Below are positions 1 through 39,098 of a stretch of DNA of 39,098 bases, in pieces. The stretch's first letter is position 1. Every line of letters begins with the position of its first letter. The DNA is from Gammaproteobacteria bacterium (GTDB lineage: Bacteria > Pseudomonadota > Gammaproteobacteria > S012-40). Position numbers and translations under genes: made by a program. Below the pieces are notes generated by a model. That model ran no database searches, was not told the DNA's origin, and saw only the letters and a program-made list of their open reading frames with translations. Where the stretch lies: NCBI GenBank assembly GCA_029884425.1, contig JAOUHV010000026.1, positions 1 to 39,098 of the forward strand, written 5' to 3'.

Positions 1-9
1 AAACACCTT

Positions 10-44
10 TCCCCCAAAAAACAAACAGCCCCGAAAGGGGCTGT
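10..44 (-). terminator. Rho-independent terminator
   Basis: ACAGCCCC and GGGGCTGT form a perfect 8-bp stem with a GAAA-type tetraloop (25-44). Read on the - strand it is followed by a T-rich tract (16-24). It would end transcription of the small ORF at 66-146 or of a longer - strand transcript. Confidence 0.8.
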
Positions 45-65
45 CTGCTGTTATCGACCGGTGGA

Positions 66-146
66 TTACACCAGGATGATCTTTGACGAGGTAAACACCG
101 CCAGGGCCACGACAACAATAAAAACTTCCCAGATAGACAAACTCAT
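66..146 (-). CDS. Small single-pass membrane protein (26 aa), hypothetical
   Basis: Starting at the ATG at 146, the frame encodes a 26-residue peptide beginning MSLSIWEV, almost wholly one hydrophobic segment, ending at a TAA just before a strong terminator. The frame stays open upstream to 266, but that extension is hydrophilic and unlike a protein N-terminus. The beginning resembles the first membrane helix of TatA or SPFH proteins, but nothing follows it, so it may be a genuine mini-protein or a remnant. The ribosome binding site is weak (GAAAGTGG). The terminator directly downstream supports a transcribed unit, not this reading frame in particular. Confidence 0.3.
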   Translation of the reverse strand: MSLSIWEVFIVVVALAVFTSSKIILV

Positions 147-323
147 CGCGCCACTTTCAAAAATACGTTCTAGATAAAAAGCGGCGCGATTGTAAGGAAA
201 AATGCCAAGCCCCTCAATCGCGGTTCCGTGTCTTTTCGATGAATTATTTACTGCACAACCATTCATAAAAACGATTGATCATATATTCATCGTTTACCTG
301 TCTCGGTGGCACCTGCCGACCAG

Positions 324-803
324 CTACTTGGCTAGCAATTCCTTGATCTTGGCTTCCAGTTTGCCGGCATCTTCACTGCGGAATCCGTAGTGCACTTCGG
401 CGATATTGCCCTTGCGATCGATCAGGTACGAGGTCGGCATCACACTGACTTCGTACTTGTCCGCCACCGAGCCATTCAGATCAAAACCGATGGTGAACTT
501 GGCCGGGTACTTTTCCAAAAACTTGTTCGCTGGCTCGCGCTCGGAATCCAGGCTGATCGCCACCACTTCCAGCCCCTTGGACTGATACTTCGCCTGCATC
601 TCGTTCATCCACGGGAACGAATGCCGACATGGGCCACACCAGCTGGCCCAGAAATCCAGCATCACCACCTTGCCACGATACTGCGACAACGTGATATTGC
701 CCTTTTGCCCAGCCACCGTAAACGCCGGCGCCGCCACGGTTTTGTCCGCTGCCATCGCTGGAAACACCAACAGCATCGCCATCATCAAACCAAAAATTCG
801 CAT
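324..803 (-). CDS. TlpA-family periplasmic thioredoxin-like protein
   Basis: 159 residues from the ATG at 803, chosen because it is preceded by GGAGCAAGGT and starts directly with a signal peptide (MRIFGLMMAM...AMAA). The frame is open 12 codons further upstream without a better site. The mature part is a thioredoxin fold of the TlpA/AhpC-TSA type with active-site WCGPC at about residues 55-59 and the cis-Pro segment VMPTSYLIDR. Such exported thioredoxins reduce or rearrange disulfides in the periplasm, for example in cytochrome c or copper-site maturation. The gene is divergent from the 1022-3613 operon, which carries a second thioredoxin-like protein, so a shared redox or metal role is possible. 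Specific substrate unknown. Confidence 0.85.
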   Translation of the reverse strand: MRIFGLMMAMLLVFPAMAADKTVAAPAFTVAGQKGNITLSQYRGKVVMLDFWASWCGPCRHSFPWMNEMQAKYQSKGLEVVAISLDSEREPANKFLEKYPAKFTIGFDLNGSVADKYEVSVMPTSYLIDRKGNIAEVHYGFRSEDAGKLEAKIKELLAK

Positions 804-860
804 ACCTTGCTCCTGACCAATCCGAGCCCAGTTTAGCAAAAGTTAAGCGTCGCCACAGCG

Positions 861-898
861 ATGCAAACTGTGTGATTTCACACACCCCAGTGTTGCAT
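861..898. promoter_or_regulatory. Candidate operator: nested palindrome between divergent genes
   Basis: TGTGTGA-TT-TCACACA (869-884) is a perfect inverted repeat, nested inside ATGCAA (861-866) and TTGCAT (893-898). It sits between the divergent starts at 803 and 1022. The half-sites resemble CRP's TGTGA/TCACA, but the 2-bp spacing is wrong for CRP. A dyad here could serve both genes; no regulator is adjacent. Confidence 0.35.
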
Positions 899-1021
899 TT
901 CACTCAATTTCATCAGTCGGACTACAGATGAATATTCTCAACACATTGAAAATATTAGTCAAAATAACTTGGTGCGCAATTTGCCATAGTCACCGCAAAC
1001 TTTTGCTATCGAGGTCGCATC

Positions 1022-2122
1022 ATGAAGTTCACCACGTCTGCTTTGACCATCGCCGCCACTCTGTCATTGGCCGCCTGCGTCCTACCCACAACGGAGCAAG
1101 AGCACGATGACGACCACGAGGGGGAGCACCACCATCACTGTCCTGTCGGCCAGGTCGAGCTGACCAGCTCAGATGGCCGCGACCTTTGCGTCGAATTGGC
1201 CAGCATCTTCCCGCTCGCGCTGGGAGCCGGCCCTGCCGCTCCGGGTAAGGTAGAGCATAATTTCCGCATTTACGATGCTCACAGCAACGCCCCGCTGGAC
1301 GTGCGTACAGATGCCAGACTAACCAGTCTGTCGGTTTATCCGCTGATGACCATGACCAATGGCCACAGCCACTCCACACCGTACCAAACCAGCATTGATA
1401 GCAGCGATGCCGCCAACGGCAACTACCGCAACGTGGTGTACTACCTGATGCCCAGCAGCATGAACGGCACCACCATGGGCAGCTGGCAATACCAGGTACA
1501 GCTTAAAGACATCGGCGCCGATTTGACCGCAAACACTGGCGACGACCGCTTGCTCAAGGCCAACTTCAACCCCAACCTGGCGATGATCATGGGCGGCAAC
1601 AAGTTTCTGGAAAAAACCGAGCGTCGCAGCAGCGGCGTGTACGACGACAAAATCCTCGCCATGGACATGGCCAGCAGCACCTATCGCATGTACGGCATCT
1701 GGCTGGACAGCGTCAGTAACAACAACGATGGCAGCCACGCCCTGCAACTGTTCATTCATGCCAAAAACATGATGCCCGGCCAGGATCACAACATGGCTAT
1801 GGACATGTATAGCTATCCTGGTCTGAAAGCCGGCCTGACCATGACCGATGAAAACACCAACGCAGTTACCATTGATGCCGTCACTGTTGAGGTCAGCGCC
1901 GTCGCCAATCCTGCGCCAACCGACTGGATTACCCTCGGCGCCACCTTGGTCGACGGTTACTACGCCGCCAACATCAGTGGTCTGGCCACTGATGCGCAAA
2001 CCACCCTGCAGGTTCGCGTCACCGTCACCAGCACGGTCAACGGCATCAGCAACACCGAAGAAATGAGCGTTGCCGGCAGCGATGCCACCATGCCCACACT
2101 GATCTTCACTGCGCCACAGTGA
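1022..2122 (+). CDS. His-rich exported lipoprotein, putative metal-binding
   Basis: 366 residues. Lipoprotein signal peptide with lipobox LAAC (Cys19), then a stretch very rich in His, Asp and Glu (about residues 26-40), a typical metal-ion sink. Two beta-rich segments follow. The first (about 75-170) contains Met/His patches such as PLMTMTNGHSHSTP and resembles FixH/YtkA-like domains; more Met/His residues occur near 245-265. First gene of a three-gene operon: its TGA overlaps the next ATG by one base (TGATG), so the two are translationally coupled. Expected in the periplasm, tethered to a membrane. Binding of copper or another transition metal is inferred from composition and neighbours; no named family is recognised. 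Confidence 0.8.
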   Translation: MKFTTSALTIAATLSLAACVLPTTEQEHDDDHEGEHHHHCPVGQVELTSSDGRDLCVELASIFPLALGAGPAAPGKVEHNFRIYDAHSNAPLDVRTDARLTSLSVYPLMTMTNGHSHSTPYQTSIDSSDAANGNYRNVVYYLMPSSMNGTTMGSWQYQVQLKDIGADLTANTGDDRLLKANFNPNLAMIMGGNKFLEKTERRSSGVYDDKILAMDMASSTYRMYGIWLDSVSNNNDGSHALQLFIHAKNMMPGQDHNMAMDMYSYPGLKAGLTMTDENTNAVTIDAVTVEVSAVANPAPTDWITLGATLVDGYYAANISGLATDAQTTLQVRVTVTSTVNGISNTEEMSVAGSDATMPTLIFTAPQ

Positions 2123-3072
2123 TGTCAGCGCTGCTCCGTTCACCGATTCTGGCGCTGGCCCTGCTGGCCAGTGCATCGGCGCAGGCGGGTTCCTGCTGCG
2201 GCGGCGGCAGTGGTGCCAATGTGCTGCTGCCCAAAACCAGCGAACGCATGGTCGATCTCACCAGCTCGGCGGAAATTTACGATGGTCAGTGGAACCGACA
2301 GGGCAAATGGGAAGCCGATCCCGCCGGCTCGGATCTGCGCCAGTACCGTCTTAGCGTTGCCGGTGCCTGGCGTCTGGCCGACAACTGGCAGGCCAGCGCG
2401 GCCCTGCCCTATGCCTGGAATCGCAACCACTACAACCAGCTCCAGTCCAACACCTCCGGCCTGAGCGACGCCCAGCTCAGTCTGTGGTACGAAACCTTCG
2501 ACAACCCCATGTGCGTCTACAAGGTACGCAGCCCCAAAGACCTGCAACCGGCCATTTATCTGGGGCTGGGTCTGACGGTTCCGACCGGCGTTTCACCCTA
2601 CGATGACGTGAAAGACAACTTCGACATTACCGGCCGTGGCTTTTATCGGCTGGATACCAACCTGATCGTCGACAAAACCATTTACCCCTGGACCGCCGCG
2701 CTGCAACTAGGCTGGGGCTATCACTTTGAACGCGACGTCAACCGCGACAACGGCACCTGGGTCGAACCCTACCGCAAACAGCTGGGCCAACGCCGCAATG
2801 CCAGCCTGTCGGTGGGTTATGTGATTTTTGACAGCAACATGAACGAGTTCACCACCACGCTCGGCCTGTCACAAGTCGAGGAAGACAATGCGCGGGTTAA
2901 TGACATCGTCAGCCACGGCACCAGTTTCATGAAGCGCGCCGCCAATCTGGCCTTCAGCTGGTCAAGCATGGACAAAGACTGGGTAATTAAAACCTCCTGG
3001 AGCCACGCCATCCAGGGCACCGCCTTCCCCGCCACCGACATTTACAGTTTCGGAGTCAGTCATGCGTTTTAG
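2122..3072 (+). CDS. Outer-membrane beta-barrel protein with Cys-Cys-Gly-rich mature N-terminus
   Basis: 316 residues from the ATG at 2122, which overlaps the previous stop; a GTG one codon earlier is the other option. Cleavable signal peptide ending in AQA, so the mature protein would begin GSCCGGGSG, a vicinal-cysteine motif able to hold soft metal ions. The remainder alternates polar and aromatic residues in strand-length blocks and ends in ...SHAF with C-terminal Phe, the outer-membrane assembly signal. Its last 11 bases overlap the following gene. Presumably an outer-membrane channel or receptor working with the lipoproteins on either side. I do not recognise a named family; a barrel of about 300 residues fits 12-14 strands. 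Confidence 0.75.
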   Translation: MSALLRSPILALALLASASAQAGSCCGGGSGANVLLPKTSERMVDLTSSAEIYDGQWNRQGKWEADPAGSDLRQYRLSVAGAWRLADNWQASAALPYAWNRNHYNQLQSNTSGLSDAQLSLWYETFDNPMCVYKVRSPKDLQPAIYLGLGLTVPTGVSPYDDVKDNFDITGRGFYRLDTNLIVDKTIYPWTAALQLGWGYHFERDVNRDNGTWVEPYRKQLGQRRNASLSVGYVIFDSNMNEFTTTLGLSQVEEDNARVNDIVSHGTSFMKRAANLAFSWSSMDKDWVIKTSWSHAIQGTAFPATDIYSFGVSHAF

Positions 3073-3613
3073 TCTGCTGCTTGTTTTTTTGCTGGCACTC
3101 ACCGGATGCCAGGATGATCTGCTGCCCTCTGGCGAAGACAAACGCCCATCAGTCATTGCCGGCAGCATCGGTCATTTGCCCACGCAAAAAATCGCCGACT
3201 TCACCCTGCCCTCCACCCAGGGCGGCAATCTGAGTTTGTCGCAACTGGTCAACCTGGACGGCAACAACGCCACCCCGGCGGACGCAGTGGTGATCTACTT
3301 CACCATGTGGTGTTCCACCTGCACCGATCACGCGAATTCCATGGTCAGCGAAGTTGAACCTACCTTCAACGGCAGCAAAAACATTCGCTACCTGATAGTG
3401 GATTACGTCTCCGGCAGCCTCAACACGGCCTCACAACAATTAACTGCCCCGGAATACAGTTTTTTCGACATTCTGGTCGACGCCAACAACAGCGTGCAAA
3501 ACCAACTGCACGGCGGCATGGGCATCACCGTCATCATCGACAGCCAGGGCATTATTCACATGAACCAGGATTACAACGTGGTGAAGGTGGTGGACGTACT
3601 GGCGGGAATTTAA
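3062..3613 (+). CDS. Thioredoxin-like (redoxin) lipoprotein
   Basis: 183 residues. Lipoprotein signal with lipobox LTGC (Cys16). Thioredoxin/TlpA fold: IADFTLPSTQGG start, strand VVIYFTMWC, active-site CSTC (Cys-Ser-Thr-Cys) at about residues 83-86, and a late GMGITVIIDSQG segment, where the usual cis-Pro region is atypical (no clear Pro before TVI). Third gene of the operon, overlapping the barrel gene by 11 bases. A membrane-tethered periplasmic thiol oxidoreductase next to metal-binding-like partners suggests it keeps their cysteines, perhaps the Cys-Cys N-terminus of the barrel, reduced, or handles copper as SCO/TlpA proteins do. That role is inferred. Confidence 0.8.
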   Translation: MRFSLLLVFLLALTGCQDDLLPSGEDKRPSVIAGSIGHLPTQKIADFTLPSTQGGNLSLSQLVNLDGNNATPADAVVIYFTMWCSTCTDHANSMVSEVEPTFNGSKNIRYLIVDYVSGSLNTASQQLTAPEYSFFDILVDANNSVQNQLHGGMGITVIIDSQGIIHMNQDYNVVKVVDVLAGI

Positions 3614-4302
3614 AGCCACACCATTAATTCACTGAGCGCCGTGGAGTGGCCAAGATACGGCTGCTGGGATGTTTTCACATTTTGCTGCGTCATGATCAGC
3701 AATTTTTTCAATGACCAGGACTCAACACTGCCTTTGTGCGCCGCATTTGGCACCTCAGAAACATAACCCCACATGTGTTGCAATGCATTGCGCAGCCCGC
3801 CTTCCGCAGGCGGTGTACGCAGCACATCAACCAGTTCCACACAAAGCGCGTCAAAACTGATTTGCTGACCGGACACATCCCGACCAATTTTTTTGTATCT
3901 GTTGGGGTCACGCGCCAGCACCGAATATTTATGCTGACTCCACAACTCCTGCGCATTTCGTGGGAAGGGTATTCGACCATTTTCCTTGCCGAGATATTTA
4001 CCTTTCAGCAATTCAAATTGCACATGCGGCTCATCAATATACACCGATGGCCAGGCACCGCGATTGGAAGCGGTTCGCACCGGCGATTTATCTTCATAGC
4101 CGCGCAGTTGCATTTCGCACACCAGCGCCCGATGCCGCAGCTTGAGCGCCCAACCATAGCCCACCCAACGCAACGTTTCAGGATGCTGTGAATAACCTTT
4201 TTTACCATTCACCAGAATCGACACCAGCCCGTGCAACTCGCGGTGCTCCCCCAGCAAACTTTGCCGATTCAAATACCCCGGATGGATGTCCCAGATTCGC
4301 AT
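3610..4302 (-). CDS. Pyrimidine-dimer glycosylase / endonuclease V-like protein
   Basis: 230 residues. The N-terminus MRIWDIHPGYL...LLGEHRELHGL aligns by eye with T4 endonuclease V (LADQHLMAEYRELPRV), including the Arg-Glu pair that holds the catalytic Glu23 of the T4 enzyme (here Glu22). Conserved blocks GKKGYSQHPETLRW and EMQLRGY fit the bacterial Pyr_excise-type family. The known enzyme removes UV-induced cyclobutane dimers by glycosylase/AP-lyase chemistry using the amino group of Thr2 after Met removal. Here residue 2 is Arg, which would normally keep the initiator Met, so either chemistry differs or activity is lost. The C-terminal half (about 130-230) is extra relative to the phage enzyme. 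Convergent with the upstream operon, 4-base overlap of stops. Confidence 0.6.
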   Translation of the reverse strand: MRIWDIHPGYLNRQSLLGEHRELHGLVSILVNGKKGYSQHPETLRWVGYGWALKLRHRALVCEMQLRGYEDKSPVRTASNRGAWPSVYIDEPHVQFELLKGKYLGKENGRIPFPRNAQELWSQHKYSVLARDPNRYKKIGRDVSGQQISFDALCVELVDVLRTPPAEGGLRNALQHMWGYVSEVPNAAHKGSVESWSLKKLLIMTQQNVKTSQQPYLGHSTALSELMVWL

Positions 4303-4380
4303 GGTTCACTTTCATAACATGGAAACAGACTAGAGTAACTTCGTTTCTACAAATCAGACAACACACCTGGAAATCCCCTA

Positions 4381-4414
4381 AAAAAAATAGCCCAGAAACA
4401 TAAGTTTCTGGGCT
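4381..4414 (-). terminator. Rho-independent terminator of the protease gene
   Basis: AGCCCAGAAAC / GTTTCTGGGCT, a perfect 11-bp stem with a 4-nt loop (4389-4414). On the - strand it is followed by a run of T (complement of the A-run at 4381-4387). It lies 35 bp after the stop of the subtilase gene. Confidence 0.9.
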
Positions 4415-4448
4415 AACAAGATTTAGCTGACCGGAAAAAATCTTATCG

Positions 4449-6950
4449 TCAGCACAAATTATCCACGTAATACACCACCGTCTTCGAATTGGAAACGCCG
4501 TTTTTTGTCACCGTCAGTTTTACCTTGTGCTCGACTAAACCGCATGTACCGTTATGCTTTAACTTCGCGTTATTGAGCACTCTGCCTGTGCCCAGATGCT
4601 CGGTGAACTGGCTATAAGCGGTTATCCCGTTGTAGGTAGTACTCCAACTGAATGCTCCATCAGGAAGGAAATATGGAATACCTGCCACTGTGCCTGCGAA
4701 AATGTTGTCCGTGCTAAGCGTCAGCAACACATAATTTCCATCGGCATAATTATTCGCAATATGAGTAGTACCACTGGCAGGTGTAATCGCACCTATGGCT
4801 GGTGGAGACGTAGTTGCGTTGGGCAAAATGGTGATAGCCCGTCTTGCCTCATGACTCTGGTATCCATCGGATCCGACCAGGCGTAACGCATAATTCCCAG
4901 GCGCCAGCGTGTTGGCAGGAACATCAACGGAGTGGCCATTGCCCAAACTGAGTTCGCCGACATACCAACTCATTTGCGCATCAGTGAGCCTTCCACCTAT
5001 TTCGTTTTGATCGAAACTTGTACCAGTTAAGGTAAACTCCTGGTTTGCGTAAATAGTCGCTCTCACCTCAGGTGAAACTATTTGCACGACCGGAGCATTA
5101 TTGGTCAAGGTCAGGACAACTGCATCTGACGAGGAAACACCGTTTGCCGTCGCAACGGCGGTAATGGTGTGGACACCCGCACGAAGGCGACCGGTATACA
5201 TCAGTACCTCACCCGTTCCAAGCTCACCATCAACACTGCTATACCACGTTGTTACTGGCGGCTCGACGCCTGCTGGCGTTACGCTCGCCTCAAATCGCAG
5301 TGTCGGCGTATTGGCCCGGATAGTTTCCGGCATAGGCGACACGATATGTATGGCCGGTGGAACCTGTCCATTTAATGCCTGAGATACCGCGCCATAGGCA
5401 TTTATCCATCGATGCACTTGAGCAGGAGCACCTACATGAGCGCTGGACAACAAGATTGCCTCGATTTGATCACCATTCAGACTACGATTGGCTGCGGACA
5501 CCAGAGCCGCCACGCCCGACACAAATGGTGCCGACACACTGGTTCCTCCGGCAATATGAACCTGGTTTGCGGTCAGATCACCATCGTCAGGACCTACCCA
5601 GACACGCATCGGCGCCCACAAGTCTATTGCGCCATGCATACGCCGCGATGCATAACTGGACCCTCCGTCACGGTAAGGTCCGTCCCAACGCATGCCTCCG
5701 ACACACAGTGTACCTATCATCTCACATGGCATGGTAAAGTCACCTGAATCCAAATCGCGTCTAGACTGATTGCCGGCGCTGGCAATAACCAGGTAACCTG
5801 CCGCACGCAAACTGGCACCGAGAAAATGCGGCGCTGCGCAAACCCCGGCTGTGCCCATAAAAAATCCGCTCATATCACACACCCACTGATCAACGGTAGC
5901 GGACGCACTGATGTTCACAATGCGAGCGGCAGACAAACCATCAACAATGCCTGCCATATAGCGAATAAATTCAAAGAAATCACTGGCTGGTGCCTGTAAT
6001 AGATGCGGTTGTACCACCGGGCCACCAGTACCTGCACCACCAAAACTATCGTCCACCTTGGCCGCCATCACATGCGTAACCATGGTACCGTGCCAGTCAC
6101 AACCAACACCGCTACAGTCGTCAGCATTGGGAACGTCATATCGAGTCCGCCCCACCAACACGGTATCAGCTGGCAGCTCCTGTGTGTTTCGAAATCCCCC
6201 ATCCATGACTAGCACCGGCACTCGTTCACTCAGCTTGCTGTTTGCATCCAGTGCACGCCATGCTTCAGCAACACCGATATCCAATGGGCCACCAAGTTTC
6301 ATGTACGGCCACTCGAATGCATTGCGCGTGTAATCTGCCGCAAAAATATCCACAGCACTGACTGCTTCGGTTGTCGTTGAAGTTGAAATTTGCTGTGATT
6401 CCATCACGATGTTGGGCATTGCTGCTATCCCCAAGCGTGATGCCGTTGCATAGGCCGCCAATGTCAAATGCGATGCATTACTGGAAACGCGAACACTGTC
6501 ACTCAGATTCAGTGCCTTCAGCACTGTTTCCAAATCATCGACCGATACTCGAGAAGTATCCAAACGAATCGCGTGATAACTCACACCGTATTTATCACCC
6601 ACTTGAGCAAAGTCCCAGGACGCCAGAACTGTTCCACCCATTGTATCCAGAAACTTGCTCAGCTCAGCCGGGCTTTTCACGGCAAGCAGAATTTCCTCTT
6701 CAATAATTCGGAACGTATTTCCATTAGGACTAACAACAACACCGATATGCCGCTCTGGACTGCCATCAATAAATGGCGTCAGCATGGTGGCGTCTTTATC
6801 CAGACTGGAATCGATTACAATGACGCCTTTCACCGCCAGTTCGTCATTTTTTTCACATGCAGTTAGCAAAACTGTGGTGAACACAAACAGTGTAATCACG
6901 ATAAAACGTGAAACCCAGGAAACATGCGTTCGAGATTCGGATTTATTCAT
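4449..6950 (-). CDS. Subtilisin-like (S8) serine protease lipoprotein with Ig-like C-terminal domains
   Basis: 833 residues from the ATG at 6950 (preceded by AAGGAAT); an upstream in-frame ATG at 6998 has no good site. Lipobox LTAC (Cys32), then a propeptide-like region (about 33-220), then an S8 catalytic domain with Asp250 (VLVMDGG), His287 (DWHGTMVTH), oxyanion Asn394 (IASAGN) and Ser471 (GGTSVSAPFVSG). Six cysteines inside the domain suggest disulfides. From about 530 on come Ig/cadherin-like modules (IHIVSPMPETI..., VQIVSPEVRAT...) and a final cysteine-bearing domain ending VDNLC. A cell-surface or periplasmic protease, possibly acting on envelope proteins or extracellular polymers. It has its own terminator and is followed on the same strand by two other lipoproteins transcribed separately. 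Confidence 0.9.
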   Translation of the reverse strand: MNKSESRTHVSWVSRFIVITLFVFTTVLLTACEKNDELAVKGVIVIDSSLDKDATMLTPFIDGSPERHIGVVVSPNGNTFRIIEEEILLAVKSPAELSKFLDTMGGTVLASWDFAQVGDKYGVSYHAIRLDTSRVSVDDLETVLKALNLSDSVRVSSNASHLTLAAYATASRLGIAAMPNIVMESQQISTSTTTEAVSAVDIFAADYTRNAFEWPYMKLGGPLDIGVAEAWRALDANSKLSERVPVLVMDGGFRNTQELPADTVLVGRTRYDVPNADDCSGVGCDWHGTMVTHVMAAKVDDSFGGAGTGGPVVQPHLLQAPASDFFEFIRYMAGIVDGLSAARIVNISASATVDQWVCDMSGFFMGTAGVCAAPHFLGASLRAAGYLVIASAGNQSRRDLDSGDFTMPCEMIGTLCVGGMRWDGPYRDGGSSYASRRMHGAIDLWAPMRVWVGPDDGDLTANQVHIAGGTSVSAPFVSGVAALVSAANRSLNGDQIEAILLSSAHVGAPAQVHRWINAYGAVSQALNGQVPPAIHIVSPMPETIRANTPTLRFEASVTPAGVEPPVTTWYSSVDGELGTGEVLMYTGRLRAGVHTITAVATANGVSSSDAVVLTLTNNAPVVQIVSPEVRATIYANQEFTLTGTSFDQNEIGGRLTDAQMSWYVGELSLGNGHSVDVPANTLAPGNYALRLVGSDGYQSHEARRAITILPNATTSPPAIGAITPASGTTHIANNYADGNYVLLTLSTDNIFAGTVAGIPYFLPDGAFSWSTTYNGITAYSQFTEHLGTGRVLNNAKLKHNGTCGLVEHKVKLTVTKNGVSNSKTVVYYVDNLC

Positions 6951-7294
6951 TGACCATTCCTTTTTAAACCACCAGATGCTGCTCATGTCTCGAGCCATAA
7001 AAATCGCATATTGACGCCATGAATTTTCAATCTACGTTAGGTCTGGTTACATCAAGGTTACAGATACAGAAAAACACACGACGGACCAAGAATGTTTTAT
7101 TCAAAGAACAAGACGGGGATTAAGAATAAATTTGTTTTGTTCTTTGTCGATATTCTCGGCGATCAAAGCCATACCGATAACTCAGACCAAAATCCGCCGC
7201 ACACGTGTACCGACAATGAAATAGTGTGGGCGGATCTATTTGCAACCAGCCGTCAGCTGCGTGGAATGGATATTCCCTCCAATATCGCGAAACC
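6951..7294. other. Intergenic region without a recognised gene
   Basis: About 340 bases between the protease start and the stop of the 7-bladed propeller gene. It should contain the protease promoter and the 3' end of the propeller transcript. Short frames on both strands (about 60 codons) lack ribosome binding sites and recognisable features. GATATT/AATATC near 7267-7287 can form a short stem but has no T-run. Confidence 0.5.
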
Positions 7295-8398
7295 CTAGTA
7301 TCCACGCTGAGTAAAGATTGAGGCCGGGTTCGTTCCAGTCGTCACCGTATCCACCAAAGTCAGCGTACCCATTGCTGCATCTATCGAAAACGTCATAGCG
7401 TTATTCGAGCTGTAGTTAGCCACATAAGCGTACTTGGATGATGCATCGATAGTAATGGCACCCGGTGAAGTACCCGCAGTCACTGTACCAATACTGGTGA
7501 GTGCTCCAGTCGTCGCGTTGATGCTGTAAGCCGAAATATTGTGTGAACCTGCATTGGCGACATAGGCAAACTTGCCCAATGCGTCGATGGCAATCGATGT
7601 CGGTGCCGTGCCTGCGGCGTAAGGACTACCTGCAATCTGGCTTAACGCACCCGTAGACGCATTGATGGCATAAACCGAAACTTTGGAAACACCCACATTG
7701 GTCACGTAAGCAAATTTGCCAGAAGGACTTACCGCCACCGACTGCGCCACCGCGCCGGTTGCAAATGGGCTGCCGGCAACCTGGCTCAGTGCACCAGTTG
7801 TGGGATTGATGCTATAGGCTGAGACATTTGAACTACAACCGTTGGTCACGTAGGCAAATTTACCAAGCGGATCCATGGTAACTGTCGTCGGACAAGTTCC
7901 CGCCGCAAACGGACTGCCAGCAATGGGTGTCAACATTCCCGAAGCATCAATGCGATAGGCCGAAACATTATTGGAACCATTGTTGGGAACATAAAGGAAT
8001 GATCCGGTTGGGTGCACGGCAACGTAGTTGGGTGCCGTCCCCGCCATCACAGCAGTACCTAAACTGGTCAGCGCGCCACTTGTCCCGTCAATGCTGTAGG
8101 CCGACACTGAATCGCTACCATTGTTGGCCACATATGCAAATTTTCCTGCCGCATCTGTCGTCACCGCCAACGGAAGATTTCCCGTCGCGACCGAACCAAT
8201 GCTGTGCAACGCACCCGTCGAGGGATGAATACCAAAAGCAGAAACACTGGCATTGCCATAATTTGCCACATAGGCAAATTTGCTAAATGACGTGCCTGTT
8301 GTTCCGCCACCGCCGCTACTACCACCGCCACCACAGGCAACTAGTCCGAGCAACGCAAAAACAAGGACAGCTGTACATTTAAAATTCACAATGCTCAT
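7295..8398 (-). CDS. Seven-bladed YVTN-type beta-propeller lipoprotein
   Basis: 367 residues, ATG with GGGAAG upstream. Lipobox LVAC (Cys22) followed by a Gly/Ser linker, then seven repeats of about 46-48 residues from residue 38 to the end. Each contains KFAYVAN, VSAYSI, TGALT and AGT-P--V-(V/I)-P elements, the pattern of YVTN/lactonase-like propellers. Seven repeats make one complete propeller. Known relatives are surface or periplasmic proteins for binding or scaffolding, and a few are lactonases; no catalytic residues can be identified here. Paralogue of the protein at 8605-10752. Confidence 0.85.
   Translation of the reverse strand: MSIVNFKCTAVLVFALLGLVACGGGGSSGGGGTTGTSFSKFAYVANYGNASVSAFGIHPSTGALHSIGSVATGNLPLAVTTDAAGKFAYVANNGSDSVSAYSIDGTSGALTSLGTAVMAGTAPNYVAVHPTGSFLYVPNNGSNNVSAYRIDASGMLTPIAGSPFAAGTCPTTVTMDPLGKFAYVTNGCSSNVSAYSINPTTGALSQVAGSPFATGAVAQSVAVSPSGKFAYVTNVGVSKVSVYAINASTGALSQIAGSPYAAGTAPTSIAIDALGKFAYVANAGSHNISAYSINATTGALTSIGTVTAGTSPGAITIDASSKYAYVANYSSNNAMTFSIDAAMGTLTLVDTVTTGTNPASIFTQRGY
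7298..8287 (-). repeat. Coding tandem repeat, 7 units of about 140 bp
   Basis: Seven degenerate repeats encode the propeller blades. Each unit contains the complement of a conserved AAATTTGCCTATGTGGCC-like block (KFAYVA). Confidence 0.8.
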
Positions 8399-8547
8399 TT
8401 ATAGTCTTCCCAAAGTTTGAGGATAGAAATAATCTGATGCTAGCAACGGCGAGGTTACAAATAAGATATGTATTGCTGGAAAAATCACCTCGGCTCCATA
8501 CTGATTGGCCTGAACATCAACACCAACTAAACATTTTCCTGCTGCCC

Positions 8548-8588
8548 CATAAAACAAAACAGGCTGACACTTCAAGTGTCAGCCTGTT
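8548..8588 (-). terminator. Rho-independent terminator of the 14-repeat propeller gene
   Basis: AACAGGCTGACAC (8558-8570) pairs with GTGTCAGCCTGTT (8576-8588), a perfect 13-bp stem with a 5-nt loop. On the - strand a T-rich tract (TTTTGTTTTA) follows. It lies 16 bp after the stop at 8605. Confidence 0.92.
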
Positions 8589-8604
8589 CACTATGCGTTT
8601 CTAA

Positions 8605-10752
8605 TTATTGATAACCACCGCTGCTGGTAACAGCCATGGGCGCTGTCCCTACCGCAACGGTCGCTGGCGTCATCGGACTGAGCGCGCCATCTGCACCTAT
8701 CGCAAATTGTGCGATGTTGGCGTCACTGATATTCGCCACGTAGAGATATTTGCCGGAAATATCAACGTTCACCGATCGCGCACCAGCGCCGACCGCAACG
8801 GTCGCCGGTGTCATCGCGGTCAACGCGCCATTCGCGCCAATGACATATTGCGAAACCGTGGCGCTGCCAGCGTTAACCACATACAGATATTTTCCGGTCG
8901 GATCTGTCGTCACCGACGAGGGATTGGTTTCCGCCGCCACTGTCGCGGGCGTCATCGCCGTCAGCCCGCCGGTCGCACCAATGGTATATTGGGAGATATT
9001 GGCGCTACCGTAATTTGCCACATAGGCGTAACGGCCCGAAGCATCAACCGTAACAGCCGAAGGAACTCCTCCTGCCGCTACCGATGCAGGTGACATCGCA
9101 GAAAGCGCGCCCGTTACCACATCTATCAAGTACTGATAAACACCCCCAGCCGACGCCACATAAAGATATTTGCCCGCTGGGTCCATGCTCAACCCCGCAG
9201 GCGTCGATCCAGTCGTCACCGTCGCGGGAGTCATCGCACTCAACCCACCCGTTGCACCAATGCTGTATTGCGAAATATTGGCACCGCCCGCATTGGCGAC
9301 ATAGGCAAAACGGCCAAACGGATCGATTGCCACCGCACTCGGCAACGTTCCGGCGGCCACCGTCGCGGGAGTCATGGCAGCAAGCGTACCATCGCTGGTG
9401 ATGCTGTATTGTGAGATGGAACTGGCGCCATAATTCGGCGCGTAGACGTACTTACCCATCGGCCCGACTGCCACCGAATAAGGGCTGACAGCCGCTACGG
9501 TCGGCGTAGCCAGAGGACTCAAACCACCAGAGGCGCCAATGGCGTATTGCGAAATGGTGGCGCCACTGGAATTGGCCACATAGGCATACTTGGGCACCAC
9601 CGTGATAGGGCTGGTGCCACTGCTCATTGCGATGGCAGTAGGGCTGTCCAAACTAGCCACTCTGGCCGGTGCTATTGCGGTAAGACCGCCATCAGCACCG
9701 ATCGAGTATTGCGAGACAGTCGAATCCACACCGTTTACCACATAGGCATATTTATCTGTCGGATCGATCACTACGTCTGTACCGCCGATACCTGACGCTA
9801 CCGTTGAGGGCGTCATGTGACTGAGGGAACCGTCCGCAGAGATGGTATATTGCGCAACAGTTTTTGTGGCGGTGTTCACCACATAGGCGTATTTACCCTT
9901 CGAATCCGTGGCAATGGCAACAGGACCGCCACCCAGGGTCGTAATAGACGGCGAAGCCATAGGCACAAGACCTCCATCAGCACCGATCTCATATTGTGAA
10001 ACGATGCTGGCAATCGCATTCACCGCATAGAGATATCGGCCTGTTGGATCCACGGTCACTGAATAGGGCTGCGCACCCGTCACCACCGTTGACTGAGTCA
10101 TGGCGCTCAGGTGACCGTTCGCGCCAATGGTGTATTGCGAGATACTGGCACCACTGGTGTTGGCAACATAGGCGTACTTACCCGAGGGGTCCAGTACCAC
10201 AGCGCGGGGGTTTGCACCTGTCGACACCAGTTCTGGCGTCATCGGAGTCAGTCCACCGGTAGCATTAATGGTGAACTGGGAAATGGTGTTACTCCCCGAG
10301 CCTGCAACATACGCATACTTACCCGTCGAATCGATCACGATAGAACGGGGTGCGGTTCCTGCGACCACCGTCGCTGGTGTCATTGGTGTGAGAAGCCCTG
10401 TTGCATCAATGGTGTATTGAGAGACATTGTTAGTCGACACATTCGGGACGTAGACATACTTGCCAGAGGGATGCAGCGTCACGGAGAACGGGCCAGTTCC
10501 TGCAGCCACCTTATCAACCCACTTCAAACGCCCAGTACTTGCCTCCACCACGTAGGTCGAAACACTGTTGTCACCCCCGTTAGCCACATAAGCAAAGCGC
10601 GGATAATTTTTCAACGTATCGGTGGGCGACCCCGGATTTGCGGAATCACTACTATTATCACCGCAACCCGCTAAAAATATCGGCAGCATCAGAATCGCCA
10701 TCAAAAACAACCCTGACCTGATAGATACTCGCTTCAAAGAAATGCCTCGCAT
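8605..10752 (-). CDS. Fourteen-repeat (7+7) YVTN-type beta-propeller lipoprotein
   Basis: 715 residues, ATG preceded by the strong site GGAGGAGTACAG. Lipobox LAGC (Cys30), short Ser/Asp/Pro linker, then 14 repeats of about 46 residues from residue 50 to the C-terminus, each with GKYAYVAN, ISQYTIGA-GGLT and MTPATVAAGT-P-SV--DP blocks. The only clearly irregular joint, SSGTSPITVVP, falls after repeat 7, so the chain divides into two complete seven-bladed propellers joined by a short linker. Likely a surface-exposed binding or structural protein anchored by lipid; ligand unknown. Related to the 7-repeat protein downstream, from which it differs in blade consensus (SQY versus SAY). Own terminator at 8548-8588. 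Confidence 0.87.
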   Translation of the reverse strand: MRGISLKRVSIRSGLFLMAILMLPIFLAGCGDNSSDSANPGSPTDTLKNYPRFAYVANGGDNSVSTYVVEASTGRLKWVDKVAAGTGPFSVTLHPSGKYVYVPNVSTNNVSQYTIDATGLLTPMTPATVVAGTAPRSIVIDSTGKYAYVAGSGSNTISQFTINATGGLTPMTPELVSTGANPRAVVLDPSGKYAYVANTSGASISQYTIGANGHLSAMTQSTVVTGAQPYSVTVDPTGRYLYAVNAIASIVSQYEIGADGGLVPMASPSITTLGGGPVAIATDSKGKYAYVVNTATKTVAQYTISADGSLSHMTPSTVASGIGGTDVVIDPTDKYAYVVNGVDSTVSQYSIGADGGLTAIAPARVASLDSPTAIAMSSGTSPITVVPKYAYVANSSGATISQYAIGASGGLSPLATPTVAAVSPYSVAVGPMGKYVYAPNYGASSISQYSITSDGTLAAMTPATVAAGTLPSAVAIDPFGRFAYVANAGGANISQYSIGATGGLSAMTPATVTTGSTPAGLSMDPAGKYLYVASAGGVYQYLIDVVTGALSAMSPASVAAGGVPSAVTVDASGRYAYVANYGSANISQYTIGATGGLTAMTPATVAAETNPSSVTTDPTGKYLYVVNAGSATVSQYVIGANGALTAMTPATVAVGAGARSVNVDISGKYLYVANISDANIAQFAIGADGALSPMTPATVAVGTAPMAVTSSGGYQ
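8608..10605 (-). repeat. Coding tandem repeat, 14 units of about 140 bp
   Basis: Repeats encode 14 propeller blades; units 9, 10 and 12-14 are the most alike, indicating recent internal duplication in the second propeller. Confidence 0.8.
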
Positions 10753-10856
10753 CTGTACTCCTCCGCCTGTTTCTCGCTAGTTTCCCATACAAAACATTGC
10801 AAGCTGTTTGTGACCGGGCGACCGGCGACAACAACAAATGCTTGCCATATGCCTAA

Positions 10857-11063
10857 ATGGACCACCTTATAGACAAAGAGGATACAAATGAGTTACTTAT
10901 TGCCTTAGATCTCAGGATTATTCGATTGTTTGGAAGGGGCGAATCCCAAGCTCAGGCTCTGTCCCATATATTCTGTCAACCTACTGTGAAACATCATCGG
11001 AATGAATCGGCAGTTGCCAACTGGACTTGTCGTGAGTCATTAATCGCCAAGGTGAACATTTGA
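10857..11063 (+). CDS. Small ORF resembling a LuxR-type helix-turn-helix, overlapping the regulator gene
   Basis: 68 residues. The central part, LRIIRLFGRGESQAQALS followed by IFCQPTVKHHRNE, follows the LuxR/GerE DNA-binding pattern (RE--VL-LIA-G-S-KEIA---, then TVK-H--NI), but the last helix is poorly conserved and the spacing is one residue short. Its TGA overlaps the TTG start of the next gene, so it could be a coupled leader protein, or the degenerate remnant of a regulator domain. No good ribosome binding site precedes its ATG, so its expression is uncertain. Lies in a 307-bp gap otherwise without genes. Confidence 0.35.
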   Translation: MDHLIDKEDTNELLIALDLRIIRLFGRGESQAQALSHIFCQPTVKHHRNESAVANWTCRESLIAKVNI

Positions 11064-14000
11064 AAGATAAGCGCAAGGGTCAAGCCCCAGCTTCAGAACG
11101 ATTGACTCAAAAACCCAACAAAACCAGATCAAGTACACGATCAAGGCTGACCTCATCCATTATTTCAAAGATTGAGAAGCCTACGTATTCTCAAATAATC
11201 ATCCGCCAACGCCTGTTTAGCGAACTGGATAATGCGCGCAGGAAACCCATTACCTGGATTTCAGCTCCGCCCGGCTCGGGAAAATCATCACTGGTAAGCA
11301 GCTATCTACAACAGCAAGACAATCCATATCTGTGGTACCGAATCGACGATGAGGATATGGACTTCGCCAGCTTTTTCCACTATTTGGGGCTAGCTGCAAA
11401 AAACATTTCGCCACGCAGCAGAAAACCACTGCCTCATCTAACATCTGACCACATGCTCAGTCTGTCGGCGTTTTCATTGCGGTATTTTGAAAATCTATTT
11501 TCTATCATTCCCAGACCCGCCTTAATTGTTTTCGACAACTATCATTGCCTCCCCGAAAACTCTCCGCTGCATACAATATTGGTTAGCGTGTTTGAACGAC
11601 TTCCTTCAGACATAAACATTATCGTTCTAAGCCGAGCAGAACCACCGTCAACCTATGCAAAACTAAGGGCGCAAAATGCCATATCATTCATGGGCTACGA
11701 ATCCATAAAATTCACCCAGGATGAAACCAGTGAGTTCATAACGAAAGCTCACCAAAACAATATCCATCCAGAATTGTTAATCCGCCTGCAAAAAAAGACC
11801 GATGGCTGGATAGCTGGCTTGGTACTCATGACTGAACACTCCAGGGTTCACGATCTAGACAAAGAGAAAATTGACAACATACCAAAAGAAACTTTGTTTG
11901 ATTACTTTGCTAACGAGATTTTGGTCGACATGGACAATAGTGACCAAAAGATACTGGTGGCCAGTGCATTACTCCCAGAAATGACACCAAGCACATTAAA
12001 CAAACTCACCAAGAGCCATCATTCACTAGCACTAATTAAAGAGCTTAACCGAAAAAGTTATTTTATTTCCTTGCACAACGGCACTGAAGAAACATATCAA
12101 TATCACCCATTATTCCGCGACTTTTTGTTAGCGAGAGCAAATAGCTATTTTTCTGACCAGGAAATCATTGATCTTAAAATTTGTGCCTCAGAAATACTTG
12201 TTGAAGTTGGCAGCCTTGAAGACGCCTGGAAACTACTGATTGACCTGCAGAAATGGGAAAGTCTCAAAACATTGCTACTCTATCATGCCAATAGTTTGGT
12301 CATGCAGGGACGTATTCAGAGCCTGAACACCTGGCTTTCGCATATTCCTGACATTAAAACCGATCCGTGGCTGCTTTATTGGCGAGGCGCTTGTCAGATG
12401 TTTATTGATCCAGCATCAGCCCAGTCTGACTTCAGCACCGCCTACACTCTATTTCACTCGATAAATGACGTCGAAGGACTGTATCTTTCCTGGTGTGTCA
12501 CCATGGAATGTATGCTCTTGCAGCTTAAAGGAAGTACAGAATTAAATGGCTGGCTGGATGAGTTTGATACACTGCGTCAACGTCACGCTAAATTTCCCAA
12601 CATAGAAATTGAAGCACGCGTTGCGTACTGTGCCGCCTCTTCAATGATTCAACTTAGACCCAATCATCCAAATTTTTCCACCTGGATGGCACGTGCCGTC
12701 GAATTGCTGCCGCACCTTCCTGGTACCAACACCAGGCTCAAGGCCGCAGCAGAGCTTGGCTACAAAAATACCTGGCTTGGTGATTATGCGCTCGCCAAAC
12801 AGCTTTTGAGAGAGGCTCATCGCCTAGCCAGCCAGCCCGATGCAGCTCCCGTGCTAACAACCATGCTCCTTACTTTTTCCGCCATCCTTAGTTGGGGAGA
12901 TTCCTCGTCAACAAAACAGTGGCCAAAAGTTCTTGAGGAAGCCTGGAAAAACCAGGAGCAACTGGATGTCCCGATCTGGGGTCCCTTCCTCCTGCTATGC
13001 TCAATTTTTGGAAATCTCATCGATGGTAATGTGCTGGCCGCTGAAAAGATGACCCAGCAACTTAGCGACCTTAAACATGATGGTGGCGCAATCGACCCCA
13101 TTAAACTCCATGCCCCCGCATTGCTTGCATATCACCAGGGAGACTTTGTTTCCGCGCTAGAATATGCCGACATTTCTCTAAAAAAGGGTTCTTCCACAGG
13201 AAACTTTTTTATTGATGCCATGGGCTATATTTTAGTTTCGCAACTGCACTATGAGCTTGGCAACACTGAACTTGCATGGAGTCATTTTCGCTCTGGAAAA
13301 AAGATCGCCGAAGAAATGAACAGCCGTTCATTACTCGACATATTTTTGTTAGTCGAGGCCCGCATACTTCTTGAGTCAGGAAATAAATCCGCCGGCCTGC
13401 TGTCATTGAGAAACAGCCTGGTATTAAACAAAAACATGGGCGCCCCCTGCACTCCTTATGTTACCCGCACAGTGCTTACTCAGATATACACCACGGCATT
13501 GACTGAAAATATTGAAGTATCCCATGTGTGCGAATTAATTAAGCGAAGAAAATTAATTCCCGAATCGCCGCCTATTGAAATTGAGAATTGGCCATGGACA
13601 TTGAAAATATACACTCTGGGGAGATTTAGCGTATTAAAAGAAAATAGGCCATTGGCCGTTTCTCGCAAAACGCCCAGAAAATGCCTGGAACTTTTAAAAT
13701 CAATCATTGCCTTAGGAGGTCGCGACGTTAGTCTAGCCAAATTAGCTTCGGTGCTGTGGCATGACATTGATGGCGACATCGGTCTGCAGTCGCTTAAAAC
13801 CACCGTTCATCGTTTACGAAAGCTCTTGGGAAATGATGATGCGTTGATTATTAAAGATGGACAAATCTCACTGAACGCCCACATCTGCTGGGTTGATGCT
13901 TGGGCTTTTGAACGTCATTCAAAACTCACTGATGAAATAATCGAATCTGGCATTTCGGATTCGATAGAGCAACAAACCGCCACATTATTTAATTTGTACT

Positions 14001-14341
14001 ACGGCGCATTTCTTGAGCGAGAACCCGAATTAACCATCACATCGGTGTTGCGTGAAAAATTGCGCAGCCTATTTTTACGTAAAGTTACAAAAATATCCGA
14101 CCATTGGATCAGTGTCGGTTCCTGGGATAAGGCAGTTGACTGTTGCACAAAGGCTCTTGAGGTTGAACCCCTTGCTGAAGTGTTATATCAAAACCTGATG
14201 CTGTATTACATGCGGAACAATCGCTTTTCCGATGCACTGGCTAGCTACAATCGCTGCCGAAGCGTTCTACAATCATCACTCGGCATAAACCCATCACCTG
14301 ACACAGAAGAAATCCGTAGCCAACTGACAAGTTTGGGCTGA
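11060..14341 (+). CDS. MalT/SARP-type ATP-binding transcriptional activator
   Basis: 1093 residues. No ATG exists near the start; TTG at 11060 with AAGGTG just upstream is the best choice. An N-terminal basic tail is followed by a STAND-type ATPase: Walker A APPGSGKSS at about 69-77, Walker B ALIVFDNYH near 155, and the FHPLFRDFL-like helical segment (here YHPLFRDFLL) typical of MalT. Helical TPR-like repeats occupy about 400-830. The C-terminus (847-1090) is an OmpR/SARP winged helix (LKIYTLGRFSVL...) plus a BTAD-type helical domain, instead of MalT's LuxR domain. Such proteins bind ATP and an inducer through the repeats and activate transcription. The gene is visibly AT-richer than its neighbours, suggesting transfer. 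Target unknown; the divergent 14-repeat propeller gene is the nearest candidate. Confidence 0.85.
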   Translation: MKDKRKGQAPASERLTQKPNKTRSSTRSRLTSSIISKIEKPTYSQIIIRQRLFSELDNARRKPITWISAPPGSGKSSLVSSYLQQQDNPYLWYRIDDEDMDFASFFHYLGLAAKNISPRSRKPLPHLTSDHMLSLSAFSLRYFENLFSIIPRPALIVFDNYHCLPENSPLHTILVSVFERLPSDINIIVLSRAEPPSTYAKLRAQNAISFMGYESIKFTQDETSEFITKAHQNNIHPELLIRLQKKTDGWIAGLVLMTEHSRVHDLDKEKIDNIPKETLFDYFANEILVDMDNSDQKILVASALLPEMTPSTLNKLTKSHHSLALIKELNRKSYFISLHNGTEETYQYHPLFRDFLLARANSYFSDQEIIDLKICASEILVEVGSLEDAWKLLIDLQKWESLKTLLLYHANSLVMQGRIQSLNTWLSHIPDIKTDPWLLYWRGACQMFIDPASAQSDFSTAYTLFHSINDVEGLYLSWCVTMECMLLQLKGSTELNGWLDEFDTLRQRHAKFPNIEIEARVAYCAASSMIQLRPNHPNFSTWMARAVELLPHLPGTNTRLKAAAELGYKNTWLGDYALAKQLLREAHRLASQPDAAPVLTTMLLTFSAILSWGDSSSTKQWPKVLEEAWKNQEQLDVPIWGPFLLLCSIFGNLIDGNVLAAEKMTQQLSDLKHDGGAIDPIKLHAPALLAYHQGDFVSALEYADISLKKGSSTGNFFIDAMGYILVSQLHYELGNTELAWSHFRSGKKIAEEMNSRSLLDIFLLVEARILLESGNKSAGLLSLRNSLVLNKNMGAPCTPYVTRTVLTQIYTTALTENIEVSHVCELIKRRKLIPESPPIEIENWPWTLKIYTLGRFSVLKENRPLAVSRKTPRKCLELLKSIIALGGRDVSLAKLASVLWHDIDGDIGLQSLKTTVHRLRKLLGNDDALIIKDGQISLNAHICWVDAWAFERHSKLTDEIIESGISDSIEQQTATLFNLYYGAFLEREPELTITSVLREKLRSLFLRKVTKISDHWISVGSWDKAVDCCTKALEVEPLAEVLYQNLMLYYMRNNRFSDALASYNRCRSVLQSSLGINPSPDTEEIRSQLTSLG

Positions 14342-14410
14342 CTTAGAACCCTCACAGCAGCCGGACCACCGCCTATACGATATTGTCGATCGGAAAAACT
14401 ATCCCTTGCT

Positions 14411-15367
14411 TCAATCGCGCAGTTCGTATTTTTTCATGCGGTACAGCAGGGTGTCGCGGCTGAGGTTGAGCAGTCTGGCAGCGCGGCTGCGGTTGCCGCC
14501 GCATTGTTGCAGCGCCTGTTCGATGGCCATTTGTTCCAGTTCGGCCAGACAAATGCCTTCCTGAGGCAGAGAGAAGAAACCGGGCTTGGTGCCTGTTTGC
14601 ACGCCACGAATTTCGGCGGGCAGGTTTTCCAGTTCAACCGTTTTGCCGGAGAACAGAATCACCATGCGTTCGCAGAAATTGCGCAGCTCGCGGACGTTGC
14701 CGGGCCAGCGGTAGCTGTGTAGTTGTTTCAGTGCGGACTTGGCAAACACCGGAGTCTGCAAGCCATGACTGGCCGCCAGTTGCTTGCTGAAATAGTCCAG
14801 CAGCGCGGCTACGTCGCCGGAACGCTCACGCAGCGGTGGCAATTCCAGTGGTACGATGTTCAGACGATAGAATAAATCCTGGCGGAAAGTGCCCTGACGC
14901 ACCATCTCGGCCAGATTGCGGTGGGTAGCGGCGATGACGCGGGTATTGACCTTGCGCGGTTGCGCTTCACCCAACGGTTGGATCATGCCCAGTTCGAGGA
15001 AGCGCAGGAATTTTGCCTGGATGGACAGCGGCAGTTCGCCGATTTCGTCCAAAAACAGAGTACCACCCTCGGCGGCCTGAATGCGGCCAGTGTAATTGCG
15101 GTCCGCACCGGTGAACGCGCCCTTGCGATGCCCAAACAGTTCGGATTCGACCAGATTTTCCGGCAATGACGCGCAGTCCACTGCGACAAACGCCCCGCTC
15201 TTGCGCGGGCTGGCCAGGTGAAGTTCGCGCGCCAGCAGTTCTTTGCCAGTGCCACTCTCGCCCTGCAACAGCACACAGACATCCGTACAACCAACCACGC
15301 GTGCGGTGTTCAGCAGGGTCTGAAACTGTACGGAATTACCTACCAGTTTGTTATCAGTGATTTTCAT
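14411..15367 (-). CDS. Sigma-54-dependent transcriptional activator without receiver domain
   Basis: 318 residues from the ATG at 15367, where the family similarity begins (MKITDNKLVGNS); upstream in-frame ATGs up to 15427 would lie inside the preceding gene. AAA+ domain with Walker A GESGTGKE, the sigma-54 contact loop GAFTGA, Walker B GGTLFLDEIGELP and arginine-finger region FRQDLFYRLN. A Fis-type helix-turn-helix lies at the C-terminus (GGNRSRAARLLNLSRDTLLYRMKKY core). No sensory or phosphoacceptor domain, as in PspF, so control must come from a partner protein or from its level. It overlaps the stop of the SafE-type gene by 14 bases, suggesting co-transcription and a possible functional link. 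Confidence 0.9.
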   Translation of the reverse strand: MKITDNKLVGNSVQFQTLLNTARVVGCTDVCVLLQGESGTGKELLARELHLASPRKSGAFVAVDCASLPENLVESELFGHRKGAFTGADRNYTGRIQAAEGGTLFLDEIGELPLSIQAKFLRFLELGMIQPLGEAQPRKVNTRVIAATHRNLAEMVRQGTFRQDLFYRLNIVPLELPPLRERSGDVAALLDYFSKQLAASHGLQTPVFAKSALKQLHSYRWPGNVRELRNFCERMVILFSGKTVELENLPAEIRGVQTGTKPGFFSLPQEGICLAELEQMAIEQALQQCGGNRSRAARLLNLSRDTLLYRMKKYELRD

Positions 15368-16091
15368 GGTACTGCGCTTCCCCATGCGTAGGCATGGCAT
15401 GCTCATGATCCTTTTCCTGCACGGCATAGATCGGTGCGACCAGTGCCATGACTATCAGGGATATGCCCGCCGCACGCCGCAATCGCACGGATTGCGACAG
15501 ACGGACTATCCAGCTGCTAATAATACCCGCACTGATTACAGTGGGTAAAGTCCCTAAACCAAAAGCGAGCATTAATAACGCCGAATCGGTGGCACTGCCG
15601 GCAGAGGCAGCCCACAGCAAAGTAGTATAAACCAGGCCACAGGGCAGCCAACCCCAGACGGCACCGAACATCAGCGCCTGCACCGGCGTTTTGACCGGCA
15701 TCAAACGTCGTCCAATAGGCTCCAAATGCAGCCAAATGGGCTGGCCCAAGGCCTCCAGTTTGCGCAATTTGGGAAACCAGCCGGCCAGATACAGACCGAT
15801 GGCCAGCAGCACCAGCGCCGCCACCCCTTGCAGCACGTAATAGCCGTAATTGGGACTGAGCATCTGGAACACGCCACCGCTGATCCCGCCCATCAGGCCA
15901 CCGGCAATGGTGTAACTGGTAATCCGGCCACTGTTGTAGGCCAGCACGTAGGGCAGCAAGCGCCGCCGGTTTTGGTGGATCTCGCTGGGGAGACTGAGGG
16001 TCAAGGCGCCGATGATGCCGCTGCACATCCCCAGACAATGCAAGGTGCTCAACAAACCTATGGTAAACGCAATGAGCAGCGGGTAATCCAA
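15354..16091 (-). CDS. SafE/DsbD_2-type integral membrane protein (cytochrome/metal-related)
   Basis: 245 residues, TTG start at 16091 with GAGG five bases upstream. Six or so membrane helices. The first carries the family signature LHCLGMCSG, close to the HC-GMCG motif of the DsbD_2/SafE ('sulfite exporter TauE/SafE family') proteins, whose cysteines are used in thiol transfer or metal handling. C-terminal tail is His/Glu-rich (EKDHEHAMPTHGEAQYHENH), consistent with metal binding. Relatives often lie near cytochrome oxidase assembly and copper genes. Direct function not established. Overlaps the start of the sigma-54 activator. Confidence 0.8.
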   Translation of the reverse strand: MDYPLLIAFTIGLLSTLHCLGMCSGIIGALTLSLPSEIHQNRRRLLPYVLAYNSGRITSYTIAGGLMGGISGGVFQMLSPNYGYYVLQGVAALVLLAIGLYLAGWFPKLRKLEALGQPIWLHLEPIGRRLMPVKTPVQALMFGAVWGWLPCGLVYTTLLWAASAGSATDSALLMLAFGLGTLPTVISAGIISSWIVRLSQSVRLRRAAGISLIVMALVAPIYAVQEKDHEHAMPTHGEAQYHENH

Positions 16092-16160
16092 GGGGACCTC
16101 GGGGCCAAAAAGGAAACCGCCACCTTAGCAGCTATCTCCTTGAAAACAAAGTTAGACTGG

Positions 16161-16721
16161 CTACAATTTGCCTTCGCGCTTTAGCAACGCATGCTTGGGA
16201 CGAAACGCAACAACCACCTCAAGATGGGTCTCGATAAATGGACCATCCAGCAAATCAATGCAATACGGCACGGCGGGAAAAACCGCGTTCAAACAGTCGG
16301 CAATGGCCGAGGGTTTGCCCGGCAAATTGATGATCAAACTGCCACCGCGAATCCCGGCGGTCTGGCGCGACAATATCGCCGTCGGTACGACCTTGAGCGA
16401 TTCGGCACGCATCAGCTCACCAAACCCAGGCATCAGTTTGTTGCACACGGCTTCGGTGGCTTCCGGTGTTACATCACGCGCCGCCGGTCCAGTGCCGCCA
16501 GTGGTGACAATCAACTGGCAACCGGCGTCGACCAGTTCGATCAGAGTTTGCTCGATCAGCGCCTGTTCGTCCGCGATCAGTCGCGACACACCTTGCCAGG
16601 GGGTGCTTAGCGCCCGTTCAAACCAGGCGGCAATGGCCGGACCGCCGCGATCGTCGTACTCGCCTCGACTGGCCCGATCGGACACAGTCACAATGCCGAT
16701 ACGCAGATCCTGTTCTGCCAT
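16161..16721 (-). CDS. mog: Molybdopterin adenylyltransferase
   Basis: 186 residues, usual length for MogA. Begins LRIGIVTVSDRASRGEYDDRGGP and contains the MoCF-domain signature TTGGTGPAARDVTPEAT and the LPGKPSA loop that binds the pterin. It adenylates molybdopterin before molybdenum insertion by MoeA, a late step in making the cofactor for formate dehydrogenases, nitrate reductases and sulfite oxidases. Divergent from amrB with about 96 bp between. Cytoplasmic. Confidence 0.93.
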   Translation of the reverse strand: MAEQDLRIGIVTVSDRASRGEYDDRGGPAIAAWFERALSTPWQGVSRLIADEQALIEQTLIELVDAGCQLIVTTGGTGPAARDVTPEATEAVCNKLMPGFGELMRAESLKVVPTAILSRQTAGIRGGSLIINLPGKPSAIADCLNAVFPAVPYCIDLLDGPFIETHLEVVVAFRPKHALLKREGKL

Positions 16722-16817
16722 GAAACACCCTCATCAAAGTTTGTGAATGCTTAACTGCCTGACTAGTATCTAAATATACGTGGGATGTCCGCGTGGGTCG
16801 AGTGATCAGGAGGAACA

Positions 16818-17603
16818 ATGACTAGTTGTCGAATGCCCGCTGTGGCCGGTGTGTTTTACCCCGAGGATGCGACCGAATTGCGCCAACAGGTGCAGCGCTA
16901 CCTGTCGCAGGCCACGCCGCCGCCCTGCTCACCCAAAGCGCTGATCGTGCCGCATGCCGGTTATGTTTATTCTGGAGCAGTGGCGGCCAGTGCCTACGCG
17001 TCGCTGGCGACCATCGCCGATCAAATCCACCGGATTGCCTTGTTTGGACCAGCGCACCGGGTGGCATTGCGCGGTCTGGCGATCAGTGCTGCCAGCGCAT
17101 TTGAAACCCCACTGGGCAGCGTGCCGGTAGACGCAGAGATGCGCGACCAGCTCCGCCGATTCCCGCAAGTACAGGTCAGTGATGACCCACATCGACTGGA
17201 ACACAGCCTGGAAGTACAGTTACCGTTCTTGCAGATGCTGCTCAAACAGTTCACACTGGTGCCGTTGGTCGTGGGCGATGCCACTGCCGAGGAAGTCTGC
17301 AGCGTGATGGATTACCTGTGGCAACAACCGGGAACGCTGATTGTGGTCAGCTCTGACCTCAGCCATTACCACAACTATCAACACGCCCGTCAGCTGGACC
17401 AGCAAACCAGCGACGCCATTGAGCAATTACAACCTGACAGCATCAGCTACGAACAGGCCTGTGGCCGCAACCCCGTCAATGGTCTGCTACTATTAGCTCA
17501 GCAACGACAGTTACAGGCGACCACCGTTGACCTGCGCAATTCCGGCGACACCGCAGGCAGTCGCGACAGGGTGGTTGGCTACGGCGCCTACATTTTCCAT
17601 TAG
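16818..17603 (+). CDS. amrB: AmmeMemoRadiSam system protein B (MEMO1 family)
   Basis: 261 residues with AGGAGGAACA just before the ATG. Opens with the family start RMPAVAGVFYPED and shows the three His-containing blocks of the MEMO fold: VPHAGYVYSG, LFGPAHRV and SSDLSHYHNY, arranged like the metal ligands of class III extradiol dioxygenases. Immediately followed by the AMMECR1-type gene. In many bacteria these two plus a radical-SAM protein form a three-part system whose reaction has not been firmly defined; the radical-SAM partner is not in this window. Confidence 0.92.
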   Translation: MTSCRMPAVAGVFYPEDATELRQQVQRYLSQATPPPCSPKALIVPHAGYVYSGAVAASAYASLATIADQIHRIALFGPAHRVALRGLAISAASAFETPLGSVPVDAEMRDQLRRFPQVQVSDDPHRLEHSLEVQLPFLQMLLKQFTLVPLVVGDATAEEVCSVMDYLWQQPGTLIVVSSDLSHYHNYQHARQLDQQTSDAIEQLQPDSISYEQACGRNPVNGLLLLAQQRQLQATTVDLRNSGDTAGSRDRVVGYGAYIFH

Positions 17604-17625
17604 ATCACCACAAGGACAACAATAA

Positions 17626-18228
17626 ATGATTCGAGAGGAAAATCAGTCTCTTCTGCTGACCATCGCCCGCCGCGCCATTGAAACCGGACTACAATCCCCT
17701 GGCAGCCATTATTCGCCCGACGAACGCCAACTGCCTGCCGAACTGAAAAAAAATGGCGCGACTTTCGTCACCCTGCAAGTCAACCATCGGCTGCGTGGCT
17801 GCATCGGCTCGCTGGAAGCCTATCGGCCCCTGACCCAGGACGTCGCCGCCAACGCCTACGCGGCGGCATTTTCAGATCCCCGTTTCTCACCGCTGAGCAT
17901 GGCCGAATTCCATCAGTTACACCTCAGCATTTCCATTCTGACCGAACCACACCCAATCGAATTCAGCGACGAACCGGACCTGCTGCGCCAACTGCAGCCC
18001 GGCAAAGATGGCCTGATTCTGGAGTCGGGTCACCATCGCAGCACGTTTTTACCGTCAGTCTGGGAAACCCTGCCCGATAAAACCCTGTTCATCGAGCAAC
18101 TCAAACGCAAGGCCGGCCTGCCAGAAAGCTACTGGTCAGACCAGCTGCGCGTATCGCGCTACCACACCGAAAGTTTCGGTTGCGACATCAAGCCAACAGA
18201 TCAGGTCGCCTACAGCCATGGCCACTGA
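17626..18228 (+). CDS. amrA: AmmeMemoRadiSam system protein A (AMMECR1 family)
   Basis: 200 residues. Contains the AMMECR1 core: ATFVTLQVNHRLRGCIGSLEAYRPL (its LRGCIG motif is the family hallmark), then FSDPRFSPLSMAEF and the ISILTEPHPI strand. Begins 22 bp after amrB stops, same strand, so the two form an operon. Function unknown beyond the conserved association with MEMO and radical-SAM proteins. Convergent with the DUF1178 gene, 8 bp between stops. Confidence 0.92.
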   Translation: MIREENQSLLLTIARRAIETGLQSPGSHYSPDERQLPAELKKNGATFVTLQVNHRLRGCIGSLEAYRPLTQDVAANAYAAAFSDPRFSPLSMAEFHQLHLSISILTEPHPIEFSDEPDLLRQLQPGKDGLILESGHHRSTFLPSVWETLPDKTLFIEQLKRKAGLPESYWSDQLRVSRYHTESFGCDIKPTDQVAYSHGH

Positions 18229-18236
18229 TTCTGTGG

Positions 18237-18701
18237 TCAGTTGAGCTTGCTTTTGTCGATCGGCGCCAACGGCATGCTGAGCACTTCGATGCCTTCCTCG
18301 CGCAGTTCACTTAACTGATCGCCGCTGGCCACTCCGTGAATGTTGCGCTTTTCCGCCTCTCCGTAATGGATTTTCTTGGCTTCCTCGGCAAACCGGTTGC
18401 CCACGTCGTCGCTGTTGTGGCGAATAAAATCCTGCAAATGCGCCAAGGCTTTTTGCAGTAACGGCGGTACCTCGGACATTGCGGCGGGCGCGGGGACTGA
18501 AGAGGGCGTTTCGGTGGGACGGGGTTCCGCGCGCTTACCGGTCTGGACATAGCTTGCGGTGGGAATTTTCACGACCTTTTTGCTATCGCAAATCGGACAA
18601 CACAGCAATCCCGCGCCTAACTGCGACTGATAGTCATCAATGGAACGGAACCACCCTTCAAACTGGTGCGCCTGATCACAGCGCAAATCGTAAATCACCA
18701 T
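18237..18701 (-). CDS. DUF1178 family protein
   Basis: 154 residues. Starts MVIYDLRCDQAHQFEGWFRS and has a CPIC pair (CCPICDSKKVVKIPT), a zinc-ribbon-like N-terminus together with the first Cys. A Pro/Ala-rich linker (about 60-80) leads to a helical C-terminal half with FIRHNSDDVGNRFAEEAKKIHYG, conserved in DUF1178. Function not known; common in Proteobacteria as a single gene. Cytoplasmic. Confidence 0.85.
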   Translation of the reverse strand: MVIYDLRCDQAHQFEGWFRSIDDYQSQLGAGLLCCPICDSKKVVKIPTASYVQTGKRAEPRPTETPSSVPAPAAMSEVPPLLQKALAHLQDFIRHNSDDVGNRFAEEAKKIHYGEAEKRNIHGVASGDQLSELREEGIEVLSMPLAPIDKSKLN

Positions 18702-18746
18702 GCTTTGCTGCCACTAATAAACCTGACAGCTATTTTACCAGCTAAG

Positions 18747-19562
18747 TTAGAACTGCAAAGTCACACTAATAGCATCCATTTGACTGGCCGGCTGATAAAA
18801 TCCCTGTTCTATCTTTGATGCTCTGAAGCGGTAGCTATCGTAGGCCAATTTTACCGATACATAGCCGAACGGACCGCGGCACAAGCGCAAAAAATCCACC
18901 GAGGCAAATAAAGACGGCTCCGGACGGGGGAACAAGGTAATCGTATCAAGCGAGGCAAATTCCATAACATCCAGCGGATATTTCAGCCCTGCCTGAAAAT
19001 ATATCTGCGTATCCTGCCAGGACTGCAAACTGCCCAGCGCGGCACGCCCCGCCAGCACACGATACATCTCGTAATAGCCACGGGCATAATTGCCAGCTGA
19101 ATCCCTGGCACCTCTGAGCGAACGCACCCAGCTATTAACTTCCAGTCCACCGAGCATATCCACCCGGGGAGCAGTCAAACGCTGGCCAGCCATGAACATC
19201 ATTCGTCCACCCAGGTAATCGGTTTTGGTCTCTACTGAATTAAAATTCCCGGCCGCATCCTGCGATTTGCCATCGTAATTCACCCGACCGGTATACATCC
19301 GCAAATCGATTTCGTAGACCACCCCCATCAACTTTCGAGCATAGTTATGCTCCTTGACTCCCCACCCCCAACGACTACCGGACTCGGTCAGCAACAAACT
19401 GTCATCCAGCAAGTATTCGCGCCACTGATAATATTCAGAGGACAAGGTAAAATCCATTTCCCGATATGGCCAATAATTCAGCTTGCCCTGCTGCGCCTGA
19501 GAGTCCAGCGCAAACATGGCTAACAAAATCGCCATCAGACTACTTGCTTTTATGCGGTTCAC
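18747..19562 (-). CDS. Putative outer-membrane beta-barrel protein
   Basis: 271 residues. Signal peptide ending DSQA-QQ, then beta-strand-like alternating segments rich in Tyr, Trp and Arg (FTLSSEYYQWREYLLDDS, GVVYEIDLRMYTGRVNY, FGYVSVKLAYDSYRF) and a terminal AISVTLQF with Phe last, the usual outer-membrane assembly signal. No family recognised. It is monocistronic by position, 45 bp from the DUF1178 start and divergent from the PilZ gene. Confidence 0.7.
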   Translation of the reverse strand: MNRIKASSLMAILLAMFALDSQAQQGKLNYWPYREMDFTLSSEYYQWREYLLDDSLLLTESGSRWGWGVKEHNYARKLMGVVYEIDLRMYTGRVNYDGKSQDAAGNFNSVETKTDYLGGRMMFMAGQRLTAPRVDMLGGLEVNSWVRSLRGARDSAGNYARGYYEMYRVLAGRAALGSLQSWQDTQIYFQAGLKYPLDVMEFASLDTITLFPRPEPSLFASVDFLRLCRGPFGYVSVKLAYDSYRFRASKIEQGFYQPASQMDAISVTLQF

Positions 19563-19720
19563 GTCTCAACCTGTGTAAGTTAATGCCGCTTGGTTATTTG
19601 TATGCGTGCCATCAAAGATGACGAATAACCTTCAAATTTGGTGCCACTGCAACCGATACACCTTTGCAGACGGCTAAAATCAGCCGAATTTTCTGATTTG
19701 TCGGAAGGAATTACTAATTC

Positions 19721-20098
19721 ATGAGCACAAAAACTGCTGAAAAAAATCAACGTCGCTTTTCCCGCATCCCGTTTGAGGCGTCTGTGACCCTCAATTCGCC
19801 TAAAGGAAAATGGACAGGAAAATTGTTGGATATTTCGCTGAACGGCGTGTTGATCACCCGACCGCTAAGTTGGCTGGAAAACAACGAAAACCGCGTAATG
19901 CTGGAAATTCACCCGCCCGGTGAGCAGTTTAATATCCGCATGGAGGTGGAAGCAGTGCATGTTGAGAAGGAATGTGTGGGGCTGCGCTGCGTGCATATCG
20001 ATCTGGACAGCGTGTCGCATCTGCGCCGACTGATCGAATTAAATATCGGCGACGACGATATTTTGCAGCGCGAACTCACCGAGCTGATCAAAAACTAA
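19721..20098 (+). CDS. PilZ-domain protein
   Basis: 125 residues, GGAAGGAA before the ATG. One PilZ domain with the c-di-GMP signature in two parts: RRFSRIPFEASV (RxxxR) and DISLNGVLI (DxSxxG variant) about 28 residues later. Stand-alone PilZ proteins sense cyclic di-GMP and affect motility, attachment or secretion. The C-terminal helix-rich part (RRLIELNIGDDDILQRELTELI) matches the stand-alone 'PilZ plus helix' type. Confidence 0.92.
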   Translation: MSTKTAEKNQRRFSRIPFEASVTLNSPKGKWTGKLLDISLNGVLITRPLSWLENNENRVMLEIHPPGEQFNIRMEVEAVHVEKECVGLRCVHIDLDSVSHLRRLIELNIGDDDILQRELTELIKN

Positions 20099-20116
20099 CG
20101 ATGCAGCTGCCGCCGC

Positions 20117-21493
20117 TCAGATTAGTTGCAGCATTTCATCGATGCGCGCCACGGGCGTGATTTCCATGCCCTCGATGGGACGACGCGGCAAATTGGCGGC
20201 CGGCACAATTGCGCGTTTGAGGCCATGTTTTGCCGCTTCGCGCACTCGTTCTTCTCCGCCCGGCACCGGGCGGATTTCTCCTGCCAAACCGACTTCGCCA
20301 AAGATCAGCATGTCTGCCGGTACCGGACGATTACGAAAACTGGATAGCGCTGCCGCCAACACCGCCAGGTCCACGCCGGTTTCCGACACGCGAACACCGC
20401 CAACAACGTTGACGTAAACATCCTGATCGAACATCGCAATGCCGCCGTGCCGATGCAATACCGCCAGCAACATTGCCAAACGATTTTGCTCCAGGCCCAG
20501 CGTCACCCGGCGCGGATTGGCGGTGTGGCTTTCATCCACCAGCGCCTGCAATTCGATCAGCAATGGCCGACTGCCTTCGCGGGTCACGGTGATCACGCTG
20601 CCGGGCACCTGCTGCTGATGACGCGATAAAAAAATCGCTGAGGGGTTACTCACCTCGCGCAACCCTTTTTCGGTCATGGCGAACACGCCCAACTCGTTGA
20701 CCGCGCCAAAACGATTTTTCACCGCGCGTATCATGCGAAACTTGCCATCAGGCTCGCCTTCGAAATACAGCACCGTGTCCACCATGTGCTCCAGCACGCG
20801 CGGTCCGGCGATCACGCCTTCCTTGGTAACGTGGCCAACCAGAAACACCGCCGTACCGGTTCGTTTGGCGAACTGCACCAGTTGTGCGGCGCTCTCGCGT
20901 AACTGCGATACCGATCCCGGCGCCGACGTGACTGCCTCGGTGTAAATCGACTGGATGGAGTCCACCACCATCACCCGCGGTTTTTCCTCGTGCGCACGCG
21001 CCAGGATGGACTCGACCTGGGTTTCGGCCAGCAATCGCAACTGCTGCGCCGCCAGATTCAGCCGCTGCGCCCGCAGACTGACCTGCTGCAACGATTCCTC
21101 ACCGGTCACGTACAACACTGGCTGCTGCTGACTCAACGCCACCAGACTCTGCAACAACAAGGTCGACTTGCCGATGCCGGGATCACCACCGATCAACACC
21201 ACCGAACCGAATACCAGACCACCGCCCAGCACCCGGTCCAGTTCAGACAAACCACTGTCCACCCGCGCCTGATCAACATTTTCGACCTCGGCCAGACTCA
21301 GCACCCGCGACTCACTAACCACGTTGCCTGCATAGCCGGCAAAGCGGCTGCGAGCACCGGCAGACGCCAGGGTGGGCGCAACCACAATTTCAGACATGGT
21401 GTTCCAGGCGCCACAATCTGCACATTGCCCCGCCCATTTGCTGCTCTGCGAACCACAGTTACCGCACACATAGGCGGTTTTAGCCTTGGCCAT
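20117..21493 (-). CDS. radA: DNA repair protein RadA
   Basis: 458 residues, full length. C4 zinc finger at the N-terminus (CGNCG...CADCG), RecA-like ATPase with Walker A GGDPGIGKST, the RadA KNRFG motif, and a C-terminal Lon-protease-like domain (about 290-458) without catalytic function. Helicase-like protein that processes branched recombination intermediates. Last gene of the - strand alr-dnaB block here, with a structured 114-bp gap after alr. Confidence 0.95.
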   Translation of the reverse strand: MAKAKTAYVCGNCGSQSSKWAGQCADCGAWNTMSEIVVAPTLASAGARSRFAGYAGNVVSESRVLSLAEVENVDQARVDSGLSELDRVLGGGLVFGSVVLIGGDPGIGKSTLLLQSLVALSQQQPVLYVTGEESLQQVSLRAQRLNLAAQQLRLLAETQVESILARAHEEKPRVMVVDSIQSIYTEAVTSAPGSVSQLRESAAQLVQFAKRTGTAVFLVGHVTKEGVIAGPRVLEHMVDTVLYFEGEPDGKFRMIRAVKNRFGAVNELGVFAMTEKGLREVSNPSAIFLSRHQQQVPGSVITVTREGSRPLLIELQALVDESHTANPRRVTLGLEQNRLAMLLAVLHRHGGIAMFDQDVYVNVVGGVRVSETGVDLAVLAAALSSFRNRPVPADMLIFGEVGLAGEIRPVPGGEERVREAAKHGLKRAIVPAANLPRRPIEGMEITPVARIDEMLQLI

Positions 21494-21555
21494 GCTTACT
21501 CCCTGATTGTGATGTTTGATTGATCAGTCCGTTGGACAATGAGCGCGTCAGCCAA

Positions 21556-21591
21556 CCGATGAACATCGGCCAACCTCGGATAGGTTGGCCG
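21556..21591 (-). promoter_or_regulatory. Overlapping alternative hairpins between alr and radA
   Basis: CGGCCAACCT/AGGTTGGCCG (21567-21576 with 21582-21591) is a perfect 10-bp stem. CCGATG-AA-CATCGG (21556-21569) is a second one sharing CGG at 21567-21569. They cannot both form fully. No T-run follows, so this is not an ordinary terminator; it may be an RNA control element or processing site upstream of radA. Confidence 0.4.
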
Positions 21592-21607
21592 AAAAGACGG
21601 GGAAATT

Positions 21608-22687
21608 TCAACTATGAACGTGATCCAAACGCACCCGTGAGGTGATTCCGCACACCAGTTCGTAGGCAATGGTATTGGCATAGTCGGCAATCACTTCCGC
21701 CGCCAGCCCTTTGCCCCACAGCACCACCGGGTCACCGACTTTATCGTGGCTGTCCGGCCCCAGATCCACGCAGATCATGTCCATGCTGACCCGACCTGCC
21801 AACGGTACCTGACGACCATTGACGAGTACTGGCGTACCATTGCGCGCATGACGGGGATAGCCGTCGCCGTAACCTATGCCGATCACACCGATCCGGGTGT
21901 CACGCTGGGTACGCCAGGTTGCGCCGTACCCCACCGCTTCACCGGCCTTGATGTCATTGATCGCCATCAGACAACTGCGCAGCGTCATCACCGGACGCAA
22001 TCCCAGACTACTGGCCGGCTGATGACCAAACGGTGAAATGCCGTACAGGGCAATGCCGGGGCGCACCCAGTCAAAATGGCTCTGCGGCTGGGAAAACACC
22101 CCGGCGGAATTGGCCATGCTGCGCGGCAAATTCCAGCCATCGGTCACCTGATTAAACCGCTGCAGCTGGCGCTCGGTGCGGGAACTGTCCAGCTCGTCGG
22201 CACCGGCAAAGTGGCTCATCGCCGTGATGCTGGCAACATTGCGGCAGCTCTGCAATTGCTGCAACGCCTGAGCAGCGCTGTCCAGCGCAAACCCCAGACG
22301 GTGCATGCCGGTATCGATTTTGAGCCAGGTATGCAGCGGTCTGGACAAAGTGGTCTGCCGCAGCAAATCGATCTGCAACTGATGGTGCACCACCACCTGC
22401 AAGTCGTAACGAACGCAGGCTGCACGCTCTTCAGTATCAAAAAACCCTTCCAGTACCAGCAATGGTTTGGTGCAACCGGCCTGACGCAGGGCCACCGCCT
22501 CGCCCACGTGGGCGACACCAAACAAATCGGCAGCATCCAGCGAGTCAATCATCGACTCCACGTTGTGACCATAGGCATTGGCCTTGATCACCGCAATCAC
22601 GCCCGAGCGGGGCGCTACAGCACGCACCAGTTGTAAATTATGGCGCAGCGCCGAATGGTCAATGGTCGCTACGGCATGACAAATCAT
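21608..22687 (-). CDS. alr: Alanine racemase
   Basis: 359 residues, normal length. PLP-binding Lys35 in AVIKANAYGHN and the second catalytic region GIGYGDGYPR with the Tyr base; further motifs MSMDMICVDLG-like (here RVSMDMICVDLG). Converts L- to D-alanine for peptidoglycan. Its ATG overlaps the dnaB stop by four bases (ATGA), so the two are co-translated. Confidence 0.95.
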   Translation of the reverse strand: MICHAVATIDHSALRHNLQLVRAVAPRSGVIAVIKANAYGHNVESMIDSLDAADLFGVAHVGEAVALRQAGCTKPLLVLEGFFDTEERAACVRYDLQVVVHHQLQIDLLRQTTLSRPLHTWLKIDTGMHRLGFALDSAAQALQQLQSCRNVASITAMSHFAGADELDSSRTERQLQRFNQVTDGWNLPRSMANSAGVFSQPQSHFDWVRPGIALYGISPFGHQPASSLGLRPVMTLRSCLMAINDIKAGEAVGYGATWRTQRDTRIGVIGIGYGDGYPRHARNGTPVLVNGRQVPLAGRVSMDMICVDLGPDSHDKVGDPVVLWGKGLAAEVIADYANTIAYELVCGITSRVRLDHVHS

Positions 22688-24084
22688 TCATAACCCTCGT
22701 CATCATAAATGGTAGGCACATAGTCTTCGAATCGAGTGTATCGACCCAGGAAGGTCTGACGTACAGTACCGATGGGGCCATTACGCTGCTTGCCGATGAT
22801 GATTTCCGCGGTTCCCTTGTCGGGGCTGTCGGGGTTGTACACTTCATCGCGATAAATGAACACGATCAAGTCAGCGTCCTGTTCGATCGCACCCGATTCA
22901 CGCAAGTCCGACATAACCGGACGTTTGTTGGGGCGCTGTTCCAAGCTGCGGTTGAGCTGTGACAAGGCAATAACCGGCGCGTTCAGTTCCTTGGCCATGC
23001 CCTTGAGGTTACGCGAAATTTCGGAAATTTCCGAGGCACGGTTTTCATTGTTGCCCGGTACCTGCATCAGCTGCAAGTAGTCGATCACCACCAGGCCCAG
23101 CGGACCGATTTCCCGCGTCAAACGCCGGCAGCGGGCACGCAATTCGTTCGGGCTAAGCGCGGGGGTATCGTCAATGAAAATCGGCGCATCATTGAGGATA
23201 CCCACCGCGTTGGTGAGTTTCGGCCAGTCTTCATCAGCCAGATTACCCGAGCGCAAATTCTTCTGATCGATCTTGCCTATTGACGACATCATACGCATCG
23301 CCAGCGAGTCGCCCGGCATCTCCATACTGAACACCGCCACCGGCAAACCGGCCAGCACGGCGACATTTTCGGCAATATTCATCGCAAACGTGGTTTTACC
23401 CATGGATGGACGACCGGCAACAATGACCAGATCACCCGGCTGCAAACCCGCCGTCTGACCGTCAAAATCGGTGAATCCTGTGGGTACACCGGTAATGGGA
23501 TTGTCCTGCTGGAACAATTGGTCGATTTTGTCGACCGCGCGATTGAGCAGTTCGTTGATTCCGACAAAGCCCTTTTTACCCTTGGCGCCTTTTTCAGCGA
23601 TCTGGAACACCATGCGCTCGGCTTCATCGAGAATTTCTTCGCTGCTGCGACCCTCGGTGTTGAACGCCCGTTCGGTCAAGGTGCCACCAATGGTGATCAG
23701 GCTGCGCAAAATGGCGCGCTCGCGCACAATGGCCGCGTAGTGTTTGATGTTGGAAGCGCTGGGAGTATTTTTCGCCAAGGTCCCCAGATAGGCCAATCCG
23801 CCCACCTGATCCAGTTGATTGCGATTGGCCAAAAATTCTGAGACGGTAATTACGTCCAGCGGCTGATTCTGCGCTGCCAGTTGCGACAAGGCTTCAAAAA
23901 TCAATTTGTGATCGTGGCGGTAAAAATCTTCCTGAAGAATAACGTCCGACACCTGATCCCAGGTGCTGTTGTCCAGCATCAAGCCCCCCAGAATCGCCTG
24001 CTCCGCCTCCATGGAATGTGGCGGTATGCGTAGGCGTTCTGTTTGGGCATCTTTAATTGGCGATGAAATTACCGGGTCTGACAT
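22684..24084 (-). CDS. dnaB: Replicative DNA helicase DnaB
   Basis: 466 residues from the ATG at 24084. A TTG three codons earlier (24093) has AGGA at better spacing and cannot be excluded. N-terminal DnaB collar domain (RIPPHSMEAEQAILGGLML), linker, then RecA-like motor with Walker A GRPSMGKT, Walker B VVIDYLQLM and the arginine-finger segment. No intein. Hexameric helicase that unwinds DNA at the replication fork. Downstream of rplI beyond a terminator, upstream of alr. Confidence 0.96.
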   Translation of the reverse strand: MSDPVISSPIKDAQTERLRIPPHSMEAEQAILGGLMLDNSTWDQVSDVILQEDFYRHDHKLIFEALSQLAAQNQPLDVITVSEFLANRNQLDQVGGLAYLGTLAKNTPSASNIKHYAAIVRERAILRSLITIGGTLTERAFNTEGRSSEEILDEAERMVFQIAEKGAKGKKGFVGINELLNRAVDKIDQLFQQDNPITGVPTGFTDFDGQTAGLQPGDLVIVAGRPSMGKTTFAMNIAENVAVLAGLPVAVFSMEMPGDSLAMRMMSSIGKIDQKNLRSGNLADEDWPKLTNAVGILNDAPIFIDDTPALSPNELRARCRRLTREIGPLGLVVIDYLQLMQVPGNNENRASEISEISRNLKGMAKELNAPVIALSQLNRSLEQRPNKRPVMSDLRESGAIEQDADLIVFIYRDEVYNPDSPDKGTAEIIIGKQRNGPIGTVRQTFLGRYTRFEDYVPTIYDDEGYE

Positions 24085-24138
24085 GGCGTCCAATTACTGT
24101 CCTGATTTGATTATCCTGAATTAATTTTTTTGGGGCGT

Positions 24139-24176
24139 AAAAAAACGGCGCGGACCATCAGGCACGCGCCGTTTTT
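24139..24176 (-). terminator. Rho-independent terminator after rplI
   Basis: AAAAACGGCGCG and CGCGCCGTTTTT form a 12-bp stem with a 12-nt loop (24141-24176). On the - strand the stem continues into a T-run. It separates the ribosomal protein operon from dnaB. Confidence 0.88.
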
Positions 24177-24192
24177 CAAGATTGCTTACCGC

Positions 24193-24639
24193 TTAGGCGG
24201 CAGTTACAACCAGCTTCAGAACGCCGCTGACGTCTGCGTGCAATTGTACACTGATTTGGTATTCGCCCGCATAACGGATCGCACCATCAGGCAGAGAAAC
24301 CTCGCCCTTGGCCAGAGCAACGCCCGCAGCCGTTGTTGCGTCTGCGATATCGCGTGTACCGATTGAGCCGTACAGTTTGCCTTCGTCACCAGCTACGCTG
24401 CTGATCTGCACAGTCAATGCTTCCAGTTGCGCCAGGCGCGCCTGGGCAGCAGCCAGTCTTTCAGCCGCTTGCGCTTCCAAATCAGCGCGACGCGATTCGA
24501 AAGCTTGCACGTTGTTAGCAGTGGCAGGAACTGCCTTGCCTTGAGGAATCAGAAAATTACGTCCGTAACCAGCGCGAACGTTTACCCGGTCACCGATGGC
24601 GCCCAGATTTTTTACTTTTTCCAGCAGAATGATTTCCAT
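24193..24639 (-). CDS. rplI: 50S ribosomal protein L9
   Basis: 148 residues, canonical. Starts [36 protein letters not shown], the L9 N-terminal domain. A long connecting helix rich in Ala/Glu (about 45-78) leads to the C-terminal domain containing [18 protein letters not shown] ribosome binding site. Last gene of the S6-PriB-S18-DUF2232-L9 operon. Confidence 0.97.
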
Positions 24640-24691
24640 GGTTCTACCTCACGTTTCGTCCCCGCAGGGACGTCTAAAATCAAATAAATCG

Positions 24692-25588
24692 TTACAATTT
24701 CGCTTTGATGAATCGCCGCAGGTCTACCCAGGCATCCGCCAGGCCAGCCAGCGCCAGCAATACCGCCAGTTGTGGCAAGAAGAACATCAGCAGCACATAC
24801 ACGCCCAGCAACCAAAGTCCACTGACTCCGGCTCGCTCGGTCCAGCAATGCAACAATGCCAGCCCCGACACGGCATACAGCGCCACCGACACAATGGCCA
24901 TGTCCGCTGCCAAGCTGCCGATACCGCCACCAACCACGGCCCACACGGTAACCAATACGGTCAACACCGCACCGGTTTTATCCAGCCGAAGTTCATTGAA
25001 CTCCTTGCCGAACCCACCGGGGTTGTACAGCAATGCCTGCCACCAGCGCCCCAGGAACAACGCAATCGTTGCACTGAGCAAAAATGCCGAGGCCATGATC
25101 GCCGTCATCAACTGGGCGGTTGATCCCAGGACAGAGCTCAGGTCCAGCGCCTGTTTGTTCAGCGCGTCAGCCAAGACCTTGTCCAGCACCTGCTGCCACC
25201 AGCCAACCGTGTCGCCCAGCACCACGTGCATGCCGATCACCGCCAACAGGCCCAGCAAACCGCCTACCGCCATCGTCAGCGCCAGCGAAATGGAACGGCG
25301 CAACACCAGCGCCAGAATCCACACCGGCAACCACACCACCAGCGCAAAAATCAGCGCCAGCAGGGGCGAGTCGATCATCCACATCGACAAGGCCGCCATC
25401 GCCAAGCCGGCAATAGCTGCCACCACCAGTCCCGCCTGCGCGCCATTGCGCAGGGTGACCAGGGCGATAATGCCACCGCTAACATAACTGAACGGCGCCA
25501 GCACCAGTGACAACGCGGCAAACACCATGGTCACCAGCGCCGCCTGCATTTGGCCACGCATTATGTAGGTGGCCAGCGATTTCATCAT
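24692..25588 (-). CDS. DUF2232 (YybS-like) integral membrane protein
   Basis: 298 residues with about eight hydrophobic helices and no soluble domain. Gammaproteobacteria of several orders carry a DUF2232 gene between rpsR and rplI; the position here supports this call. Family members resemble ECF-transporter-like or polyprenyl-linked membrane proteins, but the role is not known. Two possible starts (MM). It lies in the operon, 43 bp after rpsR. Confidence 0.85.
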   Translation of the reverse strand: MMKSLATYIMRGQMQAALVTMVFAALSLVLAPFSYVSGGIIALVTLRNGAQAGLVVAAIAGLAMAALSMWMIDSPLLALIFALVVWLPVWILALVLRRSISLALTMAVGGLLGLLAVIGMHVVLGDTVGWWQQVLDKVLADALNKQALDLSSVLGSTAQLMTAIMASAFLLSATIALFLGRWWQALLYNPGGFGKEFNELRLDKTGAVLTVLVTVWAVVGGGIGSLAADMAIVSVALYAVSGLALLHCWTERAGVSGLWLLGVYVLLMFFLPQLAVLLALAGLADAWVDLRRFIKAKL

Positions 25589-25631
25589 ACGATCCTAAAC
25601 TTTATGTTTTCACCCAAAGGCGAACGCACAA

Positions 25632-25862
25632 TTAATTTTTGTGCGCGTCACAGTACGGCAGCAGAGCCAGGTAGCGAGCACGCTTGATAGCGCTGGTCAG
25701 CTGACGCTGGTACTTGGCTTTGGTGCCAGTAATGCGGCTGGGAACGATCTTGCCGTTCTCAGTGATGTAGTTGCGCAGGGTGTTCAGATCTTTGTAATCG
25801 ATCTGGTCAACGCCTTCAGCGGTAAAACGGCAGAACTTTCTGCGACGAAAATAACGAGCCAT
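25632..25862 (-). CDS. rpsR: 30S ribosomal protein S18
   Basis: 76 residues, standard length. Begins [13 protein letters not shown] and contains [27 protein letters not shown] and [11 protein letters not shown], all S18 hallmarks. 3 bp after priB. Pairs with S6 in the small subunit platform. Confidence 0.98.
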
Positions 25863-25865
25863 ACT

Positions 25866-26174
25866 TTAATCTCCTATTTGGTTCTCAACGGACGTAGCGT
25901 GGACAATCAATTTGTACTCCCCGCTTTTGAATGCCGTCCGGTTCAAAAAACCCTTAATATCTACGTGATCCCCGGCCTTCAGCTTCGTAACCACTGCATC
26001 CAGTGATTCCCCGCTGGCCACAACCAAAACCCTAAACTGGATCTGGCGACTCAAGCCGGCCTCTTGTTGCTGCGATTGATGCTCAAGCAAAAAGCGGTTG
26101 AGAGGGACGCCTGCTGGGGTGACTCGGCGCTCAGGCGACCGACACACCACCCCGGTTAACTCAACGTGATTGAT
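25866..26174 (-). CDS. priB: Primosomal replication protein PriB (apparent AUC start)
   Basis: 102 residues if started at ATC 26174-26172. An OB-fold single-stranded-DNA-binding protein that links PriA and DnaT during replication restart. The frame reads (M)NHVELTGVVCRSPERRVTP...EHQSQQQEAGLSRQ, aligning closely with E. coli PriB ([21 protein letters not shown]...EHRSVQEEAGFHRQ). The conserved first strand NHVELTG lies upstream of the first standard start (GTG 26150), and the frame is closed by TGA only two codons before ATC. ATC overlaps the rpsF stop (TAATC, in the place of the common TAATG) and has GGTGA six bases before it. A start at GTG 26150 would give 94 residues and lose that strand. 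Confidence 0.85.
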   Translation of the reverse strand: MNHVELTGVVCRSPERRVTPAGVPLNRFLLEHQSQQQEAGLSRQIQFRVLVVASGESLDAVVTKLKAGDHVDIKGFLNRTAFKSGEYKLIVHATSVENQIGD

Positions 26175-26575
26175 TAGGCGTCACCATCAGCCATCGAATC
26201 ATCCGCTCTTGGCGCTTCCGCTCTCGGGCCACGGCCTTCGCGAGGGCTGCGCTCTTCTTCCTTAACCATCATTGGTGACAGATCGGTAACAGCGGCAGTA
26301 GTGGCGATAACCAGGTTACGCAGCACTGCATCGTTGAAACGGAATGCGGAAGCCAGCTCGTTCAGAGCAGACTGGCTGCATTCGATGTTCATCAGCACGT
26401 AGTGGGCTTTGTGAACTTTATCAATAGGATAGGCCAATTGACGGCGACCCCAGTCTTCCAAACGATGAATCTTACCGCCGTCACCTTCGATGATGGCGCG
26501 GTAACGCTCAACCATGCTGGAAACCTGTTCGCTCTGATCAGGATGAACCAAAAATACTACTTCATAGTGTCTCAT
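26174..26575 (-). CDS. rpsF: 30S ribosomal protein S6
   Basis: 133 residues. Begins [18 protein letters not shown]; middle [29 protein letters not shown] is diagnostic. Acidic Ser/Asp/Glu-rich tail (DDSMADGDA), common in gammaproteobacterial S6. GGAGAG site before ATG. First gene of the operon; promoter candidate at 26659-26687. Its stop overlaps the priB start. Confidence 0.98.
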
Positions 26576-26658
26576 TATCTCTCCTTACGGATGTTAAAAG
26601 CCTTCCCCCAACATTGGAGGTAAAGCAAGGAGTTGTATTCATTTACAACAAGCGGCGG

Positions 26659-26687
26659 ATTTTAATACAGAAGCCCCCCGCCCACAA
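26659..26687 (-). promoter_or_regulatory. Putative sigma-70 promoter of the rpsF operon
   Basis: On the - strand: TTGTGG (26687-26682), 17-bp spacer, TAAAAT (26664-26659). It lies about 85 bp before the rpsF ATG. The leader between contains a short GTTGTA/TACAAC hairpin and a CCTCCAA/TTGGGGG stem next to CCG near the ribosome binding site, which could be the S6:S18 autoregulatory element; that is unproven. Confidence 0.45.
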
Positions 26688-26729
26688 GCCTTTACGACGG
26701 TGAGCAGGAGGAAGAATTCGGCGGGTAAC

Positions 26730-27362
26730 TCACAGAATTGCTTGACGCTTACTCAGGTGGACACGCGGATCGGCACGTTCTTGCAACGCAGCCTGCAGTT
26801 TGTCCCAGGCCATATTGACGCCAGTGCGCTCAATCGGCGCCAATCCGCCCTCAAGGGCGCGGACCTGATCAACCAGCGCATTGCCCATTACCACGTTGGT
26901 AGGAATCCCCTTGGGAAACTCGCCAGCCGTGGAAAACACGATGCGCCCCACCACCGGTACGCCCGGCAGCAAACCTTTAACGCTGGCCACACATGAATCC
27001 AGATAGCCTTGCGGATTGGCAAACTTATAGCTGCGATGGCCGCAGACCTGGGTCCAACGCTCTACCCGATCGCCCCCATAGATCTTTCCGGGAAAATTCT
27101 GCACATTGAGCACCACGATCAGGCGGTCAGTGTGCAGCAGATAATCTATGCGCAGCTCACCTTCCACCGGATCGGAAATGGCGACCTGTTCCATGCAGCG
27201 CACAGCCAGTTTTTTGATCTGACGCTGAACCATTCGCATGTCGGCGGTACGACGCCTCTGCTTGATGAACAACACCAGCATCAACAACAACACCGAAACA
27301 ACCGCCGCAGCACTCCACACCCGCGGATCGGCAATCAGGCTTTCCAACATAACCAGACTCAA
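26730..27362 (-). CDS. Membrane-anchored NERD-like protein lacking catalytic residues
   Basis: 210 residues from TTG 27362, which has GAGGAGG just upstream; ATG four codons later is the alternative. One N-terminal membrane helix (about 15-33), basic linker, then a cytoplasmic domain resembling NERD (nuclease-related): the strand pair GELRIDYLLHTDRLIVVLNVQNFPGKIYGG corresponds to the usual V---D-vvv...iivIEvKn..G.I.G. The E-x-K active-site pair of that PD-(D/E)xK fold is replaced by N-x-Q (NVQN), so nuclease activity is unlikely. Ends in a helical segment. Lies 15 bp after rlmB, so probably co-transcribed with rnr-rlmB. Role unknown. Confidence 0.6.
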   Translation of the reverse strand: MSLVMLESLIADPRVWSAAAVVSVLLLMLVLFIKQRRRTADMRMVQRQIKKLAVRCMEQVAISDPVEGELRIDYLLHTDRLIVVLNVQNFPGKIYGGDRVERWTQVCGHRSYKFANPQGYLDSCVASVKGLLPGVPVVGRIVFSTAGEFPKGIPTNVVMGNALVDQVRALEGGLAPIERTGVNMAWDKLQAALQERADPRVHLSKRQAIL

Positions 27363-27377
27363 CGAGCCTCCTCACTA

Positions 27378-28130
27378 TCACTTCGTCTGTGTGCGTTGCC
27401 GCACCACTTCAAACAGGCAAATCCCCGTGGCAACCGACGCATTCAAACTCTGCACATGCCCCCGCATGGGGATGCTCACCAGGTAGTCGCACTGTTGCAG
27501 GGTCAGGCGTCGCGCACCCTTGCCTTCTGCACCGGTAACAATAGCGGTCGCACCCTTGAAATCCACCTGGTAGAGCGCTTGGTCTGCCTCCAAACTGGTA
27601 CCGGTAATCCAGATACCACGCTGTTTGAGGTTTTCCAGGGTCCGAGCGATGTTCGTTACCTGCACAAAAGGCACGTGCTCTGCCGCACCACATGCCACTT
27701 TACGCGCTGTTGCCGTCATGCCCACCGCGTTATCCTTGGGGGCGATAACCGCATGCACACCCGCCGCATCTGCGCTGCGCATACAGGCCCCCAAATTATG
27801 CGGGTCCTGTATGCCGTCGAGAATTAGCAATAGCGGCGGCTCGGTCAGATTATCCAGCATCACTTCAAGCTGGTGTTCATCCCAAAGCATGGCCTGACTG
27901 ATCTGACGTAAAATCGCCACACCCTGGTGATTTTCGCCATCGACCTGCTCGTCCATTTCCCGCCGCGATACAAACTGAGCCTTTACACGCAATTTGTCTG
28001 CCAGGCGCTGCAACTGCAACAGGCGTGGATTGGGATTCTGCTGACGCACGAACACCAGCCGGTCAACGCTCTCCGGACTCTGTTCCAGCAATGCCTGACA
28101 GGCATGAATGCCACAAACCCACTCACTCAT
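27378..28130 (-). CDS. rlmB: 23S rRNA (guanosine-2251-2'-O)-methyltransferase
   Basis: 250 residues, normal length. SpoU/TrmH family: N-terminal substrate-binding domain (CGIHACQALLEQSP), then the knotted methyltransferase domain with LILDGIQDPHNLGACMRSADAAGVHAVI, VTGAEGKGARRL and IPMRGHVQSLNASVATGI. Methylates G2251 in the ribosomal P-loop. Starts directly after the rnr stop codon. Confidence 0.96.
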   Translation of the reverse strand: MSEWVCGIHACQALLEQSPESVDRLVFVRQQNPNPRLLQLQRLADKLRVKAQFVSRREMDEQVDGENHQGVAILRQISQAMLWDEHQLEVMLDNLTEPPLLLILDGIQDPHNLGACMRSADAAGVHAVIAPKDNAVGMTATARKVACGAAEHVPFVQVTNIARTLENLKQRGIWITGTSLEADQALYQVDFKGATAIVTGAEGKGARRLTLQQCDYLVSIPMRGHVQSLNASVATGICLFEVVRQRTQTK

Positions 28131-30443
28131 CTATCTGCCTCTTTTCCGACCTTTTTTGCGGCCCTTATCGCCGCGGCCGGCATTTTTACCACTTTTTTCC
28201 TTTTCTTTGAACTTGGGCTTGGCAGATTTTTTGTTGGCTGGCGAAGATTCAAACCGCTGCCCCGGAGCCGCCACCCAGTCAAAATCGATACGACGATCTT
28301 CCAGGTTCACCTTCACCACCTTGACCCGAATTGGATCGGCCAGGCGGAAAGTTTTGCCGCTGCGCTCACCACTCAGGCGGTGGTTCACCGCATCAAAATG
28401 GTAATAATCGTTGTCCAGCGAGGTAACGTGGACCAAGCCTTCAACGAAGACATCCTTCAGCTCCACAAACAGACCAAAACCCGTCACCGTGGTAATAATG
28501 CCATCGTATTCTTCGCCCACTTTGCTTTGCAGATACTCGCACTTCAGCCAATCCAGCACATCGCGGGTCGCCTCATCGGCGCGGCGTTCAGTCATGGAGC
28601 AGTGTTCACCCAGACCGGCCATTTTCTCGGTACTGTAGGCAAAGCTGTCCACCGGCTTGGTACTGACCAAATGCTTCAGCGCACGATGCACCAACAGATC
28701 GGGATAGCGACGAATGGGCGAGGTGAAATGGGTGTAGGCATCAAACGCCAGACCGAAATGGCCGTCATTTTCAGGACAGTAAACTGCCTGTTTCAGACTG
28801 CGCAGCAACACGGTCTGGATCATCCGCGCATCAGGACGCTGCCGCACTTCATCGAGCAACTTGGCGTAGTGGCGAGGCTCTGGCTGGCCGCGAGCCGCCA
28901 TTCTTAAACCCAATTCTTTGAGGAACTCTTTCAAATCATTGAATTTTTCCTCCGCCGGCTGCTGATGCACGCGATACAGCGCAGGAATGGCATTCTCTTC
29001 CAGATATTCCGCTGCCGCCACGTTGGCAGCAATCATGAACTCCTCGATCAGGCGATGGGCGTCATTGCGTACCACCGGCACGATGCGGTCGATTTTCTTC
29101 TCATCACCGAAAATAATGCGCGTTTCGGTGGTTTCAAAATCGATGGCACCACGCTTGCCGCGACGATCTGCCAATACTTTATACAGCTCGTAGGCGGTTT
29201 CCAGGTGCGGCAACAGGTGCTGATAATTCTGCCGCATCTGCTCATCACCAAACTGCAGCATCGCAGCCACTTCGGTATAGGTCAGACGCGCATGCGAACG
29301 CATCACGCCTTCGAAAAAGCGGGATTTGCGCACTACCCCAGCCGGTGTGATCAGCATTTCGCAAACCATACACAGGCGGTCCACACCGGGATTGAGCGAG
29401 CACAACCCGTTGGACAAAATTTCCGGCAACATCGGGATAACACGCCCGGGGAAATAGACCGAGTTACCCCGCTCCGACGCTTCCTTGTCCAGCGCTGTTC
29501 CTGGTTTGACGTAATAGCTGACATCAGCGATCGCCACCAGCATCCGCCAGCCCTTGCCCTGACGCTCAACGAAGACCGCGTCATCGAAATCGCGCGAATC
29601 TTCGCCATCGATAGTCACCAGCGGCGTGCTGCGCAGGTCTTCACGACCCACTTTGGCCTCTTCCGGCACTTCGCGGGAATAGCCCTTGATCTCGTGTTCC
29701 ACATCGTCTGGCCAGATGTCCGGGATCTGGTGAGCACGCAGGGCAATTTCGATTTCCATGCCCGGCGCCATGTGGTCGCCCATCACCTCGGCCACACGAC
29801 CAATCGGCGCAGATCGCCAGGTCGGCTGTTCGATAATATCCACCACCACAATCTGCCCGTCCAGGGCGCCGCCCCGATGCTCGGCAGGCACCAGCACATC
29901 CTGACTGATGCGCTTGTTGTTTGGCTTCACAAACGCCAGTCCGTGCTCCTGACGATAACGCCCCACCAACTGATGATTGGCGCGTTCGATCACTTCCACC
30001 GGTGCGCCTTCGCGACGCCCACGATGGTCAATGCCCGTTACCCGCATCAACGCCTGGTCACCGTGCATCAAGCCACGCATATATTTGGCAGAGATGAACA
30101 AATCATCGCCACCCTCATCCGGTACCAAAAAGCCAAAGCCATCGGGATGACCGATCACTCGCCCCTTGATCAGGTCCATTTTTTCGATAATGCCGTAATC
30201 GCCCTTGCGGTTACGGATAATCTGGCCATCACGCTCCATAGCGCGCAAGCGGCGTCTCAACGCCTCTATGTCATCCTCGGTTTCCATGGAAAAGTGTTGC
30301 ACCAGCCGATGGCGCGACATCGGCTCACCGGCTTCTTCCAGGACAGCCAGAATAAATTCGCGACTGGGAACGGGGTTTTCGTATTTTTCGGCTTCTCTTT
30401 GAGCAAACGGATCTTCGCCCAGGCTTTTTTTATCTGTGGTCAT
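28131..30443 (-). CDS. rnr: Ribonuclease R
   Basis: 770 residues from the ATG at 30443 (an in-frame TTG two codons earlier is less likely). Order of domains: N-terminal helix-turn-helix (SREFILAVLEEAGEPMSRHRL), two cold-shock domains, RNB catalytic domain with DGEDSRDFDDAVF (metal-binding Asp cluster), C-terminal S1 domain (GEEYDGIITTVTGFGLFVEL), and a Lys/Arg-rich tail. A 3'-5' exoribonuclease that degrades structured RNA. Operon rnr-rlmB is the usual gammaproteobacterial order. Confidence 0.97.
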   Translation of the reverse strand: MTTDKKSLGEDPFAQREAEKYENPVPSREFILAVLEEAGEPMSRHRLVQHFSMETEDDIEALRRRLRAMERDGQIIRNRKGDYGIIEKMDLIKGRVIGHPDGFGFLVPDEGGDDLFISAKYMRGLMHGDQALMRVTGIDHRGRREGAPVEVIERANHQLVGRYRQEHGLAFVKPNNKRISQDVLVPAEHRGGALDGQIVVVDIIEQPTWRSAPIGRVAEVMGDHMAPGMEIEIALRAHQIPDIWPDDVEHEIKGYSREVPEEAKVGREDLRSTPLVTIDGEDSRDFDDAVFVERQGKGWRMLVAIADVSYYVKPGTALDKEASERGNSVYFPGRVIPMLPEILSNGLCSLNPGVDRLCMVCEMLITPAGVVRKSRFFEGVMRSHARLTYTEVAAMLQFGDEQMRQNYQHLLPHLETAYELYKVLADRRGKRGAIDFETTETRIIFGDEKKIDRIVPVVRNDAHRLIEEFMIAANVAAAEYLEENAIPALYRVHQQPAEEKFNDLKEFLKELGLRMAARGQPEPRHYAKLLDEVRQRPDARMIQTVLLRSLKQAVYCPENDGHFGLAFDAYTHFTSPIRRYPDLLVHRALKHLVSTKPVDSFAYSTEKMAGLGEHCSMTERRADEATRDVLDWLKCEYLQSKVGEEYDGIITTVTGFGLFVELKDVFVEGLVHVTSLDNDYYHFDAVNHRLSGERSGKTFRLADPIRVKVVKVNLEDRRIDFDWVAAPGQRFESSPANKKSAKPKFKEKEKSGKNAGRGDKGRKKGRKRGR

Positions 30444-30470
30444 TGACAATCATTCAATCTCTAGTAGAAT
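30443..30470 (+). promoter_or_regulatory. Promoter of tRNA-Leu
   Basis: Perfect -35 TTGACA (30443-30448), 16-bp spacer, -10 TAGAAT (30465-30470), pointing to the tRNA gene about 55 bp downstream. It overlaps the rnr start codon on the other strand. Confidence 0.7.
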
Positions 30471-30525
30471 TGCGCCACGTTGAACGGCGGGCCTGTATTA
30501 TAACAGGTTCTACGCACGAAACGTC

Positions 30526-30612
30526 GCCGAGGTGGTGAAATTGGTAGACACACTAGCTTCAGGTGCTAGCGGGGGCAACCTCGTGGAGGTTCAAGTCCTC
30601 TCCTCGGCACCA
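30526..30612 (+). tRNA. tRNA-Leu (anticodon CAG)
   Basis: 87-nt class II tRNA. Acceptor GCCGAGG pairs with CCTCGGC; discriminator A; encoded CCA. D-arm contains AAATTGGTAGACAC. Anticodon stem CTAGC/GCTAG encloses loop TTCAGGT, giving CAG. A long variable arm (GGGGGCAACCTCG) and T-loop GTTCAAGTC are present. Reads CUG leucine codons. Confidence 0.97.
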
Positions 30613-30647
30613 TCTTCTTTCTGGTGTTACGGAACACTGGAATACAA

Positions 30648-30672
30648 AAAGCGCCGCGAGGTGCTTTTTTTT
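30648..30672 (+). terminator. Rho-independent terminator of tRNA-Leu
   Basis: AAGCGCC-GCGA-GGTGCTT stem (one G-T pair) followed by a run of eight T. Situated 36 bp after the tRNA. Confidence 0.85.
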
Positions 30673-30781
30673 CGTCTGACGAAAATACGATCACGCAACA
30701 AAAAGCTGCGCGCCTGCTGAATATGCGGATTGGATTTGACACGAAACGACAAGCGTCATCGCGCTTGCCTGATCTAAAATT

Positions 30782-31405
30782 TTACGAAACTTCCTGACCG
30801 CTCAACGCACGTATGGCATCAATCGCCGCATGAGCTGCGGCTTCAATTTCCGATTCGCGTCCCGCCAAAATCAAACGACCAAACGCACCAACGGCACGCG
30901 CTTCGATCAACGTAATGCTCGCCGCTTTTTCGGCCATGTTCGCCGCGTACACGATATAGCCTGCAGGCTCGGTTTCAAGAATAAACATGCTTTGGCCCGG
31001 CAGAATCATCGAGCCTTTACGATCCTGACGATTAATCAACACCGCGTGATCCGGCGTAATGGCACGCACAATTTCGCTCCAGGCGATACGGCATTTTTGC
31101 CGCGAATCTTCTCTGGTCGCCAGGTTATGCAGCACAGCACGCCCCGCCTCAAGCACATCACTTTGATCCCGGTGATGAAACACCATAGAACCGAATGCAC
31201 GCTCAACAACTTGCTGCCCCAGATGCACTCGCGTTGCTTTCAGCGCAACGTCCGTCAGTCGGTGAATCGCCATACCTGGTGCCACCTCCAGCCATAGACA
31301 GGCATCACCGGGCACTGGCAGGAAGCCTTGCGATACCGTTCCCAGATACGTCGCCAGTTGCGGTTGCAGTGAATCAATAAAAATGTAGGTGCGAAGCTTG
31401 ATCAT
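30782..31405 (-). CDS. csoS1D: Carboxysome shell protein CsoS1D (tandem BMC domains)
   Basis: 207 residues. Two successive BMC-like halves (about 1-100 and 105-205), each with the beta-alpha-beta pattern, including [11 protein letters not shown] in the first and [41 protein letters not shown] in the second. The tandem domain forms trimeric pseudohexamers that can stack and gate larger pores for metabolites such as RuBP in alpha-carboxysomes. It lies on the strand of the cso genes but about 6 kb away, separated by other genes. A short CAAGCG/CGCTTG stem (30750-30767) follows its stop but has no T-run. Confidence 0.85.
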
Positions 31406-31593
31406 TCACAGAGATTCCAACAAGATACTACACGAATCAAAAATGACAGGGCGGCCAACTCAGAACCACCCTGCCAAAACGCAGACTCGAACACTGCTAT
31501 TAAAACACACCCCACCCACTTCAGTTCATTGCTCTTATCGATACCTTGCATAGATCAAATCGATGACGCAGTCAGTTTGTATCGTGATAACTT

Positions 31594-32190
31594 ATGCCTA
31601 CCCGAAAGCACACACACTTTATCACCATGCATCGAGCTGATTTACTGAACAGACTGCGCCATTACCGAACGTCATTCATGGAAGAAGCGGCGATGGTGGA
31701 TCGCACCTGGCAGTTTGTATTGCAGCATGAAAACTGTTTTGATCGTCAGCTTGCCCACGCGCATGTTACGGGCTCTGCCTGGATCATCAATCCATCGCAC
31801 ACCCATGCACTGATGCTGCACCACAAAAAACTGAACCGCTGGCTGCAGCCCGGCGGACATGCCGATGGTGATCCTGACATACTGCAAGTAGTATTGAAAG
31901 AAACATCCGAAGAAACCGGCATCGCACTCGAAAATATCACCCTGGTTAGTGACAACATTTTTGACGTGGACATTCACACCGTACATCAAAGCGTTCACGA
32001 CAACCGTCACGAACACCACGACATACGCTTTTTGCTGATGATAGATGATCGCCTGCCGATTCCCGGCAACAGTGAATCCAATCAGGTTGCTTGGGTACCG
32101 CTGGCCCACGTCAGCCGCTACAACAATGCGCGGTCACTGTATCGTCTGGTCAACAAAACCCGCGCGTTGCAGCATTCACTGGCCTATTAA
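31594..32190 (+). CDS. Nudix hydrolase
   Basis: 198 residues. A Nudix box of the variant form GGHADGD...LKETSEETGI (conserved Glu-x-x-Glu-Glu core, Arg replaced by Lys) lies at about 87-110, preceded by ALMLHHKKLNRWLQPGG. Hydrolyses a nucleoside diphosphate linked to another group; substrate not deducible, though the PGGHADGD subtype is frequent as a 'NUDIX hydrolase' of environmental Proteobacteria. The first ATG is poorly provided with a ribosome binding site; ATG at 31627 is possible. Divergent from csoS1D, convergent with the next gene (2 bp between stops). Confidence 0.85.
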   Translation: MPTRKHTHFITMHRADLLNRLRHYRTSFMEEAAMVDRTWQFVLQHENCFDRQLAHAHVTGSAWIINPSHTHALMLHHKKLNRWLQPGGHADGDPDILQVVLKETSEETGIALENITLVSDNIFDVDIHTVHQSVHDNRHEHHDIRFLLMIDDRLPIPGNSESNQVAWVPLAHVSRYNNARSLYRLVNKTRALQHSLAY

Positions 32191-32192
32191 AA

Positions 32193-33845
32193 TTACACAA
32201 ACTTTTCACCAAACAGCGGCAACCCCTGCTCACCGATTTTCTGCCGAAATACGTCGTTAAACAAAAACGCCGCAACCTCCAGCGATACCACTCGACTATG
32301 CCGCCGGGCAATTTCCATTGCCTGCTCTCGACTGTAGCGAGGGCGGGTGCGAAACTTTCCTGCTCCATCGGCGACCTGCCACTTTTCCTGCTTGCGCACA
32401 ACATTCAACCAGGGATCGCGAGTTTCAATCTGCGTGCTTGTCACCGAGAGATTGGCGCATTTGCCGATTCGCGCCAATATCTGCGGAATTTCCGCATCAT
32501 AGCGTCGAACAATGGCTGACAAATTTCCCGTATAGCGTAACGCTTGAATCTGGCCACTGGCCCAGGCTATACCGTCGTAACCGTTTTGCAGCGCACGCAA
32601 CAGCATCAGCTTGCAAACCAAACTCACCCATTCATTGCGAAATGGCGCGAACGGAATCTCACCCCAGGGATTATTGTCGTATCCGTGAATGGCTCCCTGC
32701 TGATGCCAGTCACTTTGCAATTCTTCGATAAACAACAAATGCCGACCTTGGTGATCAACGCGTGTTGTGGTCCGCACATGCGCCAAGACGTTATGGTCGT
32801 AAAAATGCGCACCGAAAAATGTACGCTGATAATCCGGCAACATGATTAACCATTCTCGATAATCATCACCGCCATGCAGAGTCAAATAATCATAACGGGT
32901 GTGGTTACGCACACCGCCACGAACACCCAACTGTTCAGTTGCATGTCGATTTGCTGCGCGCATGGCCTGCGCACTGCTGTCGTAATATTTAGCCATACCG
33001 CGCGACTCATCACAGACCGGTCGGCCATAGCTATCCAATACAAACCAATAGCGGTTCATCGCCTGATAATGGCCATAAGCCAGCGTTTTAACGACACCGA
33101 CACGATAATTGTAATCATCATTGACGTAGCGCAGGATGCCGTAACAACTACGATCCAATTTTAGCGCTGCACGCACCTGCGCCTGATGAGGAAATTTCAA
33201 CGCGACTTCGCGAAATGCCAACTGGCCTTGCGTATCCCAGATTCGTTCCAGCGACATTTCCAGACGGATGTTGCGAAAATCAATCGCTGCCAACAACTGT
33301 TGCAGGGTCAGTGTTTGCGTGTCCGGCAATGACTTTAAAAAATCACGCACACCCGACCAATGCAATTCATCCTGTCGCAAACCAAATTGGGCCAAATTCT
33401 GTAGTGATGCTCGCCACTGGGCAACGGAAGCACGCTGCAGCGATGTGGATTGCAGCCAACGAACCAGCGCACTATGCAAGCCGGCAGGAGCAGTGCTGTT
33501 TTTTACTGAGATATCGGTTTGACAACCGATCAGACGTGTGCGTGAAGATTCGATGAGACGCTGTTGCGCAGGTTCGCACAGCCAATCGTAAAAACGTTGC
33601 TTGTCATTCGCCGACCAATCCTCCGCCAAACGAACATCAGCAACTGTGTAGCCGGCATAGCGATAGTCAAACTCACGCCAGCCCATGCGAAATCCACCAT
33701 GGTCATGACGTGTTCGATAAATCACATCCACCACGGCGTACAACTGGCGATGCCCTGCCGTCTGGGGGATTTGTTTGCGCAGGGCATGATAGCGCGCCCG
33801 ATCCACGGAAAGCGCAACACCCCTGCCATCGCTCAGTACCAACAT
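32193..33845 (-). CDS. Hypothetical protein with phage polyvalent-protein-like domain
   Basis: 550 residues from the ATG at 33845, chosen because GGAGAAGG precedes it (ATG 33863 lacks a site). Not assigned to a named family. The segment from about 325 to 420 contains YREWLIMLPDY, GAHFYDHNVLAHVRTTTRVD, LLFIEELQSDWHQ and GIAWASGQIQ. The EE(L/I)QSDWHQ block recurs, to my knowledge, in large phage and plasmid polyvalent proteins and in stand-alone bacterial proteins of unknown function. No signal peptide or membrane helix. Here it lies between cbbR and csoS1D without phage genes nearby. Could be a domesticated element protein; a link to carboxysomes is not shown. Confidence 0.7.
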   Translation of the reverse strand: MLVLSDGRGVALSVDRARYHALRKQIPQTAGHRQLYAVVDVIYRTRHDHGGFRMGWREFDYRYAGYTVADVRLAEDWSANDKQRFYDWLCEPAQQRLIESSRTRLIGCQTDISVKNSTAPAGLHSALVRWLQSTSLQRASVAQWRASLQNLAQFGLRQDELHWSGVRDFLKSLPDTQTLTLQQLLAAIDFRNIRLEMSLERIWDTQGQLAFREVALKFPHQAQVRAALKLDRSCYGILRYVNDDYNYRVGVVKTLAYGHYQAMNRYWFVLDSYGRPVCDESRGMAKYYDSSAQAMRAANRHATEQLGVRGGVRNHTRYDYLTLHGGDDYREWLIMLPDYQRTFFGAHFYDHNVLAHVRTTTRVDHQGRHLLFIEELQSDWHQQGAIHGYDNNPWGEIPFAPFRNEWVSLVCKLMLLRALQNGYDGIAWASGQIQALRYTGNLSAIVRRYDAEIPQILARIGKCANLSVTSTQIETRDPWLNVVRKQEKWQVADGAGKFRTRPRYSREQAMEIARRHSRVVSLEVAAFLFNDVFRQKIGEQGLPLFGEKFV

Positions 33846-33978
33846 GCCCACCTTCTCCAACATTCAGTAAGGGAAGAAAACCGCGACACCTATACCATAG
33901 TAATTTAATCAACTTCTATGATCGTATCAACAAGCTCAGACATGTTCAAACTTTTTTATTCAAACCGCGCTGCGCAAA

Positions 33979-35010
33979 TTAGCGGTTTTCTCTCAACCCC
34001 AAACTGCGCCAGCGTTCCTGGTGAATCAAGCTAAAATCCGACAACAACTTGTTCATGTGATCGCGAATTTCCGGCCCTTTTTTCTGTGCATATTCCAGGA
34101 AGGTTTTAGCGATCAATGACAGCTCGCGCTCCTTGGGATAAACCAAATACCACTGACGGTGAATGGGAAAGCCTTCAACATCCAAAATATCCACAGGGCC
34201 CGTGGCACCTTCCAGTGTCAAGGTATGCAGCGACAAAATCGACACACCCAAGCCACCCACTACGGCATGCTTGATTGCCTCGTTACTGCCCAGCTCCATT
34301 CTCACCTTAGGCTGCAGACCGTGGTCACGAAACAGACGTGTCGTCACGTCGCGGATACCCGAACCGGGTTCACGCAAAATCAAAGGCTCTTGCGCCAAAC
34401 GTTCCAGCGAAATATTGCGCTCACGCGTCAACGGATGACTCTTGCCGGCCACCACCACCATGGGGTTGGGCGCAAAAGGAATAGAGATCAAACCTGCTTC
34501 TTCCGGTGCCTGGCCAAGCACATACAAGTCGTCATCACCCTGACTGATGCGTTCCAGTACACGTTCGCGATTGGTGACCTTGAGGGACACATCAATCTCG
34601 GGATATTCGTTGCAAAATCCGCCAAGAATTTCCGGCGCAAAATATTTTGCCGTGGTAATAACCCCAAGACGTAACCGGCCTCTTTTCAGGCCCTTATAGC
34701 CAGCAATTGATGATTCCAAATTGCTGAGAATGTCAAACATCCCCTTGCAGGAGCGATATAACTCCATTCCCACATCCGTAGGGCGGGTTTTGCGCTCAAC
34801 TTGCTCAAACAATGGCAAGCCAATCGTGTCCGACAATTTTTTAATCTGCATGGACACGGTCGGTTGAGTTAGAAACAACTCTTCAGCGGCTTTGGTATAA
34901 CTGCCCAGGCGGACAATGGCCTCAAAAATCTGTAACTGCCGTAAGGTCAAGTGACGAATCAGGTGATCCGGCATTGCACTTACTACGTGCAGTTCACGCT
35001 CGTCAGTATT
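33979..35010 (-). CDS. cbbR: LysR-type regulator CbbR
   Basis: 343 residues from the ATG at 35010, which has AAAGGAC; ATG 35064 and 34974 are alternatives. N-terminal winged helix (LTLRQLQIFEAIVRLGSYTKAAEELFLTQPTVSMQIKKL), then a periplasmic-binding-like effector domain. The QPTVSMQIKKL and PLFEQVERK segments match CbbR/RbcR of autotrophs, regulators of Calvin-cycle and CO2-concentrating genes that respond to metabolites such as RuBP, PEP or NADPH. Last gene of the sbtA-sbtB-cbbR run, 63 bp after sbtB; usually cbbR is divergent from its target operon. Confidence 0.88.
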   Translation of the reverse strand, partial: NTDERELHVVSAMPDHLIRHLTLRQLQIFEAIVRLGSYTKAAEELFLTQPTVSMQIKKLSDTIGLPLFEQVERKTRPTDVGMELYRSCKGMFDILSNLESSIAGYKGLKRGRLRLGVITTAKYFAPEILGGFCNEYPEIDVSLKVTNRERVLERISQGDDDLYVLGQAPEEAGLISIPFAPNPMVVVAGKSHPLTRERNISLERLAQEPLILREPGSGIRDVTTRLFRDHGLQPKVRMELGSNEAIKHAVVGGLGVSILSLHTLTLEGATGPVDILDVEGFPIHRQWYLVYPKERELSLIAKTFLEYAQKKGPEIRDHMNKLLSDFSLIHQERWRSLGLRENR

Positions 35011-35073
35011 CATTCTTAGTCCTTTTCCGACCCGTTCAGGGGCCTCCAGCATATCACTGACCATACAAATCGA

Positions 35074-35394
35074 CTATTCCATTGGTTTAGAAAATTTCTC
35101 TGGCGCAATAACCTGGATATCAGAGACAAAAATGGTTAATCGATAGCCTTTGGCAATTTGCCGCTGCAGGCCGTCTAGCAGGCGTTGCAGCTTTTCTTCA
35201 GGCACAATAACCTTAACCATGATGTTGGCTTCAAAATCCAGTGAACCTTCCAGTTCACCACAAATTCCCTCACCATATACTCGGATAATGGAATAACCAC
35301 TTACACCATGGCGGCGAAACATTTCGCGCAGCTTGTCTTGCAACACATCCATGGTAATGACATTGACTAACTTGTAAGGATAAAGTTTGGGCAT
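35074..35394 (-). CDS. sbtB: SbtB-like PII-family regulator
   Basis: 106 residues, AGGAC before the ATG, 23 bp after sbtA. A PII/GlnB-type ferredoxin fold: LVNVITMDVLQDKLREMFRRHGVSGYSIIRVYGEG, T-loop region GELEGSLDFEANIMVKVIV, then QRQIAKGYRLTIFVSDIQVI. SbtB proteins bind cyclic AMP/ADP/AMP and inhibit SbtA. The C-terminal CGPxGC redox loop seen in many cyanobacterial SbtBs is missing (ends KFSKPME), so redox control as in cyanobacteria is not expected. Confidence 0.87.
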   Translation of the reverse strand: MPKLYPYKLVNVITMDVLQDKLREMFRRHGVSGYSIIRVYGEGICGELEGSLDFEANIMVKVIVPEEKLQRLLDGLQRQIAKGYRLTIFVSDIQVIAPEKFSKPME

Positions 35395-35417
35395 GACTGC
35401 TGTCCTCGGTCAAACAA

Positions 35418-36446
35418 CTAAACACCGGCCAAATACTGGACGTACCAGTAATACAACGGGATTCCAATAAGCACATTGAACGGGAAGGTAATTCCTAGCG
35501 ACAACGTCAAATAAAACGACGGGTTTGCCTCAGGTACTGCCAACCTCATTGCTGGCGGCACGGCAATGTAGGAGGCACTGGCGCCCAACACCGCAACGAG
35601 GGTCGCACCACCCACGCTAAAACCAAGGATGCTATAGCCAACAAAACCACCCACGGCACCACCAAACAGAGGCATGACGATACCAAAGGCTGCCAACACC
35701 AAACCGACCTTTTTAAATTCCTTGATACGGCGCGCAGCTTCCATGCCCATCTCGAACAAGAACAGACACAGTACACCCATGAAAATTTCATCAATGAACG
35801 GCATCAGTTTTTGAATTCCAGATGGCTGTGCAATTGCACCAATCACCATCGAACCAATCAACACCACCACACTGCCATTAGTAAACGCGTCACGTAACAA
35901 GTGGGAGAAACTTCCGTTCGAGTCATTGTTATCATACAGCGATGCAGTACCGTCATTGTTTGCCAGCACGGGCGCTGAAGATGCTAAACGTTTTCTGGCA
36001 AAAGCAGCCAAAACTAGGCCAACAATGATCGCCGGCGATTCCATCACCGCCAGCATAATCAGCGGATACGACTCGTAATGAATTGATGAGCTATCAAGAA
36101 ACGCAATGGCGGTTAAGAATGTACCGGCACTAACAGAACCATAATGCGCAGAAATGGCCGCCGCATCCATGGGACTGACACGCTTAGTCAATATCAGCGC
36201 CAGATAACCCAAGATTGGCAAGCTAAAACCTAATATCAGAGCCCAAACAATCGAGTTTACCGCGATCGACAATTCTGCTTTTGCCAACTCGTATCCGCCA
36301 TGAAGACCGATGGCCATCAGCAAATAGATGGCCAATACTTTAGCCAAATCGGGTGGGAATTTGAGATCTGATTTAATGATTCTTGCAATAACACCCAGTG
36401 CAAAAAAAAGTACCGCAGGAATCAAAAGATTATTCAAACTGGACAT
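35418..36446 (-). CDS. sbtA: Sodium-dependent bicarbonate transporter SbtA
   Basis: 342 residues with GGAGG before the ATG. About ten membrane helices in two inverted repeats. Recognisable SbtA motifs: LLIPAVLFFALGV, KFPPDLAKVLAIYLLMAIGLHGGYELA, AAAISAHYGSVSAGTF (substrate and sodium site) and GASASYIAVPPAMRLAVPEANPSFYLTLSLGITFPFNV. A large cytoplasmic loop lies in the middle (about 145-185). High-affinity Na+/HCO3- symporter that loads bicarbonate for the carboxysome. Located 105 bp after the small ORF and 23 bp before sbtB. Confidence 0.95.
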   Translation of the reverse strand: MSSLNNLLIPAVLFFALGVIARIIKSDLKFPPDLAKVLAIYLLMAIGLHGGYELAKAELSIAVNSIVWALILGFSLPILGYLALILTKRVSPMDAAAISAHYGSVSAGTFLTAIAFLDSSSIHYESYPLIMLAVMESPAIIVGLVLAAFARKRLASSAPVLANNDGTASLYDNNDSNGSFSHLLRDAFTNGSVVVLIGSMVIGAIAQPSGIQKLMPFIDEIFMGVLCLFLFEMGMEAARRIKEFKKVGLVLAAFGIVMPLFGGAVGGFVGYSILGFSVGGATLVAVLGASASYIAVPPAMRLAVPEANPSFYLTLSLGITFPFNVLIGIPLYYWYVQYLAGV

Positions 36447-36509
36447 AATATTCCTCCGGCGTTTCGCCAGCGCAACATATCATCGTTGATTAATTGGTGA
36501 AAACTTTGT

Positions 36510-36544
36510 CTTGTTGTCAAGATAATGGCTGCCATTTCAACAAG
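36510..36544 (-). promoter_or_regulatory. Hairpin and possible promoter upstream of sbtA
   Basis: CTTGTTG (36510-36516) pairs with CAACAAG (36538-36544), enclosing AATGGC/GCCATT. On the - strand a TTGACA (36520-36515) lies within the hairpin; no convincing -10 follows at 17 bp. It lies in the 105-bp gap between the 52-residue ORF and sbtA and could act as terminator, promoter or RNA processing site. Confidence 0.35.
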
Positions 36545-36551
36545 CAACCAC

Positions 36552-36710
36552 TCAGTCCGGCCAAACCCGACGAGAAGGGATTATCCTAATGTCGTCCGAT
36601 TGATCGCGACGTGCTGGCTTTTCGTTTTTGTTGCCAGACATTTTCTTTGACGCAGATTTGTCAGCGATATCGGCCTGTGCGTGATCTTTAACTTGCTTTT
36701 CATCAGTCAT
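36552..36710 (-). CDS. Small charged protein (52 aa), unannotated carboxysome-operon ORF
   Basis: 52 residues: MTDEKQVKDHAQADIADKSA start, then SKKMSGNKNEKPARRDQSDD and a basic C-terminus IRIIPSRRVWPD. Highly charged, low in hydrophobic residues, so probably disordered. Its ATG overlaps the acRAF stop as TAATG, so translation is likely coupled. No family recognised. Small charged or disordered proteins are often scaffold or positioning factors in carboxysome loci, but a role is not inferable from sequence. Confidence 0.6.
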   Translation of the reverse strand: MTDEKQVKDHAQADIADKSASKKMSGNKNEKPARRDQSDDIRIIPSRRVWPD

Positions 36711-37012
36711 TACTGTCTACCTTCCACCGAGTATTCTGCGTGCAAAACCTCACGAACTTTATTCGCGGGCGTGAATTCGTTTATCTTTTTGGCAAAATCT
36801 ATCTTTACATCATCAATAAGATCATCAGATTCGCGCGCATAAATCGTCATATTGACGTGCGTTTTGGCAAAATTAATGTCCGGGTAATACCCTTCTTTCT
36901 CAGACAACTCTGCTGCCTGTTCAAGGAAATCCCGAGTCATTTCGTAGTTATCAAAATCAATTCTACGTTCAAGGCGTGTCGGACGCTTACGCAAAACCCA
37001 GTTTTCAACCAT
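36710..37012 (-). CDS. acRAF-like pterin-dehydratase-fold RuBisCO assembly factor
   Basis: 100 residues from the ATG at 37012 (TGATG overlap with the ferritin-like gene, GGGAG at good spacing; ATG 37018 is too close to that site). PCD-like domain: WVLRKRPTRLERRIDFDNYEMTRDFLEQAAELSEKEGYYPDINFAKTHVNMTIY. The canonical pterin-dehydratase active-site His-His pattern is replaced, as in the acRAF family, which helps fold form IA RuBisCO in alpha-carboxysome operons. Located between the ferritin-like gene and a 52-residue ORF, all overlapping. Confidence 0.82.
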   Translation of the reverse strand: MVENWVLRKRPTRLERRIDFDNYEMTRDFLEQAAELSEKEGYYPDINFAKTHVNMTIYARESDDLIDDVKIDFAKKINEFTPANKVREVLHAEYSVEGRQ

Positions 37013-37485
37013 CACCATTCTCCCAGCGATCTTTCATAATTAAACATGCCTGACAGCTCTTGCTGGATATTTACCCAGTCAGCCGAGTGTTTTTTCTCAT
37101 CCGCAAGCAGCTGCTCAAAGAATATTCTTCCGTCAAAATCATTAATTTTTGCGCAATAATTTACTGCAACCTGGTAGAAGCCAACGATTTCCGTTTCGAA
37201 CTCACTGGCACTAAGCAGGAGTTCAGGCAACGAATTTTCCACCCTTGCACTACGCAACTGTGTCCGACCTGGTGCAACACCAAGAATCAGCATGCGGCTA
37301 ATAATTTTTTCCACATGAATCATTTCGTCCATTGCTTCTGAACGAAATTTTTCAGAGAGATCTGAGAATCCACGCAAATGCAATACACGTGACAATGTCA
37401 TGTACTGCTGGACAGCGGTCATTTCCAGGCTAAGAGCACGACCAAGAAAGCCAAGGACCATAGGATCTGTATTTGCGTAAACCAT
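37012..37485 (-). CDS. Bacterioferritin-like carboxysome-operon protein
   Basis: 157 residues, full four-helix ferritin length. Ferroxidase ligands are all present: Glu21, Glu54/His57 (EMIH), Glu in EFETE (95-99), Glu130/His133 (EKKH). The Met in EMIH corresponds to the haem-ligand Met of bacterioferritin. Genes of this type are regular parts of cso operons; their role there is unsettled (iron storage or protection). No strong ribosome binding site. Its stop overlaps the acRAF ATG. Follows the hairpin at 37505-37574. Confidence 0.85.
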   Translation of the reverse strand: MVYANTDPMVLGFLGRALSLEMTAVQQYMTLSRVLHLRGFSDLSEKFRSEAMDEMIHVEKIISRMLILGVAPGRTQLRSARVENSLPELLLSASEFETEIVGFYQVAVNYCAKINDFDGRIFFEQLLADEKKHSADWVNIQQELSGMFNYERSLGEW

Positions 37486-37504
37486 AGGGGCTACTTCATT
37501 TCAT

Positions 37505-37574
37505 AATAAAAAAGCCGGATGGGCGACGAGAGGTGTGCTTACAGGCAGAGTCAGCACGATATCCCCATCCGGCT
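37505..37574 (-). terminator. Long-loop terminator/attenuator inside the carboxysome operon
   Basis: AGCCGGATGGG (37513-37523) pairs with CCCATCCGGCT (37564-37574), an 11-bp stem with an about 40-nt loop. On the - strand a run of six or more T follows (37512-37505). It lies between the second csoS1 and the ferritin-like gene and may lower expression of downstream genes, keeping shell protein in excess. Confidence 0.75.
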
Positions 37575-37587
37575 AAGTCAGCATTGC

Positions 37588-37896
37588 TTACATGCGGTTT
37601 TGGTTGCCACTGTTGTTCAGAACAGTCTCAACCTCACGATGTGGACGAGCGATGATGTGGGCTGCAACCAGACCATCACCTACGCGCTCACAAGCGTCAG
37701 CACCGGCACGAACAGCTGCGTTAACCGCGCCTGTCTCACCACGAACCATCACAGTGACATAACCGCCGCCAACAAATTCTCTTGCAACCAGACGTACTTC
37801 TGCTGCCTTGGTCATCGCATCTGCCGCTTCGATAGCAGGCACCAGACCACGCGTTTCAATCATACCCAAAGCAATACCGTATGCTTCATTAGCCAT
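37588..37896 (-). CDS. csoS1A: Carboxysome shell protein CsoS1 (second copy)
   Basis: 102 residues, GAGGAG before ATG. Single BMC domain: [31 protein letters not shown], pore loop FVGGG, and HIIARPHREVE. Nearly identical to the adjacent copy; differs by Ala for Gly (VAREF), Met for Leu (VTVMV) and in the last 12 residues (LNNSGNQNRM). Forms hexamers tiling the facets. The C-terminal tail difference may allow mixed packing. Paralog letter is a guess. Confidence 0.93.
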   Translation of the reverse strand: MANEAYGIALGMIETRGLVPAIEAADAMTKAAEVRLVAREFVGGGYVTVMVRGETGAVNAAVRAGADACERVGDGLVAAHIIARPHREVETVLNNSGNQNRM

Positions 37897-37941
37897 TTAA
37901 GTAACTCCTCAATGAATTATCTAAGTTCAAAAAGTCAGAAA

Positions 37942-38253
37942 TTAATCATTTGTCAGCGGTTTGCCAGAAGGAGGCAGAACGCTTTCTACTTCTTTGTGTG
38001 GGCGCGCGATAATGTGCGCAGCAACCAGACCATCACCTACACGCTCGCAAGCGTCAGCACCGGCACGAACGGCAGCGTTAACTGCACCAGTTTCGCCACG
38101 AACCAGCACGGTTACATAACCGCCACCAACAAATTCGCGACCAACCAAACGGACTTCCGCCGCTTTTGTCATCGCATCTGCTGCTTCGATGGCAGGCACC
38201 AAACCACGCGTTTCAATCATGCCCAACGCGATACCATAAGTTTCATTTGCCAT
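37942..38253 (-). CDS. csoS1C: Carboxysome shell protein CsoS1 (first copy)
   Basis: 103 residues, GGAGAG before ATG. BMC domain with pore FVGGG and closing [21 protein letters not shown]. Hexameric facet protein of alpha-carboxysomes whose pore admits bicarbonate. Lies 45 bp upstream of a near-identical copy and 73 bp after csoS4B. Which of the CsoS1A/C paralogues it corresponds to cannot be decided from this sequence. Confidence 0.93.
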
Positions 38254-38326
38254 TGTTTTCTCTCCAGTTAGTGAGTTTTAAATTCATTTGCCCTAGCACA
38301 ATGCCAACGGACAATAGTTAAATTTG

Positions 38327-38569
38327 TTATTCCCAGAAGTCGATGACTCCGCCAATTGTCAAATCTGTTATCAACGCTTTGTCATCCAGCGCCAATCTTG
38401 CTGCTGAGCCACTGATAGTGAACACCCAGCTTCCCGGATTGCTTCCTATGGTATCCACCGCTACTTGCAACTTTCCTTTGCGATCACGCAAAACTCGCAA
38501 CGGTAGATTCCCCATTCCGGGATGGCGATAGGTACACACCAAAGGTCCTACCACCTGAAAAACATCCAT
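38327..38569 (-). CDS. csoS4B: Carboxysome vertex protein CsoS4B
   Basis: 80 residues. BMV/CcmL-type pentamer: MDVFQVVGPLVCTYRHPGMGNLPLRVLRD...VAVDTIGSNPGSWVFTISGSAARLAL...DLTIGGVIDFW. Caps the icosahedral vertices. Its ATG overlaps the csoS4A stop (TAATG), with GGGAGGG before. Confidence 0.93.
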   Translation of the reverse strand: MDVFQVVGPLVCTYRHPGMGNLPLRVLRDRKGKLQVAVDTIGSNPGSWVFTISGSAARLALDDKALITDLTIGGVIDFWE

Positions 38570-38817
38570 TACTTCCCTCCCGTCCAGTGATCAATGATGC
38601 CAACAATGGTCAGATCGGACGGATAATCTCTTGAACCTGCAGCATCACGCGCTGCGGAACTTCCTACACACAAAACCCAATCACCCGGAGCCGCACCAAC
38701 CGAATCAACTGCCACCATCATGCTGCTACCATCGCGGACAATCTGCAGATGCTTGTGCTGCAAACCAGCAATTCGATTGGTCGCCACCAACGGTTTTTCT
38801 ACTTGATAGATTTTCAT
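38569..38817 (-). CDS. csoS4A: Carboxysome vertex protein CsoS4A
   Basis: 82 residues from the ATG at 38817, overlapping the csoSCA stop (TGATG), AGGAG at good spacing; the preceding TTG codon is an unlikely start. Pentameric vertex fold: MKIYQVEKPLVATNRIAGLQHKHLQIVRD, VAVDSVGAAPGDWVLCVGSSAARDA, DLTIVGIIDHW. Works with CsoS4B to close the shell. Confidence 0.94.
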   Translation of the reverse strand: MKIYQVEKPLVATNRIAGLQHKHLQIVRDGSSMMVAVDSVGAAPGDWVLCVGSSAARDAAGSRDYPSDLTIVGIIDHWTGGK

Positions 38818-39098
38818 CAATGAGCTCCTGCGCTGGTTTTCTGTTCTGCAGAGCTAGCGATCACTTCGATGCTTGCACCTGCATGACAATCTCTGACCAC
38901 CAACAAGGTATGTAACATCCCGCTTGCTGCCTGTTCACTAAAGCGTTTACGAAATGCCAAATCAAGATTTTCACAGCGAGCAATCGCGCGCTCTTTTGCT
39001 CCTGGTACATTACCGTGGTAGTCGTAACGAATGACCACCGGAATTGGCAAGCCGCGACTAACATTCAGACCGGTGAAAATTTTCACACCCACGTCCAA
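38817..39098 (-). CDS. csoSCA: Carboxysomal carbonic anhydrase CsoSCA, C-terminal part
   Basis: Only the last 93 residues are in the window; the gene continues beyond the right edge. Sequence (GVKIFTGLNVSRGLPIPVVIRYDYHGNVPGAKERAIARC...LVVRDCHAGASIEVI) matches the catalytically inactive C-terminal domain of the epsilon-type carbonic anhydrase that converts bicarbonate to CO2 inside the shell. Position before csoS4A is canonical. Confidence 0.9.
   Translation of the reverse strand: MDVGVKIFTGLNVSRGLPIPVVIRYDYHGNVPGAKERAIARCENLDLAFRKRFSEQAASGMLHTLLVVRDCHAGASIEVIASSAEQKTSAGAH

Follow-up and report, generated by a model that had tools for sequence, protein, structure and literature searches.

The window, i.e., the whole 39,098-nucleotide stretch analyzed, runs at its high-numbered end into a cso (alpha-carboxysome) gene cluster read on the minus strand. 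The features that bear on the 52-residue ORF between the Rubisco assembly factor and bicarbonate transporter genes are as follows.

33979–35064, minus strand: LysR regulator, CbbR-like (PF00126 and PF03466)
35074–35394, minus strand: PII-family protein, SbtB-like by position only (PF00543)
35418–36446, minus strand: SbtA-type bicarbonate transporter, 105 nt 3′ of the 52-residue ORF (PF05982)
36552–36710, minus strand: 52-aa ORF, almost certainly an orphan alpha-McdB (RRVWPD compared with the alpha-McdB consensus; relatives at the same place)
36555–36584, minus strand: last 10 residues of the orphan, IIPSRRVWPD, predicted carboxysome-docking tag (R(V/I)WPD consensus and Halothiobacillus McdB tail data)
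36651–36710, minus strand: first 20 residues of the orphan, the McdA-binding helix region of cognates, motif absent (PSSM)
36708–36712, minus strand: TAATG overlap of acRAF stop and mcdB start, with Shine-Dalgarno-like GGAAGG 9 nt before the ATG
36710–37018, minus strand: acRAF, pterin-4a-carbinolamine-dehydratase-like Rubisco assembly factor (PF01329; acRAF profile)
37012–37485, minus strand: bacterioferritin-like protein of the cso cluster (PF00210)
37588–37896 and 37942–38253, minus strand: two CsoS1-type shell hexamer genes (PF00936)
38327–38569 and 38569–38820, minus strand: two CsoS4-type pentamer genes (PF03319)
38817–39098, minus strand: C-terminal end of CsoSCA, the gene being cut by the contig end (PF08936)

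The ORF reads on the minus strand from an ATG at 36710 down to a TGA ending at 36552 and translates as MTDEKQVKDHAQADIADKSASKKMSGNKNEKPARRDQSDDIRIIPSRRVWPD; on the plus strand, the same frame across 36552–36710 is interrupted by a stop. Its ATG shares the TAATG with the TAA of acRAF, as originally predicted, and GGAAGG lies 9 nt 5′ of that ATG. The expectation of a very charged, probably disordered protein is likewise supported, with D/E/K/R making up 42% of the residues and a charge-hydropathy calculation placing the protein on the disordered side of the plot. The original prediction also located the ORF at the end of the cso transcript. An end of transcript here is unsupported, because the 105-nt gap between mcdB and sbtA contains no terminator-like site on that strand; the SbtA, PII, and CbbR-like genes follow on the same strand. 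The best NCBIfam match of the LysR regulator was NF045990 (CbbR), with a score below the cut-off of that model. A 556-aa ORF (32193–33863, minus strand) adjoins the CbbR-like regulator gene.

McdB proteins serve as adaptors between alpha-carboxysomes and the McdA ATPase. The alpha-McdBs are characterized as disordered proteins of low hydrophobicity and biased composition that exist as monomers, form condensates, and attach to the carboxysome via the tail. The C terminus of the ORF, RRVWPD, matches the published alpha-McdB consensus R(V/I)WPD with the invariant tryptophan present, and its 52 residues fall inside the range of 51 to 169 reported for alpha-McdBs, which share an invariant WPD (PMC11321042). 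The gene immediately 5′ is acRAF and no mcdA adjoins, as opposed to the arrangement of type 1 (cognate) McdBs, whose genes come directly after mcdA. Type 2 (orphan) McdBs are defined by a position in the cso operon without a neighboring mcdA and by a separate mcdAB locus, and both are found here, the latter on contig 44 of the window's genome (G000:C44). Judged from tail, length, and gene order, the protein is almost certainly an orphan (type 2) alpha-McdB. An accessory carboxysome factor, as had been proposed, was the right direction, although the protein belongs to a known kind, being an orphan alpha-McdB that carries the published C-terminal tag. Among 591 window ORFs of at least 20 aa, the WPD ending is unique to this ORF. 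Across the 2.9-Mb genome, a nucleotide pattern encoding R(V/I)WPD plus stop gave four matches, and a reversed control gave none; the pattern wrote the stop as TRR and so also admitted TGG, and two of the four matches carry a true stop, both being McdB genes, while the other two read TGG.

At the second locus, on contig 44, a 212-aa ParA-type ATPase with KGGTGKTT is overlapped at its end by a 60-aa McdB (MTQKLADKLSASVRGAKK...IRFIPSRRVWPD) that also ends in RRVWPD. The ATPase was the best McdA match of the genome (337.6 bits), and the sole other match at E ≤ 1e-20 scored 92.6. The tails of cognate (IRFIPSRRVWPD) and orphan (IRIIPSRRVWPD) share 11 of their last 12 residues, whereas the first 20 residues carry a net charge of +4 in the cognate and −2 in the charge-rich orphan.

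To place this gene order among others, a profile from 16 acRAFs was run on an even draw of 370 genomes across the class. From this class draw, 77 of 78 matches at E 1.3e-15 or better were examined (76 genomes, the window's included), a second match in G309 (E 7e-17) being left out. A WPD-ended ORF lay 3′ of acRAF in 74 of the 77 loci. Fifty of these loci have McdA and then the WPD protein, 23 have the WPD protein directly after acRAF, and one (L138) has a WPD protein at McdB distance with McdA not recognized; neither McdA nor a WPD protein followed acRAF in 3 of the 77. The original prediction had made its case depend on a similar ORF in related genomes, and the 23 loci, the window's among them, supply it. 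Orphans with an intact WPD end thus occur in 23 class-draw genomes from 13 families, conservation of the tail being partly built in, as orphan detection demanded a W in that tail. A second set of named genomes, overlapping with those of the class draw, was represented by the best 80 of 88 loci. A WPD protein stands at post-McdA distance in 45 of these (McdA recognized in 43), and an orphan is found in 31, including that of Marichromatium gracile (L104). The remaining four are two contig ends inside McdA, one masked locus, and Thiococcus pfennigii (L119), in which a LysR gene comes after acRAF with no WPD ORF between, indicating that the orphan can be lost.

In Halothiobacillus McdB, McdA binding is reported to require the first 20 residues, which also suffice for it; K7 is critical, the hydrophobic residues L4, L8, and I12 are predicted to matter, and non-basic head residues contribute as well; upon weakening of the McdA–McdB interaction, carboxysome distribution turns to clustering (PMC12204374, a preprint, as excerpted). 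A first, strict version of a head motif was present in 31 of 45 in-operon McdBs, 16 of 16 distal McdBs, and none of 31 orphans (30 from the named set and the window's). After loosening, the motif was found in 45 of 45 in-operon and 16 of 16 distal McdBs (61/61 cognates) and in one of the 31 orphans, a set that is not independent, the loose motif having been made after the strict result and some in-operon starts having been trimmed with the strict motif. In the class draw (51 cognates and 23 orphans), the loose motif alone was present in 35 cognates and one orphan, a second motif in 46 cognates and no orphan, and at least one of the two in 50 cognates and one orphan; the second motif was written for this test itself, the draw partly overlaps the first set, and all in-frame starts were allowed in both groups. 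With a head PSSM, the 61 cognates scored 6.7 to 35.6 (leave-one-out) and the orphans −17.5 to 13.6, the orphan heads above the lowest cognate being L063 (13.6), L072 and L078 (9.1), and L134 (6.9). The window orphan scored −7.5, and shuffled orphan heads averaged −5.5. Over the first 20 residues, net charge averaged 0.8 for orphans, 3.7 for distal McdBs, and 2.8 for in-operon McdBs, with overlapping ranges. The head of the window orphan contains no motif and has a net charge that is not positive, yet many of its residues are charged.

Strong McdA matches (at least 279 bits) were present elsewhere in 17 of the 23 class-draw orphan genomes, ParA matches of 112 bits or less not being counted as McdA. 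No recognizable McdA was found in the other six (G127, G231, G282, G203, G201, and G123), which represent five families and are all at least 94% complete; an assembly gap could possibly explain a missing McdA, above all in G201, since McdA is present in its genus-mate G082. In the named set together with the window, McdA was found in 19 of 31 orphan genomes, the weaker cases being G390 (251 bits) and G394 (two pieces of 222 and 177 bits). The 12 orphan genomes without a recognizable McdA include those of Nitrococcus mobilis and Marichromatium bheemlicum; M. gracile likewise has none and keeps its orphan. In several draft genomes of the named set, incompleteness may account for the missing McdA. 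In 16 of the 19 genomes, the gene for the distal McdA is followed by one for a WPD protein. L178, L179, and L183 are distal McdA genes with no downstream WPD protein by the pattern used.

The lineages of these McdAs were examined in a phylogeny built from 77 McdAs and five other ParAs, from which some class-draw distal McdAs were left out, in which some rows are long, and for which the bootstrap had not settled. One branch (98/99) was made up of 17 of the 20 distal rows, two being duplicates; a further distal row joined it together with two rows of in-operon McdAs (83/94). The other branch (97/96) held 53 of 57 in-operon rows together with two distal rows. G006, a member of the window's own family, still has the in-operon McdA type. 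Most distal McdAs branch apart from in-operon McdAs, which suggests that positioning passed to a second McdAB system in genomes that lost the in-operon mcdA. The orphan of N. mobilis (L063) stands directly after acRAF with an in-operon-like head and tail, and on these features looks like an early stage of such a loss. Tail type showed no clear link to McdA in the class draw, being in-operon-like in 5 of the 17 orphans whose genomes have McdA and in 3 of the other 6.

Descent of the orphans was scored after removal of near-identical rows, which left 27. Heads leaned in-operon in 23 of 27, weakly (median 4.0 bits, as compared to 18.1 in genuine in-operon heads); the six residues before VWPD leaned distal in 21 of 27, or in 19 of 27 when 10 residues were taken. 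The window orphan does not look in-operon-like in either tail (−13.7 bits) or head (−3.4 bits); part of the head motif is kept in the L135 orphan. For 12 hand-chosen, non-independent pairs of related orphans, NG86 dN/dS was defined in 11, with 10 ratios below 1 (0.18 to 0.69) and one of 1.08, and YN00 dN/dS was defined in 7, with five below 1 and two above (about 2.1 and 1.06). Constraint on the orphans would be modest and is uncertain, the evidence being mixed. Shared docking might predict that the orphan and cognate tails of one genome covary, but no significant covariation was seen by identities in 16 pairs (P 0.12 to 0.34), in 13 pairs deduplicated by removal of near-identical rows (P 0.08 to 0.23), or in the 12 pairs left when the window was excluded (P 0.27 to 0.70). 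The tail match of the window is equaled by a cross-genome pair (L060 orphan and L101 cognate, 7 identities).

For carboxysome association, the final 10 residues of Halothiobacillus McdB reportedly suffice, and the tail tryptophan is required (PMC11321042, as excerpted). The orphan would be made together with the shell proteins via the acRAF overlap, would dock on the carboxysome through its tail, probably at the site of the cognate McdB, and would there present a charged disordered chain unable to engage McdA. Instead of acting as a motor adaptor, it may alter the surface behavior of the carboxysome, either by preventing sticking or by diluting the McdA-responsive McdB. Docking by the tail without McdA binding appears likely from the head and tail sequences. 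An McdA-independent surface role is quite conceivable, if short of probable, because genomes without a recognizable McdA (6 of 23 in the class draw, N. mobilis, and the two Marichromatium isolates) keep the orphan. The broader reading, in which orphan McdBs are a separate class of disordered carboxysome coats, made with the shell, working without McdA, and arising recurrently by loss of the in-operon mcdA, is put forward tentatively and with considerable doubt. If it holds, a second McdAB lineage often takes over positioning, and the orphan is useful even without any McdA.

Other explanations differ in what they make of head, tail, and McdA content. The ORF is real and more than a chance open frame: it has only 52 codons and matches no Pfam or NCBIfam model at E 0.001, though the cognate McdB of the genome has no match either, and it is the sole WPD-ended ORF of the 591 in the window, and 22 other class loci carry a comparable ORF in this position. 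Because placement and tail are conserved, the probability of a chance frame is negligible. A second cargo adaptor, with a degenerate head that still serves the distal McdA, would be in keeping with the charge-rich orphan head and with the contribution of non-basic head residues to McdA binding in Halothiobacillus (PMC12204374, as excerpted), but is very improbable given a window head at −7.5 against at least 6.7 in 61 cognates, with shuffles no worse (mean −5.5), and a first-20 net charge of −2 against +4 in the genome's own cognate. The orphan could instead be a competitor or brake, i.e., an McdA-blind protein that fills McdB docking sites and so tunes the separation of carboxysomes by McdA. 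The near-identity of its tail to that of the same-genome cognate (11 of the last 12 residues), the McdA found elsewhere in 17 of 23 orphan genomes, and the clustering seen in Halothiobacillus when the McdA–McdB interaction is weakened (PMC12204374, as excerpted) would all fit a brake. The 6 of 23 orphan genomes without recognizable McdA would leave such a protein nothing to compete with, and orphan and cognate tails do not covary significantly; a brake is regarded as unlikely.

The orphan might also be a leftover of an acRAF-mcdA-mcdB arrangement from which mcdA was lost, with the McdA-binding head decayed and the remainder drifting. This has the in-operon-like head and tail of N. mobilis in its favor, together with the partial head motif of L135, the position of most distal McdAs on another branch than the in-operon ones (as if systems had been swapped), the lack of a WPD ORF after acRAF in T. 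pfennigii, and the dN/dS ratios above 1 (1 of 11 by NG86 and 2 of 7 by YN00). Simple drift is nevertheless rather unlikely, as WPD ends are intact in 23 class-draw genomes from 13 families, dN/dS lies mostly below 1, and neither tail (−13.7 bits) nor head (−3.4 bits) of the window orphan looks in-operon-derived.

The reading of orphans as McdA-independent carboxysome coats bears on proteins that are already described. Orphaned alpha-McdBs of type 2, located in cso operons with mcdAB elsewhere, appear in a 2021 review that states their role as “to be determined” (PMC8262871, as excerpted). A 2021 paper reports orphan McdBs in numerous species and suggests an McdA-independent role of McdB from Synechococcus mutants and from the existence of orphans (PMC8406218, as excerpted). 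The puzzle is repeated in a 2026 review (PMC12918739, as excerpted), which sites the orphan away from the cso locus, in conflict with PMC8262871 and with the loci here, both of which have it inside the cso operon. A literature search found no experiment on an orphan McdB. The window's protein adds a member to this type, sharing with the excerpted description in PMC8262871 the cso operon, the lack of an adjoining mcdA, the C-terminal WPD, predicted disorder, the separate mcdAB pair, and, in terms of net charge, the missing positively charged head. It differs in that its head is charge-rich, though not net positive, and “lacks charged N terminus” suits it only when read as net positive charge. 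In addition, mcdAB is distant in that description, whereas some orphan genomes here have no recognizable McdA at all. Relative to the excerpted passages, two points are additions, namely that some orphan genomes have no recognizable McdA anywhere and that the McdA lineage changes; the original description of orphans may already contain both.

The orphan resembles the cognate McdB of Halothiobacillus neapolitanus in small size and predicted disorder, in the R(V/I)WPD tail, and in its location in a carboxysome gene cluster (PMC11321042 and PMC12204374, both as excerpted), but lacks the McdA-binding head motif and an adjoining mcdA and is about half as long; the Halothiobacillus tryptophan, W94, is third from the end (PMC11321042). 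McdB-like proteins of PDU and GRM microcompartments likewise have an aromatic residue near the C terminus, presumed to be the docking residue, which is Y or F instead of W and serves in other microcompartments (PMC11321042, as excerpted). Two McdBs with 11 of the last 12 residues in common, of which one has the McdA-binding head and the other does not, make the window's genome well suited to a clean comparison. The orphan genomes of Nitrococcus mobilis and Marichromatium, with no recognizable McdA, would permit a direct test of an McdA-independent role. The tails of L031 and L088 read LRWPD and LVWPD, showing that the residues preceding W vary. Repeated DPYQ- or DAFQ-like modules precede the WPD tail in the McdBs of L206, L212, L063, L088, and L113, as in a multivalent docking array.
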